A program made the position numbers and the translations under genes. DNA of 64,000 bases from contig NZ_BAAAUN010000001.1 in assembly GCF_039533965.1 (NCBI RefSeq), positions 2,516,950-2,580,949 of the forward strand, in the 5' to 3' direction. How positions within the stretch are numbered: the stretch's first letter is position 1; every line of letters starts with the position of its first letter. Shown here piece after piece: positions 1-64,000 of the stretch. The notes below the pieces were generated by a model that was not told the origin of the DNA, did no database searches, and was given only the letters and a program-made list of their open reading frames with translations. This DNA is from Microbacterium luteolum. GTDB lineage: Bacteria; Actinomycetota; Actinomycetes; Actinomycetales; Microbacteriaceae.

Positions 1-1106
1 ATCACGAGAAGCAGCGGGCGCGCTACATCGCCGGCACCGAGGGGGCGCCGCCCGTGCCTCCGCCCGGAGGCTACCGCGGCGCGCGACGCCAGCAGGCACC
101 GGTGGCCGGGGCTCCGCTGCCGCCGACGCCCGGAGCCACCGCGACGCTCGACGTGGAGAAGAAGCCCGCCAACACGCTCGGATGGATCGCGCTGGCGGCA
201 TCCGTCCTGTTCGCGCTGATCCTGCTCGGCACGCTGGTCGCGGGCGGCACCGACATCCTCTACGGCGTCACGATGCTGGCCCTGCAGCTCGTGGTCGTCG
301 CGGTGATCATCGCCGCGCTGTTCTCCGCGCGAGGACGGATGCTGGGCGCGATCGCGCTCATCGTGACGATCCTGTTCAACGTCGCGACGGTCGGCGGCAT
401 GAGCGCCCTGCAGACCTCCGCCTCCGGCAACTACGAGGGCGTCAAGAGCGACGAGCAGAAGCACGAGGAGGCGTACCCGGCGATCAAGGGCACCGACCCG
501 CAGCAGACGCTGAGCCAGCAGTCGCTCGAAGAGGTGCGCGCCCAGTCCGACGCACTGTTCGCCGACATCCGCGACAGGCTGACCGCCGAGTTCGGGTTCA
601 CGTGGGTGCCGGTCGGCGACGAGGACCTGCGCCCCGAGCGCAACGGCTACGGCGGCGAGTCGATGCTCGTCGAGTTCACGTCCACGGGCTGGGCGACGAA
701 CGAGCCGATCCAGGACTACGCGCAGAAGCTCGACGTGATGGCCGCGATCGACGACGTCGTGCTCGAGCACGGCCTGTGGGACCTCTACTCGTTCAACGAC
801 CCGACCAACTCGGGCATCGACCCGTCGATGATCGCGAAGCTGTACGGCAGCGATGATCCGCGCACCCAGAACACCTGGGAGTACTACACCGAGAACTACC
901 CCGATCCGCTGCGGTTCTACGCGAACATCTACGACCTGTCGAAGGACTCCGACGGCGGTTTCCTGGCCGCCCGCCAGGCGCAGAACGCGCGCACCGGGGA
1001 GCCGCTCGAGGGGCTGCAGCTCGTCGTGATCGCCAGCGGCGTGCTCAGCGAGGCCGACCGCGCGGAGTTCGAGAAGAAGCTCGAGGAGTACCCCGGGTTC
1101 GGGTGA
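1..1106 (+). CDS. Membrane protein of unknown function, 5' end outside window
   Basis: The reading frame is open from base 3 to the TGA at 1104-1106, so the true start lies upstream; an internal GTG at 54 is only the first start-like codon inside the window. A proline/alanine-rich stretch (about the first 40 visible residues) precedes three hydrophobic segments (TLGWIALAASV, ILYGVTMLALQL, RMLGAIALIVTI regions). A soluble, charged C-terminal domain of about 230 residues follows, without a motif I recognise. The order suggests a cytoplasmic Pro-rich tail, a short membrane bundle and an extracytoplasmic or cytoplasmic domain. Function is unknown. A palindromic repeat follows the stop codon. Confidence 0.75.
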   Translation, partial: HEKQRARYIAGTEGAPPVPPPGGYRGARRQQAPVAGAPLPPTPGATATLDVEKKPANTLGWIALAASVLFALILLGTLVAGGTDILYGVTMLALQLVVVAVIIAALFSARGRMLGAIALIVTILFNVATVGGMSALQTSASGNYEGVKSDEQKHEEAYPAIKGTDPQQTLSQQSLEEVRAQSDALFADIRDRLTAEFGFTWVPVGDEDLRPERNGYGGESMLVEFTSTGWATNEPIQDYAQKLDVMAAIDDVVLEHGLWDLYSFNDPTNSGIDPSMIAKLYGSDDPRTQNTWEYYTENYPDPLRFYANIYDLSKDSDGGFLAARQAQNARTGEPLEGLQLVVIASGVLSEADRAEFEKKLEEYPGFG

Positions 1107-1120
1107 GTCCCCCGCGTTCG

Positions 1121-1238
1121 GCGTTTCGTCTCGCTGCGCTCGCTCAACGAACAGCCCGGTCGTCGAGCGACGAGACGAAACGCGTCAGCACCCACAGCCC
1201 GGTCGTTGAGCGAGGAGCGCAGCGACGAGACGAAACGC
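1121..1238. repeat. Composite palindromic repeat (TTTCGTCTCGCTGCG family)
   Basis: Three related units lie together: a forward copy at 1121-1150, a shortened inverted copy at 1157-1183 and a longer inverted copy at 1199-1238. The two inverted copies share the lead-in CAGCCCGGTCGT. The forward and last copies can fold into a long stem. It sits between convergent genes, so it may also act as a bidirectional terminator. A half copy of the same family occurs at 21558-21579. Confidence 0.8.
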
Positions 1239-1239
1239 C

Positions 1240-2235
1240 TCAGTCGGCGAGGCGGAGCAGCATCCGCGCGACGACGAAGCGGGCGTGCCCCCGAGAGGTG
1301 CGCGGGTCGTACCCGAGCGTCTCGGTGAGCACCGAGAGGCGATCCTGCACGCTCGAATGATGCCGTCCTAGGCGCACGGCCGCGGCCCGCACGCTCTGCT
1401 CGTCGACCACGGCATCGAGGAGTTCGAGGCTGCGGGCATCCAGGCCGGCGAGGGTCGCGGCATCCGGATGGAGGGCGCCGGAGTCGGCCTTCTCGGCGAC
1501 CAGCAGCAGTGCGCCCAGGTCGGCGGCGGCGAGCACGGGTTCTGCGGGGGTGGTCAGTCGCACCGCGATGAGCGCGGACGACCACGAGGCGGGAAGCTGC
1601 CCCTCCAGCCCGGGCATGCCGATACCCCGCCGCGCGTCGTCAGCCGGATCCCAGGCCTCTGCCGCTGCCCGCTCCGCCGGGAGGATCGTCGCCCTGGTCA
1701 GCCCGTGCCGGGTGGCGATGACGGCGGACGGATGCTGCGCCTGGGGCGCCGGGTCGGGCGGCGAGGCCACCACGCACAGCGGGCCGGGCGGCAGCCGGAG
1801 ACGCGACAGCGCGGTCATCCGCTCATCGACGCCCGCGTAGGAGCTGATCGCGAGTTCGACCGCGCTCGCCGTGCCCACGGATCGGCGCGCACGGATGATG
1901 CCGAGCGCGAGAGCGAGCCGTTCGAGGATCATCGCGTCGTTGGTGTGCTCCTGGCCCTCGCGTTCGATCCAGACGACGGCATCGGGTCCGCTGTCGCGCC
2001 TCATCCAGACGTCTCGGGGATCGGTCGGATCGATACGGACGCCGTCGGCGCGCACGCGCATGATCTGGCGGCCGTCGCGCTGCCCGACGGTCGCACCGCT
2101 CAGCACCGCAGCTCCGCGGAGCATGCTCTCGACGCCGACGGATCGCTCGACGAGGGCGTCGAAGTACGTGACGACTTTGAGCGTCTCGCTGGCGTCCGGG
2201 TCGAGGGCGGTGAGACGCCCCAGCAGATCTTGCAT
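1240..2235 (-). CDS. PucR-type helix-turn-helix transcriptional regulator
   Basis: 331 residues. The last 60 residues match the PucR C-terminal HTH: a segment DEQSVRAAAVRLGRHHSSVQ followed by the DRL and LGYDP elements typical of that fold. The N-terminal 250 residues look like the variable sensor/GGDEF-like region of PucR proteins. I start at ATG 2235 because GGAG lies 5 bases upstream; the frame stays open further, but that extension is the shadow of the esterase gene. It is the second gene on this strand after the esterase at 2301-3269 and could regulate it. The effector is unknown. Confidence 0.7.
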   Translation of the reverse strand: MQDLLGRLTALDPDASETLKVVTYFDALVERSVGVESMLRGAAVLSGATVGQRDGRQIMRVRADGVRIDPTDPRDVWMRRDSGPDAVVWIEREGQEHTNDAMILERLALALGIIRARRSVGTASAVELAISSYAGVDERMTALSRLRLPPGPLCVVASPPDPAPQAQHPSAVIATRHGLTRATILPAERAAAEAWDPADDARRGIGMPGLEGQLPASWSSALIAVRLTTPAEPVLAAADLGALLLVAEKADSGALHPDAATLAGLDARSLELLDAVVDEQSVRAAAVRLGRHHSSVQDRLSVLTETLGYDPRTSRGHARFVVARMLLRLAD

Positions 2236-2260
2236 GTCGGCTCCATCGCGCGGGAGTTCC

Positions 2261-2293
2261 ACCCTACGGGGTCCGGCGAGGACCCCGTAGGGT
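2261..2293 (-). terminator. Perfect 13-bp inverted repeat with 7-nt loop
   Basis: ACCCTACGGGGTC (2261-2273) pairs exactly with GACCCCGTAGGGT (2281-2293). It lies just after the esterase stop (minus strand) and 26 bases before the regulator start. No T-run follows. It may be a tail-less actinobacterial terminator or an operator for the regulator gene. Confidence 0.45.
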
Positions 2294-2300
2294 GATGGCG

Positions 2301-3269
2301 TCAGGCGAGCAGGCGGTTCACCCAGTTGTCGCGGGCGGCGAGCATCGCCTGCGCCACGGCCGCGTGCGGCGCGAACATGTCGAATCCGTGGAATCCGCCG
2401 GCCCAGACGTGCAGCTCGGCCTGGACCCCCGCCTCCCAGAGGCGCGTGGCGTAGGCGACGTCCTCGTCGCGGAAGACCTCGGCGCTGCCGCAGTCGATGA
2501 ACGCCGGCGGGAGACCGGCGAGGTCGGTCGCGCGTGCAGGGGCGGCGTAGATCGAGACGTCGGCGCCACCCTTGCGATCGCCGAGCAGAGCGGTCCAGCC
2601 GGTGATGTTGGACCCGCGGTCCCACACGCCGATGCCGTCGATCTGCTGCGTCGAGACCGTCTCGTCGCGGTCGTCGAGCATGGGGTAGATGAGCAGCTGA
2701 CCGATGAGCGCCGGACCCCGACGGTCGCGGGCGAGGAGGGTCGTGCCGGCGGCCAGTCCGCCCCCGGCGCTGCCGCCGCCGATCAGCAGACGCGACAGGT
2801 CGATGCCGAGGTCTTCCGCGTGGTCCGCCGTCCACACGAGCGCGGCGTAGCAGTCCTCGACCGGGTACGGATCGGGGAACTCGGGCGCGAGCCGGTACTC
2901 GACGGTCACGATCACGCCGTTGAAGCGCTCCGCCCAGTCGAGGAATCCGACGACGCCGAGCCACCGGTTGCCGAGGATCATGCCGCCGCCGTGCGTGTGG
3001 AAGAAGCCGGGGCCCGTTCCCGTGCGACCCTCCTTCTCGATCACCGAGACGGTGATCTCATCGCCTCCGTGACCGGCGATCGTCACATCGCGGCGGGTGA
3101 ATCCGCGCTCGTCGAGGAGCACGAAGATCTCGTCTTCTCCGCTGACCGGCGACTGCCGCATGATCGGGATCATCTCCGAGGTGAGTGTCGTCGGCATCTG
3201 GTCGGCGACCAGGGCGAGAGCGGCTTCGAGCTCGGGGTCGAAGGGCGGGCGAGCCAGTGTGTCGGTCAT
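2301..3269 (-). CDS. Alpha/beta hydrolase, hormone-sensitive-lipase family esterase
   Basis: 322 residues. It should hydrolyse short acyl esters in the cytoplasm. The oxyanion-hole motif HTHGGG and the nucleophile elbow GGGSAGG (GxSxG) are both present, and a late GFHGF supplies the likely catalytic His; these define the HSL (family IV) esterases. The start is ATG 3269, with AAAGGAG 6 bases upstream; a longer frame to 3317 lacks a ribosome site. The PucR-like regulator follows on the same strand. The natural substrate cannot be read from sequence. Confidence 0.88.
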   Translation of the reverse strand: MTDTLARPPFDPELEAALALVADQMPTTLTSEMIPIMRQSPVSGEDEIFVLLDERGFTRRDVTIAGHGGDEITVSVIEKEGRTGTGPGFFHTHGGGMILGNRWLGVVGFLDWAERFNGVIVTVEYRLAPEFPDPYPVEDCYAALVWTADHAEDLGIDLSRLLIGGGSAGGGLAAGTTLLARDRRGPALIGQLLIYPMLDDRDETVSTQQIDGIGVWDRGSNITGWTALLGDRKGGADVSIYAAPARATDLAGLPPAFIDCGSAEVFRDEDVAYATRLWEAGVQAELHVWAGGFHGFDMFAPHAAVAQAMLAARDNWVNRLLA

Positions 3270-3454
3270 CAGAACTCCTTTGTCCTCGCCGTCTGCGTGG
3301 CGGCGTCCCGCCAGCATCCTTCACGTCCTCCCCGAGCGTAACCCGCCGCCCGCACCCGATCTGACGTGCGGATGCCGCCATCCGGCGGGGCGTTCCCGTG
3401 GCAGAAGAGCACGGTGTTCCGGCCCGTGACCCTGCCGGACTGCCACGCGAAGCG

Positions 3455-4162
3455 TCAGCCGGCGAACGACAGACCCGCGGCGAGCGCGAACCCGAGCACG
3501 GTCGCAAGACCCGTGGACTCCTTGGCCTTCGACTGGGCTTCGGGGACCATCGAGTCGACGAGCATGACGAGCAGGGCTCCGGCGGCGAATCCGCTCGCCG
3601 TCGTGCGGAAGGCCTCACCGGTGACCGTGGCAAGCCCGAAGCCCGCGACGGTGGCGAGCGCGCAGATCACGGCCACCCCCGCCCAGAGCAGCAGCACGCG
3701 ACTCTTCGCCATGCCGCCCTGGAGCAGGTCGGTGGCCGAGCCGATGGACTCCGGCAGGTTCGAGACGAGGATCGCGACGACGAGAGCCATGCTGACCGGT
3801 TCGCCGGACGCCAGTCCGATTCCCAGCACGAGCTGCTCGGGGATGCCGTCGAGCAGAGCCCCGACCGCGAGCTGTCCGCCGCCCGCTTCGCTCTTCTTCT
3901 TGGCGGCCCTGGCGTCGAGGATGCGCGCGGCGATGTAGTACGCGAGGGCGCCGGCGGCGACCCCTGCCACGAGGGGGATCGCGCCGCCGCGCTGGAGTCC
4001 CTCCTCCCAGAGCTCGAAGGCGATCGAGGCCATCAGCGCGCCCGCGCCGAAGCCGAGGACGATGCCGAGCCAGCGGGGCGGCCAGGCACGCAGCATCGCG
4101 AGCACCGCGCCGACGAACAGCGGGGATGCCGCGACCACACCCCACAGCACCGCTTCGCCCAT
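3455..4162 (-). CDS. ZIP-family metal transporter-like membrane protein
   Basis: 235 residues with about eight hydrophobic segments and a central charged loop (DARAAKKKSE), the layout of ZIP/GufA transporters that import zinc or other divalent metals. The fourth-helix signature reads DGIPEQ and the fifth SNLPES, where classical members have HNxPEG and HExPHE. The histidine metal ligands are therefore missing from both helices, so metal specificity or even transport is uncertain. The start at 4162 is supported by CGGAGG 7 bases upstream; the frame extends to 4189 without support. Confidence 0.8.
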   Translation of the reverse strand: MGEAVLWGVVAASPLFVGAVLAMLRAWPPRWLGIVLGFGAGALMASIAFELWEEGLQRGGAIPLVAGVAAGALAYYIAARILDARAAKKKSEAGGGQLAVGALLDGIPEQLVLGIGLASGEPVSMALVVAILVSNLPESIGSATDLLQGGMAKSRVLLLWAGVAVICALATVAGFGLATVTGEAFRTTASGFAAGALLVMLVDSMVPEAQSKAKESTGLATVLGFALAAGLSFAG

Positions 4163-4499
4163 GTTCCGCCTCCGTGCACACTCTCCCACGGTGAGAGCGG
4201 GTTGAGGTGGAGGCTACTCCTGCACAGTGGTCAGTTTCGGATGACTTTCGCCAACCGTCGGCCAGGCGAGTCAAACGGCGAGCGAGGCGGACCTTCGGAC
4301 GGATTCCCTGGAGTCATGACCAGAAGCAGTCGTCAACATATCATTGACGCCCCGCATGCACGACCGCTACGCTGACCGCAAGCGGATCGCGTCGGACGAC
4401 TCCTCGAACTCGTGCTCGTGCCGGCTCAGAGCCCTTCACTCATCATTCACGCGGATCGACTCCGACCCAGTCGATACCACTACCTCTGAGGGAGGATGC
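4163..4499. other. Intergenic region between divergent ZIP and HTH genes
   Basis: 337 bases that should hold promoters for both flanking genes. An open frame from 4344 runs into the downstream gene but has no ribosome site and atypical codon use, so I do not call it. No convincing palindrome was seen here. Confidence 0.5.
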
Positions 4500-4757
4500 A
4501 TGACCAGAACAGCCGTCCGAGACGATCGCGATCGGGACGTCGAGGCGTTCATCGACAGCATCCGTCCCGAAACGATGCGCGACGCATCCCGGCTGCGCGA
4601 CATCGCCGCCGCGCGCGCAGCACGTGATGCCGCCGACCAACGACTCACCGCTGCCGTCGCAGCTGCGCGAGCGGCCGGCGACTCCTGGACGATGATCGGC
4701 CTCGCGCTGCGCACCTCGAAGCAGAACGCGTTCCGCAAATACGGAACCACGAAATGA
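4500..4757 (+). CDS. Small helix-turn-helix protein
   Basis: 85 residues, mainly charged helix. The C-terminal segment with SWTMIGLALRTSKQNAFRKYG resembles the short HTH found in many actinobacterial small proteins (a xxGxSWxxIGxALGxSxQ pattern), which suggests DNA binding. A GGGAGG element ends 4 bases before the ATG at 4500. A second ATG at 4496 is out of frame. The MFS gene starts 40 bases downstream, so they may be co-transcribed and this protein might regulate it. No target is known. Confidence 0.6.
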   Translation: MTRTAVRDDRDRDVEAFIDSIRPETMRDASRLRDIAAARAARDAADQRLTAAVAAARAAGDSWTMIGLALRTSKQNAFRKYGTTK

Positions 4758-4797
4758 CCACCGAACCCGAGGCGGATATGGCTGACCGGCGCGTCGG

Positions 4798-6045
4798 ATG
4801 AGTGACAGACCGGGCGAGGTGCTGCGCCTTCCCGCGTTCGCACTGTTCTGGTCGTCGTCGACCCTCGGGGCGTTCACCGGAGCCGTGAGCGCTGTCGCAT
4901 TCCAAGTGCTCATCGTCACGACACTGGGCGCCTCCGCCTTCGAGATCGGCCTGCTGAACGCGGCGAACGTGGTGCCCTACCTGCTCTTCGGCCTGATCGT
5001 CGGGGCGCTGATGGACCGGTGGCGCCGCAAGCCCGCGATGGTGCTCGCGAGCGTCGGCCGCGCACTCGTCCTCGGCGCGATCCCCGTGCTGTGGGTCACC
5101 GGGACCCTGACCGTCTGGACGTTCGGCGCCCTGTTCCTGATCTTCGGCGCCCTCACGCTGATCGCCGACTCGGCCGCGCAGCCGATGCTTCCCCGACTCG
5201 TCCCGCGGAACCAGCTCGTCTCCGCGAACGCCAGGCTCGGGCAGGCGGGCACCGTCGCGCAGACCACCGGCCCGGCTCTCGGCGGAGCGCTCGTGAGCTG
5301 GCTCAGTGCTCCGGTCGCGATCCTCATCGACGCCGTCGCCTACCTCGTCAGCGCGGTGATGCTCAGCCGGATCAAGGTCGACGAGCCGAAAGCCGAGCCC
5401 CGCACCGACGGACGCCACCTCGGTCACGACATCGTCGAGGGTCTGCGGTGGACATATTCGCATCGCACCCTCGCCCCGATGGCCGCGTCGGTGAACGTCT
5501 GGTTCCTCGGCAACAGCATCGCGCTGACCGCGTTCGCTCCGTACGCCCTGCGCGAGCTCGACCTCGGCGCTCTGGTGTTCGGCCTCGTGCTCGCGCTCGG
5601 TGGCGTCGGTGGATTCCTCGGTGCGGTGCTCGCGCCGATGGCGGGCCGACGCTTCGGGGTCGGCGGTGCCGTCCTGGCCGGACGCGTGCTCTCGGCGTTG
5701 GCCTGGCTCGCCGTGCTGATCCTCCCGGCATCCGAGAACATCGCGATCGTGGCGATCCCTCTCGGCATCGGCCAGTTCCTGTTCGGGCTGGGCATGGGCC
5801 TCGAGGACCCGAACGAGATGGGCTATCGCCAAGCTGTCGCGCCCGACGAGATGCAGGGCCGGTTGAACGCCTCGATCCGCACGGTCAACCGGGTCATGTT
5901 CCTCATCGGCGCGCTGATCGCCGGCGGACTCGCCACCGCCTTCGGGTTCCGCGTCACGATCGGTGTGAGCGTGGTGATCTTCGTGGTCGCGGCGCTCATC
6001 GTTCTCTTCTCACCACTGCGCACCGCGCGGCACGAAGACCTCTGA
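4798..6045 (+). CDS. MFS exporter, enterobactin/macrolide-exporter-like subfamily
   Basis: 415 residues with about 11-12 transmembrane segments. The N-terminal half has the MFS motif A (GALMDRWRRKP) between helices 2 and 3 and a QPMLPRLVPRNQLVSANA segment typical of the MFS_3/TetV-EntS-like exporters, which expel drugs or siderophores through the cytoplasmic membrane. The second half contains the conserved GRLNA...N stretch (MQGRLNASIRTVNR). The start at 4798 has only a weak ribosome site. The substrate is unknown. Confidence 0.85.
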   Translation: MSDRPGEVLRLPAFALFWSSSTLGAFTGAVSAVAFQVLIVTTLGASAFEIGLLNAANVVPYLLFGLIVGALMDRWRRKPAMVLASVGRALVLGAIPVLWVTGTLTVWTFGALFLIFGALTLIADSAAQPMLPRLVPRNQLVSANARLGQAGTVAQTTGPALGGALVSWLSAPVAILIDAVAYLVSAVMLSRIKVDEPKAEPRTDGRHLGHDIVEGLRWTYSHRTLAPMAASVNVWFLGNSIALTAFAPYALRELDLGALVFGLVLALGGVGGFLGAVLAPMAGRRFGVGGAVLAGRVLSALAWLAVLILPASENIAIVAIPLGIGQFLFGLGMGLEDPNEMGYRQAVAPDEMQGRLNASIRTVNRVMFLIGALIAGGLATAFGFRVTIGVSVVIFVVAALIVLFSPLRTARHEDL

Positions 6046-6058
6046 AGCCGGGCCGGGC

Positions 6059-6859
6059 TCACCGAGCCGAGTCGACGCCCGTGCGATGGATGCCGAGATC
6101 GGTGCGATCTGCCAGGATGTCGGCGCGGAGAGCTCTCGTGCCGCGATAGTCGCCATCCTGCAGGCGTCGGTAGGGCCGGAGCTGCGTCTCCGTGCGGATG
6201 CCTGCGAGGCGCTGACCGAGGCGGTCGAGTTCCGCATCGATACCCGTCGCGTCGAGTCCGTCGGCGTCGTGCACGACGTGCAGGTCGAGCGGTTCGATGC
6301 CGGTGTACCAGAGTGTGCCGTGCGTCACCGGGAAGAGCAGGGAGTCGATGTCTCCGCTGATGCCACGCGGGCCGATCGACCGCTCGTCCTCACCGGCGGT
6401 GACGATCACCAGAGCCCGCCGGCCCGCGAGCGGTCCGGCACCGTAGCGAAGCGGCACCCCGGTCTCGGGGTCGAGAGTGCCGTAAGCGAACCCGTTCGTG
6501 AGCACGCGATCGAACCAGCCCTTCAGGATGGCGGGCACCCCGTACCACCACAGGGGGAACTGGAACACGAGGAGTTCGGCTGCAGCGACCTTGCGCTGCT
6601 CCTCGACCACGTCGTCGGCCAGCTGCCCTGCAGCCTGGGCCTCGCCCATGAGGTCGACCACGTTGCCCGCACGGCCGAAGGGCTCGCCGAGATCCTTCGC
6701 CGACAGCACCGGATCGAAGCTCTGCGCGTAGAGGTCGGAGGTGACCACGTCGTAGTCGGCCGCGAGCTTCCGGGATCCCTCATGGAAGAGTCGCGCGTTG
6801 AACGAGCTCGACTGCGGGTGCGCGAGGATCCAGTGCGCTGTCGGGCGCGTGGCGGTCAC
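6059..6859 (-). CDS. NAD(P)H-dependent flavodoxin-fold oxidoreductase (quinone reductase-like)
   Basis: 266 residues. The protein opens with an AHPQSSSFN segment and carries FQFPLWWYGVPAILKGWFDR, both characteristic of the NQO/MdaB/KefF flavodoxin-fold family, which carries out FMN- or FAD-dependent two-electron reduction of quinones or other electrophiles. The start is a GTG at 6859 that overlaps the TGA of the upstream MFS gene (GTGA), implying translational coupling. With the divergent HxlR regulator this forms an electrophile- or quinone-response unit by analogy with other HxlR-controlled oxidoreductases; that role is inference. Confidence 0.85.
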   Translation of the reverse strand: MTATRPTAHWILAHPQSSSFNARLFHEGSRKLAADYDVVTSDLYAQSFDPVLSAKDLGEPFGRAGNVVDLMGEAQAAGQLADDVVEEQRKVAAAELLVFQFPLWWYGVPAILKGWFDRVLTNGFAYGTLDPETGVPLRYGAGPLAGRRALVIVTAGEDERSIGPRGISGDIDSLLFPVTHGTLWYTGIEPLDLHVVHDADGLDATGIDAELDRLGQRLAGIRTETQLRPYRRLQDGDYRGTRALRADILADRTDLGIHRTGVDSAR

Positions 6860-8211
6860 GATGTCGCCTTCCTGGTGCGGGCGAGCGGCAGCACGGCAGC
6901 GGCGACGACGACCACCGCGGCGATGACCAGGGCGACGGTGAATCCGCGCGCCGCGAGGATCGAGCCGATCGTGCCGAGCACCGCGATCCCGAGTCCGCCG
7001 CCGAGCGAGAAGCCGACCTCCTGGATGGCACCCACCTGGCCGGCGTCGTCCTCCGTAGTGACGTCGAACAGCGCGGTCGCGGCGAGGGTCGCCCCGATTC
7101 CGAACCCCAGGCCGACGAGCAGCAGGGGGAGCGCGACCAGGTCCGGATCGAGGGCGAGCCAGGCCAGTCCGACGCCCTGCACCGTGAGCGCCAGCACCGT
7201 CAGCGCGTTCGCGCTCAGCATCCGCAGGAAGACGGGTGCCAGCACACCGCCCAGCGCGATGGCCACCGCCTGCGGGAGGATCGCGATCCCCGCTTCGGCC
7301 GCGCTGTGGCCGCGCGCATCCTGCAGATGAAGACTCACGAGGACGACGGATGCCGATGCCACCCCGCTGCTCGCGAGGATGCGCACGATCGCGGGGCTGA
7401 AGCCCGGCACTCCGAACAACCGCATGTCGATGAGCGGATCGCGGAGCACGCGCTGTCGGCGGATGAAGAAGATCAGGACCGCGACGGCGACGACACCGGC
7501 CACGGCCGCGGGAACCGGCGCCGCGAGCACCTCGTGCAGGGCGAAGACCAGGGCCCCGAGTGCGACGATCGAGGAGAGGATGCTGAGCACGTCCCACGAC
7601 GCCGGGCGGGAGCTGCGGGAGTCGGGGACGAGCCAGATGGCGAGAGCACCGGCGAGGACGGCCAGGGGCACGCTGCCCAGCAGCAGCCATCGCCATCCCG
7701 GCCCTTCCGTGACGATCCCGCCGAGCACCGGGCCGAGCGCGCTCCCGGCGCCGAACGTGGCCGTCCAGAGCCCGTAGGCGAGCACGCGCTCGCGTGCCTG
7801 GTAGTGGGCGCCGATCGTGGCGACCACACCCGCGACCACGAACGCCTCCGCGACACCGAGCAGCGCCCGGATGGCGATCAGCACGAGCCCGTTGTCGGCG
7901 AACCCGCCCACGGCGTTGAGGACGGCGAATCCCGCGAGGCCGATCAGCACGATGCGTTTGCGACCGAAGGCATCGCCGATGCGCGCAGCGAGGATGAGGG
8001 TGGCCGCGAGCGCGAGCGAGTAGATGTCGACCAGCCACAGGGCTCCGCTGTCGGTGAGCGCGAGGTCACCGCGGATGGCCGGCAGAGCGGTCGAGACGCT
8101 GCTGATCGCGAGCGCCCCGATCAGGATGCCGAGCTGCAGCGGGATCATCGCCAGCCAGGGGTGGCGGAGGGGACGAGTCGGGGAGATGGTCGTGGGGGTA
8201 CTGGACGTCAC
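6856..8211 (-). CDS. MFS drug-efflux transporter (DHA2/EmrB-like)
   Basis: About 451 residues from GTG 8211 (466 if the ATG at 8256 is used) with roughly 14 hydrophobic segments, the DHA2 architecture. Motif A reads AARIGDAFGRKR, and LGPVLGGIV is the motif-C-like antiporter signature of exporters. I prefer 8211 because the alternative start would place one half of the regulatory inverted repeats inside the coding region; neither start has a strong ribosome site. The gene overlaps the flavin oxidoreductase by 4 bases and diverges from the HxlR regulator, which probably represses it. The exported compound is unknown. Confidence 0.82.
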   Translation of the reverse strand: MTSSTPTTISPTRPLRHPWLAMIPLQLGILIGALAISSVSTALPAIRGDLALTDSGALWLVDIYSLALAATLILAARIGDAFGRKRIVLIGLAGFAVLNAVGGFADNGLVLIAIRALLGVAEAFVVAGVVATIGAHYQARERVLAYGLWTATFGAGSALGPVLGGIVTEGPGWRWLLLGSVPLAVLAGALAIWLVPDSRSSRPASWDVLSILSSIVALGALVFALHEVLAAPVPAAVAGVVAVAVLIFFIRRQRVLRDPLIDMRLFGVPGFSPAIVRILASSGVASASVVLVSLHLQDARGHSAAEAGIAILPQAVAIALGGVLAPVFLRMLSANALTVLALTVQGVGLAWLALDPDLVALPLLLVGLGFGIGATLAATALFDVTTEDDAGQVGAIQEVGFSLGGGLGIAVLGTIGSILAARGFTVALVIAAVVVVAAAVLPLARTRKATS

Positions 8212-8231
8212 CGTCTCAGTCTGGTGTGATG

Positions 8232-8287
8232 GTACTGAACCGGCAAGTACTGTCATTCCGGTCAGATAGTGACCAATTGGATACTAT
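8232..8287. promoter_or_regulatory. Divergent promoter with two inverted repeats, probable HxlR operators
   Basis: GTACT-N9-AGTAC (8232-8250) resembles the TACT...AGTA boxes bound by YodB-type HxlR regulators. A second repeat, ATAGT-N12-ACTAT (8266-8287), overlaps a good -10 hexamer TACTAT (8282-8287) for the HxlR gene. This arrangement would give autorepression and control of the efflux pair. Confidence 0.55.
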
Positions 8288-8308
8288 GGAAGCGCGAGAG
8301 GCGAGCCC

Positions 8309-8719
8309 ATGAGAGAGAAGACGGAGCGCATCGTCCGGGAATGGACGGATGCCTGCGACGCAGAGGTGTCGATCGCCGTGCTCGGCGGCGCCTGGAAGCC
8401 CAGCATCCTCTCCCTCCTCGGCGAGCACGACGTGCTCCGCTTCGGCGAGCTGAGCCGCCTTCTGCTCGAACCCACGGCCCGCGTGCTCACGCGACAGCTG
8501 CGGGAGCTCGAGGACGACGGCCTGATCACCCGCGAGGTGTACCGGCAGGTGCCGCCCAAGGTCGAGTACCGACTGAGCGACCTCGGGAGAGGCGCCCAGC
8601 CCCTGGTCGACACCCTCACCCGGTGGGGCGGCGAGTACGCCGCGCATCAGAGACGGATGCTGGCCGCACCGGCATCCGTCGGCGATGACGAGCGTCAGAA
8701 GGAGTCGGTCCCGCAGTAG
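8309..8719 (+). CDS. HxlR-family winged-helix transcriptional regulator
   Basis: 136 residues. The protein has the family hallmarks: LGGAWKPSIL near residue 30, RFGELSRLL, TARVLTRQLRELEDDGLITREVY in the recognition helix/wing, and VEYRLSDLGR. HxlR proteins bind DNA as dimers and often sense electrophiles or quinones through an N-terminal cysteine; here a Cys occurs in DACDAEV just before the winged helix. It diverges from the efflux/oxidoreductase operon and is its likely repressor. GAGG lies 9 bases before the ATG. Confidence 0.88.
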   Translation: MREKTERIVREWTDACDAEVSIAVLGGAWKPSILSLLGEHDVLRFGELSRLLLEPTARVLTRQLRELEDDGLITREVYRQVPPKVEYRLSDLGRGAQPLVDTLTRWGGEYAAHQRRMLAAPASVGDDERQKESVPQ

Positions 8720-10225
<1,506 letters not shown>

Positions 10226-10251
10226 CCCTTCGTCGGGATAGGACCTCTCGG

Positions 10252-10283
10252 AAGGGGGCGGATGCTGCGGCATCCGCCCCCTT
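10252..10283 (+). terminator. Rho-independent-type terminator of argG
   Basis: A 14-bp perfect stem (AAGGGGGCGGATGC with its complement) closes on a TGCG tetraloop and is followed by CTCTCATT. It lies 26 bases after the argG stop codon. Confidence 0.85.
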
Positions 10284-10320
10284 CTCTCATTCGGGATGCT
10301 GTGAGTCCTCCGAGTTATCT

Positions 10321-10336
10321 TGCACAGTAGTGTGCA
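10321..10336. promoter_or_regulatory. Perfect palindrome TGCACA-N4-TGTGCA, probable TetR operator
   Basis: TGCACA (10321-10326) and TGTGCA (10331-10336) are separated by GTAG. The site is 20 bases upstream of the TetR start and just before a TATAAG hexamer (10338-10343), a position suited to autorepression of the three-gene operon. Confidence 0.6.
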
Positions 10337-10355
10337 CTATAAGTACCATGGGGAC

Positions 10356-10988
10356 ATGACCACCCGTGCACCCCGTCGAGATTCCGTGGAGAACCGCGCC
10401 GGCATCCTCGACGCCGCCCGTGCGACCCTCGCGAACGATCCGCACGCCTCCGTCGACGTCATCGCGCGCTCGGCCGGGCTCTCGCGCCGCACCCTGTACG
10501 GGCACTTCGACGACCGCGACGCGCTGATCCGCGAACTCATCTCGAGCGGAGCGCAGCGCTTCAACGCCATCGCCACCTCGGTCGACGACCCCGACAGCCG
10601 CATCGCCCTCGCCCGCCTGGCCGCTCGCCTTTGGCAGGAGGCCGCGCACGTGCAGGTCGCCGCCGCCCTCGCCCTCGACGAGTCGCACGTCGAGCACACG
10701 GCCGCGGCCCTCGCACCACTGCGCCGCACCGTCGCCGCGCTCGCCCGTCGCGGGCAGGAGGACGGAAGCTTCCGCACCGACCTCGCCGCACCCACCCTCG
10801 CCCGGTTGATCGAGGAGATGGCGCGCACGGTCGTGTCGCGGACGGATGCCGCCAGCACGGGCGCCGCGAACGTCGCGGTGCGCACCGTGCTGAGCATCGC
10901 GGGCCTGTCTTGGCGCGAAGCCGATGAGCTCCTCACCGCACACCCCGACATCATCGCCACGGAGATCGACCAGGAGGCGGACGCATGA
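10356..10988 (+). CDS. TetR-family transcriptional regulator
   Basis: 210 residues. The N-terminal HTH reads ILDAARATL...SVDVIARSAGLSRRTLYGHFDDRDALI, the TetR DNA-binding signature, followed by an all-helical ligand domain. It is the first gene of an operon with the pseudo-ABC protein and the YhgE/Pip protein, joined by ATGA overlaps. GGGG precedes the ATG at 10356; the frame to 10320 would run through the operator palindrome. It probably represses its own operon. The ligand is unknown. Confidence 0.87.
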   Translation: MTTRAPRRDSVENRAGILDAARATLANDPHASVDVIARSAGLSRRTLYGHFDDRDALIRELISSGAQRFNAIATSVDDPDSRIALARLAARLWQEAAHVQVAAALALDESHVEHTAAALAPLRRTVAALARRGQEDGSFRTDLAAPTLARLIEEMARTVVSRTDAASTGAANVAVRTVLSIAGLSWREADELLTAHPDIIATEIDQEADA

Positions 10989-11863
10989 GGATCACCCTGC
11001 ACGACGTGAGCAAGGGCCGCGGCGGACAGGCGCTGCCGCTGACGAACCTCGAGTTCCACACCGGGGCCGTGCGCTTCGCCCTCGCTGAGACCGAGCAGCG
11101 GCCGACCGTGCTCGGTCTGATCGCGAGCGGCCGGATGCGGCCGGACTCCGGCCGAGTCACCCTCGACGGCGCCGAGAACGCGAAGGAGCTGCGGCGCCGC
11201 GTGGCCCTGGTCGATGCACCCGACGCCAGTGACCCGCACGCCGACATCACGCTCGCCGGAGTCGTGGGCGAGGAGCTCATGTTCGCCGGCGTCGGCGCGA
11301 CACCCGTGCACGCGCGCCGGTGGCTGGCTCAGCTCGGGTTCGCCGAACTGGCATCCGTCCCGATCGGCACCGTCGACCCCGCCGCCCGCGTGCGGATCAT
11401 GTGCGAGCTCGCGGTGCTGCGCGACGGAGTCGAGGGCATCGTGCTCGTCGCCCCCGACCGGCACGGCGGCAGCCCCGACGGCTGGTGGCGCATCGCCGGC
11501 GAGTTCGCCGACCGCGGTTACGCGATGCTCGTGATCATCGGCGGATCGGCTGCCGTCGCCCTCGAGCGGATGCAGGAGTTCGACGCGATCAACGCCTCCG
11601 GGCCGATCGAGCCCCTCGTGCTCGAGGAATCCGGCACCACTTCGGGGGCCGACACGCCAGATGTCGGACCGGTAGACCCAGGACGTCCGACATCTGGCGT
11701 GTCGTCCGACGAACCGGATGCCGACGAACCGGATGCCGACGAACCGGCCCTTCGACGAGCTCAGGGACCCCTCTCGGACGACGCGCCCGCCTGGGTCGCT
11801 GAGCCTGTCGAAGCGTCCGACACCGATAACGAAACCCCGACCGAGAACGGAGGCGTGCGATGA
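10985..11863 (+). CDS. Degenerate ABC-type ATPase-like protein with repeat-derived C-terminal tail
   Basis: 292 residues. Residues 1 to about 210 follow the ABC ATPase order: strand and nucleotide-loop region, LGLIASGRMRPDSGRVTLDG, and a late LVAPDRHG where Walker B should be. The Walker A lysine is replaced (ETEQRPTVL instead of GxxGxGKST), there is no LSGGQ signature, and the Walker B DE is absent, so it should not hydrolyse ATP. The C-terminal 80 residues are low complexity (DEPDADEPDADEP) and are encoded partly by two different palindromic repeats. It overlaps the TetR gene and the YhgE/Pip gene by 4 bases each and probably partners the latter. Confidence 0.7.
   Translation: MRITLHDVSKGRGGQALPLTNLEFHTGAVRFALAETEQRPTVLGLIASGRMRPDSGRVTLDGAENAKELRRRVALVDAPDASDPHADITLAGVVGEELMFAGVGATPVHARRWLAQLGFAELASVPIGTVDPAARVRIMCELAVLRDGVEGIVLVAPDRHGGSPDGWWRIAGEFADRGYAMLVIIGGSAAVALERMQEFDAINASGPIEPLVLEESGTTSGADTPDVGPVDPGRPTSGVSSDEPDADEPDADEPALRRAQGPLSDDAPAWVAEPVEASDTDNETPTENGGVR
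11651..11703. repeat. 19-bp perfect inverted repeat inside a coding region
   Basis: GACACGCCAGATGTCGGAC (11651-11669) is matched exactly by its complement at 11685-11703, with a 15-base spacer. The element lies within the C-terminal tail of the pseudo-ABC gene and keeps the frame. No second copy was noticed in the window. Confidence 0.85.
11750..11813. repeat. In-frame palindromic repeat (CTTCGACGAGCTCAGG family)
   Basis: Arms at 11750-11770 and 11793-11813 pair with two mismatches. This is the same family as the intergenic copy at 26709-26769, but here it is translated as part of the pseudo-ABC tail (residues such as RRAQGPLSD and VAEPVEAS). Confidence 0.8.
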
Positions 11864-13686
11864 AGGTTCCTTCCATGATCGCCGCCGAGCTGCGACGCCT
11901 CACCGCCAGCAAGATGGGCATCATCGCCCTCATCGCGCTGATCTGCGTGCCGATCCTCTACGGCGGCCTCTACCTGTGGGCCAATCAGGACCCCTACGCG
12001 AAGTTCCCCGAGGTCCCGGTGGCGCTGGTCGTCGACGACGAGGGCGCCCCGGCGACCGACCAAGAGGCCGGCGCCGACACCGTGAACTACGGCGCGGACG
12101 TCGCGGACAACCTCATCGAGGGCAATGCGTTCGACTGGCAGCGGATGACAGCGGAGGAGGCCGCCGACGCGCTGCGCGAAGGCACCGTCGACTTCACCGT
12201 CACGATCCCCGCCGACTTCTCCTCGGCGCTCACCTCGGCGGCGGGCGATTCCCCGCACCAGGCGCGCATCGACCTGGAGACGAACGACGCCAACAACTAC
12301 CTCGCGTCCTCGATGGGCACGCAGGCGGTCGAGAAGATCCGCAGCTCCGTGGCCGAGATGGTCGGCAGCGAGGCCGCCGAGCGCCTGCTGACAGGCCTGA
12401 GCGACGTGCGCGACAGCCTGATCACTGCCGCAGACGGAGCGTCCCAGCTGACGGATGGCGCGAACACCGCGGCATCCGGAAGCTCCACCCTCGCCGACGG
12501 CACGGCGCAGCTCGCCGATGGAACCGCGCAGCTCGCCGCTGGCGCGCAGACGCTCGCGAGCGGTGCGCAGCAGGTGAGCGCCGGGAACCGCCAGCTCGCC
12601 GATGTCGCGGATCGTGCGGGCGCCGCCGTGCAGCAGGCCGCCGACGCGCTGCCGCAGGTGCGGACCGACATCGCGAACGCCCTGGTCGACCAGGGCCTGA
12701 CCCAGGAAGAGATCGATCAGGTCCTCGCGGCCCTCGACCCCCTTGCGACGCGGCTGCAGGACGGCAACGGCAAGGTCCAATCCGCGGTCGGTCAGGTCGA
12801 CCAGCTCGCCGCCGGCGCAGCATCCCTCGCCTCCGGGGCGTCCGAGCTCGCGACCGGTGCGGGCACCGTCGCCACCGGCGCCTCCTCCGCAAACGCCGGA
12901 GCCGCCCAGCTGCGCGACGGGCTGAGCACGCTCGCGGCGGGCACCGCGGAACTGCGCGACGGGCTGTCCGACGGGGTCGGCCAGATCCCGGCGTCGACGC
13001 CCGAACTGCGCACGCTGCAGGCCGACACGATCGCCGACCCGGTGAAGGTCTCGAGTGACAAGGTCGCCTCCGCCGAGGACTACGGCGCAGGGCTCGCGCC
13101 GTTCTTCGCGGCGCTCTCCGCATGGATCGGCATCTACGCGCTGTTCCTCATCGTCAAGCCGATCTCGCGGCGCGCGGTCACGGCCCTGCATTCTCCGATC
13201 CGCATCACGCTCGCCGGATGGCTGACCCCCGCCATGCTGGGCGCGGTGCAGATGGTCGGACTGATGGGCATCCTCGCGATCACGCTCGGGTTCACGTTCG
13301 ACAATCCGATCGGCACGCTCGGGGTGATGGTGCTCGCCTCGGCGACGTTCGCGGCGATCATCCTCACGCTCAACGTCTGGCTGGGATCGGTCGGCCAGTT
13401 CCTCGGCCTGGTGCTGATGGTGCTGCAGCTCGTCACCGCCGGAGGCACCTTCCCCTGGCAGACCCTGCCGGCGCCACTTGCAGCCCTGCATCATGTGCTG
13501 CCGCTGGGATATGTCGTGGACGCGATGCGACAGCTCATGTACGGCGGGAACCTCGCCCGTGCAGGCTGGGATCTGGCCGTCCTGGCGCTCTGGCTCGTCG
13601 GCGCCCTGGCGCTCGCGATGATCGGGGTCACGCGCATGACGCATCGCCGCACGCTGCGCGATCTGCAGCCGAGCCTGATCGGCTGA
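11860..13686 (+). CDS. YhgE/Pip-domain membrane protein
   Basis: 608 residues. It has one N-terminal transmembrane helix, a large extracytoplasmic region and five C-terminal helices, as in YhgE/Pip (phage infection protein) and ABC-2-type permease relatives. The central region (about residues 190-380) contains repeated heptad-like units LADGTAQLA, LASGAQQ, LATGAGTVA and LRDGLSTLA, typical of the family's long coiled coil. The NPIGTLGVMVLAS, FLGLVLMVLQLVTAGGTFPW and LPLGYVVDAMRQLMYGG segments fit the permease domain. It overlaps the pseudo-ABC gene by ATGA. The family is linked to export or envelope functions; the cargo is unknown. Confidence 0.88.
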   Translation: MKVPSMIAAELRRLTASKMGIIALIALICVPILYGGLYLWANQDPYAKFPEVPVALVVDDEGAPATDQEAGADTVNYGADVADNLIEGNAFDWQRMTAEEAADALREGTVDFTVTIPADFSSALTSAAGDSPHQARIDLETNDANNYLASSMGTQAVEKIRSSVAEMVGSEAAERLLTGLSDVRDSLITAADGASQLTDGANTAASGSSTLADGTAQLADGTAQLAAGAQTLASGAQQVSAGNRQLADVADRAGAAVQQAADALPQVRTDIANALVDQGLTQEEIDQVLAALDPLATRLQDGNGKVQSAVGQVDQLAAGAASLASGASELATGAGTVATGASSANAGAAQLRDGLSTLAAGTAELRDGLSDGVGQIPASTPELRTLQADTIADPVKVSSDKVASAEDYGAGLAPFFAALSAWIGIYALFLIVKPISRRAVTALHSPIRITLAGWLTPAMLGAVQMVGLMGILAITLGFTFDNPIGTLGVMVLASATFAAIILTLNVWLGSVGQFLGLVLMVLQLVTAGGTFPWQTLPAPLAALHHVLPLGYVVDAMRQLMYGGNLARAGWDLAVLALWLVGALALAMIGVTRMTHRRTLRDLQPSLIG

Positions 13687-13770
13687 GCGGGTCCGCCGGA
13701 TCGCCCCTGCGCCCGGGCGCTCCGGCGGATATGATGCGAAGGCGCGACCCTGACACGCGCACTGGGGCTC

Positions 13771-13789
13771 GGTGGGACTGAGTCCCACC
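13771..13789. promoter_or_regulatory. Perfect 19-bp palindrome upstream of the acylase gene
   Basis: GGTGGGACT-G-AGTCCCACC has 9-bp arms around a single central base, too tight for an RNA hairpin loop without losing pairs. It lies 27 bases before the acylase ATG and 85 bases after the YhgE stop codon, so an operator is more likely than a terminator. Confidence 0.5.
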
Positions 13790-13815
13790 TGCTATCCCGA
13801 GAAGAGCGCTCAACG

Positions 13816-16509
13816 ATGACGACTGATTCGCCGGCGACTGCCGTCCCCTCCCGCCGTTCGCTGGGCGTCCGGATCGGGCGCATCGCGTTCCTCGTCGTCG
13901 CCGTGATCGTCGTGATCGCCGTCGCGGCGGCCTTCTTCGTCACGTGGACGATCCAGCGGTCGTTTCCGCAGACCGGGGGCGCGATCGAGGTGACTGGGCT
14001 CGCGTCCGAGGTCACGGTGGAGCGCGATGCCAGCGGCGTCCCGACGATCACCGCCGACTCGACGGACGACCTCTTCTATGCGCAGGGATTCGTGCACGCG
14101 CAGGACCGGTTCTTCGAGATGGACTTCCGCCGCCACGTGACAGCGGGTCGCGTCGCCGAGATGTTCGGCGCCTCGCAGGCCGGAACCGACGCCTTCCTCC
14201 GCACGCTCGGCTGGCGCAAGGTCGCCGAGGCGGAGGTCGCTGCGATGGACGACGTGACCCTGGGCTACTACGAGGCCTATGCCGCCGGGGTCAACGCCTA
14301 CCTCGCCTCGCGCTCCGGCGCCGAGCTGTCGCTGGAATATGCCGTGCTCGGCATGCAGAACCCGGACTACGCGCCCGAGCCCTGGGAGCCCGCCGACTCG
14401 GTCGCCTGGCTCAAGGCCATGGCCTGGGATCTGCGCGGCAACGTCGAGGACGAGACCGAGCGCGCGCTGCTGGCCGCGGAGCTCGATGCCGGCGCCACGG
14501 AGGATGCTGACGCCACGGATGCCGCAGACGACACGAGCGCGATGCTCGAGCGGCTCTATCCCGACTATCCCTTCGACGAGAACCCGGTGATCGTCCCGAA
14601 GATCTCGACGGTTCCCGCACTCGAGACCGACGCCGAGCCCGCTGCGTTCTCCTCGCGCGACACGGACGCCGACGTGCAGCAGGCCGTCACGACGGTGGAG
14701 TGGGAGGAGACCGCGAACGTCGTCGCGGCGGCGAGCCTGCTCGTGGGCGACGCCGGCGAGGGCATCGGCTCGAACTCCTGGGTCGTTTCCGGCGACCTCA
14801 CCGATACCGGGATGCCGCTGCTCGCCAACGACCCGCACCTCGGAGCATCCCTTCCCTCGGTCTGGTACCAGGTGCAGCTGAAGTGCTCGACCGTGAACAA
14901 GGCGTGCCCGTTCGACGTCGGCGGCTTCTCCTTCTCCGGCCTGCCCGGGATCGTGATCGGCCACAACCAGAAGGTCGCGTGGGGCTTCACGAACCTGACC
15001 ACCGACGTCACCGACCTGTACATCGAGCGCGTGCAGGGCGACGAGTACTGGCGCGACGGCGTCCTCGTCCCCCTCGAGGAGAGCACCGAGACGATCAAGG
15101 TCGCCGGTGGCGACGACATCGAGCTGACGATCCGCTCCACGGTCCACGGCCCGATCATCTCCGGGCTCACTGACGACTTCACGGCGATCGCCGACGATCC
15201 TCTGCCCGCGGTCGAGGCCGGCATCCCCGGAGGCCCCGACCTGTTCTCCGGCGGAACCCTGCCCGAACCGAAGGAAGAACCCGAGTACGCGGTCAGCCTG
15301 CGCTGGACAGCGCTCGACCCCGGCACCGCCGCGACCGCGATCTTCGCGCTCTCGACCGCGCAGGACTTCGACGACTTCCGCTACGCCGCCTCGCTCTTCG
15401 ACGTCCCCGCGCAGAACCTCATCTACGCCGACACCGACGGCAACATCGGCTACCAGACACCAGGACGCCTGCCGATCCGCGGCGCCGGCGACGGATGGAT
15501 GCCGCAGCCCGGGTGGGACAGCAGCTACGACTGGACCGGGTTCATCCCCTTCGAGGAGTTGCCGGTGTCGTACAACCCCACCTCGGGCTACATCGTCACC
15601 GCGAACAACGCGATCGTCACCGACGACTACGAGTACTTCCTCTCCCGCGACTGGGACTACGGGTACCGCGCCGCCCGCATCGCTCACCTGATCGAGCGCC
15701 GCGCTGCGGCCGGTCCTCTCACGGCGCAGGACATGCGCGAGATCCAGATGGACAGCGAGATGTGGATCGGCAAGCAGCTCGCCGCCGCTCTCTCCGACGT
15801 CGAGGTCTCCGGGACGGGCCCGCGCGAGGCGGTCGCACTGCTCCACGCCTGGGATGCGCAGAACACGGCATCCTCCGCGGCCGCGGCGTACGCGAACGTC
15901 CTGTGGTCGAACCTCGTGCAGAACATCTTCGGCCGACGCGAGCAGCCGCTTCCGATCGACGGCCAGGCCCGGTTGTTCACGGTCGTCGCGAGCATGCTGG
16001 AGGACCCGTCCGATCCGCTCTGGACCAACGCCGAGCTCGATGTGGACGGGATGGACGAGATGCTCGCGCTGTCGGCGGAAGACGCCTACGACGAGCTCTC
16101 CGGGCTCCAGGGCACCGCTGTCACCCTCTGGAACTGGGGCGACCTGCACGCGATCACCCTCCGGAGCGACACCCTCGGCGCCTCGGGGATCGCGCCCATC
16201 GAGGCCCTCTTCAACCGCGGGCCCTTCCGGGTCGGCGGTGGAGCATCGGTCGTGAACGCGACCGGGTGGGAGCTCGGCACCTCCTACGAGACCACCACCG
16301 TGCCGTCGATGCGCATGGTGGTCGACCTGTCCGACTTCGACGCCTCGACGTGGATCCACCTCACCGGCGCCTCCGGCCACGCGTTCGACGAGCACTACAC
16401 CGATCAGACCGCAGACTGGGCCACCGGCATCCAGCGGCCATGGGCGTTCTCCGCGAAGGCCGTGGAGGCGGCGGCCGTGCATACCCTGGTCCTGACGCCC
16501 GCCGGCTGA
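13816..16509 (+). CDS. Penicillin acylase family (Ntn) amidohydrolase
   Basis: 897 residues. An N-terminal signal anchor (residues about 17-45) precedes the alpha-chain region with YAQGFVHAQDRFFEMDFRR. The autocleavage site is Gly318-Ser319 in GIGSNSWVV; Ser319 would become the N-terminal nucleophile of the beta chain. Family members cleave amide bonds such as those of beta-lactam side chains or acyl-homoserine lactones. The segment before the site (residues about 220-310) is longer and more acidic than usual. LLANDPHLG and GLPGIVIGHNQKVAWGFTN are conserved beta-chain motifs. It should act outside the membrane. The substrate cannot be assigned. Confidence 0.92.
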   Translation: MTTDSPATAVPSRRSLGVRIGRIAFLVVAVIVVIAVAAAFFVTWTIQRSFPQTGGAIEVTGLASEVTVERDASGVPTITADSTDDLFYAQGFVHAQDRFFEMDFRRHVTAGRVAEMFGASQAGTDAFLRTLGWRKVAEAEVAAMDDVTLGYYEAYAAGVNAYLASRSGAELSLEYAVLGMQNPDYAPEPWEPADSVAWLKAMAWDLRGNVEDETERALLAAELDAGATEDADATDAADDTSAMLERLYPDYPFDENPVIVPKISTVPALETDAEPAAFSSRDTDADVQQAVTTVEWEETANVVAAASLLVGDAGEGIGSNSWVVSGDLTDTGMPLLANDPHLGASLPSVWYQVQLKCSTVNKACPFDVGGFSFSGLPGIVIGHNQKVAWGFTNLTTDVTDLYIERVQGDEYWRDGVLVPLEESTETIKVAGGDDIELTIRSTVHGPIISGLTDDFTAIADDPLPAVEAGIPGGPDLFSGGTLPEPKEEPEYAVSLRWTALDPGTAATAIFALSTAQDFDDFRYAASLFDVPAQNLIYADTDGNIGYQTPGRLPIRGAGDGWMPQPGWDSSYDWTGFIPFEELPVSYNPTSGYIVTANNAIVTDDYEYFLSRDWDYGYRAARIAHLIERRAAAGPLTAQDMREIQMDSEMWIGKQLAAALSDVEVSGTGPREAVALLHAWDAQNTASSAAAAYANVLWSNLVQNIFGRREQPLPIDGQARLFTVVASMLEDPSDPLWTNAELDVDGMDEMLALSAEDAYDELSGLQGTAVTLWNWGDLHAITLRSDTLGASGIAPIEALFNRGPFRVGGGASVVNATGWELGTSYETTTVPSMRMVVDLSDFDASTWIHLTGASGHAFDEHYTDQTADWATGIQRPWAFSAKAVEAAAVHTLVLTPAG

Positions 16510-16532
16510 GGGACGCGTCCAGCCACGTCGAC

Positions 16533-16538
16533 TACCTT
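16533..16538 (+). promoter_or_regulatory. -10 element of leaderless alpha/beta hydrolase transcript
   Basis: TACCTT is followed by exactly 6 bases and then the GTG start at 16545. There is no purine-rich ribosome site. Confidence 0.6.
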
Positions 16539-16544
16539 TGACGG

Positions 16545-17306
16545 GTGCCGACCAGCTACCTCGCCCCGAAGGGAACACCCGTCACCCTGCTCGAATACGA
16601 GTACGGCGGGGCGACCCTCATCGCCGAGACCTTCGGCGAGGGTGAGCACACGTTCCTGCTGCTGCACGGCATCGGGATGGGCCGCAGCGTCTATCTCGAC
16701 GTGGTGCGCCGTCTCGAGGGGCGTGTCATCGCGCTCGACCTGCCCGGCTTCGGCGAGGCGCCCGAGCCCACCCGGAACCTCACGATGGAACGGCATGCCG
16801 ACCTGGTCGCGGCCTACCTCCGTCACACCGGCGAGGATCCGGTGATCGTCATCGGCCACTCGATGGGGAGTCAGATCGCGGCCGAGCTCGCCGCACGGCA
16901 TCCGTCGCTCGTCGCGAAGGTGATCCTCGCAGGACCGACCGTCGACAAGGCGGCGCGCAACGTCGCCTCCCAGGCGCGGTACCTGCTGATCGACCTGCTG
17001 GGCGAGCGTCCGCTCGTGATCTGGCGCGGCGCACGCGAGTACCTCCGCGGCGGGCCGCACCTGATCCGCAAGATCCGCGCCACGATCGTGCACGAGCCCG
17101 AGGACGCCTTCGCCCGCATCGACTGCCCCGTGCTGGTGCTGCGGGGCGAGGACGATCCGCTCGCGCCGATGAGCTGGTGCCAGGCGATCATCGACTCGAT
17201 CCCCGGCGCCGATCTCGCGGTCATCCCCGACCACGGTCACGGCACCCTGATCACCGACTCGGAGCCGGCCGCCCGGCTGATCCAGCGCTTCGCCGATAAG
17301 CGGTGA
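16545..17306 (+). CDS. Alpha/beta hydrolase
   Basis: 253 residues. LLLHGIGMG supplies the oxyanion strand, VIGHSMGSQIAAELA the nucleophile elbow (GHSMG), LRGEDDPLAP the acid-bearing strand and PDHGHGTL the catalytic histidine, so the Ser-Asp-His triad is complete. It is a cytoplasmic hydrolase of the general fold (esterase, lipase or C-C hydrolase). The GTG start is chosen because of the leaderless promoter immediately upstream. It follows the acylase by 35 bases but has its own promoter. Confidence 0.85.
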   Translation: MPTSYLAPKGTPVTLLEYEYGGATLIAETFGEGEHTFLLLHGIGMGRSVYLDVVRRLEGRVIALDLPGFGEAPEPTRNLTMERHADLVAAYLRHTGEDPVIVIGHSMGSQIAAELAARHPSLVAKVILAGPTVDKAARNVASQARYLLIDLLGERPLVIWRGAREYLRGGPHLIRKIRATIVHEPEDAFARIDCPVLVLRGEDDPLAPMSWCQAIIDSIPGADLAVIPDHGHGTLITDSEPAARLIQRFADKR

Positions 17307-17307
17307 A

Positions 17308-17484
17308 TCAGGGGTAGCCCCGGAACCTGACGCTGTCGGATGCCGAGTCGTCGAGCGCTTTCGACAGCGCCGGGTCCACCGCGAACCCGTCCGGGTCGGC
17401 ACGGCGCGACGACCGCGGCTTTCGCATCAGCATCGCGAACCATGCCGCAGCGAGCACGCCGAGGACGATCAGCAGGGTCTCCAT
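17308..17484 (-). CDS. Small single-pass membrane protein, 58 residues
   Basis: A short gene that ORF length cut-offs would miss. It begins METLLIVLGVLAAAWFAMLM, one hydrophobic helix, followed by a basic stop-transfer stretch (RKPRSSRR) and an acidic, serine-rich cytoplasmic tail ending SVRFRGYP. Third codon positions are strongly G/C as in neighbours. A leaderless promoter (TAGCGT, 6 bases, ATG) precedes it. It is convergent with the alpha/beta hydrolase, one base apart. No family is recognised. Confidence 0.65.
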   Translation of the reverse strand: METLLIVLGVLAAAWFAMLMRKPRSSRRADPDGFAVDPALSKALDDSASDSVRFRGYP

Positions 17485-17490
17485 GGCAGC

Positions 17491-17496
17491 ACGCTA
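17491..17496 (-). promoter_or_regulatory. -10 element of leaderless 58-residue gene
   Basis: On the minus strand TAGCGT is followed by GCTGCC and then the ATG at 17484. This spacing supports the reality of the small gene. Confidence 0.5.
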
Positions 17497-17550
17497 GCGC
17501 GGCGGGGCCATGACGTCCAGGATTCGCCGGATGGTGCGCCCCGCTCACGT

Positions 17551-17631
17551 GCATAATTCAGCCAGAACTGGCTTAAACGCCCGCCATCCGGCCGTTTCGA
17601 GTCACCGCCCGGAGTTCTTGCTGAATTGTGC
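17551..17631. repeat. 81-bp hairpin element, left copy
   Basis: A 19-base arm at 17551-17569 (GCATAATTCAGCCAGAACT) is inverted at 17613-17631 (AGTTCTTGCTGAATTGTGC) with two differences. The 43-base interior has its own small stem (AAACG...CGTTT). The inner arm and part of the loop form the last codons and the stop of the nuclease gene. A second element of the same total length lies at 18618-18698. Confidence 0.8.
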
Positions 17632-18507
17632 GCGCCGACTGCCGATGAACGACGGGCCGAGCGTCTCGATGACCTCCCGCAGCGCCGCTTGCACGGCCTG
17701 CCACGCGCCGAGGGCGTCGGTGGCCAGAGGGCGGATGGTCACATATCCGCGACGGGCGGCCGCGAGGTCGCGTCGCCGGTCCTCCTGCTGCTTCTGCCAC
17801 CCCTCGTGGAATTCCTTGCTGTCGCATTCGATGATCAACCACCCCTCCACGACGAAGTCCACCCGGCCGACACCGGGGATGAACACCTGGGTCTCGAAAC
17901 GGACCCCGATCGTCCGCAGCATCAGGCGCACGAACGTCTCCGGGCCCGACTCGGCGGAGCCGTCGACGAGCGTACGCGTCGGTCGCAGCCGGGACGGCAG
18001 CCCCGCGAAGACCTCGTCCAGCTGAGAGCTCGTCAGCAGGCCGTGGTGCACGAGGCTGTCCAGGGTTGCTACCGCAGCGCGCGGCTCCTGACACCGCACC
18101 GCATGCCGAGCTGCGTCGATCAAGGGCGCGACGTGCAGGAGCTCGGGCAGGGCCGACGAACGGTTCCAGTGATACGTGACCTGCGGAACCTTCGGCGGAC
18201 GCAGCCGAGAGCTGCCGCGCGTGACGAACACGTGCAGGCCCCGGCGCCGGTGGACGAAGACGCCCATCACCGCGAACAGTGACAGACACGTCAACCGCCC
18301 TCCGATCCGGACGGCTTCCACGACGTCCGGATCAACTGCGGCCAGGAGGTAGCGATCGCGTCGGACGTGCTGAAGATGCCCATGCTGGACGGCGAGTGTG
18401 ATCCCGCGGCGCGACAGTCCCTGGTCGAGCAGATCTGCGCGAGTGAAGGCGAGACGCGAATAGGCGGCGGCTGCACGCTGCGGGACGGTCTGGTTCGCTT
18501 CGGTCAT
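17602..18507 (-). CDS. AbiEi-type HTH plus DUF559/Vsr-like endonuclease domain protein
   Basis: 301 residues. The N-terminal 90 residues (AFTRADLLDQGLSRRGI...RDRYLL) look like the winged-helix domain of AbiEi-type antitoxins. Residues 185-285 form a PD-(D/E)xK nuclease of the DUF559/Vsr group: E190 in SGPE, D217 in GRVDFVV, and E227/D229/K231 in IIECDSKEFH, followed by a conserved RRRDLA region. Such proteins are common in actinobacteria, but no function is proven. The final residues AQFSKNSGR are encoded by the arm of the 81-bp hairpin element. Six bases before the ATG a CACACT could be a -10. No toxin partner is adjacent. Confidence 0.8.
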   Translation of the reverse strand: MTEANQTVPQRAAAAYSRLAFTRADLLDQGLSRRGITLAVQHGHLQHVRRDRYLLAAVDPDVVEAVRIGGRLTCLSLFAVMGVFVHRRRGLHVFVTRGSSRLRPPKVPQVTYHWNRSSALPELLHVAPLIDAARHAVRCQEPRAAVATLDSLVHHGLLTSSQLDEVFAGLPSRLRPTRTLVDGSAESGPETFVRLMLRTIGVRFETQVFIPGVGRVDFVVEGWLIIECDSKEFHEGWQKQQEDRRRDLAAARRGYVTIRPLATDALGAWQAVQAALREVIETLGPSFIGSRRAQFSKNSGR

Positions 18508-18617
18508 CAGAGAAGTGTGCGAACAACCGCGTCAGCATGGGCCACGGATCGGGAGATTGTGGATGGGTTCCGGTCGTGCTTGGTCGGTGCAGAATCAGTG
18601 TCGCGGCCAGTCGACGG

Positions 18618-18698
18618 TCACAATTCAGAAAGACTCTCGCGAAATCGGCTACCTGTGGCCAAAGTCGGCCGAGGGACCGAGTTCTTGCTGAATTATGC
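18618..18698. repeat. 81-bp hairpin element, right copy
   Basis: A degenerate left arm at 18618-18635 (CACAATTCAG, then AAGA and CT) and a near-perfect right arm at 18680-18698 (AGTTCTTGCTGAATTATGC) enclose a 43-base interior. It has the same orientation and length as the copy at 17551-17631, so the pair brackets the nuclease gene. It lies 110 bases upstream of that gene's start and 49 bases from the mrp operon end. Confidence 0.7.
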
Positions 18699-18747
18699 TC
18701 GGCGGAGTCCGTCGACCTCGAGGTTCAAACACGGACTGAGAAGAGCG

Positions 18748-19137
18748 CTACCCCGCCCCGGGAGGGGTCTGCTTCGACTCGGCGAGCTCGTCGACCACGA
18801 GCCCCCGCTGATCCGTCGTGCCGTTGCGATACGCCTGACGGCCGACCATGTGCGCCGACAGCGGTGCCGTGGCGAACTGCATCAGCACGATCGGAGCCAC
18901 CAGGACGAGCCCGATCAGGATGCCGCCGACGGAGCGCTGCGACAGTGCGACCGCACCGCAGATGAGCACGAGGCCGAGCACCTGCGGCTTCGTGGCCGCA
19001 TGCAGGCGGGACGGCACGTCGCGGAAGTGCAGCAGGCCGACCGCGGCCGAGAGGCAGAGCAGGGCACCGAGCAGGATCAGCACGAGCACCGCCACATCGA
19101 TCACGGCGTCGGGGATCAGGAGACCGAGCACGTTCAT
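18748..19137 (-). CDS. mnhG: Mrp antiporter subunit G
   Basis: 129 residues with three transmembrane helices, as expected for MnhG/MrpG (PhaG family). The conserved LLHFRDVPSRLHAATKPQVLG block between helices 1 and 2 identifies it. It is the last gene of the operon, overlapping mnhF by ATGA. MrpG is a small subunit needed for assembly of the hetero-oligomeric cation/proton antiporter. The C-terminal 30 residues are hydrophilic. Confidence 0.93.
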   Translation of the reverse strand: MNVLGLLIPDAVIDVAVLVLILLGALLCLSAAVGLLHFRDVPSRLHAATKPQVLGLVLICGAVALSQRSVGGILIGLVLVAPIVLMQFATAPLSAHMVGRQAYRNGTTDQRGLVVDELAESKQTPPGAG

Positions 19138-19403
19138 TGCGTCGTGTTGTCCCTTCTCGCGACGAAGCGGGCGACGGCGATCGAGCCGAACACCCCGATC
19201 GCGGCGATGATCAGCAGCACCGGAATGCTGCGGGTGTGCCCGTTGATCGCCATCTCGGCACCGAGCACGCACATCACCTCGGTGAGCAGCACGTCGGAGG
19301 CGACGGCGCGGTCGAGGATCGACGGCCCGCGCACGATCCGGATCACGGCGAGGATCGCGGCGAGGCCGAACACCACCATGATCACCAGCAGGAGGATGTT
19401 CAT
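19134..19403 (-). CDS. mnhF: Mrp antiporter subunit F
   Basis: 89 residues and three helices, the usual MrpF size. The motif RIVRGPSILDRAVASDVLL at the end of helix 1 is diagnostic. It overlaps both neighbours by 4 bases. MrpF belongs to the E-F-G group of small subunits in the Na+(Li+, K+)/H+ antiporter. Confidence 0.93.
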   Translation of the reverse strand: MNILLLVIMVVFGLAAILAVIRIVRGPSILDRAVASDVLLTEVMCVLGAEMAINGHTRSIPVLLIIAAIGVFGSIAVARFVARRDNTTQ

Positions 19404-19996
19404 CGCGCACCGCCCTTCGCCGGGCCGCCCACGGCACCGGCGCGCTCGTCGGCCTTGAGAGCACGGTACTGCTCCGGGTCGCCCAGCGCACGCACGATCC
19501 GCCGCTCCCAGAGGAGCACGCCCGCCCGCTGCTTCTCGACGTCGGCCGTGTCCCGCACGCCGATCACATGCAGGTAGAGGATGCGCCGGTCGCGGTCGGC
19601 TTCGACGATGAGCGAGCCGGGGATCAGCGACGACGTGACCGCGACGTGGGTCATCACGAGGTCGTCGGCGTAGCGCAGCGGTACCGCGATGATCGCGGCT
19701 CCCGGCTGGCGGCGGAAGTCGAAGACCTGCCGCGTCACCGACAGCGCCCCGCGCAGCACGGCGAAGAGGAACTGCACCACGAACAGCGCCGCGTACCAGA
19801 CGTTGATCCGCCCCGACAGGGCGACCGTCGGCAGGCGGAACACGCGGGTGACGAAGACCGCGACGACGAGACCGGTCAGGAACGACAGCACGGTGAACTG
19901 CGCCCACAGCAGCATCCAGAGCACGACGAGCCAGGCCAGGAACGGCAGCTGCACGCGGATGTCGCGCCAGAGGTGACGTCGGGTCTCGCGCGCCAT
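19400..19996 (-). CDS. mnhE: Mrp antiporter subunit E
   Basis: 198 residues. Two or three N-terminal helices are followed by the cytoplasmic domain, with VTSSLIPGSLIVEADRDRRILYLHVIGV, the conserved MnhE block. The ATG shares one base with the mnhD stop codon (TGATG), so translation is coupled. The last 30 residues (KADERAGAVGG) are a charged tail. Confidence 0.92.
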   Translation of the reverse strand: MARETRRHLWRDIRVQLPFLAWLVVLWMLLWAQFTVLSFLTGLVVAVFVTRVFRLPTVALSGRINVWYAALFVVQFLFAVLRGALSVTRQVFDFRRQPGAAIIAVPLRYADDLVMTHVAVTSSLIPGSLIVEADRDRRILYLHVIGVRDTADVEKQRAGVLLWERRIVRALGDPEQYRALKADERAGAVGGPAKGGAR

Positions 19997-21546
19997 CAGC
20001 CCACCTCGTCTTCCAGCTGCACGAGGCTCACGGGCTGCAGGAGTGCGGCGCCGATGCGGTCGCAGAGGGCGTAGAGGGGCCCGGCGAAGATCGTCAGCGC
20101 GATGGTCACCGCGACCATCCCGCCCGTCGCGAGCGTCATGATCTTCGGGATGCGGCGGCGCTCCTGCTGATCGTCGGCGGCGGGCGCGTTGCCGAGGTAC
20201 GAGATGCGGCCCTCGGTCTCGGTGGAGTCCTCCTCCTCGCGCCAGAACGCCAGGTTCCAGGCGCGCATCAGCGCGTACAAGGTCAGCAGCGAGGTGACGA
20301 TGCCGCCGATGATGAGCACGATCATGAGCGGGGTGCCGACGGATGCCGCGGCCTCGAACAGCGCGAATTTGCCGATGAACCCCGAGAAGGGTGGCAGTCC
20401 GCCGAGGTTGATGGCCGGCACGAAGTAGAGCACGGCGATCACCGGCGCGACCTTGAGCAGCCCCTTCACCCGCAGGATCGAGGTGCTGCCGGCTCGGCGC
20501 TCCACGAGGCCGACGGCGAGGAACAGGGTCGTCTGCACGACGATGTGGTGGACGATGTAGTACACCGTGGCGCCGATCGCGGCCGGGGTCGCGATCGCCA
20601 GGCCGAAGATCATGTACCCGACGTGGCTCACGAGAGTGAACGACAGGATTCGTTTCAGCTCCGCCTGCGCGACGGCGCCGAGCACGCCGATGATCATGGT
20701 CGCCAGGGCGATGATCAGCAGCAGCGTGTCGATGCTGTTCGACGCGAAGAGCTGGGTCTCGGTGCGGATCAGCGCGTAGACGCCGACCTTGGTCAGCAAT
20801 CCGGCGAAGACCGCGGTCACCGGGGCCGGCGCGGTCGGGTAGGAGTCCGGCAGCCAGAACGACACCGGGAAGATCGCGGCCTTGATGCCGAACGCGATCA
20901 CCAGCATGAGGTGCAGCACCAGCTGCGTCTCCTGCGGGAGCTCTGACATCCGCTCGGCGATCTGGGCCATGTTCACGGTGCCGAGCGCGCCGTAGATCAT
21001 CGCGATCGAAGCGAGGAACAGGATCGACGACACCAGCGACACCACGATGTACACGGCACCGGTGCGGATGCGGGACTCGGTGCTGCCGAGGGTGATCAGC
21101 ACGTACGAGGCCACGAGCAGGATCTCGAAGCCGACGTAGAGGTTGAACAGGTCGCCCGCGATGAACGCGTTGAAGATGCCCGCGGCGAGGATCAGGTACG
21201 AGGGGTTGAAGATCGAGATCGGCGTCTCGTCCGCGCCGTCGGCGACGCCCTGGCCGATCGAGAAGAGGAGGACGGCGAGCAGCACGATGCTCGACACGAG
21301 CACGAGCAGCGCCGAGAGCCGGTCGACGTAGAGCACGATGCCGAACGGCACGGGCCAGCCGCCGACGGAGACGGCGAGCGGCGCTCCGGCATCCACCACC
21401 ACCAGCAGGACGGCGGCGATGACCGAGACGATCGCGAGGGTGGCGACCGTGACGAACACCTGCAGGCGGGCGTTCCGCCCGAACACGAGCGTGACGGCCG
21501 CGCCGAGCAGCGGCAGGGCGACGAGGAGCGGGACGAGCGCGGTCAT
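19996..21546 (-). CDS. mnhD: Mrp antiporter subunit D (NuoN/NuoM-like proton channel)
   Basis: 516 residues with about 14 helices. It belongs to the complex-I antiporter-like family. The AFGIKAAIFPVSFWLPDSYPTAPAPV stretch around the lysine-bearing helix and LLTKVGVYALIR are conserved proton-path segments. In Mrp complexes MrpA and MrpD together form the ion-translocating core. It starts with a 4-base overlap on mnhC. Confidence 0.95.
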   Translation of the reverse strand: MTALVPLLVALPLLGAAVTLVFGRNARLQVFVTVATLAIVSVIAAVLLVVVDAGAPLAVSVGGWPVPFGIVLYVDRLSALLVLVSSIVLLAVLLFSIGQGVADGADETPISIFNPSYLILAAGIFNAFIAGDLFNLYVGFEILLVASYVLITLGSTESRIRTGAVYIVVSLVSSILFLASIAMIYGALGTVNMAQIAERMSELPQETQLVLHLMLVIAFGIKAAIFPVSFWLPDSYPTAPAPVTAVFAGLLTKVGVYALIRTETQLFASNSIDTLLLIIALATMIIGVLGAVAQAELKRILSFTLVSHVGYMIFGLAIATPAAIGATVYYIVHHIVVQTTLFLAVGLVERRAGSTSILRVKGLLKVAPVIAVLYFVPAINLGGLPPFSGFIGKFALFEAAASVGTPLMIVLIIGGIVTSLLTLYALMRAWNLAFWREEEDSTETEGRISYLGNAPAADDQQERRRIPKIMTLATGGMVAVTIALTIFAGPLYALCDRIGAALLQPVSLVQLEDEVG

Positions 21547-22118
21547 GTCCGATCCCCTTCGTCTCGCTGCGCTCGCTCAGGACGGCGCTCCCCGTCCTCA
21601 GGACGCTCAGCGGGGCGAGCGTCGGCGGCATCGAACGGGGCGTCGTCGTGGATCGAGGGGTGGTCGCGCATGTGCAGCACCGTGATCGGGGCGGTCTGCA
21701 CGCCGACGAAGTCGGTGGTCGCCTCCTCCTCGAGATCGGCGTCGTCCTCCAGGACGTCCTCGTCGGCGTCGGTGCGCTCGCGCAGGGCGATGTCGGCCGC
21801 GTCGTCCTCGACGGTGTCGGCCTGTCCGAGCTGCCAGGAGCGGTAGATGAGCGCGAGGAGGAACGCCGACACGGCGAAGGTGATCACGATCGCGGTGAGG
21901 GTGAGGGCCTGCGGGAGCGGGTCGCTCATCCCGCCCTCGGTGCCGAAGAACGGCGCATTGCCCGGCACGCCCATCACGATCAGCAGGAGCAGGTTCGTCG
22001 CGTTGCCGAGCAGCAGGAATCCGATCAGCACGCGGGTGAGGCTGCGCTCGAGCATCGCGTAGACGCCGCAGGCGAAGAGCACCGCCATCACGACGATCAG
22101 GGTGAGCGAGACGTCCAT
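21543..22118 (-). CDS. mnhC: Mrp antiporter subunit C with extended acidic tail
   Basis: 191 residues. The first about 115 residues carry the three helices and the NuoK-like signature (GVYAMLERSLTRVLIGFLLLGNATNLLLL; QALTLTAIVITFA). Typical MrpC ends here; the remaining about 75 residues are an acidic tail (TDADEDVLEDDADLEEE). Its final part (PAERPEDGERRPERAQRDEG) is encoded by a partial palindromic repeat. ATG 22118 shares one base with the mrpA stop. Confidence 0.92.
   Translation of the reverse strand: MDVSLTLIVVMAVLFACGVYAMLERSLTRVLIGFLLLGNATNLLLLIVMGVPGNAPFFGTEGGMSDPLPQALTLTAIVITFAVSAFLLALIYRSWQLGQADTVEDDAADIALRERTDADEDVLEDDADLEEEATTDFVGVQTAPITVLHMRDHPSIHDDAPFDAADARPAERPEDGERRPERAQRDEGDRT
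21558..21598. repeat. Partial palindromic repeat inside the mnhC 3' end
   Basis: TTCGTCTCGCTGCGCTCGCT at 21558-21577 matches the unit at 1121-1150. It is followed by a small stem (AGGACGG 21579-21585 with CCGTCCT 21592-21598). It is translated as the C-terminal end of MnhC. Confidence 0.65.
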
Positions 22119-25075
22119 CAGCTGCGCACCCCGCTCTGCGTGGGGCTCTCCTGCGGGCGGAGGGCTGACTGGCGGTCGACCTCGGCACCGAGGCTGCGCA
22201 GCACGTCGAGCACCAGCCCGATCACGACGAGGTAGACGCCGACATCGAAGATCGTCGACGTGACGAACTCCATGTGTCCGATGCCCGGAATCTCCCACTC
22301 CCAGAAGGAGCTCGTGAGCGGTGCGAGGCCGAAGAACAGCGGGACGACGGCGGTCCCCACCGCGAGGATGAGGCCTGCACCGAGGAGCCGTCCGGCATCC
22401 GTCGGCGCCGCGGCACCCAGCTCCCACCGACCGCCGGCGATGTAGCGCATGACCAGCGCCATCCCCGCCACCAGGCCGCCGGCGAAACCGCCGCCGGGGA
22501 GGTTGTGGCCGGCGAAGAGCAGGAAGATCGACACCACGATGATGGTGTGGAAGAGGATGCGGACGATCACCTCGAGCAGGATCGACCGGTTCTCCGGCTT
22601 CATCTTCTGACCGCCGACGAGCCAGGCGCGCGGGCTGTTCTCGTTCTCGGCGGTCTGGAAGCGGATGCCCTCGGTCGTCTCGACGAGAGGACGGCTGCGC
22701 GCCGCCTTGCGCGTCGCGCGCGGAAGGCCCTTCGTCGCGGCGAGCAGATCGGCTCGGTGCGTGACGAACACGAGGGATGCCACGCCGGTCGCAGCGAGCA
22801 CGAGCACGGACAGCTCGCCCATGGTGTCCCAGCCGCGCAGATCGACGAGCGCGACGTTGACGACGTTCTTGCCGTGGCCGATCTCGTAGGCGAGCTTGGG
22901 GAAGGCTTCGGAGATCGGGGCGGCGACGCGCGACTGCGTGGCGACCACGGCGACGAACGCCATGGTCACGCCGACGCCGATCGCCAGCAGCGCCCGGGGG
23001 ATACGGCTCACCGAGGCGTTGTGCTCGCCCATGCGCGCCGGGAGCCGACGCAGGACGAGCGCGAACGTCACCATCGTGACGGTCTCGACGAGGATCTGGG
23101 TGAGCGCGAGGTCGGGTGCGCCGCTGGTCGCGAACAGCGCGACCATGCCGAGCCCGGTCACCGACACCAGGACCACGCCGGTGTAGCGCTTCTGCGCGCG
23201 GACGGCGAAGACACCAGCCACGGCCATGATCGGCGCGACCGCGATCTGCGCCGGCGTGTGCCAGGCCGAGAGGTTGTAGCGATCGACGTCGCTGGCGATC
23301 AGTGCGGTGACCTCGGCGGCGACGAAGACGACGAAGATCGTGCCGACGTAGACCGGCAGCGAACCGCGCTGCGTGAGCGTGGTGCTGAGCACCGAGAGAC
23401 GGTCGATGCCGCGCATGACGAGGTAGTACGCGTCCGCAGCCGTGAAGGGCAGCATCCGCGCCTTGGCGTCCCAGCCGGTGCGACGCGTCAGCCAGAAGAT
23501 CCCGAAGCCCAGGAGGATCGTCAGGATCGAGATGCCGAGCGCCGGTTCGAGACCGTGCCAGAGCGCGAGGTGTCCCGGTCCCTCCACCGCCTCGCCTGCG
23601 GCGTCGAGTCCGGGGGTCGCGGTGAGCGCGTAGCCCTGCAGCGCCACATCGAGCGCCGGGGCTCCGATGCCCGCGGCGAGCGTGACGCCCGCGAGGATGA
23701 TCGGCGCCGAGAGGAAGCCGACCGGCGGGTCGGGCCAGGCGGTGTCGGGCATCCGCTGTCCCTGCTCGTCGCGCTTCGTCCAGAACGCGCCCCAGAGGAA
23801 GCGGATGCCATATGCCGCGGTGAGCATGGATCCGAGGCTGACGCCGATGATCGCGACGAGACCCCACGGGGATCCGTGCAGACCGTCATCGAGCAGAGCC
23901 GTCAGCGTGGACTCCTTGGCGACGAAGCCGATGGTCGGGGCGATGCCTGCCATGGAGGCGACCGAGATGAACGCGGCTGTCGCCATCACGGGCGCCTGCC
24001 TGCCGACGCCGGACAGCTCGGTGATGTCACGCGTGGAGAGCTGGCGGTCGATCACGCCCACGATCAGGAACAGGGCCGACTTGAACAGCGCATGACCGAT
24101 CACCAGGGCGAGACCGGCGAGTGCCGTCGCCTGCGTGCCGTATCCCACGACGAGGGCGAAGAACCCGAGCTGGCTGACCGTGCCGAAGGCGAGGATGCGC
24201 TTGAGGTCGGTCTCGCGCAGCGCCTGGATGCCGCCGAGCAGCATGGTCACGATGCCCAGGGTGATGACGATCGGCCGCCATGGGCCGCTGAACGCGAAGA
24301 TCGGCGCGAAACGGGCGATGAGGTAGATGCCCGCCTTCACCATGGCGGCGGCGTGCAGATACGCGCTCACCGGCGTCGGAGCAGCCATCGCGCCGGGAAG
24401 CCAGAAGTGGAAGGGGAACAGCGCGGACTTGCTGATGGCGCCGATCAGCAACATGACGATCGCGGCATCGATCATCGGGCCCGTCGGCGCGATCTCGAGG
24501 ATCTCCCGGATGCTGCTCGTGCCGGCGCTCACCACGAGGAGGACGACGCCGACGAACATCACGAGACCGCCGAGAGTGGTGACCAGCAGGGCCTGCAGAG
24601 CAGCACGTCGGCTGACCGCGCGACGGCGGTAGTGCCCGATCAGGAGGTACGAGAGGATGCTCGTCACCTCCCAGAACATCACGAGCATCACCAGGTCGTC
24701 GGTGAGGACGAGGCCGTACATGGCGCCGGCGAATCCGAGCAGCACGCCCGCGAAGGAGCCGATCCCGGCGGAGTCGTCGAGGAAGTACCAGCGGCAGTAG
24801 AGCAGCACCAAGGCCCCGACGCCGGTGACGATGAGGGTCAGGACCCACCCCAGGACGTCCATGTGCATCGACAGGTTCAGCCCGAGCTGCGGGATCCAGG
24901 GGATCGACACGAAGGGGGCGGAGCCGTCGAGGACCTCCGGGGTCCGCACCAGCGCGTGGATGAATGCCGCGGCGGGAATGAGGGCCGCGATGATGAATGC
25001 CTGCGATCCCAGCCAGCGCACCAGCACGGGCATGAGCAGAGACCCGAGGAGGAACACGGCGAGGAGCGTCAGCAT
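22118..25075 (-). CDS. mrpA: Mrp antiporter subunit A (with fused MnhB domain)
   Basis: 985 residues. Residues 1 to about 780 are the NuoL-like antiporter module plus MrpA C-terminal domain: GVGALVLLYCRWYF, EVTSILSYLLIGHY, SKSALFPFHFWLPGAMAAPTPVSAYLHAA and GATKHALFKSALFL-type segments are all recognisable. Residues about 830-970 correspond to MnhB (FLLFAGHNLPGGGFAGGLVAG), so A and B are one polypeptide, as in other actinobacteria and in the MrpA/B fusions of group 2 systems. GGGAG lies 9 bases upstream of the ATG. It is first in the operon mrpA-C-D-E-F-G, for Na+/H+ exchange and pH or salt tolerance at the cytoplasmic membrane. Confidence 0.95.
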   Translation of the reverse strand: MLTLLAVFLLGSLLMPVLVRWLGSQAFIIAALIPAAAFIHALVRTPEVLDGSAPFVSIPWIPQLGLNLSMHMDVLGWVLTLIVTGVGALVLLYCRWYFLDDSAGIGSFAGVLLGFAGAMYGLVLTDDLVMLVMFWEVTSILSYLLIGHYRRRAVSRRAALQALLVTTLGGLVMFVGVVLLVVSAGTSSIREILEIAPTGPMIDAAIVMLLIGAISKSALFPFHFWLPGAMAAPTPVSAYLHAAAMVKAGIYLIARFAPIFAFSGPWRPIVITLGIVTMLLGGIQALRETDLKRILAFGTVSQLGFFALVVGYGTQATALAGLALVIGHALFKSALFLIVGVIDRQLSTRDITELSGVGRQAPVMATAAFISVASMAGIAPTIGFVAKESTLTALLDDGLHGSPWGLVAIIGVSLGSMLTAAYGIRFLWGAFWTKRDEQGQRMPDTAWPDPPVGFLSAPIILAGVTLAAGIGAPALDVALQGYALTATPGLDAAGEAVEGPGHLALWHGLEPALGISILTILLGFGIFWLTRRTGWDAKARMLPFTAADAYYLVMRGIDRLSVLSTTLTQRGSLPVYVGTIFVVFVAAEVTALIASDVDRYNLSAWHTPAQIAVAPIMAVAGVFAVRAQKRYTGVVLVSVTGLGMVALFATSGAPDLALTQILVETVTMVTFALVLRRLPARMGEHNASVSRIPRALLAIGVGVTMAFVAVVATQSRVAAPISEAFPKLAYEIGHGKNVVNVALVDLRGWDTMGELSVLVLAATGVASLVFVTHRADLLAATKGLPRATRKAARSRPLVETTEGIRFQTAENENSPRAWLVGGQKMKPENRSILLEVIVRILFHTIIVVSIFLLFAGHNLPGGGFAGGLVAGMALVMRYIAGGRWELGAAAPTDAGRLLGAGLILAVGTAVVPLFFGLAPLTSSFWEWEIPGIGHMEFVTSTIFDVGVYLVVIGLVLDVLRSLGAEVDRQSALRPQESPTQSGVRS

Positions 25076-25203
25076 ATACGCGGCTCCCTCGGGGCTCGTC
25101 GGCCGGGGGTGAATCGGCTCAGGCGGGCGGGTGTCCGTCCAGTTTACCGGCGTTAGGACTCCGTGAGGACCGCGGCTTTCTGCGAGCGTGCGAGAGTGGT
25201 CGC

Positions 25204-26703
25204 ATGCGGCGGGTGTGGGTGCGGGAGCTGACGGGGTGGCTGGGCGCCCTCGGAGTCAGCGTGATCATCGCCGGTCAGGTCGCGGCATCCGCCCGCTCCG
25301 AGCTGCTCTTCCGCGACGGCGACTCGCTGATCGTCGCGATGTTCGCGCGGTCGGTGCTCGCCGGAGGTCCACAGGACTGGGCGATGTCGAGCGTGCTGTT
25401 CCTGCCGGAGGCTTCGGCGTTCGCCGGGCTCGACGCGCTGCTTCCCCTCGACCCGACTTCGCTTCTCGCCGTCAACGCGGTGCTCAATCTCCTCGCGCTG
25501 TACGGATCCCTGCGCCTGGTAGCCGGCCGTCAGCGCGAGGGGCAGGCGCCGGTCGCGTGGTCGCTGATCGCGCTCCTCGCCTTCGGTCTCCTCGCCGCGA
25601 CCGAGATCTCGGCGTCGCGCGATGCTCTCGAACTCGCCTCGCTGCAGCTGACGACGACCTACTACGCCGCGACGGTGATCGGCGTCGTGCTGTCGATCGG
25701 TCTGGTGCGTCGAGTGCTCGACCGCGATCGCGGCGGCTCAGGGCTGCTCGTCGCGCTCGGCGCGGTCGCGGCGGTGTCGTCGCTGACGAATCCGCTGTAC
25801 GCGGTCTGGGCGACCGTCCCGCTCACGGTCTACCTGCTGTTCGCGATGCGGATGTCGACGAGGAGGACGCGGATGCCGATCCTGCTGGCGGTGCTCGTCG
25901 GCGGCACCGTCCTGGGCCTGATCGGTCGCATTCCGTTCGGGGCATGGGTCGCCAATACCGGGGCCGGCTACGCGCAACCCGCCCTGTGGCCGCAGTCGGC
26001 GGCGTACTACGGCGGCCTGCTGCTCGACCGTTTGTCGACCCCGCTCGGCATCATCGGATGCCTGCTCGCACTCGCGCTGCTCGTGTGGGCGGTGCTCCGA
26101 ATGACACGTGCGGAGGACCCGGGTTCCCGTCTCGTCGCCACGCTCGCGTGGCTCATGCCCGTCCTCGTCGTGGTGGGCGCCATCGCGCTCGGCACGCACG
26201 CGGCGCGATACCTCCAGCCGGTCGCGTTCGCACCGGTGCTCGCGCTCGTCGCGGTACCGCGCGCCGTGCGGATGTCGCGCAGAGCGGCGCGCCCGGCGGC
26301 CGCCGTCGCAGCCGTGCTCGTGCTCGTCGGGAGCGGGCTGAGCGTGCCGCGTCTCGGTGCCGCCGCCGCCTCAGCGGATCCCGATCTCTTGTGCGTCACC
26401 GACTGGGTGGACGCGTCCGGGCGCACCGGTGCCGGACAGTTCTGGACCGCGCGCCTGCCGAAGCTGCACCTCGACGATCCCGCACAGCTCGTGCAGGTCG
26501 ATCACCAGTTGAACGGCTACGCGTGGCTCGTGAACCGCCGCGACTTCGACGTCGGCGAGGTGTCGTTCCTCATCGAGGACGCGCAGACCGTGCGGTGGCA
26601 GCTGCCCGTGGCGGTCGTCCCCGACGAGGTCGTCGACTGCGGCCGCTACCGCATCCTCGACTTCGGCGACACGACCCTCCCCCTCGGCCCACCCCACTCC
26701 TGA
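25204..26703 (+). CDS. Polytopic membrane protein of unknown function (GT-C-like layout)
   Basis: 499 residues with about nine hydrophobic segments over residues 10-400 and a soluble C-terminal domain of about 110 residues. An early acidic loop (FRDGDSLIVAMFARSV) and the later soluble domain give the general layout of GT-C glycosyltransferase-like proteins, but I see no firm catalytic motif. It is transcribed away from the mrp operon; the ATG has a weak GAGAGT at the -10 position and no ribosome site. A palindromic repeat follows the stop. Confidence 0.75.
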   Translation: MRRVWVRELTGWLGALGVSVIIAGQVAASARSELLFRDGDSLIVAMFARSVLAGGPQDWAMSSVLFLPEASAFAGLDALLPLDPTSLLAVNAVLNLLALYGSLRLVAGRQREGQAPVAWSLIALLAFGLLAATEISASRDALELASLQLTTTYYAATVIGVVLSIGLVRRVLDRDRGGSGLLVALGAVAAVSSLTNPLYAVWATVPLTVYLLFAMRMSTRRTRMPILLAVLVGGTVLGLIGRIPFGAWVANTGAGYAQPALWPQSAAYYGGLLLDRLSTPLGIIGCLLALALLVWAVLRMTRAEDPGSRLVATLAWLMPVLVVVGAIALGTHAARYLQPVAFAPVLALVAVPRAVRMSRRAARPAAAVAAVLVLVGSGLSVPRLGAAAASADPDLLCVTDWVDASGRTGAGQFWTARLPKLHLDDPAQLVQVDHQLNGYAWLVNRRDFDVGEVSFLIEDAQTVRWQLPVAVVPDEVVDCGRYRILDFGDTTLPLGPPHS

Positions 26704-26708
26704 AGCCG

Positions 26709-26769
26709 CTGGGTCCCTGAGCCTGTCGAAGGGCCCGTCACCGATGCTTCGACAAGCTCAGCAACCCAG
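26709..26769. repeat. Intergenic palindromic repeat (CTTCGACAAGCTCAGC family)
   Basis: Arms at 26709-26731 and 26747-26769 pair with few mismatches and form a long stem between two convergent genes, a natural bidirectional terminator. It is the same family as the translated copy at 11750-11813. Confidence 0.85.
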
Positions 26770-26777
26770 AACCCGAC

Positions 26778-27842
26778 TCAGCGGCCCGCCGGCGCAGCCG
26801 TCGTCGTCCCCGCCCGGAACCGGCAGGTGAGGTGCTGGGTGATGCCGGGCTCGCCGCGCAGCATCCGTGCGACCTGCTCCCCCGCCGCGCGCCCCTTGTC
26901 GACCGCCGGCTGCACGCTCGTGGTGAGCGTCAGGTCGGCGAGCCCGTCGACGGCGATCCCGTCGAAGCCGGCGACCGAGAGGTCCTCCGGCACGCGGAGG
27001 CCGAGCTCCTCGGCGGCGCGGATCACCCCGACCGCGAGCAGATCACTCTGGGCGATGACGGCCGTGGGCCGCGCGGCGGCATCCGCGAGCAGCATCCGGC
27101 CGACGAGCACGCCCTCGTCGATGAGGCTGCCGGATGCCGAGATCGCCGGTGCATCGGGGAACACCTCCCGGAGGCCGGCGAGCCGGTCGACCGTGACGTC
27201 GACCGTCGCCGTCGCGACGCGGTCGGGGGTCACCGCCACGCGCTCCCGCTCGGTGTCCAGCGGGAGCGTGACGAGCGCGACGTCGCGGTGCCCGAGGTCA
27301 TGCAGGTGGCGCGCGACGTCGGCGGAGGCCTCGGTGTTGTCGAGCGTGATGCGCGGAATCCCGTCGCCGGCATCCCCTTCGATCACGACCACCGGGAGGC
27401 CGCGGCCGCGCACCACCTCGAGCGAGGCGCGCGTGCGACCCGAGCATCCGATCAGCACGAACGCGTCGACGGGGGCGTTGGCGAGGGCGGATCCTTCCTC
27501 CCCCGGCTCGTCGCGCAGCAGGAGGATGCCGGCGCTGAGCTCGGCCAGGCCGTCGGTGAGTCCGTCCATCATGGCGGTGGTCACCGGGTCGAGGAAGGCC
27601 GCCCGCAGATGGCCCTCGAGCACGACCGCCACGATGCCGCTGCGTCCGCGTCGCAGCGAAGCCGCCCGCGGATCGGGCCCGGCGTAGCCGAGCTCGGCCG
27701 CTGCGGCGAGCACGCGCTCGCGCGTCGCGGCAGCCACCTTGGCCTTGCCGCTGAACACGACGGATGCCGTGGACGTCGCCACTCCGGCGGCGCGCGCGAC
27801 GTCGGCGATGGTCGCTCGACGCGGAGTCTCCTGAGTGCTCAT
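26778..27842 (-). CDS. LacI-family transcriptional repressor
   Basis: 354 residues. The HTH and hinge are intact (TIADVARAAGVATSTASVVFSGKAKVAAATRERVLAAAAELGY), followed by a periplasmic-binding-like effector domain with VFVLIGCSGR, PRITLDNTEAS, HLHDLGHRDVALVT and VAGFDGIAVDGL. It represses transcription until a small molecule, probably a sugar or related metabolite, binds. The divergent MFS gene is the likely target. It starts at ATG 27842, leaderless behind TATCCT. Confidence 0.9.
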   Translation of the reverse strand: MSTQETPRRATIADVARAAGVATSTASVVFSGKAKVAAATRERVLAAAAELGYAGPDPRAASLRRGRSGIVAVVLEGHLRAAFLDPVTTAMMDGLTDGLAELSAGILLLRDEPGEEGSALANAPVDAFVLIGCSGRTRASLEVVRGRGLPVVVIEGDAGDGIPRITLDNTEASADVARHLHDLGHRDVALVTLPLDTERERVAVTPDRVATATVDVTVDRLAGLREVFPDAPAISASGSLIDEGVLVGRMLLADAAARPTAVIAQSDLLAVGVIRAAEELGLRVPEDLSVAGFDGIAVDGLADLTLTTSVQPAVDKGRAAGEQVARMLRGEPGITQHLTCRFRAGTTTAAPAGR

Positions 27843-27848
27843 ACTCCG

Positions 27849-27895
27849 AGGATAACCCGATTCGGTCGCGGTGAGTCGAATCGATTCGATAGGCT
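27849..27895. promoter_or_regulatory. Divergent leaderless promoters with LacI operator
   Basis: TATCCT (minus strand, 27849-27854) is 6 bases from the LacI ATG, and TAGGCT (plus, 27890-27895) is 7 bases from the MFS ATG. Between them lies the perfect palindrome TCGAATCGATTCGA (27876-27889), abutting the MFS -10 and covering the upstream region of the LacI promoter. This fits simultaneous repression of both genes. Confidence 0.7.
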
Positions 27896-27902
27896 GTCCG
27901 GC

Positions 27903-29138
27903 ATGGACACCGCCCTCACCCGTTCGCAGTTCGTGCGCTGGCGCGCAGCGATCTTCGCCATCTTCTTCGCCAGCGGACTCTCGATCGCCACGTGGGCGTC
28001 TCGTGTGCCCGGCATCAAGCAGGCCCTCGACCTCGACAACGCGCAGGTCGGCATGATCCTGCTCGGCATGGGCCTGGCGTCGATCATCGGCATCTCGACG
28101 AGTCCCGCCGTGATGGCGCGCACCGGAGCTCGGCGCGGGATGCTGCTCACCATGCTGATGTTCGCGGTCGGCATCGCTCTCGTGGGCCTGGGTGCGAACG
28201 TCTTCGGCTCGGTGCCGATCGTGCTGCTCGGGATGGTCCTGTTCGGCTTCGGCAACGGATGCGTCGACGTGATGATGAACGTCGAGGCGACGGCGATCGA
28301 GCAGCAGATGGGCAAGACGATCCTGCCGGTCTTCCACGCGCTGTTCAGCTTCGGCACCGTGATCGGCGCCGGCATCGGCGCTCTCGCCGCCGGCCTCTCC
28401 GTCGACGTCGCGACCCACGCGGGCGCCGTCGGCGCCCTGATCCTGGTGGTCGCCGTGGTCTGCTTCTTCCAGGTGCCGTCGCGTGAGGCGGCGCTCGACC
28501 CCGAGGATCACGAGAAGCCCCCCTTCCGCCGGCGCATGCACACGGCCCTCGAGGCGTGGCGCGAGCCGCGCACCTATCTGCTCGGCGTCGTGATGCTCGG
28601 CATGTCGTTCGCCGAGGGCGGCGCCAACGACTGGATCGCTCTCGGCACCGAGCAGGGTCACGGCTTCGCCGAAGGGACCGGCGCGGTATCGCTCGCCGTG
28701 TTCTCGGTCGGCATGACCGTGGTGCGCCTCTTCGGCGGACCGCTCGTCGATCGCTTCGGCCGCGTGCTGGTGCTGCGCATCCTCGCCGTCGCCGCGGCAT
28801 CCGGCATCGTGCTGTTCATCCTCGCGCCGAGTCTGCCGCTCGTGCTCGTCGGCGCAGCGCTCTGGGGCGTCGGGGCCTCGCTCGGATTCCCGCTGGGCAT
28901 GTCGGCCGCGGCCGACGACCCTGCCAAGGCCGCCGCCCGTGTGAGCGCCGCCGCGACGATCGGCTACGTCGCGTTCCTCGGCGGCCCTCCGGTGCTGGGG
29001 ATCATCAGCGAGCACATCGGACTGCTGAACACGCTCTTCATCCTGGTGGGCCTGGTCGTGGCCTCCGGACTGTTCTCGGGCGCCGCGCGACCGCTGCGCG
29101 AAGACGAGAAGATCCCGACCGCCGCGCAGGAGGGCTGA
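27903..29138 (+). CDS. MFS transporter (YbjJ/FucP-like)
   Basis: 411 residues and about 12 helices. FASGLSIATWASRVPGIKQAL at the N-terminus, FGNGCVDVMMNVEA and LPVFHALFSFGTVIGAG are signatures of the YbjJ-like MFS group. GGPLVDRFGRVLVLR is the second motif A. Divergent LacI control suggests uptake or efflux of a carbohydrate-like compound, but the YbjJ group is functionally undefined. It converges on the response regulator gene with a 3-base gap. Confidence 0.86.
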   Translation: MDTALTRSQFVRWRAAIFAIFFASGLSIATWASRVPGIKQALDLDNAQVGMILLGMGLASIIGISTSPAVMARTGARRGMLLTMLMFAVGIALVGLGANVFGSVPIVLLGMVLFGFGNGCVDVMMNVEATAIEQQMGKTILPVFHALFSFGTVIGAGIGALAAGLSVDVATHAGAVGALILVVAVVCFFQVPSREAALDPEDHEKPPFRRRMHTALEAWREPRTYLLGVVMLGMSFAEGGANDWIALGTEQGHGFAEGTGAVSLAVFSVGMTVVRLFGGPLVDRFGRVLVLRILAVAAASGIVLFILAPSLPLVLVGAALWGVGASLGFPLGMSAAADDPAKAAARVSAAATIGYVAFLGGPPVLGIISEHIGLLNTLFILVGLVVASGLFSGAARPLREDEKIPTAAQEG

Positions 29139-29141
29139 GTC

Positions 29142-29792
29142 TCAGGCGCCTCGGCGCCGGACGAGCGCCGCCGCATGCGAGCGACTGCGTGCACCGAGCT
29201 TGGCCAGCACGTTCGACACGTGCGTCTTCACCGTGGCGACGGAGATGTGCAGACGTTCTGCGAGTTGGGCGTTCGACCAGCCCTGCAGGATGCCGTCGAG
29301 GATCTCCTGCTCTCGAACGGTGAGTTCCGGCTGGTCACCACGATCCGGAGTCGGCGCGGTCGAGGCGGGAACGCTCTGCGCGACAGCGGCGAGCGCCCTG
29401 CGGGTCACTCGCGGATCCAGGGCGCCCTCGCCGGCGGCCACCGCACGCACCGCCGCGGCGAGCGCCGGCGCATCGACCGTCTTCAGGAGGAATCCCGCGG
29501 CACCCGCCCTGATCGCCCCGAGCACGAGATCGTCCTCGTCGAAGCTCGTCAGCACCAGGACGTCGCTCAGACCGCGCTCGACGATCTCCCGAGTGGCGGA
29601 GATGCCGTCCCGTCCCGGCATCCGCAGGTCCATCAGCACCACGTCCGGTCGTAGGGCCGATGCGTTGCGCACCGCGACGTCTCCGTCGGCCGCCTCGCCG
29701 ACCACGACGATGCCGTGCGCCTCCAGCATGATGCGCAGGCCCGTCCGGATCGCACCGTGATCGTCGGCCAGCAGCACCGTGGGCGCGGTCAT
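29142..29792 (-). CDS. NarL/LuxR-type response regulator
   Basis: 216 residues. The receiver domain has D10/D11, the phospho-acceptor D55 in VVLMDLRMPG and K104 in FLLKTV. The C-terminal HTH is LTVREQEILDGILQGWSNAQLAERL...TVKTHVSNVLAKLGARSR. It overlaps the histidine kinase by ATGA, so both are made together. The regulon is unknown. Confidence 0.93.
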   Translation of the reverse strand: MTAPTVLLADDHGAIRTGLRIMLEAHGIVVVGEAADGDVAVRNASALRPDVVLMDLRMPGRDGISATREIVERGLSDVLVLTSFDEDDLVLGAIRAGAAGFLLKTVDAPALAAAVRAVAAGEGALDPRVTRRALAAVAQSVPASTAPTPDRGDQPELTVREQEILDGILQGWSNAQLAERLHISVATVKTHVSNVLAKLGARSRSHAAALVRRRGA

Positions 29793-30994
29793 GCGCGCAC
29801 CCCGACCGGAACGCGGGCGGCGACCGACCATCCGTCGGACTCGGGTCCGGCGGCGAAGGCGCCTCCCAGCGCTTCCACGCGCTCCCGGAGCATCTGCAGC
29901 CCCCATCCCTGTCCGCCGTGGGTGGCGGAGGCGCGGGCGACTCCGCCGCGCGACCGCACGGCCACCTGCACGTCCGAGCCCGCGACGTCGATCACGACGT
30001 CCACGTCTGCGCCGCTCGCGTGCCGGATGCCGTTGGCCAGGGCCTCCCGCACCACCCGCACCACTGCCTGCTCTGCGGCACCGCCGACGCCCGAGACGTC
30101 TACGGAGGAGAAGCGGATGCCGAGACCCGCGCGCCGCGCCTCATCGACGATGCCCTCGAGGTCGGACCATCCGGGGGTGGGTGCGAGCGTGCCGTCGCCC
30201 CGGCGGAGCACCGAGATCATCGAGCGCAGTGCCCCGTGGGCGTCGAGCCCGGCGTCGCGCACGGCCTGCAGTGCATCGCGGTCGGTGACCGGATCCGGAG
30301 GGCTCGTCAGCGCCGCCTCGGCGCGGATGGCCATCGCCATCACATGCCCGGCGACGACATCGTGCAGTTCCCGCGCCATGGTCTCGCGCTCGCGCCGGAC
30401 GGCCTCCGCCTGCTCCCGCTCCGCGACCGCGGCCGCGTCGTCGGCGCGCTGGCGGTGGAGCTCCGCGAGCTCGTTCGCCTGCGAGACAGCGACCGCCCAC
30501 CAGTAGTCGGTGCCGACGAACGCGCCGAACTGCGCGGCCACGAGGAAGGCCACCGGTACGGCGGCGTCGGACAGCGCGAGGGCGCCGAAGAACATCACGA
30601 CCACGGCGATCGCACTGGCGATGAGCAGACCGGTGCGTGCGCGCGGTGAGGCGAGGAAGGCGGCGGTCCACAGCACGTCCAGCAGGATGATCACGGGCCC
30701 GAGGCCGCCGATCGTCAGCAGGTCGACCGTGAACAGGATGGCGGCGGCGACCAGCGAGAGCATCGGGAAGCGCCGCTTCATGAGCACGGCGATGCACCCG
30801 GGTAGGGCTGTCGCCAGCGTCCACCAGGGCGAGATGCCGGCGTCCAGGAGCGAGAAGATGCTCCAGATCCCGCTGAATCCGAGCGCGGCGCTCAGCACGC
30901 AGAACAGTCCGATGAGGACCGCATCGATCAGGGGACGGCGAGCCCGGGACCAGGTGCGGATCCGCTCCGCCGTCGCCTCCTGCATGGTCCTCAT
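29789..30994 (-). CDS. Sensor histidine kinase (HisKA_3 type)
   Basis: 401 residues. Five or six membrane helices occupy residues 22-170 with very short loops, followed by a coiled segment, the phospho-acceptor motif RELHDVVAGH (His211) and an HATPase domain (VVREALANGIRHASGA; GGQGWGLQMLRERVEALGG). This is the NarL-partner kinase class, with intramembrane-type sensing. I start at ATG 30994; 30985 is also possible and 31021 lacks support. It phosphorylates the overlapping response regulator. Confidence 0.9.
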   Translation of the reverse strand: MRTMQEATAERIRTWSRARRPLIDAVLIGLFCVLSAALGFSGIWSIFSLLDAGISPWWTLATALPGCIAVLMKRRFPMLSLVAAAILFTVDLLTIGGLGPVIILLDVLWTAAFLASPRARTGLLIASAIAVVVMFFGALALSDAAVPVAFLVAAQFGAFVGTDYWWAVAVSQANELAELHRQRADDAAAVAEREQAEAVRRERETMARELHDVVAGHVMAMAIRAEAALTSPPDPVTDRDALQAVRDAGLDAHGALRSMISVLRRGDGTLAPTPGWSDLEGIVDEARRAGLGIRFSSVDVSGVGGAAEQAVVRVVREALANGIRHASGADVDVVIDVAGSDVQVAVRSRGGVARASATHGGQGWGLQMLRERVEALGGAFAAGPESDGWSVAARVPVGVRA

Positions 30995-31102
30995 GCAATC
31001 ACGACGACGACGGTGGCGCATCCGACGAAGGGATGAGGGCGGTCGGGCGGAACGGGACTTTCGCCCGATCCGTGGCGCGCGCGCGTCGTCGAACGTGGAG
31101 CC

Positions 31103-31930
31103 ATGGAACTCTTCGGCGGACTCCCGCTTCCTCTCTCCCTGGCCGTGCTGGCGCTCATCGACGGTCTCAGCGTCGGCACTTTGCTCATCCCGGTGTTCCT
31201 CCTTCTCAATCCGGGGCGGGTCAGGGCGGGACGCATCCTCCTCTACCTGGCGACCATCGCGGGGTTCTATCTCGTGGTCGGGCTCCTGTTCCTGTGGGGC
31301 CTGGTGAATCTGGTCGATGTGGCCGCGGACTTCCTCGCGTCGCCCGCGGGACTGATCACACGCCTGGTCGTGGGGGCGGCACTGCTCATCACCGCCTTCG
31401 TGATGCCCACCGGCTCGAAAGCAGAGGTGCCCGCCGTGGCAACGGCCGGCGCCATGGCTGCGCCGACGCCCGCGTCCGGAACCGTCTCGACCGCTCCGCC
31501 CGCAGGCGACGCCACGACCCCGTCTCCCGGGCGCATCACCCGCTGGCGCGAGCGCCTGCTGGATCCGCGCACGCGCGGCACGGCGGTGATGGCCGTCGCG
31601 ATCGCCGCCGGCCTGGTCGAGGTCGCGACGATGCTCCCCTACATCGTCGCGATGACCATGCTGGCGGATGCCGGAGTGAGCACTCCCCTTCGCGTGCTCT
31701 CACTGGTCGGCTACTGCGCCCTGATGGTCCTTCCGGCCGTCGTGCTCCTGGTGCTCCGGCTCGTCGCGGCTCCTCTCGTCCAACGACCGCTCGAACGCTT
31801 CGCCGCCTGGATGGAGCGGACAGGGGCCGAGAACACGGCGTGGATCATCGGCATCATCGGCTTCCTCATCGCGCGTTCCGCGGCCACCGAGCTCGGGATC
31901 TTCGACGCGCTGTCCCGGCTGGGCGGCTGA
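31103..31930 (+). CDS. GAP-family membrane protein
   Basis: 275 residues. Two groups of three helices are separated by an Ala/Pro/Thr-rich loop (residues about 108-140), as in GAP (sulfolipid-1-addressing, Sap-type) proteins. LIDGLSVGTLLIPVFLLLNPGRVRAGRIL and PYIVAMTMLADAGVS are recognisable. In mycobacteria relatives take part in moving glycolipids to the cell surface; here the role is unknown. It diverges from the two-component system. Confidence 0.82.
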   Translation: MELFGGLPLPLSLAVLALIDGLSVGTLLIPVFLLLNPGRVRAGRILLYLATIAGFYLVVGLLFLWGLVNLVDVAADFLASPAGLITRLVVGAALLITAFVMPTGSKAEVPAVATAGAMAAPTPASGTVSTAPPAGDATTPSPGRITRWRERLLDPRTRGTAVMAVAIAAGLVEVATMLPYIVAMTMLADAGVSTPLRVLSLVGYCALMVLPAVVLLVLRLVAAPLVQRPLERFAAWMERTGAENTAWIIGIIGFLIARSAATELGIFDALSRLGG

Positions 31931-31979
31931 GCACCGCGCGCCGCTCCGGCACGCGTCGGTCTGCCGGGTCGGATGCCGT

Positions 31980-31985
31980 TAGGCT
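31980..31985 (+). promoter_or_regulatory. -10 element of leaderless nucS transcript
   Basis: TAGGCT is separated by CGACGG (6 bases) from the GTG at 31992. Confidence 0.65.
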
Positions 31986-31991
31986 CGACGG

Positions 31992-32687
31992 GTGCGCCTC
32001 GTCATCGCCCGCTGCTCGGTCGACTACACCGGTCGGCTCAATGCCCATCTCCCCCTTGCCACGCGTCTGCTCGTGCACAAGGGAGACGGGAGTCTGCTCG
32101 TGCACTCGGACGGCGGCAGCTACAAGCCGCTGAACTGGATGAGCCCGCCCTGCTCGCTCTCCAGCGAGGAGCCCGGCGAGGAGGAGGCGAGCGCCGGCGT
32201 CGTCGAGGTCTGGCGCGTCACGCACAAGAAGACCGGCGATGCGCTGCGGGTGCAGATCTACGAGATCATCCACGACACCTCGCACGAACTGGGCATCGAC
32301 CCCGGCCTGCAGAAGGACGGCGTCGAGGCCGACCTGCAACGGCTGCTGGCCGAGCAGGTCGAGCGCATCTCCGAGGGCGCGACCCTCGTGCGTCGCGAGT
32401 ACCCGACGGCGATCGGTCCGGTCGACCTGCTCGTGCGGGATGCCGACGGCGTCGCGATCGCGGTCGAGATCAAGCGCCGCGGCGACATCGACGGCGTCGA
32501 GCAGCTCACGCGCTACCTCGAGCTTCTCGGGCGCGACCCGCACCTGTCCCCCGTGCAGGGCGTCTTCGCCGCGCAGGAGATCAAGCCGCAGGCGCGCGTG
32601 CTCGCCGAGGACCGCGGCATCCGCTGCCTCGTGCTCGACTACGACGACATGAAGGGCATCGAGTCCGGCATCCCCCGGCTCTTCTAG
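31992..32687 (+). CDS. nucS: Mismatch-specific endonuclease NucS/EndoMS
   Basis: 231 residues. NucS cuts both strands at mismatches and replaces MutS/MutL in most actinobacteria. The N-terminal domain starts [16 protein letters not shown] and contains the [12 protein letters not shown]-binding stretch. The C-terminal PD-(D/E)xK site is visible as D145 (GPVDLLV) and E159/K161 (AVEIKRRG), and the tail ends with a short IPRLF-type clamp-binding peptide. GTG start with a leaderless promoter. It is normally recruited by the beta clamp. Confidence 0.95.
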
Positions 32688-32690
32688 AGT
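32685..32690 (+). promoter_or_regulatory. -10 element overlapping the nucS stop codon
   Basis: TAGAGT begins with the TAG stop of nucS and is followed by 6 bases and the ATG at 32697 of a broken gene. Confidence 0.5.
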
Positions 32691-32696
32691 TCGACG

Positions 32697-32938
32697 ATGC
32701 GGATCACATCACTCGACGGCGACTTCCTCGAGCTTCGTGGGTCGGCTACCAGTTCCCCAGCGGTGGAGACGAGATCGTCATAACCCTCACTCTGAGGGGC
32801 GAAGCCGCTCCGCCGAGCATCGCCCCTCAGGACCGCTGGGACCGCGGCTGCGCGATGGCGCTCCGCGTCTCGCGCCGCGCTCTCACCGGGGCGGCGGGCG
32901 AGTGGGAGCGCGATCTGGCCGACTTCCCGGCGCGATGA
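32697..32938 (+). pseudogene. Frameshifted remnant of a small conserved gene
   Basis: The ATG frame reads MRITSLDGDFLELR, then loses sense and stops after 28 codons. Shifting frame at about 32738 restores WVGYQFPSGGDE and continues to TGA 32938. The combined start, MRITSLDG.FLELR..GYQFP, is a pattern I associate with small WapI/DUF6228-like actinobacterial proteins; beyond GGDE the usual sequence is not recognisable, so the remnant is also shortened. The leaderless promoter is intact. A sequencing error could explain the frameshift but not the missing middle. Confidence 0.5.
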
Positions 32939-32954
32939 ACTCAACCGTCGGCAG

Positions 32955-33146
32955 TCAACGCCGAGTGAGCCGACGTTCGAGCGTGTCGATTCTTGCGTGA
33001 AGACGGGCGATCTGCTTGTCCTGGCTAACGGATCGCGCTTCGGCAACGCGCACATCCGAACGTGCGAACATCCAGCCCAGCGAGCAGAAGAACGCGACGA
33101 GCGTCAATCCGAGGCAGACGACGATCACGATCAGCTCCATCAGCAC
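32955..33146 (-). CDS. Small membrane protein with coiled-coil tail
   Basis: 63 residues from GTG 33146 (AGGAG 6 bases upstream) or 61 from ATG 33140. One hydrophobic helix (ELIVIVVCLGLTLVAFFCSLGWMF) precedes a charged segment with heptad spacing (DKQIARLHARIDTLERRL). This resembles small scaffold-like membrane peptides. It is convergent with the pseudogene. No family is recognised. Confidence 0.55.
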   Translation of the reverse strand: MLMELIVIVVCLGLTLVAFFCSLGWMFARSDVRVAEARSVSQDKQIARLHARIDTLERRLTRR

Positions 33147-33279
33147 TTCCGGCTCCTGTCCATGTCTCTTCGCAGTTTCTTCGGACTATAGAGGCCCTCT
33201 CGAGGGCGGTGCGCAAACCGTGGAGAACACCATCCGCTGCACACCTGTGCAGGAGGAGATGACGTCCGCCCACGGCCCG

Positions 33280-33285
33280 TAGGCT
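33280..33285 (+). promoter_or_regulatory. -10 element of leaderless HAD gene
   Basis: TAGGCT, then GGACGC, then ATG 33292. AGGAGGAG further upstream (33251-33258) is too distant to serve as ribosome site. Confidence 0.6.
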
Positions 33286-33291
33286 GGACGC

Positions 33292-33960
33292 ATGCCCTCT
33301 TCTTCTCCCTATTCGTGCGTGCTGTGGGACGTCGACGGCACCATCGTCGATGCCTCCGTCGGCATCCTGCGACGTCTGAACGTCGCCCTCACCCACTTCG
33401 GCCGGCCGGCGCCGACGCGCGAGGAGCTGACGCACTGGATCGGTCCGCCGATGTTCCAGTCGTTCCAGGACCAGGCGGGCATGACGCCTGCGGAGTCCGC
33501 GGATGCCGTCGCCTTCTACCGCACGCTCGGCAAGGCCGACGGGTACACGACCGATGCCGCCACCTATCCCGGCGTCGTCGAGCTCATCCACGACCTGCAC
33601 GCCGCGGGGATTCCGCAGGCGACGGCGAGCTCGAAGCCGGAGAACCAGGTCGACGCCCTGATCGACCACTTCGGTCTGCGCCCGTCGTTCCTCACCACCG
33701 TGGGGGCGACGCCCGACGAGTCCACCCTGGCTTCCAAGACCGACATCGTCGCAGAAGCGCTGCGCCGTCTGCGCGACCTCGGCGCCGACACCTCGCGCCC
33801 CGTGCTCGTCGGCGACCGCCACCACGACGTCGAAGGCGGCAACGCCAACGGCGTGCCCGTGATCTTCGTCGAATGGGGCTTCAGCGACCATCACGAAGGC
33901 GACGAGGCGGCGTTCCGCGCGGCATCCGTCGACGAGCTGCGGGCGCTGCTCCTCGCCTGA
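33292..33960 (+). CDS. HAD-superfamily phosphatase (Gph/PGMB-like)
   Basis: 222 residues. Motif I is LWDVDGTIVDAS (nucleophile Asp in DVDGT), motif II TASSKP, the motif III lysine lies in SKTDIVAEAL, and motif IV is VLVGDRHHDVEGG. The cap domain after motif I is the C1 helical type of phosphoglycolate phosphatases and pyrimidine 5'-nucleotidases. It hydrolyses a small phosphate ester in the cytoplasm; the exact substrate is open. A strong hairpin follows the stop. Confidence 0.88.
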   Translation: MPSSSPYSCVLWDVDGTIVDASVGILRRLNVALTHFGRPAPTREELTHWIGPPMFQSFQDQAGMTPAESADAVAFYRTLGKADGYTTDAATYPGVVELIHDLHAAGIPQATASSKPENQVDALIDHFGLRPSFLTTVGATPDESTLASKTDIVAEALRRLRDLGADTSRPVLVGDRHHDVEGGNANGVPVIFVEWGFSDHHEGDEAAFRAASVDELRALLLA

Positions 33961-33986
33961 GCGCGGCCGCGAACCGGCCCGAAAAG

Positions 33987-34041
33987 CACAGAACTCCCCG
34001 CCGGATGTCGCACGAGGCGAATCCGGACGGGGAGTTCTGTG
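33987..34041. terminator. Bidirectional hairpin terminator between HAD and cspA genes
   Basis: CACAGAACTCCCCG with GGATjoined arms at 33987-34006 pairs with 34021-34041 (ATCCG...GGGGAGTTCTGTG) with one bulge. AAAA flanks it on the left and GAAA on the right, giving short T-runs in the minus direction, which suits cspA termination. Confidence 0.75.
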
Positions 34042-34053
34042 AAACGCCCGCTC

Positions 34054-34260
34054 TTAGAGCGGACGGATGTTCTCTGCCTGCAGGCCCTTGGGGCCCTGCG
34101 CGACGTCGAACTCGACTCGCTGGTTCTCATCGAGAGACCGGTAGCCGGATGATTCGATGGCGGAGTAGTGCGCGAAAACGTCAGCGCCGCCGTCGTCGGG
34201 GGAGATGAAGCCGAAGCCCTTCTCCGAGTTGAACCACTTGACCGTGCCCTGAGTGCTCAT
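34054..34260 (-). CDS. cspA: Cold-shock domain RNA chaperone
   Basis: 68 residues, the standard size. It starts [20 protein letters not shown], containing RNP-1 (GFGFI), and has RNP-2 (DVFAHYSAI). It ends [14 protein letters not shown]. Such proteins bind single-stranded RNA/DNA and melt secondary structure. The start ATG 34260 is followed upstream by a gap with no gene for over 500 bases, consistent with a long structured leader. AGGC lies 5 bases before the ATG. Confidence 0.96.
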
Positions 34261-34459
34261 GTACTGCCTGTTCGTTCTACTGATGAAGAAGCCGACGCAG
34301 GTATGCCCCGACATCGCTAACGGTAGTGGAGGCGGCCCCGAGGGGAAGAGCGCGGGCAAGAAGGTAACCCAAATGTTGCATGAGCGGCATCCGGTCGTCA
34401 CACCGCGGGATCGGGGACCGGCGACATCGGGCACGGCGAAGGTGCCCGGAAAATGGTGT

Positions 34460-34490
34460 GGCCCTCACCGCGGGGGGAGCGATGAGGGCC
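34460..34490. repeat. Stem-loop, 8-bp perfect stem
   Basis: GGCCCTCA (34460-34467) pairs with TGAGGGCC (34483-34490) around a 15-base G-rich loop. Confidence 0.6.
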
Positions 34491-34541
34491 GAAGACGACC
34501 GGAGGGTGCGTCAGAAACAGCCTAGCCCTTTTTCCAGGTCC

Positions 34542-34563
34542 TTGTCCCCCTTTTGGGGGACAA
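34542..34563. repeat. Stem-loop, 9-bp perfect stem with TTTT loop
   Basis: TTGTCCCCC and GGGGGACAA enclose TTTT. Neither side carries a clear T-run, so it is not a textbook terminator. Confidence 0.65.
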
Positions 34564-34593
34564 AACCGAAAATCGGCAGGACGATGGGATAGC

Positions 34594-34639
34594 GGCCCCC
34601 TCGAATAGTCCATTGGGGACTGAACTACTCGAGGGGGCC
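34594..34639. repeat. Stem-loop, 11-bp stem extended by a second helix
   Basis: GGCCCCCTCGA (34594-34604) pairs with TCGAGGGGGCC (34629-34639). After one mismatch the helix continues (TAGT with ACTA), and an alternative inner stem AGTCC/GGACT is possible, which could allow switching between folds. Confidence 0.65.
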
Positions 34640-34776
34640 CAATCACGCGCACGGATCGTCTTGCCTCTGGGGAAGGCAGCCCGTCCTCTGGGGAGAGACG
34701 GAGACGATCGATCCCCTTGTGCACGCACCTTCACCATAGGGGAGGTCACGCGATCCGCGCCACGGACCCGAACGAC

Positions 34777-34782
34777 TACGCT
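34777..34782 (+). promoter_or_regulatory. -10 element of leaderless aroE-like gene
   Basis: TACGCT, 6 bases (GATGCG), then GTG 34789. This decides the start over the ATG at 34795. Confidence 0.6.
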
Positions 34783-34788
34783 GATGCG

Positions 34789-35610
34789 GTGACGATGCTG
34801 AACAAGGACATGACGCTGTGCATCTCGCTGTCGGCGCGGCCGAGCAACAACGGCACTCGCTTCCACAACTTCCTCTACGAGGCGCTCGAGCTCAACTGGA
34901 TCTACAAGGCCTTCGCCCCGACCGACCTCGGCCAGGCGATCGCCGGGGTGCGCGGGCTCGGCATCCGCGGCTGCGCGATCTCGATGCCCTATAAAGAGGA
35001 CGTCATCGCGCTGGTCGACCGGATGGATCCCTCGGCGACCGCGATCGACTCGGTCAACACGATCGTGAACGACGACGGCGTGCTCACCGCCTACAACACC
35101 GACTACTCCGCCATCGCGCAGCTCATCGAACGCAACCGACTCGATGCCGGCTCCTCCGTGCTGCTGCGCGGTTCGGGCGGCATGGCGAAGGCCACCGCTG
35201 CCGCATTCCGCGACGCGGGGTTCACCGACGTGACGATCGTCGCGCGCAACGAGGCGAACGGACGCGCGCTGGCCGGACTCTACGGATTCGCGTGGTTGCC
35301 GGATGCCGACGACGCCACCGCCGATGTCCTGGTGAACGTCACGCCGATCGGCATGGCGGGAGGAGCCGAGGAGCACGCGCTCGCGTTCAGCGCGGACGCG
35401 ATTGCCGCGGCATCCGTCGTGTTCGACGTCGTGGCGCTCCCCGCCGAGACGCCCTTCGTGGCCGCGGGCCGCGCGGCCGGCAAGACCGTGATCACCGGTG
35501 CCGAGGTGGCGACGCTGCAGGCGCTGGAGCAGTTCGTGCTCTACACCGGCATCCGTCCGTCCGACGAGCAGGTGCGGGCCGCCGAGGAGTTCGTGCGCGC
35601 TGCGCCGTGA
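34789..35610 (+). CDS. Shikimate 5-dehydrogenase-like protein
   Basis: 273 residues from GTG 34789. The N-terminal half carries LSARPSNNGTRFHN (shikimate carboxylate-binding SxS region), SMPYKEDVIALVD (catalytic Lys) and NTIVNDDGVLTAYNTDY (catalytic Asp). The C-terminal half is a Rossmann domain with LLRGSGGMAKATAAA and VNVTPIGMAGG. The SARPSN start differs from the SxSxSP of true AroE and fits the AroE-like/quinate dehydrogenase branch. No other aromatic-pathway gene is nearby. Confidence 0.85.
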   Translation: MTMLNKDMTLCISLSARPSNNGTRFHNFLYEALELNWIYKAFAPTDLGQAIAGVRGLGIRGCAISMPYKEDVIALVDRMDPSATAIDSVNTIVNDDGVLTAYNTDYSAIAQLIERNRLDAGSSVLLRGSGGMAKATAAAFRDAGFTDVTIVARNEANGRALAGLYGFAWLPDADDATADVLVNVTPIGMAGGAEEHALAFSADAIAAASVVFDVVALPAETPFVAAGRAAGKTVITGAEVATLQALEQFVLYTGIRPSDEQVRAAEEFVRAAP

Positions 35611-35660
35611 ACGATCCGTCGGATACGCGGAAGTTCGTGATCGGGAGCGCGATACCTGGG

Positions 35661-35666
35661 TAGCCT
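35661..35666 (+). promoter_or_regulatory. -10 element of leaderless VWA lipoprotein gene
   Basis: TAGCCT, 6 bases (AGGCGC), then ATG 35673. Confidence 0.6.
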
Positions 35667-35672
35667 AGGCGC

Positions 35673-37514
35673 ATGAGCGCGCCTCGCATCGCCCCACGGT
35701 CCATCGCCCGGCGGACGACCGCCGCCCTCGCCGCCACGGCGATCGCGGCACTCGTGCTGGCGGCGTGCACCGGCGGCGGCGAAGAGGGCACGACGACGGA
35801 CGGGAGCCAGGGCTTCCCCGACGACGGGTGCACGCACATCACCATCGCGACCTCGTCGGAGAAGGTGAACATGCTCGACGAGCTGGCCGCCGCCTTCAAG
35901 GACTCCCCCGAACACGAAGGACTCGACACCTGCGCCACCGTGCGGCCGACGAACGTCTCGTCGGGGAACGCGGCCCGCTACCTCACCGCCGGAGACGACT
36001 GGCCGAGCGACGACCGCGCCCTGTGGCCCACCCTCTGGTCCCCCGCCTCCACCGTCTGGACCGACCGCGTGGCGGCCGCCGCGTCGCAGAGTCTCGTCGG
36101 GGAGCCCGCCTCGTTCACGCGCACGCCCGTCGTGTTCGGGATGCCGGAGCCGATGGCGAAGGCGCTCGGCTACCCCGAGAAGCCGATCAGCATCACCGAC
36201 CTCGAGGGCCTCTGCCAGGACCCGAACGGCTGGGGCAGCGTCGGCAAGGACATCTGGGGAGCCTTCAAGATCTCGAAGACGAACCCGAACACCTCGACGA
36301 CCGGCCTCTCCACCATCCTCATGCAGTCGTACGAGGCCTCGGGCAAGGCCGAAGGCCTCACCTCCGCAGACGTGGATGCCGCGGCCGACTTCTCGCGCGT
36401 GTTCGAGGAGTGCGTGATCCACTACGGCGACACGACGGGCAACGTGCTCTCGACCCTGTACGACGAGACGCAGAACGGTGCGAACGGCTCGGCCTACGTC
36501 TCGGCGGTGGCGCTCGAGGAGACGTCGCTGCTGAACTACAACCAGGGCAACCCCGACTCGCACACGGTGCAGCCGGGCGAGACGCTGACCCCGCCCAAGA
36601 CCAAGCTCGTCGCGGTGTATCCCTCCGGTGGGTCGATGTGGTCGGACAACCCGGTCACGGTCCTCGGGGCCGACTGGGTCACGGCCGAGCAGCGCACGGC
36701 CGGCGAGGCATTCGCGGAGTTCCTGCAGTCCACGCCCGCGCAGAAGCTCTTGCCCGAGTACGGGTTCCGCCCGCTCGACGAGTCTGTGCCGCTCGGCGAC
36801 CTGTTCAGCGCGAAGTTCGGCGTGGACCCGGCGCAGCCCGCCGTCACGCTGCCGAAGCCCGAGGTCGATGTCATCTCCACCGCGATCGACCAGTGGACGC
36901 AGGTGCGCAAGCCCTCGTCGGTGCTCGAGCTCATCGACATCTCCGGTTCCATGGATGACCCGATCGGCGATGGCCGCTCCCGGCTCGACGGCGCGATCGA
37001 GGGCGCGCAGACGACGCTCGGTCACTTCCGCTCCTCCGACGAGGTCGGCGTCTGGGCCTTCACGACCGGCATCTCCTCCGACGAGGGCGACGGCATCCAG
37101 GTGCTGCGCGACGTCACGGCGCTCGGGTCCGACGGCGAGAAGCTCGACTCGTCGCTCGACGACCTGCGTTACGCGCAGCGCAACGGCACGCCGCTGTACG
37201 ACGCGGTCCTCACGGCATACGAGGCGATGAGCGAGCGCGCGGAGCCCGGTCGCATCAACGCGATCGTCGTGCTCTCCGACGGAGACGACACCGACTCCAC
37301 GACCTCTCTCGACTCGCTCATCGCGAAGATCGGCAAGAGCTCGAAGGAGGGCGGCGACGACGCCCCCGTGCGCATCTTCACGATCGCGTACGGCGAGGGG
37401 GCCGACCCCACGGCGCTGCAGCGCATCGCGGACGCCACCGGCGGCCAGATGTTCGACGCCTCCGACGCCGAGCGCATCGACCTCGTCTTCGCCTCCGTGA
37501 TCAACAACTTCTGA
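35673..37514 (+). CDS. Lipoprotein with substrate-binding and von Willebrand A domains
   Basis: 613 residues. A lipoprotein signal peptide ends at LVLAAC (Cys32), so the protein should be anchored outside the membrane. Residues about 45-400 resemble an extracellular solute-binding protein (TIATSSEKVNMLDELAAAFKDSP; LAGEAFAEFLQSTPAQKLLPEYGFRP). Residues about 415-600 form a VWA domain with a MIDAS, D422-I-S-G-S, plus VVLSDGDDTDS. No ABC permease or ATPase is adjacent. The gene downstream starts 7 bases later and is its likely partner. Confidence 0.88.
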   Translation: MSAPRIAPRSIARRTTAALAATAIAALVLAACTGGGEEGTTTDGSQGFPDDGCTHITIATSSEKVNMLDELAAAFKDSPEHEGLDTCATVRPTNVSSGNAARYLTAGDDWPSDDRALWPTLWSPASTVWTDRVAAAASQSLVGEPASFTRTPVVFGMPEPMAKALGYPEKPISITDLEGLCQDPNGWGSVGKDIWGAFKISKTNPNTSTTGLSTILMQSYEASGKAEGLTSADVDAAADFSRVFEECVIHYGDTTGNVLSTLYDETQNGANGSAYVSAVALEETSLLNYNQGNPDSHTVQPGETLTPPKTKLVAVYPSGGSMWSDNPVTVLGADWVTAEQRTAGEAFAEFLQSTPAQKLLPEYGFRPLDESVPLGDLFSAKFGVDPAQPAVTLPKPEVDVISTAIDQWTQVRKPSSVLELIDISGSMDDPIGDGRSRLDGAIEGAQTTLGHFRSSDEVGVWAFTTGISSDEGDGIQVLRDVTALGSDGEKLDSSLDDLRYAQRNGTPLYDAVLTAYEAMSERAEPGRINAIVVLSDGDDTDSTTSLDSLIAKIGKSSKEGGDDAPVRIFTIAYGEGADPTALQRIADATGGQMFDASDAERIDLVFASVINNF

Positions 37515-37521
37515 GGTGGAG

Positions 37522-38526
37522 ATGTACATCGCTTCCGCGTCCGGCAACCCCTGGGTGGACGACGCCGTCGCGGGGCTCGACGCCGAGAATGTCTACGTCG
37601 ATCCGAGCGTTCCCGGAGCCGAATCACTGAAAGCGCAGCTGCTGGAGGTCGTGCCGGGCGACGGCTCGATCGCGATCGTCGTCCTGCCCGCGCAGGCCGA
37701 CGACAGCGACGAGTATGCCGGCCAGGTTCGCACAGATATCGCGAAGGGTTCTGATCAGCCGACCCTCGTTCTCGCCATCGGCGACGACGTACAGGCGATC
37801 TCGTCGGTGATCGACAGCACCGAGGCCTTGCGCATCGCCAACGAGAGCGAGAGCGCGGCGGGCGGCGACACCCAGACGGCACTCGTCGAGACGGTGCAGC
37901 AGATCGCCGCGGAGACCCCGTCATCTCCCGGGGGTTCGGTCGGCGGGGGCGCGGACTTCCTCCTGCCGGTCGTGATCGGCGGCGTGGTGATCGTCGCGGG
38001 CATCGGCACCGCGATCGGCCTGATCGCCCGGCGCCGCAGGAAGCCCGCGGCGAGCGCGGACCCGGTGCCGGCCGGCATCCGTCTGCGGGTGAACCGTCTG
38101 CGGGAACTGCGCGCGGACTACGCCGCCCTTCCCGGCAACCCGGTCGCGGCCGAGACGGCCGTCGGGATCGACTCCCTCGCCTCGCACGTCGAGCAGCTGT
38201 TCGTGCGCCTCGACGCGAAGGCCGGCGAGGACCAGAGCGTGCTGGCCGAGGCGGAGTACTCCGACAAGCTCGCCCGACTGGTGGCCGCGCTAGACCGCGA
38301 CTACCTTCTCGATCTGCTCACGCGTCCCGATCTCTGGGATGCGCCGGACGAGCGCGTCGGTGAGGTGCGCGAGGCGCTCTCGGCCGTCACGACGCAGATC
38401 GTCGACAACATCAAGCAGGTGAACGCCCGCAAAGGTCTGCTGTTCCAGGTGTCTCTGGATTCGCTGATCGGACGCTCCGAGCTGCGCGACTGGGAGCGGC
38501 AGTTCAAGAAGAGCGCCGGCGAGTAA
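37522..38526 (+). CDS. Single-pass membrane partner of the VWA lipoprotein
   Basis: 334 residues. An N-terminal domain of about 130 residues (WVDDAVAGLDAENVYVDPSVPGA...IVVLPAQADDSDEYAGQV) resembles a TPM-like or DUF6676-like extracytoplasmic fold. One helix at about 152-175 (FLLPVVIGGVVIVAGIGTAIGLIA) and a basic stop signal follow, and then a helical cytoplasmic domain of about 150 residues. GAGG lies 5 bases before ATG 37522. It is almost certainly co-transcribed with the VWA lipoprotein. Confidence 0.75.
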   Translation: MYIASASGNPWVDDAVAGLDAENVYVDPSVPGAESLKAQLLEVVPGDGSIAIVVLPAQADDSDEYAGQVRTDIAKGSDQPTLVLAIGDDVQAISSVIDSTEALRIANESESAAGGDTQTALVETVQQIAAETPSSPGGSVGGGADFLLPVVIGGVVIVAGIGTAIGLIARRRRKPAASADPVPAGIRLRVNRLRELRADYAALPGNPVAAETAVGIDSLASHVEQLFVRLDAKAGEDQSVLAEAEYSDKLARLVAALDRDYLLDLLTRPDLWDAPDERVGEVREALSAVTTQIVDNIKQVNARKGLLFQVSLDSLIGRSELRDWERQFKKSAGE

Positions 38527-38532
38527 CCGGGG

Positions 38533-38970
38533 TCAGCCGGCCTTCCCCTCGGCCAGGTACGCGAGTCGCTGCAGCGTCTCGGCGTTGCGCCAGCGCAGCA
38601 TCGGCGTCGTGAGAAAACGCGGGACGACCGTGGCCGGGCCCTTCACCGGGTCCTCGTCGATGCGCACCAGGCAGCCGGAGCTGAGCGTCCGTACGCGGAT
38701 CGTGACCTCCGCCTCCCCGACCGGCCAGCCGCGGGCGCGGAGCACCGCGCGGTGGGGCGGATCCCACTCCTTCATCTGCGTGGTGTCGTCGAGCAGGGCG
38801 GGCCAGACCCCGAACGAGTGATGGAGCTCGGCCCCGGGGCTCGGCCATGCCTCGTCGACATCCCGCATGCGAGAGGCGCCGACCACCCATGCCGGGTAGA
38901 GCCAGCCGTTTCCGAGCACGCGGAACACGTCGTCGGGTGTGCAGTCCATCGCGCGAGTGTTGGTCGCCAT
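38533..38970 (-). CDS. SRPBCC-family (START-like) protein
   Basis: 145 residues. The fold is indicated by DCTPDDVFRVLGNGWLYPAWV at the start, TQMKEWDPPHRAVLRARGWPVGEAEVTIRV in the beta-sheet and the long final helix TTPMLRWRNAETLQRLAYLAE. Such proteins bind hydrophobic ligands or act as cyclases/hydrolases. CGGAG is 6 bases upstream of the ATG. It is divergent from the zinc dehydrogenase. Confidence 0.82.
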   Translation of the reverse strand: MATNTRAMDCTPDDVFRVLGNGWLYPAWVVGASRMRDVDEAWPSPGAELHHSFGVWPALLDDTTQMKEWDPPHRAVLRARGWPVGEAEVTIRVRTLSSGCLVRIDEDPVKGPATVVPRFLTTPMLRWRNAETLQRLAYLAEGKAG

Positions 38971-39138
38971 CCTGTCTCCGTTCCGCCCTCATCGTGCGGC
39001 CCTGCGAGCACGTGCGGCGAGGTGCTTGACAAGCGGGCGGACGGTCTCGCTCGTCGGGCGCCGGCCGTCTTGTCAACCCGCTGTTCGATTCCGTCGCCAG
39101 CGGGGAATGTGGCAGGGCGGGACGAGATGGAGGAAACG

Positions 39139-40323
39139 ATGAAGGCGTTGACCTGGCAGAAGAAGCGCACGGTGACGGTCGAGGAGGTCCCCGACCCCGT
39201 GATCCGTGAGCCGGAGGACGCGATCATCCGGGTGACGTCCTCGGCGATCTGCGGCTCGGACCTGCACCTGTACGAGCTGCTCGGACCGTTCATCGACCGT
39301 GGCGACATCCTCGGCCATGAGCCGATGGGCGTCGTCGTCGAGGTCGGCTCGGCGGTGACGAAGCTCCGCGTCGGCGACCGGGTGGTCATCCCCTTCAACA
39401 TCTCCTGCGGCGAGTGCTTCCTGTGCCGCCGGGGCCTGCAGTCGCAGTGCGAGACGACGCAGGTGCGCGAATACGGCAGCGGCGCGGCCCTGTTCGGATA
39501 CACGAAGCTCTACGGTCAGGTTCCCGGCGGGCAGGCGGAGTACCTGCGGGTCCCCCTTGCCGACTACAACCACATTCCGGTGGGGCCGGATCTGCCGGAC
39601 GAGCGGTACCTCTTCCTCAGCGACATCCTTCCGACCGCGTGGCAGGGCGTCGAGTACGCCCAGGTCCCTGAGGGCGGGACGCTCACCGTGATGGGGCTGG
39701 GGCCGGTCGGTCAGTTCGTCTCCCGCATCGGGCGCCTCCGCGGGTATCGCGTGCTCGCGGTCGATCCGGTCCTCGAGCGACGCGAGATGGCGGAGCGGCA
39801 CGGCATCGAGACCTTCGACCTGACCGACACGATCGTGGAGGAGCTGCGAGACCTCACGGAGGGGCGCGGCGCGGATTCGGTGGTGGATGCCGTGGGCCTC
39901 GAGGCGCATGGCAACGGCGGGGTGGCCTTCATGCAGAGAGCAGTCGGGCTGCTCCCTGACGCGGCGGCGCGCCAGGTGCTCGACAAGGCCGGGATCGACC
40001 GACTCGCGGCTGTGTACGCCTCGATCGACGCCGTGCGGCGAGGGGGCACCGTGTCGCTCAGTGGCGTCTACGCCGGTGATGCCGACATCATGCCCATGAA
40101 GACCCTCTTCGACAAGCAGATCACCCTGCGCATGGGCCAGTGCAACGTGAAGCGCTGGGTCGACGACCTGCTGCCGCTCGTCGAAGACGTCTCCGATCCG
40201 CTCGGGGTGATGGACCTCACGACGCATCATGCGCCGCTTGAAGATGCTCCCGCGCTCTACAGCACCTTCAGGAAGAAGGAGGACGGCTGCATCAAGGTCG
40301 TCCTGCATCCGTCGACCGCGTAG
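39139..40323 (+). CDS. Zinc-dependent alcohol dehydrogenase (formaldehyde-dehydrogenase-like)
   Basis: 394 residues. Catalytic zinc ligands lie in AICGSDLHLYE and GHEPMG. The structural zinc loop has a CGECFLCRRGLQSQC cysteine set, and the NAD fold reads VMGLGPVGQFVSRIGRLRGY. The insertion with GLEAHGNGG and AAARQVLDKAGIDRLAAVYASIDAVRRGG is typical of the glutathione-independent formaldehyde-dehydrogenase-like group. The start at 39139 is chosen over 39127 because GGAGG lies 7 bases before it. The substrate is not certain. Confidence 0.88.
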   Translation: MKALTWQKKRTVTVEEVPDPVIREPEDAIIRVTSSAICGSDLHLYELLGPFIDRGDILGHEPMGVVVEVGSAVTKLRVGDRVVIPFNISCGECFLCRRGLQSQCETTQVREYGSGAALFGYTKLYGQVPGGQAEYLRVPLADYNHIPVGPDLPDERYLFLSDILPTAWQGVEYAQVPEGGTLTVMGLGPVGQFVSRIGRLRGYRVLAVDPVLERREMAERHGIETFDLTDTIVEELRDLTEGRGADSVVDAVGLEAHGNGGVAFMQRAVGLLPDAAARQVLDKAGIDRLAAVYASIDAVRRGGTVSLSGVYAGDADIMPMKTLFDKQITLRMGQCNVKRWVDDLLPLVEDVSDPLGVMDLTTHHAPLEDAPALYSTFRKKEDGCIKVVLHPSTA

Positions 40324-40401
40324 TCGACGCCCACAGACATGCGAGGTCGGGGAGACGCGCCACGGAGGGTGTGACGGGCTCCTCCCCGGCCTCGCAGCAG
40401 T

Positions 40402-40674
40402 TCAGTCGCCCGACTCACCCGGGCGGTTGCCCACGCCGGGCTCGTCGTTGTGCTCGGAGTCGTAGGAGCGGGCCTCCTTCGTAGCCGCTTCCTCCGTGGC
40501 GTCGTCGACGCCCACGGCATCCGCGGCACCCGAGTCGGCCCCGCCGCCTCCGGCCGGGGTCTCACCGACGTAGAGGAGTTCACCGGAACCTTCGCCCTCG
40601 CGCGCCTGGAGATGTTCCGTGATGCGCGCCTGCGCGTCGGACTCTGCGGGCGACGCGGCGTTCGAGCCGCTCAT
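40402..40674 (-). CDS. Small acidic hydrophilic protein (second of pair)
   Basis: 90 residues, rich in Glu, Ala, Gly and Asp, with no hydrophobic segment; it reads as disordered. GELLYVGETPAGGGG is the only ordered-looking stretch. Its ATG overlaps the stop of the preceding small gene (ATGA), so they are translationally coupled. G/C third positions support coding. Function is unknown. Confidence 0.6.
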   Translation of the reverse strand: MSGSNAASPAESDAQARITEHLQAREGEGSGELLYVGETPAGGGGADSGAADAVGVDDATEEAATKEARSYDSEHNDEPGVGNRPGESGD

Positions 40675-40877
40675 TCGGACGTCCGCAGGTCGGTGGGAGC
40701 GTCGCCGCTGTGCGGACCGCCCTCGTCCTCGGCGGCGAGATCGCCCTGACCGTCTTCGCCGAGCTCGGCCTCGAGGGGTTCGTCGCCCTGCGTCTCCGGC
40801 TGCTCGACGTCGGTCGGGAAGACGAAGGCACCGTCGACCGGGTCCATGCTGTTGATGAGTCCTTCGGGGTTCGACAT
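40671..40877 (-). CDS. Small acidic hydrophilic protein (first of pair)
   Basis: 68 residues. A short conserved-looking head (SNPEGLINSMDPVDGAFVFPTD) is followed by an acidic tail (EPLEAELGEDGQGD). AGGAG lies 7 bases before ATG 40877, a strong site that sets the start; the longer frame to 40982 has none. It heads a two-gene operon with the following acidic protein. Confidence 0.65.
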   Translation of the reverse strand: MSNPEGLINSMDPVDGAFVFPTDVEQPETQGDEPLEAELGEDGQGDLAAEDEGGPHSGDAPTDLRTSE

Positions 40878-41003
40878 CGTGCTCTCCTCTGGTTGGGAAC
40901 TCCAGCATCGAACGGATGCCGCGCCGAGGGAGGTCCGTTGACACGGGGCGGCACCGGGGGTAGCGAGCGGGGTCGCGGCCACTGTGCAGGCTCAGATCAC
41001 AGT

Positions 41004-41034
41004 TGCAGGTCGGATCGGGCCGATTCGACCTGCA
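41004..41034 (-). terminator. Hairpin downstream of LacI gene
   Basis: TGCAGGTCG (41004-41012) pairs with CGACCTGCA (41026-41034). It lies 60 bases after the LacI stop (minus strand) and before the small acidic operon. There is no T-run. Confidence 0.45.
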
Positions 41035-41093
41035 TCCGTCTTTGTCGCCTGCAGATGGCGCTGGGACTGGGCGGAGCGCGGAGAAAGGCTCCG

Positions 41094-42056
41094 CTAGGCG
41101 CGCGGGGCCGCCGTCGACGCGCGCACGATGAGCTGCGAGCCGAGCGTGACGACGTCGCTGATCGCGGAACCCGACATCGCCTGAAGGAGGAGATCGACCG
41201 CCAGCTCGCCGCTGCGAGCGATCGGCATCCGCACGGTGGTGAGGCCAGGCGTCACCGCGCCGGCGAGGTCGATGTCGTCGATGCCGACGATGCTGATGTC
41301 GGCGGGGCACCGGCGACCGAGCTCGATCATCCCCGCCTCGAGGCCGAGCGCGACGAGGTCGTTGTACGCGACGACGGCCGTGGCGCCGCTCGCCGCGGCG
41401 GGTGCTGCGGCGGCACGCCCACCCTGGATGGACGCGGCGTGATGACTCAGCGGGGTGAGCCGGATGCCGTGCCGCTCGCACGCCCTCGCGATGGTGTCTG
41501 CTCGGCGTACGTCGGCCCAGGATCCGCGCGGACCCGCGGCGTAGGCGATGTGCGTGTGGCCGAGCGCCACGAGGTGCTCGATCGCCTGCGTCGGGCCGTG
41601 CTCCGTGTCCATGAGCACGCAGGAGGCGCCGTCGATCTGCCGGTTGATGACCACGTAGGGAGTCGTCCCGACCAGTGAGAGAACATCGGCATCCGGAAGG
41701 CGGGGCGAGCACAGCAGCATGCCGTCGAGCTTGCGGGCCTGCTCGATCTGCTCACGCTCCCGGCGCAGATCCTCATCCGCGTCGAAGAGCACGATACGGT
41801 GCCGCCCATGCCAGGCCTGCCCCTGGATCGCCTTGAGAAGTGTGGCGTAGACGGGGTTGGCGACATCGGGTACCACCACGCCGAGAGTGCGGGTGGCCGT
41901 GGCCGACTGCGGTGTCGCGTACCCGAGATCGGTCGCCGCGCGAAGCACCCGCTCCAACGTGCCGTGCGCCAGTCGATCGGGTTCACCGAAGGCGCGAGAT
42001 GCCGTCGCGATCGACACTCCCGCGTGCTTGGCCACATCCGTCAACGTCGCTGCCAC
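41094..42056 (-). CDS. LacI-family repressor of the sugar-acid operon
   Basis: 320 residues from GTG 42056. The HTH is LTDVAKHAGVSIATASRAFGEPDRLAHGTLERVLRAATDLGYA, and the effector domain contains LGVVVPDVANPVYATLLKAIQ, HLVALGHTHIAYAAG and DISIVGIDDIDLA. It is divergent from the six-gene hexonate/hexuronate catabolic operon, with a palindromic operator in the shared region, so it is the probable pathway repressor, relieved by a pathway intermediate. Confidence 0.9.
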   Translation of the reverse strand: MAATLTDVAKHAGVSIATASRAFGEPDRLAHGTLERVLRAATDLGYATPQSATATRTLGVVVPDVANPVYATLLKAIQGQAWHGRHRIVLFDADEDLRREREQIEQARKLDGMLLCSPRLPDADVLSLVGTTPYVVINRQIDGASCVLMDTEHGPTQAIEHLVALGHTHIAYAAGPRGSWADVRRADTIARACERHGIRLTPLSHHAASIQGGRAAAAPAAASGATAVVAYNDLVALGLEAGMIELGRRCPADISIVGIDDIDLAGAVTPGLTTVRMPIARSGELAVDLLLQAMSGSAISDVVTLGSQLIVRASTAAPRA

Positions 42057-42112
42057 GATCGCCTTTCCCTCGTCCCGTCATCCTATGATCATGCATCCCC
42101 AGGTGAAACGGG

Positions 42113-42141
42113 TTGACAAGTTTGTACAAACCATTCACACT
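42113..42141 (+). promoter_or_regulatory. Promoter and LacI operator of the sugar-acid operon
   Basis: A consensus -35 TTGACA (42113-42118) and a -10 CACACT (42136-42141) are 17 bases apart. Between them is the perfect 12-bp palindrome GTTTGTACAAAC (42120-42131), an ideal repressor site. The ATG at 42149 is 7 bases after the -10, so the transcript is leaderless. Confidence 0.75.
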
Positions 42142-42148
42142 GTTTTAC

Positions 42149-43645
42149 ATGACGATCATCGCCGATCACCCCCGGCCCGAGCGCGCAGGGATCCTGCACC
42201 TCGGTCTCGGCAGCTTCCACCGGGCGCACCAGGCCGTCTACACCGCCGCCGCTCTGCCGGCCGCGGGCGGCGACTGGGGCATCGTCGGCGTCGCCTCGCG
42301 TTCTCGCATGGTCGTCGACGCGATGCACGCGCAGAACCTCTTGTACTCGGTCGCCACCATCTCGCCCGACAGCACCTCGCTGACCATCCCCGGCGTGCAC
42401 ACCGACGCCTTCGTCGGCGCCGAGCAGCCCGAGCGCGTCGTGTCGCAGATCGCCGACTCCGGCATCCGCATCGTCACCCTCACGGTGACCGAGAACGGCT
42501 ACAGCTACTCCGCCGCGACCCAGCACCTCGACCTCGATGACGCCACCGTGCGCGCCGACCTCGGCGGCGGAGCCCCGCGTTCCACGATCGGACAGCTCGC
42601 TCGCGGCCTGCAGGCGCGCGCATCGGCCGGCGGCGCCCCGATCTCCGTGCTCAGCTGCGACAACCTCTCCGCGAACGGCGCCCACACCGAGAAGCTCGTC
42701 CGCGAGTTCCTGCAGGCGCTCCCGCAGGGCGAAGGCGCGGACGCGCTCACCTACCTCGACCAGGCGGTCACCTTCCCCTCCAGCATGGTCGACCGCATCG
42801 TGCCGTCGACGACGCCCGAGCTGCGGGCCCGCGTCAGCACCCTCCTCGGTGCGCGCGACGAGATCCCGGTGCCGGCAGAGCCGTTCACGATGTGGGCCAT
42901 CGAAGACCGCTTCGCCGGCGGACGCCCCGCCTGGGAAGCCGGCGGAGCCGTGTTCACGACCGAGGTCGGTCGGTACGAGCAGATGAAGGTGCGGCTGCTC
43001 AACGGCACGCACTCGCTCATCGCCTACCTCGGAGCCCTCCACGGGGTCGCGACGATCCCCGAGGCGATCGGTCTCGACGACATCGCCCGCGCCGCGCTCT
43101 CCATTCTCCGCAGCGAGTACGAGCCGTCGATCGAGGTACCGTCCGGGGTCGACATCCGCGCCTACGAGACCGAGCTCTTCGAGCGCTGGGGCAACAGCGC
43201 ACTCGGCCACCGCACCACCCAGGTCGGGACCGACGGCTCGGTCAAGCTGCGCCAGCGCATCCCCGAGCCGGCCCTGCAGGCCCTCGATCGCGGCGAGATG
43301 CCGCATCTGATCGCCCTCACGGTCGCCGGCTACCTCTCCTGCATCGCTCCGCTTCCCGGTTTCGATCCCGGCGCGCATGCGGCGGCGATGACGGATGCCG
43401 CGCGCGAGCGCCTCGGTGCACTCGCGGCCACCGCCCGCACCGGTCGCGAACTCGCCGAGCGCGTGATCGCCGAACTCCAGCTCTTCGGCGACGGGCTCGC
43501 CGAGCAGGACGCCTTCATCGCCCGCGTCGGCGAGCTGATCGATACGATCCAGCGTCAGGGCGTCGGCTCGGCCATCGCCGATGCCGTCTCGGCATCCCGG
43601 ACCAGCGCATCATCACCCACCATCGCGAAGGAGATGCAGCCATGA
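42149..43645 (+). CDS. uxuB: Mannonate oxidoreductase / fructuronate reductase
   Basis: 498 residues, close to E. coli UxuB (486). It interconverts D-fructuronate and D-mannonate with NAD(H). GILHLGLGSFHRAHQAVYTAAAL is the N-terminal dinucleotide-binding region of the mannitol dehydrogenase family, and VLSCDNLSANG, FPSSMVDRIVP and KVRLLNGTHSLIAYLG carry the catalytic Lys/Asn/His. The start is set by the leaderless promoter rather than the in-frame 42113. It is first in the operon, overlapping the next gene by ATGA. Confidence 0.88.
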   Translation: MTIIADHPRPERAGILHLGLGSFHRAHQAVYTAAALPAAGGDWGIVGVASRSRMVVDAMHAQNLLYSVATISPDSTSLTIPGVHTDAFVGAEQPERVVSQIADSGIRIVTLTVTENGYSYSAATQHLDLDDATVRADLGGGAPRSTIGQLARGLQARASAGGAPISVLSCDNLSANGAHTEKLVREFLQALPQGEGADALTYLDQAVTFPSSMVDRIVPSTTPELRARVSTLLGARDEIPVPAEPFTMWAIEDRFAGGRPAWEAGGAVFTTEVGRYEQMKVRLLNGTHSLIAYLGALHGVATIPEAIGLDDIARAALSILRSEYEPSIEVPSGVDIRAYETELFERWGNSALGHRTTQVGTDGSVKLRQRIPEPALQALDRGEMPHLIALTVAGYLSCIAPLPGFDPGAHAAAMTDAARERLGALAATARTGRELAERVIAELQLFGDGLAEQDAFIARVGELIDTIQRQGVGSAIADAVSASRTSASSPTIAKEMQP

Positions 43646-44646
43646 AGGCTCTCGCCATCCACGGCAAGGAAGACATCCGCTGGGAGGACCGCGAGGTCCC
43701 GGCGCCCGGTGACGGCGAGGTGCGCCTCCGGGTGAACTACGTCGGCATCTGCGGATCCGACCTGCACTACTACTTCCACGGCGCGAACGGCGAGTACACG
43801 ATCCGCGAGCCGCTGACCCCCGGGCACGAGCTGTCGGGCGTGGTCGACCTCGACCCCTCCGGCCGCCTGGCGTCCGGTACCCCGGTGACCGTGCACCCCG
43901 CTCGCTACGGCCCCAGCATCCCCGGACTCGAGGACCGCCCGCACCTGCGCCCCGGCGGCGACTACTTCGGCAGCGCGGCGGCGAACCCGCACCGTCAGGG
44001 CGGAGCATCCGAGTTCCTGATCGTCGAGGAGCAGATGGTCCGTGTGCTCCCGGAGAATCTGCCCCTCGAGCGGGCAGCCCTCGCGGAGCCGCTGGCCGTC
44101 GCGATCCACGCCGTGAGCCTGGCGGATGGCGTCGCGGGGAAGCGCGTGCTCGTGATCGGCGCCGGGCCCATCGGCCTCCTGGTCGTCGCGGCCGCCGTGC
44201 ACGCGGGAGCCGGGGTCGTCGGCGCGAGCGACGTGCGCACCGAACCGCTCGAGCGCGCTCAGGCGCTCGGCGCGACCGAGGTCTCCCTCGTCGGCCGCGA
44301 CACGATCGACGACGAGTCGTACGACGTCGTGTTCGAGTGCTCCGGCGTGGGCGTGGCGCTGACGCAGGCCGTGCGGGCCGCGCGTCGCGCCGGGACGATC
44401 GTCCAGGTCGGCATGCTCCCGAACGCCGACATCGGAGTGAACCTCGCGCCGATGCTCGCGAAGGAGCTGACGATCCGCGGCGCCTTCCGCTTCTCCACCG
44501 AGATCGACGACGCGGTCCGCATGCTGGCCGAATCGGATGCGCTCGACTCCGTCGTCTCACACGTCATCCCGGCATCCGACGCCGTCCAGGCGTTCGAGCT
44601 CGCTCGCGACTCGTCCGCCTCGGCGAAGGTCCTGCTCTCCCTCTAG
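43642..44646 (+). CDS. IdnD-like sugar-acid 5-dehydrogenase
   Basis: 334 residues. It aligns by eye with L-idonate/L-gulonate 5-dehydrogenases: GICGSDLHYY and PGHELSG (catalytic zinc), AEPLAVAIHA, RVLVIGAGPIGLLVVAAAV (NAD fold) and IRGAFRFSTEIDDAV. The usual four structural-zinc cysteines are missing; the loop reads HPARYGPSIPGLEDRPHLRPGG instead. In this operon it would oxidise L-gulonate or L-idonate to the 5-keto acid (fructuronate for L-gulonate) that UxuB then reduces. Confidence 0.85.
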   Translation: MKALAIHGKEDIRWEDREVPAPGDGEVRLRVNYVGICGSDLHYYFHGANGEYTIREPLTPGHELSGVVDLDPSGRLASGTPVTVHPARYGPSIPGLEDRPHLRPGGDYFGSAAANPHRQGGASEFLIVEEQMVRVLPENLPLERAALAEPLAVAIHAVSLADGVAGKRVLVIGAGPIGLLVVAAAVHAGAGVVGASDVRTEPLERAQALGATEVSLVGRDTIDDESYDVVFECSGVGVALTQAVRAARRAGTIVQVGMLPNADIGVNLAPMLAKELTIRGAFRFSTEIDDAVRMLAESDALDSVVSHVIPASDAVQAFELARDSSASAKVLLSL

Positions 44647-44688
44647 CGATACCCCCCACCCTGTTCCTGGTCCGAAGGAGTACCTCCC

Positions 44689-46083
44689 ATGTCCGAACCG
44701 CAGACGACGGCTCAGGCCGTCGACGATCCCGCCGCGAAGAGGTCGGTCCGCGACCTCGTGCGCGCCGCCATCTCCGGATGGCTCGGCACCGCCCTCGAGT
44801 TCATGGACTACCAGCTCTACTCGCTGGCCGCCGCACTCGTCTTCGCCGATCTGTTCTTCTCGGCGGAGGACCCGGCCATCGCCGTCGTCGCCGCCATGGC
44901 GACCTACGGCGTCGGCTACGTCGCCCGCCCGGTCGGTGCGTTCTTCTTCGCCCGCCTCGGTGACAAGACCGGCCGCACGAAGGTGCTGTTCTACACGATC
45001 CTCCTGATGGGGCTCGCGACCACTCTCATCGGCTTCCTGCCGACGTACAACCAGGTGGGCGTCCTCGCGCCGATCCTGCTCGTCCTGCTCCGCATCGCGC
45101 AGGGCTTCGGCGCCGGTGCGGAGATCTCCGGTGCCGGCGTCATGCTCGCCGAGTACGCACCGGCGAAGCGCCGCGGCATCATCGCCTCGCTCGTCGCGCT
45201 CGGCACCAACTGCGGGACCCTGCTCGCCTCCGGCATCTGGGCGATCCTCCTCGTCGCGTACAGCGAGCAGGAAGTCATCGCCTGGGCATGGCGCATCCCC
45301 TTCATCGGCAGCGCGATCATCATGCTCTTCGCGATCTGGGTGCGCTTCAACCTCAAGGAGACCCCGGTCTTCGAGGAACGCGACGACGTCGTCGACGGCA
45401 AGGCCCTCTCCAAGGCGGAGACCATCCAGCTCGCCACCGAGACCGGCGACGTGCGCACGCTCGAAGCGATGGAGCGCAAGCCCTGGAAGGCGTTCTCGAT
45501 CGCGCTGCTGCTGCGCTTCGGCCAGGCGGGCAACTCCGGCATGATCCAGACCTACCTGATCAGCTACATCACCGTCGTGCTGCTGCTCGACCGCTCGATC
45601 GGCGTCAACGCCGTCATCGTCTCGTCGCTCGTCGCCTTCATCACCGTTCCGCTCTCCGGCTGGCTCGGTGACAAGTTCGGCCGCAAGCGCATGTACATGA
45701 TCTGGGCGGTCATCGCGCTCATCATCATCATCCCGACGATGCTCATGATCAGCAGCGGCGTCACGGTGCAGGTCTTCATCGGCTACGTCGTGCTGCACAA
45801 CCTCGCGGTGATGAGCTTCGCGTCGCTCGAGAACCTCACGCTGCCCGAGCTCTTCGGCTCCCGCAACCGCTACACCTTCACGGCCATGGCTCGCGAGATC
45901 GCCGCCATCATCGCCACCGGTGCAGGCCCGGTCATCGCCGCCGCCTGGGTCTCGGCCGTCACCGGCTCGTTCATCCCGATCATCATCATGCTCTTCATCT
46001 TCACGCTGAGCGCTCTCATCGCGTCGATCTGGATGCCGGAGGTCGCCGGTCGCGATCTCACCGATCCGCGCGACGCGATCTGA
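44689..46083 (+). CDS. MHS-family metabolite:H+ symporter
   Basis: 464 residues with about 12 helices. SGWLGTALEFMDYQLYSLAAALVF at the N-terminus, ARLGDKTGRTK (motif A), RIAQGFGAGAEISGAGVMLAEYAP and the central long loop with MERKPWKAF are hallmarks of the MHS (KgtP/ProP/ShiA-like) group of carboxylate importers. GAAGGAG lies 8 bases upstream of the ATG. Its place in the operon makes it the likely uptake system for the sugar acid. Confidence 0.9.
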   Translation: MSEPQTTAQAVDDPAAKRSVRDLVRAAISGWLGTALEFMDYQLYSLAAALVFADLFFSAEDPAIAVVAAMATYGVGYVARPVGAFFFARLGDKTGRTKVLFYTILLMGLATTLIGFLPTYNQVGVLAPILLVLLRIAQGFGAGAEISGAGVMLAEYAPAKRRGIIASLVALGTNCGTLLASGIWAILLVAYSEQEVIAWAWRIPFIGSAIIMLFAIWVRFNLKETPVFEERDDVVDGKALSKAETIQLATETGDVRTLEAMERKPWKAFSIALLLRFGQAGNSGMIQTYLISYITVVLLLDRSIGVNAVIVSSLVAFITVPLSGWLGDKFGRKRMYMIWAVIALIIIIPTMLMISSGVTVQVFIGYVVLHNLAVMSFASLENLTLPELFGSRNRYTFTAMAREIAAIIATGAGPVIAAAWVSAVTGSFIPIIIMLFIFTLSALIASIWMPEVAGRDLTDPRDAI

Positions 46084-46093
46084 CCACCGACCC

Positions 46094-46123
46094 GGGGTGC
46101 GGCTGCCCGAACAGCCGCACCCC
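46094..46123 (+). terminator. Hairpin between permease and manD
   Basis: GGGGTGCGGCTG (46094-46105) pairs perfectly with CAGCCGCACCCC (46112-46123), followed by CTTCTCTT. It sits inside the operon and may lower expression of the downstream genes or protect the upstream mRNA 3' end. Confidence 0.6.
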
Positions 46124-46142
46124 CTTCTCTTGAGGAACCGAC

Positions 46143-47369
46143 ATGACCATCGAGCTCGTCGACGTCAACATCACCAGCCCCGGCCGCAACTTCGTGACGC
46201 TGAAGATCACGACCGCCGACGGCATCGTGGGCCTGGGGGATGCCACCCTGAACGGCCGCGAGCTCGCTGTCGCCTCCTACCTCTCCGACCACGTCGCCTC
46301 GATGCTGATCGGTCGCGACGAGGACCGCATCGAAGACACCTGGCAGTACCTCTACCGCGGACCGTACTGGCGCCGCGGTCCCGTCACGATGGCAGCGATC
46401 GCCGCCGTCGACATGGCGCTGTGGGACATCAAGGCCAAGAAGGCCGGGATGCCGCTGTACCAGCTGCTCGGCGGCGCGAGCCGCGAGGGCGTGCGCGTGT
46501 ACGCCCACGCCTCCGGCACCGACTACGCCGCGCTGAAGAACGCGATCACCGGCTACGAGGAACTCGGCTACACCGCGGTGCGCGTGCAGACCGGAGTGCC
46601 CGGTCTCGGCCAGATCTATGGCGTCTCGTCGACGGGCCCCGGCGTGCGCTACGACTACGAGCCCGCCAAGCGATCCGGCGATCGTCCGAGTGAAGAGACC
46701 TGGGACACCCGCAACTACCTGCACCACATGCCGGGGATCTTCTCGCAGATCCGCGAGGACTTCGGCACCGACCTGCGGATCCTGCACGACGGCCATCACC
46801 GCATGTCGCCGATCGAGGCCGCCCGCTTCGCGAAGGACATCGAGCCCTACGACCTCTTCTGGCTCGAGGACTGCACGCCCGGCGAGGACCAGACCGCGCT
46901 GCGACTGGTGCGCCAGCACTCCACGACGCCGCTCGCGATCGGCGAGGTGTTCAACTCGGTGTACGACTACCAGACGCTCATCACCGAGCGCCTGATCGAC
47001 TACGTGCGCTCGGCCGTCACCCACACCGGTGGCATCACGGCCATGAAGAAGCTGCTCGACTTCGCCGCGATCTACGGCATCAAGTCCGGCATCCACGGGC
47101 CGACCGACATCTCGCCGGTCGGCATGGCCGCGGCCCTGCACCTCGACCTCGCGATCCACAACTTCGGCATCCAGGAGTACATGCCGCACAACGAGCAGAC
47201 CCTCGAGGTGTTCCAGACCTCGTTCACGTTCGACAGGGGCTTCCTGCATCCGGGCGACAAGCCGGGGCTGGGCGTCGACCTCGACGAGGATGCCGCCGCC
47301 GGACACGATTACACCAAGGCGTATCTGCCGGTGAACCGTCTGCTCGACGGCACGGTCCATGACTGGTGA
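46143..47369 (+). CDS. manD: D-mannonate dehydratase, enolase superfamily
   Basis: 408 residues. ManD removes water from D-mannonate to give 2-keto-3-deoxy-D-gluconate (KDG). The subgroup signature is clear: [11 protein letters not shown] with the 150s loop, [10 protein letters not shown] with metal ligand D216 and the catalytic His218, [11 protein letters not shown] and AIGEVFNS for the next two metal-binding acids, and [20 protein letters not shown]. Some ManD members use D-gluconate or have low efficiency; sequence alone cannot settle that. GAGGA lies 7 bases upstream. It overlaps the aldolase gene by 11 bases. Confidence 0.93.
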
Positions 47370-48003
47370 GGTCGGCCGGGTCGCCCTGCCGCAGCACACG
47401 GTCGACTCGCGGCTCGTCGTCGTCGCCCGGGCTCAGCGCGCCGAGGACTACGACGCCGTTCTCGCCGTGCTGATCGATGCCGGCATCCGCAGCGTCGAGT
47501 TGACGCTCACCACTCCGGGCACGTTCGACCGGTTGCCGCATCTGCTCGCGCAGTACGGCGCCGTCGCCGACCTCGGCATCGGCACGGTGACGAGCGCGAT
47601 CGATCTCGCCAGAGCGGCCGACGCCGGCGCGAGCTACCTCGTGACGCCGATCACCTCGCCCGCGTTCGTGGCGCAGGCGACGGATGCCGGTGTGCCGATC
47701 GTTCCCGGCGGCCTGACCCCGACCGAGCTGTACGCCTCGTGGTCGGCGGGAGCATCCGCCGTGAAGATCTTCCCCGCCGGACAGGTCGGACCCGGATACC
47801 TGAAGGACCTGCGCGGGCCGTTCCCGGATCTGGTCGCGGTGCCCTCGGGTGGCGTCGACCTCGACGGCGCGTCGGCATGGCTGGCCGCCGGCGCGCTCGC
47901 GGTGAGCGTCGGTGGGCCGCTGCTCGGCGACGCCTTCGCGGGCGGCGACCTGGTGGCGCTGCGTGACCGGGCCCAGGCGTTCGTCGAGGTGTGCGCGCGG
48001 TGA
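47359..48003 (+). CDS. eda: KDPG aldolase
   Basis: 214 residues. It splits 2-keto-3-deoxy-6-phosphogluconate into pyruvate and glyceraldehyde 3-phosphate. The fold signature is [28 protein letters not shown] and the Schiff-base lysine K136 in SAVKIFPAG, then [22 protein letters not shown] 47359 lies within the end of manD, and the stop overlaps the kinase start (GTGA). Confidence 0.92.
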
Positions 48004-48953
48004 GTGCTCCCGCCGTCGTCACGCTCGGCGAGACCATGGCGCTCGTGCGCACGACCGAGATCGGATCGCTGCGCCACGCCCACGGGATGGCGCTCGGCAT
48101 CGGCGGGGCGGAGACGAACGTCGCGATCGGACTGGCCCGCCTCGGTGTCGCCGTATCGTGGCTCGGACGCGTCGGCGACGATTCACTCGGCGAGCGCGTC
48201 GCGCGCGAGATCCGCGCCGAGAGCGTGCAGGTGCGCGCCGTGGTGGATGCGGATGCTCCGACCGGCCTCATGGTGAAGGAGCGGCCTTCCGCCGCATCCA
48301 CCGCCGTGCACTACTACCGGGCGGGGTCGGCGGGGTCCCGCGTCTCGGTCTCGGACCTTCCCGACGGCTGGATCGAGGAGGCGTCGCTGCTGCACGTCAC
48401 CGGGATCACGCCGCTGCTCTCGTCGACGGCCCGTTCCGCGGTGCTCGCCGCCGTTGAACGCGCTCGCGAGGCCGGGGTGACGGTGAGCTTCGACATCAAC
48501 TACCGCTCGGCGCTGACTCCTGCGGCCGTCGCCGGGCCGGTGCTGCGCGAGGTCGCCGAGCGTGCGGACATCGTGTTCGGCGGCGAGAACGAGTTCACGA
48601 TCCTCTACCCCGACACGTCGGCCGCCGAGGCCGCTGCGCTGCTGCGGGATGCCGGCTGCGCGACGACCGTCCTGAAACAGGGCCCGTCCGGCGCGACGGT
48701 GTTCGTCGGCGATACGGTGGTCGCGGCATCCGGCTTCCTGATCGACGCGATCGACACGGTCGGCGCCGGGGACGCGTTCGTCGCCGGCTACCTGAGCGCC
48801 CTGCTCGAGGGTCTCGACATCGCCGCGGCGCTGCATCGCGCGAACGCCTGCGGCGCGATGGCCTGCCTCACTCCCGGCGATTGGGAGGCAGCGCCGACGC
48901 GGCGCGACCTGGCTCGCTTCCTCGACGGCGACGCGGACCCGGTCCGGCGCTGA
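48000..48953 (+). CDS. kdgK: 2-keto-3-deoxygluconate kinase (PfkB family)
   Basis: 317 residues from GTG 48000. It phosphorylates KDG to KDPG. PfkB motifs are GIGGAETNVAIGLARLG near the N-terminus and DTVGAGDAFVAGYLSALLEG near the C-terminus, with the catalytic base D258. The position after manD and eda fixes the substrate as KDG with reasonable confidence. It ends the operon and converges on the LtrA gene. Confidence 0.88.
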   Translation: MSAPAVVTLGETMALVRTTEIGSLRHAHGMALGIGGAETNVAIGLARLGVAVSWLGRVGDDSLGERVAREIRAESVQVRAVVDADAPTGLMVKERPSAASTAVHYYRAGSAGSRVSVSDLPDGWIEEASLLHVTGITPLLSSTARSAVLAAVERAREAGVTVSFDINYRSALTPAAVAGPVLREVAERADIVFGGENEFTILYPDTSAAEAAALLRDAGCATTVLKQGPSGATVFVGDTVVAASGFLIDAIDTVGAGDAFVAGYLSALLEGLDIAAALHRANACGAMACLTPGDWEAAPTRRDLARFLDGDADPVRR

Positions 48954-48956
48954 GCC

Positions 48957-50237
48957 TCAGCCCAGACGTCGCGTGAGCACGGCAGCCTCGTGCCGATGCC
49001 CGACCGTCTCGTAGCCGACCACCGTCACGAACGGTGCCAGGACGATGAGGACGAGGCTCACGCTGAGCGGGGCGCCCCAGGCAGCGGCGAGGACGGCGAG
49101 GACCAGCACGATGACCGTGATCGTGATGAGGAGAAGGTGGAACGAGTCGAACTCCGCCACCAGATACGAATACAGCGCGTAGATCGCCAGGCACAGCAGC
49201 AGCACCGGAAGAGCCACGGCCACCACCGTGGCCACCGGGCCCAGCTCGGATTTCCCCTCGATGGAGTAGGCGATCACGTGCAGCCCCGCGCCGGTCGCTG
49301 CGATGGACGCGAAGACGAGCAGATGCCCGTACCCCCAGACGAACGCCTTCTCGCGGTGCTCGTGGAGGATCGCTCCCGCGGGGAGGAGGAAGTAGGTCCA
49401 CCAGAGCCCGAACGTGAGACCGACGCCGGCCACCACGAGCAGGACGGCATCCAGGGACCAGCCGCTGCTCTCGATCGCCGTCGAGACGGCGGTGACCGTG
49501 CCGAAGACGCCCTCGCCGAGAGCGATGATCGTGAGCAGGCCCACACGCTCGGCGATATGGTGCGCATGCCAGGGGGTCCCGCCCTGTTTCGTGCGTCGTT
49601 CGGCGACCCAGGGCCCCGTGAACTCGACCAGGAAGAGGAGGGTCGCGCAGACGATGGTGACCCCGAGCGTGGTGTGAGCGATCGCCAGCGCCACCCACCC
49701 GATCTGCGCCGCCGTGACGAATCCGGCGTAGGTCAGACACGTACGCCGACGCGCCGGATTCTGTCGTGCCGCCCGCAGCCACTGCGCGATGAGGGCGACC
49801 CGCATCACGACGTAGCCGGCGACGAGCACGGAGTTGTCGAGATAGTGCCCCTCATCGAGGGAGTGGAACAGAGCCGGGATGCCGAGAACCAGAACGACGA
49901 CGCCGATCATCTGCACCAGTGTGCAGATCCGGTAGAACCAGTCGTCCGTGTCGTACGCGGACGCGAACCAGGAGAAGTTGATCCACGCCCACCCCGCCGC
50001 GAGCATCACGAAGACGAAGCCCCCGATGGCGGTGGCGATATGACCGTCTGCGAGATAGTGCGCGAATTCGTTGCCGACGGCGACGAACGTCACGACGAAG
50101 GCGAGATCGAAGAGCAGCTCGAGGGGTGTCGCGGCACGGTGCGGCTCGTTCGGATCACGCCCCGTCATCCGCGTCAGATGATGCGCCAGGGTGGTCCGGC
50201 CGGTCGACGGTGCCGAGGGCGTGTCTTCTGTGCTCAT
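48957..50237 (-). CDS. Low-temperature-requirement A (LtrA) family membrane protein
   Basis: 426 residues with about 12 helices. TPLELLFDLAFVVTFVAVGNEFAHYL at the N-terminus and HIAERVGLLTIIALGEGVFGTV in the centre are the LtrA signatures. The family was named from Listeria; its biochemical role is unknown. It overlaps the AraC regulator by ATGA, so the two form an operon. Confidence 0.9.
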   Translation of the reverse strand: MSTEDTPSAPSTGRTTLAHHLTRMTGRDPNEPHRAATPLELLFDLAFVVTFVAVGNEFAHYLADGHIATAIGGFVFVMLAAGWAWINFSWFASAYDTDDWFYRICTLVQMIGVVVLVLGIPALFHSLDEGHYLDNSVLVAGYVVMRVALIAQWLRAARQNPARRRTCLTYAGFVTAAQIGWVALAIAHTTLGVTIVCATLLFLVEFTGPWVAERRTKQGGTPWHAHHIAERVGLLTIIALGEGVFGTVTAVSTAIESSGWSLDAVLLVVAGVGLTFGLWWTYFLLPAGAILHEHREKAFVWGYGHLLVFASIAATGAGLHVIAYSIEGKSELGPVATVVAVALPVLLLCLAIYALYSYLVAEFDSFHLLLITITVIVLVLAVLAAAWGAPLSVSLVLIVLAPFVTVVGYETVGHRHEAAVLTRRLG

Positions 50238-51304
50238 GCTTCGCGGCCTCCGCCGGTCTCTTCGTCGCCCGGGACGGGACGCTGCACGGTCCTCGAAGGC
50301 ACTTCGCCGAATGCGTCCCGGTAGTAGGCCGAGAAGCGGCCCAGGTGGTGGAATCCCCATCGGCGAGCGATCTCGCTGACGCTGACGCTGCCGTCCGACG
50401 CCAGCAGCTGCGCGCGCACCCGCTGCAGCCGGATGCCGCGCAGGAACGCCATGGGACTCAGCCCGAGCTGGGCCCGGAAGCCGGCCTGGAGTGCTCGCTC
50501 GCTGATGTTCAGCCGCTTCGCGATGTCGGTCGTGCTCCACGACGTCGCCGGATCGGCTTCGAGGAGCTCGCATGCACGGCGGACATGACGCCGTCCCGCG
50601 CTCAGCGGGTCGGAACGCAGCGCCGCGGAGTGCGAGTGCTCGGCGGTGAGGAGGAGGTGGGTGTAAAGGTACGAATCGAGCTGATCGACGAGCATCCGGG
50701 GAGCGCTGGTACCGAGGGTGGCGCGCTGACGGTAGGTATGCTCGACAGCCGCGACGAGCGCATGGCCCGCGGGTGTGTTCGTGTCGAAGGCCAGGTCGAA
50801 CCTCAGCGCCGACGAGGGCCGGCCGGTCATGAGGGCGAGGTGCTCCTCCAACCGCGCGATGGGGAAGCGCATCGCGTACTGCAGAGTCCGCGGCGCCCAC
50901 CGCACCGAGAACTCCTCATCCTGGTTGAAGACCACCGCCGTGGCTTTCGGCGCAGTGATGCCGACATGCTTTCCCTGGTGTGCGATGGTCTTCCCGGCGA
51001 GGGTGAGGTTCAGGTGGACGAACGTCTCCATCGGCGGGCACAGCTTGCGCACCTCGCTGCCATAGGCGACCCGGCCGATGGTGAGCCGCGGAGAGTCCAC
51101 GAAGCGCATGCGCAGGTCGAGGGAGTCGACATCCTTCGTCTCCAGCTTGTGCGGGATGAAGATGGACTCGATGAGCTCCTCGGCTTCATCGCGCGTGCGC
51201 GCCGACAGGAGCGGCGGACCGGGTGGGGATGCCTCCCCTTCGGGCCCGTCTGCGTGACCCGTCGGTGAGCCGCTGACGAGGAACGTGCCACGAGCAGGCT
51301 CCAC
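50234..51304 (-). CDS. AraC-family transcriptional regulator
   Basis: 356 residues from GTG 51304 (AAGGAG 4-5 bases upstream). The N-terminal 220 residues match the AraC-binding-like-2 type ligand domain (PMETFVHLNLTLAGKTIAHQG). The C-terminal HTH pair reads WSTTDIAKRLNISERALQAGFRAQLGLSPMAFLRGIRLQRVRAQL and SVSEIARRWGFHHLGRFSAYYRDAFGEVPSRT. Coupling to the LtrA gene suggests it controls it. Confidence 0.9.
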   Translation of the reverse strand: MEPARGTFLVSGSPTGHADGPEGEASPPGPPLLSARTRDEAEELIESIFIPHKLETKDVDSLDLRMRFVDSPRLTIGRVAYGSEVRKLCPPMETFVHLNLTLAGKTIAHQGKHVGITAPKATAVVFNQDEEFSVRWAPRTLQYAMRFPIARLEEHLALMTGRPSSALRFDLAFDTNTPAGHALVAAVEHTYRQRATLGTSAPRMLVDQLDSYLYTHLLLTAEHSHSAALRSDPLSAGRRHVRRACELLEADPATSWSTTDIAKRLNISERALQAGFRAQLGLSPMAFLRGIRLQRVRAQLLASDGSVSVSEIARRWGFHHLGRFSAYYRDAFGEVPSRTVQRPVPGDEETGGGREA

Positions 51305-51315
51305 GCTGCTCCTTC

Positions 51316-51627
51316 TCAGCTCGCGGAGAACTGCGACACGAGGACCGCGACGATCGGCACGGCGCCCAAGACGATCCCGACGATCGCCAGGAGCTTCGAC
51401 CGCGAGAGGATCGCCGCGACGATTCCGAGAAGCACGGCGATCGCACCGACGACAGGCGCCGCATAGAAGAAGAGGACAGCGAGAACCGACCCGGTCGACA
51501 GTCCCTGCCCGTCGGAACCGCCCGCGATGAGCCAGAAGGCGATGATCATCACGGTGGCGAGAGCACCCGTGACAACGGAGCTGATCGCGAGGCCGCGACG
51601 GGGGCTGCTCGGCGAGTTTGTCGTCAT
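51316..51627 (-). CDS. Small membrane protein (DUF4190-like)
   Basis: 103 residues with three hydrophobic segments. A short Ser/Pro-rich head is followed by GLAISSVVTGALATVM, a glycine-containing middle helix, and VGAIAVLLGIVAAILSRSK...LAIVGIVLGAVPIV, the repeating small-residue pattern of DUF4190-type proteins. Leaderless start at ATG 51627. It precedes the AraC gene on the same strand by 11 bases. Confidence 0.7.
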   Translation of the reverse strand: MTTNSPSSPRRGLAISSVVTGALATVMIIAFWLIAGGSDGQGLSTGSVLAVLFFYAAPVVGAIAVLLGIVAAILSRSKLLAIVGIVLGAVPIVAVLVSQFSAS

Positions 51628-51634
51628 GCTGAGG

Positions 51635-51678
51635 AGTCTAGCCAGGGCCAGGACGCACTTTCACTCACCGATATATCG
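51635..51678 (-). promoter_or_regulatory. Leaderless -10 and CGATATATCG palindrome
   Basis: TAGACT (minus strand, 51635-51640) is 7 bases from the ATG of the DUF4190-like gene. Upstream, near the -35 region, CGATATATCG (51669-51678) is a perfect 10-bp palindrome, AT-rich for this genome and possibly a PadR-type or similar repressor site shared with the gene at 51810. Confidence 0.45.
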
Positions 51679-51809
51679 CTATCCGCTGAGCGCAGACGTT
51701 GATCCGTTCTCCGAACATTCTCGTCGGACTCGGGCCGTGCCCGTGCCCCCTCTTCGGCACGTGTGGTCGGGTGGTCGGAGAGCCGACCGCCTACCCATAG
51801 GAGAACATC

Positions 51810-52232
51810 GTGAGCACCGCCGTCCCCCGCCCTCTCGGAGTCACCCTCGTGGCCGTCCTCCTGTTCATCTCGGGCGCTGTCGGCATCCTCGGCGGCATCC
51901 TCGGGCTGATCGGCGCGGGGAACATGTCATCGGCCACCATCGAGGGGACGGTCCTCGACAGCAGCGGAATCGCGGTGCTCGCCGGATTCCTCCTCGCCAT
52001 CGCCGTCCTCAACCTGATCTTCGCCTTCGGCATCCTGCGCGGCAGCCGCACGGCGCGCATGATCGTCACGATCCTGCAGGTGCTCGCGATCATCAGCGCG
52101 GTCGTCGGGCTCGTCACCTCCGGCGCCGAGGTCTGGCACGCGATCTACAACGTCCTGATGCCGATCCTCATCATCTCCCTGCTGTGGACCGGCGTGGGGA
52201 CCCGAGAGTTCTTCGCCACGCGCAACCGATGA
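51810..52232 (+). CDS. Small four-helix membrane protein
   Basis: 140 residues from GTG 51810 (AGGAG 6 bases upstream). Four hydrophobic segments (GVTLVAVLLFISGAVGILGGILGL; AVLAGFLLAIAVLNLIFAFGIL; RMIVTILQVLAIISAVVGLV; YNVLMPILIISLLW) resemble the DUF7144-like group. Its stop overlaps the start of the glycosyltransferase (ATGA), which is unusual and suggests a functional link at the membrane. Confidence 0.7.
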   Translation: MSTAVPRPLGVTLVAVLLFISGAVGILGGILGLIGAGNMSSATIEGTVLDSSGIAVLAGFLLAIAVLNLIFAFGILRGSRTARMIVTILQVLAIISAVVGLVTSGAEVWHAIYNVLMPILIISLLWTGVGTREFFATRNR

Positions 52233-53392
52233 GGCTTGCCGTCGTCACACGGATCTATCGCCCGGAGCCTGCGGCAGCCTCCATCTTCCTCGGTGCGGTG
52301 GTGGATTCCGCGCTGTGCAGGGGCATACTCGTCGACGTGTACACGGCGACCCCGCCTCTGGGAACGCCATCGCAGACGCGGGGTGAGCGGGTGCGAAGCT
52401 GGCCCGTCCTGCGCGACTCGACGGGATACGTGCGCGGGTACGCGGGCTACGTGAGCTACGACGTTCCCCTGTTCTTCCGGCTGCTCTTCGGTCCTCGTCC
52501 GGATGCCGTCCTCGTCGAGCCGCCGCCGACGTCCGGGGCTGTCGTACGAGCGGTATGCGCATTGCGCCGCATCCCCTATGTCTACGACGCGGCGGACATC
52601 TGGTCCGATGCCGTTCAGCTCGAGCCGGTGCCTGGGGTCGTGATCCGCGTGCTGCGCGCGGTCGAGAAGCTCGCACTTCGCGGCGCCGCGCACATCGTGA
52701 CGGTCTCGCAGGGGGTCGTCGGCAGAATCCGCGCGCTCGGTTCCCATGCGCCCGTCACGGTGACCGGCTTCGGGGCCGACGCCACTCAGTTCACCTACCT
52801 CGAGATGCCGACCGAGAAGCTCTTCGTGTATGCGGGCAGCTACTCGCCGTATCACGGGGCCGACATCCTGGTCGACGGCTTCGCACGCTTCTCGAAGCAG
52901 TACCCCGGCTACGTGCTGAGGTTCATCGGCAACGGCGCCTCGCGTGACACCGTGGACGAGAGGGCACGCGAGCTCGGTGTGAGTTCGCAGATCGAATTTC
53001 TCGAGCCCGTGACGCCGGCCGCCCTTCTGCCTCACCTGAATGCGGCGGTTGCGAGTCTCGCCACCATCAAACCGGACACGGTCTACGAGTACTCGTACGC
53101 GTCCAAGGCCTTCTCCTCCTTCATGACGGGCTGTCCGGTCATCTTCGCGGGGTCCGGCCCGACCATCGACCTCATCGATGAGGCACGTGCCGCAGGGGTT
53201 CGCGCCGGCGCTGCAAGCGCCTATGACGCAGAGGCCATCGCCGCTCAACTGGTCGAGTCGGTCGAGTCGCTGCCGTCCGCGGACGAGCGTCGAGACCTCG
53301 CCCTGTGGGCGTCGCAGAATCACTCGCTGCAGGCCGTCGCGGATCGCGTCGTCGACGTCATCTCGGCCACCCCTGCCCGGGTCGGAACGTGA
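52229..53392 (+). CDS. Family 4-type glycosyltransferase
   Basis: 387 residues. GT-B fold: RLAVVTRIYRPEPAAASIFL starts the N-terminal domain, PYVYDAADIWSDAV is the typical GT4 segment, followed by IVTVSQGVVGRI, KLFVYAGSYSPYHGADILVDGF and the donor-binding region YEYSYASKAFSSFMTGCPVIFAG (E-x7-E-like). It should transfer a sugar from a nucleotide donor in the cytoplasm, likely for a surface glycan. It overlaps both neighbours by 4 bases. Confidence 0.87.
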   Translation: MRLAVVTRIYRPEPAAASIFLGAVVDSALCRGILVDVYTATPPLGTPSQTRGERVRSWPVLRDSTGYVRGYAGYVSYDVPLFFRLLFGPRPDAVLVEPPPTSGAVVRAVCALRRIPYVYDAADIWSDAVQLEPVPGVVIRVLRAVEKLALRGAAHIVTVSQGVVGRIRALGSHAPVTVTGFGADATQFTYLEMPTEKLFVYAGSYSPYHGADILVDGFARFSKQYPGYVLRFIGNGASRDTVDERARELGVSSQIEFLEPVTPAALLPHLNAAVASLATIKPDTVYEYSYASKAFSSFMTGCPVIFAGSGPTIDLIDEARAAGVRAGAASAYDAEAIAAQLVESVESLPSADERRDLALWASQNHSLQAVADRVVDVISATPARVGT

Positions 53393-54045
53393 GCGGCGCA
53401 CACGACTTCTCTCTGCGGTCGTATGCGGAGACGCTGGATGCGTACGTCGCCGCGGGATATGCGGTCTCGAGCTTCGAGAACTATCTCGACGCTGCCCGCG
53501 AGCGACACCTCATCCTCCGCCACGACATCGACAACAGCATCGAGCTGGCGGTCCAAGTGGCGCGGATCGATTCTCGACACGGATGCACGTCGAGCTTCTT
53601 CATCCGTGTGCATGCGCACGGATACAACCCCCTGAGCCTTCCTTCGCTGCTGGCGATACGTGAGATCGAGGAACTCGGGCATGAAGTGCAGCTCCACCTC
53701 GAAGGCGGACTGCGAGAGTGGCTCGGATCGAGCAACCTCGACTGGGCCCACCGGCAGCGAACGATCTTCGAAGCCGCGGTCGGGCGCCCGATCAGTGGGC
53801 TGAGCCTTCATGAGCCGGCGCGGATGGGGGGTGCCTCGTTCGCGGACGAACTGGTGCGCGAGTGGGGCCTCCGCTACCACGCCTATGAGGAGCGGTTCAT
53901 GAACCCCTCCATGAAGTACCTCAGCGATTCGAGCGGACGATGGCGTGAGGGTCACTTCGGGTCGTGGGTCGGCAGGGAGCCTCTCATGCATGTGCTCACG
54001 CACCCCTTCTGGTGGTACGAGAGAGTTCCCGCCGAGAACTACTAG
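53389..54045 (+). CDS. Polysaccharide deacetylase (NodB)-like protein
   Basis: 218 residues from GTG 53389. The LRHDIDNSIE segment carries the NodB HD pair, and GHEVQLHLEGG is the HxxxH-like second motif with only one usable His; LSLHEPAR and the final THPFWWYE recall motifs 3 and 5. It may deacetylate or bind the glycan built by the coupled glycosyltransferase. There is no signal peptide, so it acts in the cytoplasm unless the start is wrong. Confidence 0.72.
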   Translation: MSGAHDFSLRSYAETLDAYVAAGYAVSSFENYLDAARERHLILRHDIDNSIELAVQVARIDSRHGCTSSFFIRVHAHGYNPLSLPSLLAIREIEELGHEVQLHLEGGLREWLGSSNLDWAHRQRTIFEAAVGRPISGLSLHEPARMGGASFADELVREWGLRYHAYEERFMNPSMKYLSDSSGRWREGHFGSWVGREPLMHVLTHPFWWYERVPAENY

Positions 54046-54072
54046 ACCGGCACACGAGCGAACGGCAGGACC

Positions 54073-55830
54073 ATGAGGCGAGATCACGACAGAGCCAGCG
54101 AGCAGCCCCGCGACCCCAAAACGCACTCGCGCCGCGATTTCTTCAAAGCGGGCGGGATCGCAGCCATCGCCGGAGGCCTGGGAGCCGCGGGCGGCGCGGC
54201 TGCCGGCGCAGCCGTCGGCTATCGCGACGGATTCGCCGCGGGCGCCGATGACTTCGTGGGGCTCCAGCCCCGGTCTGCGCCGGGCTTCGACCACATGGTC
54301 GTGGTGATGGGTGAGAACCGAGCATTCGACAACCTGCTCGGCTGGCTGTATACGCCGGAGACTCTCCCGACCGGCGCCCAGTTCGACGGGCTGGCGTTCG
54401 GCGACTACTCGAACTCGGCTCCGGACGGGACCGTCATCCCCGCTCATGTCTACAACGGCGACACCGACAAGGTGATGGGGTACCCCAACCCCGACCCCGG
54501 GGAGGAGTTCCCGCACGTCAACACACAGCTGTTCGACCATGTCGAGCCACAGGGCAACGAACACCTGTGGGTCGAAGAGATGACCCATCCCTTCAATCGG
54601 CCGGGTTCCACCGAAACTCCGACGAACTCGGGTTTCGTGCACGACTACTTCATCAACTACCGGCGACTGAAGAAAGGCGTCGAGCCGCAAACCGACGACC
54701 TTCGACACATCATGGGCGGCTTCTCTCCCGAGATGCTGCCGGTGCTCTCGACGCTCGCCCGCGAGTTCGCCGTGTTCGATCATTGGTTCTGCGCTGTGCC
54801 GTCGCAGACGTTCTGCAACCGGTCCTTCTTCCACGCATCCACGTCGCACGGCTTCGTGACCAACAAACACGGCGGCGGCTACGGCAAGTGGATCGACGCT
54901 CCGGAGGCGCCCACGATCTTCAACCGGCTCGAGGACGCGGGGCTGAGTTGGCGGATCTACTTCGATGAGCTCCAGCTCGTCTCCTTCACCGGGGTGCTGC
55001 ACGCTCCCGTCCTGGAGAAGTACTGGAAGAGCGACCACTTCGCGACGATGGACCAGTTCTACAAGGATGTGGCGAACGGCGATCTCCCGGCGTACGCCTT
55101 CATCGAGCCACGGATGGCGTACAACCACAACGACTTCCACCCGCCGTTCGGGGCCCTTCGGGAGAGTGAGGTCGACGGGGTGCAGGTGGTCGACAGCGCT
55201 GTCTCCGATGTACGCGCCGGCGAGGCCCTGATCCATGACATCTACACGTCGATCAAGAACTCCGCGTCGGCGACGGGGTCCAACGCCGTGAACACCATGC
55301 TCTTGATCACGTTCGATGAGCACGGCGGCACCTACGACCACGTCCCCCCGCCCGCGGGCGAACCTCCCCACGCGGACGCCGAAGCGGGTGAGATGGACTT
55401 CTCCTTCGATCGCCTCGGATGCCGCGTGCCCGCGATCGCCGTGTCCGCCTACACGCGTCGCGGCACGGTCATCAACGATGAGATGCACCACGGTTCGGTC
55501 ATCAAGACGCTCAGCGAGCTGCATGGACTCGAGCCGTTGACCCGTCGCGACGCCGGCGCCAACGACCTCTTGTCGATCGTGAACCTCGACGCTCCGCGCC
55601 ATCCGGACGATTGGCCGACGACGGTGCCGCAGTGGACCCCCGCCAACCCGCAGGAAGCCCCGCCGCACCCCGGACACGCTCACAAGGACAAGCCGCTGAG
55701 CCCGCCTGCCCGCGGCCTGATCGGGCTCCTGCAGGCGCGGTTCGGACATCACGATGCGCCCGAGCCTCAGACCTACGCCGACGCGTACGAGCAGCTGCAC
55801 AAGCACGGCTCGGATCTCATGGGCGCCTGA
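54073..55830 (+). CDS. Tat-exported phosphoesterase (phospholipase C/acid phosphatase family)
   Basis: 585 residues. The twin-arginine motif SRRDFFKAG (residues 19-27) and a glycine/alanine-rich helix direct export in folded form. The mature protein has the PF04185-type nucleophile region HMVVVMGENRAFDNLLGW, the metal-binding ITFDEHGGTYDHVPPP and the DRLGCRVPAIAVSAYTRRGTV block. These enzymes cleave phosphodiesters or monoesters outside the cell. The C-terminal 80 residues are Pro/His-rich. Confidence 0.9.
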   Translation: MRRDHDRASEQPRDPKTHSRRDFFKAGGIAAIAGGLGAAGGAAAGAAVGYRDGFAAGADDFVGLQPRSAPGFDHMVVVMGENRAFDNLLGWLYTPETLPTGAQFDGLAFGDYSNSAPDGTVIPAHVYNGDTDKVMGYPNPDPGEEFPHVNTQLFDHVEPQGNEHLWVEEMTHPFNRPGSTETPTNSGFVHDYFINYRRLKKGVEPQTDDLRHIMGGFSPEMLPVLSTLAREFAVFDHWFCAVPSQTFCNRSFFHASTSHGFVTNKHGGGYGKWIDAPEAPTIFNRLEDAGLSWRIYFDELQLVSFTGVLHAPVLEKYWKSDHFATMDQFYKDVANGDLPAYAFIEPRMAYNHNDFHPPFGALRESEVDGVQVVDSAVSDVRAGEALIHDIYTSIKNSASATGSNAVNTMLLITFDEHGGTYDHVPPPAGEPPHADAEAGEMDFSFDRLGCRVPAIAVSAYTRRGTVINDEMHHGSVIKTLSELHGLEPLTRRDAGANDLLSIVNLDAPRHPDDWPTTVPQWTPANPQEAPPHPGHAHKDKPLSPPARGLIGLLQARFGHHDAPEPQTYADAYEQLHKHGSDLMGA

Positions 55831-55874
55831 GGCCGGGATCCGTCCTCAGGTGTCCGGCTCGTCCCCACGTCCGG

Positions 55875-55880
55875 TATGGT
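55875..55880 (+). promoter_or_regulatory. -10 element of leaderless antiporter gene
   Basis: TATGGT, 7 bases, then ATG 55888. It shows that the ATG inside this hexamer (55876) is not the start. Confidence 0.55.
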
Positions 55881-55887
55881 CAGAGCC

Positions 55888-57123
55888 ATGCTGATGGTGA
55901 TCGTCGCGAGCCTCGTCGCGATCGTCATCTGGGCGGTGCTGGCGGCCAGGCTCGAGCGATGGCATGTGTCCGGACCTGTGGCGATGGCGTGCGCCGGGAT
56001 CGTCACCGGCCTCGTGGTCGGACCCGACATCGGGACCGACCTGAACACCGACATCGCCGAGAAGACGGCTGAGCTCATCCTCGCCGTGCTGCTCTTCGTC
56101 GACGCGACCGAAGTGCGCGGCGGATTCCTCGCCGGTGAGCGCGGCCTCGTCGGACGCCTGTTGGGGATCGCGCTGCCGCTGACCATCCTCCTGGCATTCG
56201 GTCTGGGCGGTCTGCTCCTCGGGGGTTCGTCGTGGGCGGTCCTGCTGGCCGTGGCCTGCGTGGTGATGCCGATCGACTTCGCTCCGGCGGCAGGTCTGCT
56301 GCGAGACGGGCGGTGGCCGCGGCGAGTGCGGCACACCGTGGCCGTCGAGAGCGGCTACAACGACGGCATCTTCTCCCCGGTGTTCGCCTTCGCGCTGCTC
56401 TACCTCTCGCAGTCCCACACCGAGGACCTCGGAACCGCGGTCGGCGCCGCACTGCAGGCAGCCGGAATCGCCCTCCTGGTCGGCGTGGTCGTCGGGGCTG
56501 CGTCCGGAGCCCTGGTCTGGGTGTCTGTACGACGAGGCTGGACCCGCACCAGCGGCGTCCGCATCGTCATGGTGCTGGTCCCGCTGATCGTCTACGCCAT
56601 CGCGACTCCCCTGGGTGGCAACGGCTTCGTCGCGGCCTTCCTCGCCGGCATCGCGTACAAGCTCTGCCGCAACGCTCGGGCTGACGGGCAGACCGACATC
56701 CCCGCTGCGGAGCTGAGCGCGGTCGAAGACCTGGCCACGACCACCTCGATGATCATGTGGTTCGTCTTCGGAGCCGTCGGAGTCCTGGTGCTGGAGATCG
56801 GATTCCAGTGGACGTGGATCCTCTACGCGCTGCTCGCCCTCACCGTGGTGCGCCTCGTGCCCGTGCTGGCATCCATGCTCGGCAGCCACCTCCCGTGGCG
56901 GGAGCGCATCGGCCTCGGGGTGCTCGGCCCTCGAGGCACCTCGTCGATCGTGTTCGGCCTGCTCGCCTACAACGCGATGAACGACGACGACGGCGACATC
57001 GCGGTCTACGTCATGGTGGTCGTCGTGCTCGCAAGCCTGCTCCTGCACGGTGTGGCGATGGCCGTGCGCGCGAGGAGCGCTCATGCGTCGGGCTCCGAGC
57101 CGCACCCGACGGCGGCTCACTAG
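55888..57123 (+). CDS. CPA1-type Na+/H+ antiporter
   Basis: 411 residues with about 12 helices. LLFVDATEVRGGFL and VACVVMPIDFAP correspond to the conserved helices of the NhaP/KefB group, and VAVESGYNDGIFSPVFAFALL is the CPA1 ESxxND motif. VLGPRGTSSIVFGLLAY is the C-terminal signature. It exchanges a monovalent cation for protons. The same window carries a complete Mrp system, so this is a second antiporter. Confidence 0.87.
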   Translation: MLMVIVASLVAIVIWAVLAARLERWHVSGPVAMACAGIVTGLVVGPDIGTDLNTDIAEKTAELILAVLLFVDATEVRGGFLAGERGLVGRLLGIALPLTILLAFGLGGLLLGGSSWAVLLAVACVVMPIDFAPAAGLLRDGRWPRRVRHTVAVESGYNDGIFSPVFAFALLYLSQSHTEDLGTAVGAALQAAGIALLVGVVVGAASGALVWVSVRRGWTRTSGVRIVMVLVPLIVYAIATPLGGNGFVAAFLAGIAYKLCRNARADGQTDIPAAELSAVEDLATTTSMIMWFVFGAVGVLVLEIGFQWTWILYALLALTVVRLVPVLASMLGSHLPWRERIGLGVLGPRGTSSIVFGLLAYNAMNDDDGDIAVYVMVVVVLASLLLHGVAMAVRARSAHASGSEPHPTAAH

Positions 57124-57200
57124 CGGCCCCGGTTCGCTGCCCGCCGAACCCGATATTCTCGGTCTTCGCCTCCGCCGCGACAGGACAGCTTCCTGCCAGT

Positions 57201-58331
57201 ATGAGGAGCGTGAACTCTCCCAGCACTCCCCCGTCCGATCAGGGCGAGGGTCTCACCACCCCGGTCTCGACGCACTACGGGATGGCGGACTTCGCCCGCG
57301 TCCGCAAGTTCGATGCCCACGTGCACCTCAACGTCGACGACCCGGCCCTCGTCCAGCTGGCGCTCGAAGACGGCTTCGAGCTGATGACGATCAACGTCGA
57401 CGCCCCCGACTTCACCCCCATCGCCGGTCAGCGCGCGATCGCGATCGCGATGGCCGACGCCTACCCGGGCGAGGTGCACTGGTCGACGTCGTTCTCGATG
57501 AGCGGCTTCGGACAGCCGGGCTGGACCGAGCGCGTCACCGAGGATCTGGCCACGGCGGATGCCGAGGGCGCGCGCGCGGTGAAGTTCTGGAAGGACATCG
57601 GCATGGGTGCCGAAGACCCCGAGGGCCACCTGGTCATGCTGGATCACCCGGAGCTGATGGCGGTCGCCGAACAGGCGCGCGCGCTCGGCTTGGCGCTGAT
57701 CGGCCATCAGGGCGAGCCGCACAACTGCTGGCTGCCTCTGGAGGAGATGACGACCGAGAACGATCGCCGGTACTTCAGCCGTCGGCCGCAGTACCACATG
57801 TACCTGCACCCCGAACTGCCCGGACACGACGACCTGATCGCCATGCGCGATCGGTTCCTCACCGCGCTGCCGGGACTGCGCTTCGTCGGCGCGCACCTGG
57901 GCAGCCTGGAGCACGACGTCGACAAGCTGGGCGCGTTCCTCGACCGCTTCCCGGACGCCACGGTCGACATGTCGTCGCGGATGAGCCAGCTGCAGTTCCA
58001 GTCGCTGCAGGACCGTGAGCGCGTGCGGGACTTCTTCATCCGGTACCAGGATCGGGTGCTGTACGGCACCGACCTGTCCTTCCACCCGAGCGCCGACCCG
58101 GTGAAGTTCTGCCGAGCCGCGCACGGCATCTGGACGTCGGATTGGCGCTACCTGGCGACCGACGAGAGCCAGCGGGTCAACGCGCTGGACGCCGACGTGC
58201 CGGGCCTGGCGCTGCCGCGCGACGTCATCGACAAGATCTACTACGGCAACGCCGTCCGGGTGTTCGAGCTCGCGGACTCGGCCGACGACGACAGCGCCGC
58301 ATCCGTCGGAGAGTCCGTTCCTCGACGGTGA
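57201..58331 (+). CDS. Amidohydrolase-superfamily metal-dependent hydrolase
   Basis: 376 residues from ATG 57201; a GTG at 57210 (373 residues) with CAGTAT 7 bases upstream is an equally good leaderless start. The N-terminal HxH is in KFDAHVHLN, followed by LALIGHQGEPHNCWLP, FVGAHLGSLEHDVDKLG and LYGTDLSFHP (metal or catalytic Asp), the layout of the amidohydrolase_2/ACMSD-like TIM barrels. Members hydrolyse or decarboxylate ring and lactone substrates; the substrate here is unknown. Confidence 0.85.
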   Translation: MRSVNSPSTPPSDQGEGLTTPVSTHYGMADFARVRKFDAHVHLNVDDPALVQLALEDGFELMTINVDAPDFTPIAGQRAIAIAMADAYPGEVHWSTSFSMSGFGQPGWTERVTEDLATADAEGARAVKFWKDIGMGAEDPEGHLVMLDHPELMAVAEQARALGLALIGHQGEPHNCWLPLEEMTTENDRRYFSRRPQYHMYLHPELPGHDDLIAMRDRFLTALPGLRFVGAHLGSLEHDVDKLGAFLDRFPDATVDMSSRMSQLQFQSLQDRERVRDFFIRYQDRVLYGTDLSFHPSADPVKFCRAAHGIWTSDWRYLATDESQRVNALDADVPGLALPRDVIDKIYYGNAVRVFELADSADDDSAASVGESVPRR

Positions 58332-58352
58332 CGCGGGCCGGTCGTCGGCTCG

Positions 58353-60428
58353 TCAGTCCTTGCTTCCGCGCACGAGCTCGAGCCCGGCCCCGGCGAACTG
58401 CCGCAGCGTCGCATCGGGCAGGAAGGCCCGCGTGAGTGCGCCGCCGATGCGGGTGAGGTCGCTCTCGTCGCGGAACAGCAGGTACATGGTCTCGTAGCGC
58501 GGGTGGAACTTCTGCTTGAACCGGTGCAGTGATCCGAAGCCGTAAACCGGCTCCAGCGCCTCGGCGAGCTTGTCGCTCAGGGCGGCGATCACGCCGGCGT
58601 CCGGCGGATAGTCGTGCGCGAGCGGGGCGCCCGAGAGCGACATGATCTCGGCGCCCTCCTCCGAGAACTGCCGGGCGGAGGATCCGATGAGGTACTCCAT
58701 CACCGGGGCGAAGCCGCCGTCCCGTCGTCGCATGAGGTCGAGGGTCCAGCCGCGCACCACTCCCTCGTCGCCGTACACGGGGAGCCAGGACAGGAATCCG
58801 TCCACGTCGCCGTTCGGTGCGAGAGCCAGTGCCAGCCGCACCTCCGGATCCTCCGCCTCGTCGAGGGTGCCGAGGGTGAAACGCATCTCCGGGAGATCCT
58901 TGTCGCCCACCCACGCCTCCGAGATCGCACGCAGCTGCTGCTGCACGCCCCACGGCTCGGCCTTGAGCTGCGTCATCTTGAACGTCATCTCCTCGCGGCC
59001 CGCGCGGTTGAGCGATGAGCGCACCGAGTTCCAGCGCTTGCCGGTGAACTCGAGGCCGGCGAGGTCGACGATGGTGTCATCGGCCACGACGATACTCCGC
59101 CACGTCGACGGCACCGCGGCGAGCGTCGCCGCATCGGCGCTGAAGAAGCACGGCACGAGGCCCGCGTGCTCGGCGGCGCTGATGAAGCCGGCGACGGCAT
59201 CCGCTCGTTGCGCTGCAGGCCCGATCGGATCGGCGAGGGCGAGGGCGACGCCGTTGCGGCGCTGGTAGGCGACCACTCCGCCGGGCACCCGCGCGTAGCT
59301 GTTGCCGTCCCAGGTCGTCATCCACGACAGGGTTCCGCCGCCATGCGCGCGCAGCTCCTTCTTCACGTCGTCGACGGTCGGGGCGGGCTGAGCGCCCAGG
59401 GTCGAGCGGCGCTTCGCGCGGAACGCGCGTCGCACCCACACCAGGTAGACGAGCGTGATGAGCCAGAGGAATCCGCTCGCGAGGGCGAGCTCGGTCTCTC
59501 CGTCCCAGCGCAGGTCGAGCTGCGCCTGGCTGAACACGGTGATCAGGGTGAGCACGAGAGCCGCGACCAGCACGTTGAAGATGCCCAGCAGCAGCGCGAG
59601 CACCCAGGCGAACCGTCGTCCGCGGCGCAGGCCGTTCACGATCACGAGGATCACGACGACGTCGATCGCCAGGTCGATGAACCCTCCGGAGGCCGGCTCC
59701 GTCTGTCCGAACGGGCCGTCGGTCGGAACGAAGGTCGTGATGATCTCGACGGCGCCGAGCACCAGCAGCGCGACCACGGCGATCAGCCGCTGCTCGCGCA
59801 CGGTCGTGTGCCGCACGCGCATCGACCGGTCGACGACCAGGATCAGCAGCACGGCGAGCAGATGCTCGAGGTCGGCGACCTTGCCCCAGAAAAGCATCGC
59901 GACGAACACGAAGCCGAGCAGGATCAACCACCCGCGCACCCGCCATGGCGGCCGGAACAGGCCGACGGCAGCGGCGATGCAGGCCATGGTGCCGCCGGAT
60001 GCTCCGACGTCGAGCGCCTGCGCCTGCGTGGTCGCCCATGCCCAGGGGAACTGCGAGAGCGCGAACAGCAGCAGCGCGGTGGCGAAGATCGCGAACAGCT
60101 GGCCGATCCAGTAATAGGCGAGGGCCACGCGGGAGCCGCGGCGGAATTCCACGTACGCCATGCCCCAGAAGCCGGTGATGGTGAAGATGTAGACCCAGGG
60201 CTGGTTCACGAAGAACGTGCCGGTCAGCGGCGTCCACCACTTGCCCTCGGCGAGGTTCGGCAACCCGTAGGCCACGTTCCGGAACAGGTCGGTGTCCTCG
60301 AAGGACGTCCACAGGCCTCGCCAGACGACCCCCACGACGAGGATCAGCAGCACCATCGTCAGGGTCGCGGGTATCCGCCGCACGACGGAGAGGGCAGGGT
60401 GGGGCTTGCGCGCGGGGGCCTCGCTCAT
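58353..60428 (-). CDS. Rhomboid-like domain fused to DUF2156 (LPG-synthase-like) domain
   Basis: 691 residues. Residues about 20-205 have six helices and rhomboid hallmarks: WWTPLTGTFFVN, GASG with Ser144, and His189 in DLEHLLAVLLI two helices later. Four more helices follow. Residues about 345-690 form the DUF2156/MprF-type GNAT pair, with YQRRNGVALALADPIG, KRWNSVRSSLNRAGREEM, GFLSWLPVYGDEG and YGFGSLHRFKQKFHP. MprF-like enzymes transfer lysine from tRNA to phosphatidylglycerol to protect against cationic peptides. The usual MprF flippase is replaced here by the rhomboid-like part. Leaderless TACGCT precedes ATG 60428. Confidence 0.88.
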   Translation of the reverse strand: MSEAPARKPHPALSVVRRIPATLTMVLLILVVGVVWRGLWTSFEDTDLFRNVAYGLPNLAEGKWWTPLTGTFFVNQPWVYIFTITGFWGMAYVEFRRGSRVALAYYWIGQLFAIFATALLLFALSQFPWAWATTQAQALDVGASGGTMACIAAAVGLFRPPWRVRGWLILLGFVFVAMLFWGKVADLEHLLAVLLILVVDRSMRVRHTTVREQRLIAVVALLVLGAVEIITTFVPTDGPFGQTEPASGGFIDLAIDVVVILVIVNGLRRGRRFAWVLALLLGIFNVLVAALVLTLITVFSQAQLDLRWDGETELALASGFLWLITLVYLVWVRRAFRAKRRSTLGAQPAPTVDDVKKELRAHGGGTLSWMTTWDGNSYARVPGGVVAYQRRNGVALALADPIGPAAQRADAVAGFISAAEHAGLVPCFFSADAATLAAVPSTWRSIVVADDTIVDLAGLEFTGKRWNSVRSSLNRAGREEMTFKMTQLKAEPWGVQQQLRAISEAWVGDKDLPEMRFTLGTLDEAEDPEVRLALALAPNGDVDGFLSWLPVYGDEGVVRGWTLDLMRRRDGGFAPVMEYLIGSSARQFSEEGAEIMSLSGAPLAHDYPPDAGVIAALSDKLAEALEPVYGFGSLHRFKQKFHPRYETMYLLFRDESDLTRIGGALTRAFLPDATLRQFAGAGLELVRGSKD

Positions 60429-60434
60429 GCGCTC

Positions 60435-60440
60435 AGCGTA
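60435..60440 (-). promoter_or_regulatory. -10 element of leaderless rhomboid/DUF2156 gene
   Basis: On the minus strand TACGCT, GAGCGC, then ATG 60428. It would allow expression independent of the ATP-grasp gene 39 bases upstream. Confidence 0.5.
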
Positions 60441-60467
60441 TCGGTAGCCGGCGCGCGTCCCGCAGGG

Positions 60468-61484
60468 TCAGAACCCGATGACCTCGCGGTAACGCGGCTT
60501 GTGGCCGGTGCGGATGCCGGTGACGCTGGGCTTGTTCTCGTAGACGCCCGCACCCCAGTTGCCCTCGACGAGGACGGGACCGTCGGGAGACACGACGATG
60601 TCCCATCCGACGTACTGCACCTGCGGCACGACGCGGGCGACCTCGTCGATGAAGGCCCGGACCTCGTCCATGTACGGCAGCTGGAAGTCGGCGATGCGGA
60701 AGCCGCTGTCGGGGTGGTTCTCGTGCACGTGACCGTGCGAGTCGTAGCCGGCGCTGACGGCGTGGCCGTTCTCGTCGAGCATCGTGTAGAAGCCGCCGAA
60801 CGTCATCTGGTCGCTCACCGCGCCACGACCGAACTTCTGGGCCATCGCGAGGATGTGCGCCTTCTCGCCGTCGAAGAACGCGGTGACCCGCGTGGTGTTG
60901 ACGGTGCCGGGGCAGACGGCCGCGAGGTCGTCGTGCTGTCGGATGACCTCTTCGATCAGCAGCTCGCCGCGGGCGAGCAGGCCGCGGTGGAAGTCATCCC
61001 AGTCCGTGACGTCGGCCGCGTGGTACCGGTGCACGCCCGTCCCCGCCTGGCCGACCGGCTCCTTGGTGACGATCGTGCCGAGGCGCTGGGTGAGCTCGCG
61101 CACGGCATCCGCGTTGCCCTCTTCCACGACCAGCCATTCACGGTGCAGGTGCTGCGCGAAATGCCGGTCGAACTCGACCTTGTCCTGGAAGATCCAGCGG
61201 AAGTCCGGGTGGTCGTACCGGTGCGACAGCAGGTTGGAGACCGGGTGGGTCATGAATGTCTCGCGCTCCGCCTTGGTCAGCATGGCGAAGTCGTAGTCGA
61301 TGTAGTCCTGGAACCCGACGTTGTGCCGTGCGGCCGACCACAGCATGTCGACGACGATGCCCGGAACCGCCTTGTGGTGCTGCTTCGAGGCCTCCTTGGC
61401 CCGCTCCATCACCGATCCGATGTCGATGCGACGCGCGCGTCCCAGCAGATAGTGGATGCGGGTCCCGAGGGAAAGACGTGACAT
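60468..61484 (-). CDS. Sugar-transfer-associated ATP-grasp protein
   Basis: 338 residues. The family pattern is visible: LTQRLGTIVTKEPVGQAGTGVHRY (ATP-binding Lys and glycine loop), LIEEVIRQHDDLAAVCPGTVNTTRVTAFFDG, and VGWDIVVSPDGPVLVEGNWGAG with the metal-binding Asp/Glu/Asn set. Members are found with polysaccharide genes and are thought to ligate carboxylate and amine or hydroxyl groups. It precedes the rhomboid/DUF2156 gene on the same strand. Confidence 0.86.
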   Translation of the reverse strand: MSRLSLGTRIHYLLGRARRIDIGSVMERAKEASKQHHKAVPGIVVDMLWSAARHNVGFQDYIDYDFAMLTKAERETFMTHPVSNLLSHRYDHPDFRWIFQDKVEFDRHFAQHLHREWLVVEEGNADAVRELTQRLGTIVTKEPVGQAGTGVHRYHAADVTDWDDFHRGLLARGELLIEEVIRQHDDLAAVCPGTVNTTRVTAFFDGEKAHILAMAQKFGRGAVSDQMTFGGFYTMLDENGHAVSAGYDSHGHVHENHPDSGFRIADFQLPYMDEVRAFIDEVARVVPQVQYVGWDIVVSPDGPVLVEGNWGAGVYENKPSVTGIRTGHKPRYREVIGF

Positions 61485-61577
61485 GAGGCTCCGAGGGTAG
61501 GGGTCCCGACCAGTCTACGGGGGGCACGATGAGCGACCCTGGGACCACACGGGCGCTGGAGTCGGGGCGGCTGCGGC

Positions 61578-62567
<990 letters not shown>

Positions 62568-62627
62568 CCGTCTTCTCCCTCGCTTCGCGCGCTCGGTGGC
62601 ACGTATCGTCCCAGCCTTGCACGTTCC

Positions 62628-63413
62628 TCAGAGGATGGTCGTGAGCACCCCGCCGTCCGCACGCAGGGCGGCGCCGTTGGTCGCCGAGGAGAGAGGACTC
62701 GCGAGGTACGCGACCAGATGGGCGATCTCCTCCGGTCGGATGAACCGCTGCAGCAGCGACGTGTCGCGCACGAGCGACCCCTTGAGCTGCTCCACGTCGA
62801 CGGACTGCGCGGCGGCGATGCTCTCGACCGCCGCTGCGACTCCATCGGAGTACGTCGGTCCGCCGAGCACCGTGTTCACCGTGACGTTCGTGCCGCGTGT
62901 GAGCTTCGCGAGGCCGTTCGCCACGGCGAGCGCGGCCGCTTTCGTGGCGCCGTAGTGGATCATCTCCGCCGGCACGTCGACGGCCGATTCCGTGCCGATG
63001 AAGATGATGCGCCCCTCGTTCCTGGCCAGCATCCCCGGCAGCAACCGGCGCGACAGGCGCACGGCAGCCATCATGTTGAGCTGGAAGTACCGGGACCACT
63101 CCGCGTCGTCGATCTGCGCGAACGGCGCGACGTCGAAGACGCCGGCGTTGTTCACCAGGATGTCGACCTCCCCGAGGGCTTCCAGGAGCGCGTCCACCTG
63201 GGCAGGATCGGCGAGGTCCGCCGCGATCCCCGAGATGTCGGCGCCAGGCGCTTCGGCGCGGAGCCGGTCCACCGCCTCGGCGACGCGGGCCTGCGAGCGG
63301 CCGTTGATGACGACACTGGCGCCTTCGATGGCGCAGGCGAGAGCCGCCGCGCGACCGATCCCCTGCGTGGAGCCGCTGATGAAGACCCTTTTGCCGGCGA
63401 TGTGGAGATCCAT
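62628..63413 (-). CDS. SDR-family oxidoreductase
   Basis: 261 residues from ATG 63413; an ATG at 63437 would add 8 residues but overlaps the operator. Cofactor motif SGSTQGIGRAAA, VDILVNNAGVF (NNAG), Ser in IGTESAV and the YGATK catalytic Tyr-Lys are all present, so a classical short-chain dehydrogenase. It is divergent from the MarR regulator and lies next to its two operators, so it is probably repressed by it. Confidence 0.92.
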   Translation of the reverse strand: MDLHIAGKRVFISGSTQGIGRAAALACAIEGASVVINGRSQARVAEAVDRLRAEAPGADISGIAADLADPAQVDALLEALGEVDILVNNAGVFDVAPFAQIDDAEWSRYFQLNMMAAVRLSRRLLPGMLARNEGRIIFIGTESAVDVPAEMIHYGATKAAALAVANGLAKLTRGTNVTVNTVLGGPTYSDGVAAAVESIAAAQSVDVEQLKGSLVRDTSLLQRFIRPEEIAHLVAYLASPLSSATNGAALRADGGVLTTIL

Positions 63414-63437
63414 AGGTGCGTCCGTTCCTGTCAACAT

Positions 63438-63488
63438 TTACTTGTCTAGGAAAGTAAGCCTAGCCCATTTACTTTCCTGAGCAAGTCA
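63438..63488. promoter_or_regulatory. Two MarR-type operators between SDR and MarR genes
   Basis: Each site is a 20-bp inverted repeat, TTACTT-N8-AAGTAA (63438-63457) and TTACTT-N8-AAGTCA (63469-63488). The two sites are inverted copies of each other (AGGAAAGTAA on opposite strands), centred 31 bp apart, three helical turns, so dimers would sit on the same face of the DNA. Confidence 0.75.
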
Positions 63489-63493
63489 TGTCC

Positions 63494-63499
63494 TAGGGT
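63494..63499 (+). promoter_or_regulatory. -10 element of leaderless MarR gene
   Basis: TAGGGT, 6 bases (GGATCC), then ATG 63506. The second operator ends 5 bases upstream, suiting autorepression. Confidence 0.6.
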
Positions 63500-63505
63500 G
63501 GATCC

Positions 63506-63994
63506 ATGGCACTCACGGGATCAGCAGACGCGCTCGGGCCGGACGAACTCGAGACCTGGTCCGCACTCGCGACCCTGCTCGAGTGGCTGCCGACCGCACT
63601 CGACGCGCAGCTGCAGCGCGATTCGGGCATCAGTCATTTCGAGTACGGCATCCTCTTCGCCCTCGCCGAGGCCGATGAGCGCACGCTGCGGATGAGCGAA
63701 CTCGCGAGCTACGCGAACAGCACGCTCTCGCGCCTGTCTCGAGCCGTCGCGCGTCTCGAGGCGAAGAGCTGGGTCCGTCGCGCTCCCGACCCGACCGACG
63801 GACGCATCACGCTCGCGACGCTGACCGATGAGGGAGCGGATGCCGCGCGCGCCGCCGCGCCTGGGCACGTCGCACTCGTGCGTCGGCTCGTCTTCGATGC
63901 GCTCACGCCGACACAGGCGACGCAGCTGCGCACCGCGAGCCGTCGCATCACCGGTGCGATCCGTGAGCAGGACGGGTGGATGCCGCGCGTGTGA
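63506..63994 (+). CDS. MarR-family transcriptional regulator
   Basis: 162 residues. The winged helix is intact: GISHFEYGILFALAEADERTLRMSELASYANSTLSRLSRAVARLEAKSWVRRAPDPTDGRITLATLTDEG, with the DxRx wing tip. The C-terminal helices end RRITGAIREQDGWMPRV. It should bind the two operators upstream as a dimer and be released by a small aromatic or electrophilic compound. Its target is the divergent SDR gene and itself. Confidence 0.93.
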   Translation: MALTGSADALGPDELETWSALATLLEWLPTALDAQLQRDSGISHFEYGILFALAEADERTLRMSELASYANSTLSRLSRAVARLEAKSWVRRAPDPTDGRITLATLTDEGADAARAAAPGHVALVRRLVFDALTPTQATQLRTASRRITGAIREQDGWMPRV

Positions 63995-64000
63995 CGCGTC

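Follow-up and report, generated by a model that had tools for sequence, protein, structure and literature searches.

A nuclease gene bracketed by palindromes in Microbacterium luteolum suggests an undescribed kind of nuclease-and-target-site unit

The REP/RAYT units are the textbook case of an enzyme that comes with its own dispersed palindromes, and the reason for their persistence is still debated. A 64,000-nucleotide stretch of Microbacterium luteolum DNA (contig NZ_BAAAUN010000001.1, positions 2,516,950 to 2,580,949; this whole stretch is called the window here, and positions are counted from its first letter) raises the question of whether a different enzyme could be tied to palindromes in a similar way: a gene for a predicted nuclease lies there between two long palindromic elements, an arrangement that the initial annotation had likened to REP elements and their RAYT transposases. 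Genomes are given G numbers below (G000 is that of M. luteolum) and loci L numbers.

The claim that two palindromes of equal length and the same orientation bracket the gene is borne out by the window sequence and the open reading frame. Element 1 (17548..17634, no strand assigned) has a core at 17551-17631, in which 19-nt arms GCATAATTCAGCCAGAACT (17551-17569) and AGTTCTTGCTGAATTGTGC (17613-17631) flank 43 nt. Element 2 (18615..18701, likewise without strand; core 18618-18698, with arms at 18618-18636 and 18680-18698) lies upstream of the gene and repeats this length and register, its outer-left arm being more diverged. The arm AGTTCTTGCTGAATT occurs three times in the window with at most 3 mismatches, against 0.13 expected, and none of 100 shuffles reaches 3. 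The nuclease gene itself (17602..18507, minus strand, 301 aa) ends within element 1, as had been proposed: its final codons, A-Q-F-S-K-N-S-G-R, and the TGA all fall inside the palindrome. The 19-nt arm length holds for the core only, since the arm consensus is in fact longer, about 20-22 nt; the arms in G000 approximate GTGCACAA(T/C)TCAGCAAGAACG and its reverse complement, and elements there are 83, 84, 95 or 96 bp long, the window's pair being of the 83-bp type. A covariance model (R1) was built from 14 G000 elements, which include both of these (G000:C1:2534497-2534583, 71.8 bits, and G000:C1:2535564-2535650, 64.5 bits); R1 also catches related arm types, so that counts made with it mix types. 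Beyond element 2 lies an mnhG-like Na+/H+ antiporter subunit gene (18748..19137, minus strand; Pfam PF03334, E = 3.1e-19), found in 96 of 99 genomes of the genus, and beyond element 1 an alpha/beta hydrolase gene (16545..17306, plus strand; Abhydrolase_1, E = 8.4e-27), with a putative 58-codon ORF read from the sequence (17308..17484, minus strand) between element 1 and the hydrolase gene; the antiporter and hydrolase genes serve as left and right markers of the syntenic site.

The predicted structure of the protein (pLDDT 91.6) joins, by fold matches, an AbiEi-like DNA-binding half (residues 17-182; 17962..18459, minus strand) to a Vsr/EDxHD homing-endonuclease-like catalytic domain (residues 187-285; 17653..17949, minus strand); the fold-library listing for this model was filled by nuclease-domain matches. 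The earlier label of an AbiEi-type DNA-binding protein with a DUF559 nuclease is therefore right by fold, but its Pfam support is below the curated cut-offs: all matches of the 301-aa protein fall short of them, the best being MTES_1575 REase (E = 2e-6), and no transposase family matched at E ≤ 1. Putative catalytic residues E190, D217, D229, H234, D247 and R259 are kept in 35 of 35 cases, and E227 in 32 of 35. Neither of the two neighbours at the window locus (MnhG-like and alpha/beta hydrolase) is an AbiEii nucleotidyltransferase partner.

Bracketing by palindromes is frequent in the nuclease family and, taken as a pattern, is not due to chance. In the genus sample, an R1 element lies on either side of the gene in all eight of the nearest homologs, among them the window's own, and more distant homologs have palindromes with other arms, such as CAACTCCTGCAG, CAACTCCGGAGAT, GGGCGAAACTCCTGA, CCCGAACTCCTCCA and GTACCGATTGCAGGA. 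Loci were also collected through the protein alone, by a protein-alignment scan of named genomes (the best 80 of 245 loci, mostly Microbacterium), and given a score for two palindromes and the agreement of their arms (maximum 64). From these best 80, the score was at least 50 in 53 of 79 loci and at least 56 in 42 of 79. The initial annotation had proposed asking whether palindromes cluster around DUF559-type genes, and they do: scores of at least 50 were found at 48 of 70 gene flanks and in 0 of 70 windows displaced along the same loci. Pairing the 5' flank of one locus with the 3' flank of another gave 179/948 at ≥50 and 29/948 at ≥56, some of these pairings sharing a true type; where the proteins were less than 50% identical, the mismatched flanks gave 64/500 and 5/500, and the real loci 40/50 and 32/50. 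The bracketed loci share ancestry and are not independent trials, and about one third of the named loci, together with most loci outside the genus, have no clear bracket. At seven of 57 named loci tried, the homolog does not read open in one frame (L163, L164, L172, L179, L183, L185 and L206); several of these keep clear brackets, and gene loss may outpace loss of the sites.

The arms agree within a bracket and differ between homologs. Across 40 bracketed loci, arm similarity was 2.99 for protein pairs below 45% identity and 2.39 at 45-50%, then 4.07, 6.79 and 9.18 in the next bands and 14.25 for the five pairs above 70%; interior similarity stayed at 2.3-2.7 up to 70% protein identity and was 3.45 above it. 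Mantel tests gave a rho of 0.33 for the arms and, for the interiors, of 0.14 (p near 0.0005 in both); since interiors too correlate with protein identity, the trend owes something to shared ancestry. A search for one arm type covered 46 homolog-carrying genomes, and 5, 19, 11 and 9 matches were counted in the four genomes with that bracket type (bracketing arms included; the arms of G129 are one letter off the pattern), against 0-4 in the other 42. Judged by such matches, copies of the single tested arm type abound only where the matching gene resides (4/4 versus 0/42). In G084, CAGGAGA arms occur in three gene-adjacent elements and in most of the listed dispersed ones, and two further arm types are present. 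No protein region stood out as setting specificity (rho 0.30 for the wHTH, 0.38 for the nuclease and 0.36 for the whole protein).

Taken together, we consider it probable that the gene and its two palindromes belong together as a unit in which a sequence-specific endonuclease goes with recognition sites of its own, and for which we infer binding, cutting and mobility. The most serious alternative, which we nevertheless judge unlikely, is that the protein is mainly a transcription factor that represses its own gene and acts on the bracketing and dispersed palindromes as operators, with the nuclease domain secondary or otherwise used. AbiEi antitoxins are described, in the portion of the published account available to us, as autoregulating through inverted repeats (PMC7319586); one element does lie on the 5' side of the gene, as a rule some 160-450 bp ahead of the matched start; and the arms are conserved at dispersed sites. 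However, the second element lies at or after the stop codon, the putative catalytic residues are conserved, and the places themselves would make poor operators: among 60 dispersed or bracketing elements placed with a simple gene caller, 21 were convergent, 24 tandem and only 6 divergent, while 9 were called in-gene and set aside (51/60 intergenic).

Copies of the palindrome are spread through the M. luteolum genome and much of the genus. The arm core has 20 matches in G000 with at most 2 mismatches, versus 3 for the reversed pattern, and R1 finds 20 places there at E ≤ 1e-3, all on the 3.85-Mb contig (14 of them match by construction, and 150 of 8383 candidates were scored). R1 matches at E ≤ 0.01 occur in 73 of 99 genomes drawn from the genus. 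Four element-rich genomes of the genus have no nuclease homolog at E ≤ 1e-40, and in G033 four R1 matches (best 3.4e-6) outscore the two bracketing elements and so are places other than the gene bracket.

Such a distribution could also be expected of sites that serve nucleoid organisation or segregation, the nuclease-like protein being a domesticated binder, and this we regard as improbable. The arms are conserved, positions are often conserved, and of seven genomes tested, five (G000, G082, G001, G068 and G070; 15-20 places each, 12 in G001) have their elements clustered in the origin half of the chromosome, for example 17 of 18 places in G000 (C1 1.72-3.71 Mb, with dnaA at 2.63 Mb) and 17 of 17 in G082. 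No such clustering was seen in G066 or G084, nor clearly in G090 or G093, which weakens a reading in terms of an origin domain, and 26 of the 99 genus genomes have no R1 match. In these same four genomes, clustering of elements around the nuclease gene was not significant either.

Several arrangements of dispersed elements are worth recording. Tandem copies with similar interiors, a sign of local duplication, occur at L132 944-1437, L129 879-1163, L134 962-1190 and L120 864-1125 in G084 and at L080 2501-2740 in G082. At L149 923-1989 in G068, two elements 959 bp apart enclose two small tandem DoxX/MauE-like genes and no nuclease gene. At L078 2588-4305 in G082, a 1.7-kb insert with sigma-70-like and NAD(P)-binding genes lies between two elements where G000 (L041) has one element; we rejected a reading of this insert as a cassette, as the two elements differ in arm type and the genes are unrelated.

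The internal spacing of the palindromes argues for a protein that reads duplex DNA. Spacing was measured without the covariance model, from the arm anchor A(C/T)TC(A/C) (15 or more of 18 positions paired, anchor distance 24-200 bp), and the count leaves out elements that have no anchor or are less well paired (7 from 17 own loci and 6 from 20 G068 loci). Among 145 distinct elements, 26 have anchor distances of 61-62 bp, 97 of 71-73 and 20 of 82-85, and 2 lie elsewhere (113 and 185), so that three classes, set apart by steps of 10 and 12 bp, hold 143 of the 145; they also hold 57 of 58 elements at loci found via the protein alone. In a direct-repeat control, 34 pairs had scattered distances. 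Steps of this size would arise if a protein recognised the two arms from the same side of the double helix; a hairpin loop would not need them. The initial annotation had suggested a test for cleavage of hairpin DNA; the spacing classes, as far as sequence can tell, point instead to a protein binding duplex DNA. We dropped a count of "7, 8 and 9 helical turns", which depends on the reference point; what is measured is the steps of 10 and 12 bp only.

Given the spacing classes and the matching of arms to genes, we set aside a hairpin or RNA reading, and think it very improbable that the palindromes are RNA-level elements (bidirectional terminators or stabilising hairpins) that happen to follow genes. 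They do lie mostly just after genes, and all 14 G000 elements fold better than the shuffle mean (z -1.9 to -7.8), as any palindrome would. Against this stand the three spacing classes with a free interior, the conserved arm sequence matched to one gene family, and, in the 10 loci searched, the lack of any Rfam family above gathering score or of a called T-run terminator.

A single syntenic site, compared in the best 30 of 96 genomes with an mnhG-like neighbour, is found in three states. The nuclease gene and its elements are present in 8 of the 30 (one of the two elements is weak in G076), and at these filled sites the two sides of a bracket share one arm type, which varies from genome to genome. 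A solo element without the gene is found in G087 and G070. Another 12 genomes have the hydrolase at most about 320 bp away, and neither the nuclease gene nor a cognate element was recognised there (inverted repeats in G039 and G035 are unrelated); in the rest, the hydrolase is further off in 3, and no gene, element or hydrolase was seen in 5. Gene-less solo elements and element-free sites are both found at the orthologous place; a search for gene-less pairs and empty sites had been proposed. In G087 the order is mnhG, the solo element and then, on its far side, the window's small ORF and hydrolase, which can be aligned across some 330 bp; the mnhG-side spacer of G087 aligns with that of G082 and not clearly with the window's. 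By this alignment, either G087 lacks the gene and one element, or these were gained elsewhere.

Dispersed elements were likewise sought at their orthologous places in the other genome for seven loci (L030, L035, L300, L077, L080, L085 and L074), and the regions were recovered for L035, L300 and L074. In each the element was kept with a different arm type (L035 1501-1588 versus L298; L300 1518-1605 versus L299; the first element of L074, 2501-2588, versus L304), and the second element of L074 was absent at the orthologous place. From the aligned letters, it is as if sites in the two species change specificity in place. In eight orthologous pairs from G000 and G082, identity was 265/320 in the arms (82.8%, 20 arm positions), 219/351 in the interiors (62.4%) and 641/895 in the flanks; non-orthologous interiors, aligned by the same procedure, gave 62.1%, so that orthologous interiors are at background while the arms are kept. 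This set excludes L028/L081 and pairs L032 with the second element of L079; an earlier set of nine pairs with 22 arm positions gave 80.8% for arms, 64.4% for interiors and 68.9% for flanks. A seeming switch of length class at the orthologous locus L028/L081 was dropped, as the alignments place the elements on opposite sides of a shared gene.

Comparisons within four genomes showed interiors to be slightly more similar, on average, than shuffles; the 99.9% level was exceeded by 5, 10, 8 and 15 pairs, where 0.1-0.4 would be expected. The strongest likeness is between tandem copies and between L081 and L083 in G082, which are alike from arm to arm and not outside. Because most interiors are unrelated, recent wholesale copying must be rare, the exceptions being tandem copies and one old dispersed pair. 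That the palindromes are passive miniature-transposon relics with a coincidental link to the gene is hardly credible: solo and tandem copies, the one dispersed copy pair and the seven homologs that do not read open would suit it, but the brackets vanish in displaced windows, arms are better kept than interiors and dispersal matches the gene type.

If gene and palindromes do form one unit, it might work as follows. The AbiEi-like half would attach protomers to the two arms of about 20 bp, both on the same side of the double helix, and bending of the intervening DNA would bring the protomers together, in the manner of AbiEi antitoxins on their inverted repeats. The Vsr/EDxHD domain would cut in or beside the palindromic site. 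If the break were mended with another copy as template, by homing-type copying, sites could be seeded and renewed, and recombination between the two bracketing elements could remove the gene and leave a solo element.

How this compares with known systems can be judged from the published descriptions accessible to us in part. REP/RAYT units (REPtrons) and TIRtrons are described as enzyme genes flanked by their own palindromes or inverted repeats, with copies scattered chiefly over convergent and tandem intergenic sites close to 3' ends and with different repeats for different enzyme genes (PMC3733652). The likeness in anatomy holds: a nuclease gene is flanked by its own repeat, different enzyme genes go with different repeats, sites occur solo and empty, copies are mostly intergenic, mainly convergent or tandem near 3' ends, and dispersal follows type for the one type tested. 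This is not, however, a REP/RAYT unit. According to the same partial sources, RAYTs are tyrosine (HUH) transposases and REPs are palindromes of 20-40 bp with a GTAG or CGTC tag; here the enzyme has predicted AbiEi-like and Vsr/EDxHD folds and no Pfam transposase match, the elements are 73-96 bp with arm spacings in classes about one helical turn apart, and no GTAG or CGTC tag was seen by eye in the listed arms.

The catalytic half recalls the EDxHD homing endonuclease I-Bth0305I, which is reported to dimerise on nearly 60 bp (PMC3943268, available in part), in its modelled EDxHD/Vsr fold and in conserved acidic and histidine residues that may correspond to the EDxHD motif. Going by that account, it differs in that the gene here is not in an intron nor inside its site but between two whole sites, with an AbiEi-like DNA-binding half. 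AbiEi antitoxins resemble the fold predicted for residues 17-182 and, in the text available, bind paired inverted repeats of about 23 bp with a 3- or 13-bp gap and bend DNA (PMC7319586); here, in contrast, the arms are much further apart than 3 or 13 bp, the sites are dispersed and on both sides of the gene, a nuclease domain is present and, at the window locus, AbiEii is missing from the two neighbours. Nucleases of the Vsr-like/DUF559 and MTES_1575 kinds share the Vsr-type restriction-endonuclease fold and are presented in the accessible parts of two papers as mismatch-repair type nucleases or as domains of very large conflict proteins, cognate palindromes not being mentioned there (PMC12907096, PMC3710099). 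Searches of an open-licence collection, from which most subscription papers and preprints are absent, listed no paper whose title, opening of the abstract or consulted passages connect DUF559, MTES_1575 or AbiEi nucleases to cognate palindromes. In its logic the unit matches REP/RAYT, but the enzyme, the element and probably the mode of recognition are different, and the defining features of RAYT/REP and of AbiE fail; this suggests an undescribed kind of nuclease-and-target-site unit.

The pattern extends beyond Microbacterium. Among 28 loci from the family's other genera, 11 score at least 54 (brackets at 35-48% protein identity; one locus has a cut flank), against 19/756 mismatched pairings. 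A class-wide draw of 246 genomes held a nuclease homolog at E ≤ 1e-15 in 25, and 11 of 27 further loci scored at least 54 with wholly different arms (counts made without a control): 4/8 in the same genus, 2/4 in the same family, 1/2 in the same order and 4/13 in other orders. On balance, and a little more cautiously than for the locus itself, we favour the view that there is a class-wide selfish or domesticated unit in actinobacteria, in which an AbiEi-type DNA-binding nuclease recognises two inverted half-sites of about 20 bp, set at distances about one helical turn apart, with two whole sites bracketing the gene, solo sites scattered, and enzyme and site specificity evolving together.

If true, nature offers a collection of nuclease-site pairs that can be read from flanking DNA: a gene's site is legible in its own flanks, giving dozens of enzyme-site pairs of an uncharacterised kind of nuclease for binding and cleavage tests. 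Since the enzyme is unrelated and the site long, double-stranded and distance-controlled, the REP/RAYT logic could be tested independently here, and what AbiEi-headed DUF559/MTES_1575 proteins do can be asked in concrete terms.

Two further observations concern genomes with more than one such gene. Nuclease homologs with unlike arms are often found as oppositely oriented pairs, some 18 kb from one another, so that the same two sites recur (G006, G017 and G061; L192/L193, L197/L216, L189/L233, L185/L210, L184/L235 and L231/L236). M. luteolum itself has a paralog of 24-26% identity (L025, G000:C1:819049-819732) with palindromes of its own arm type on both sides (L025 1259 and 2295).
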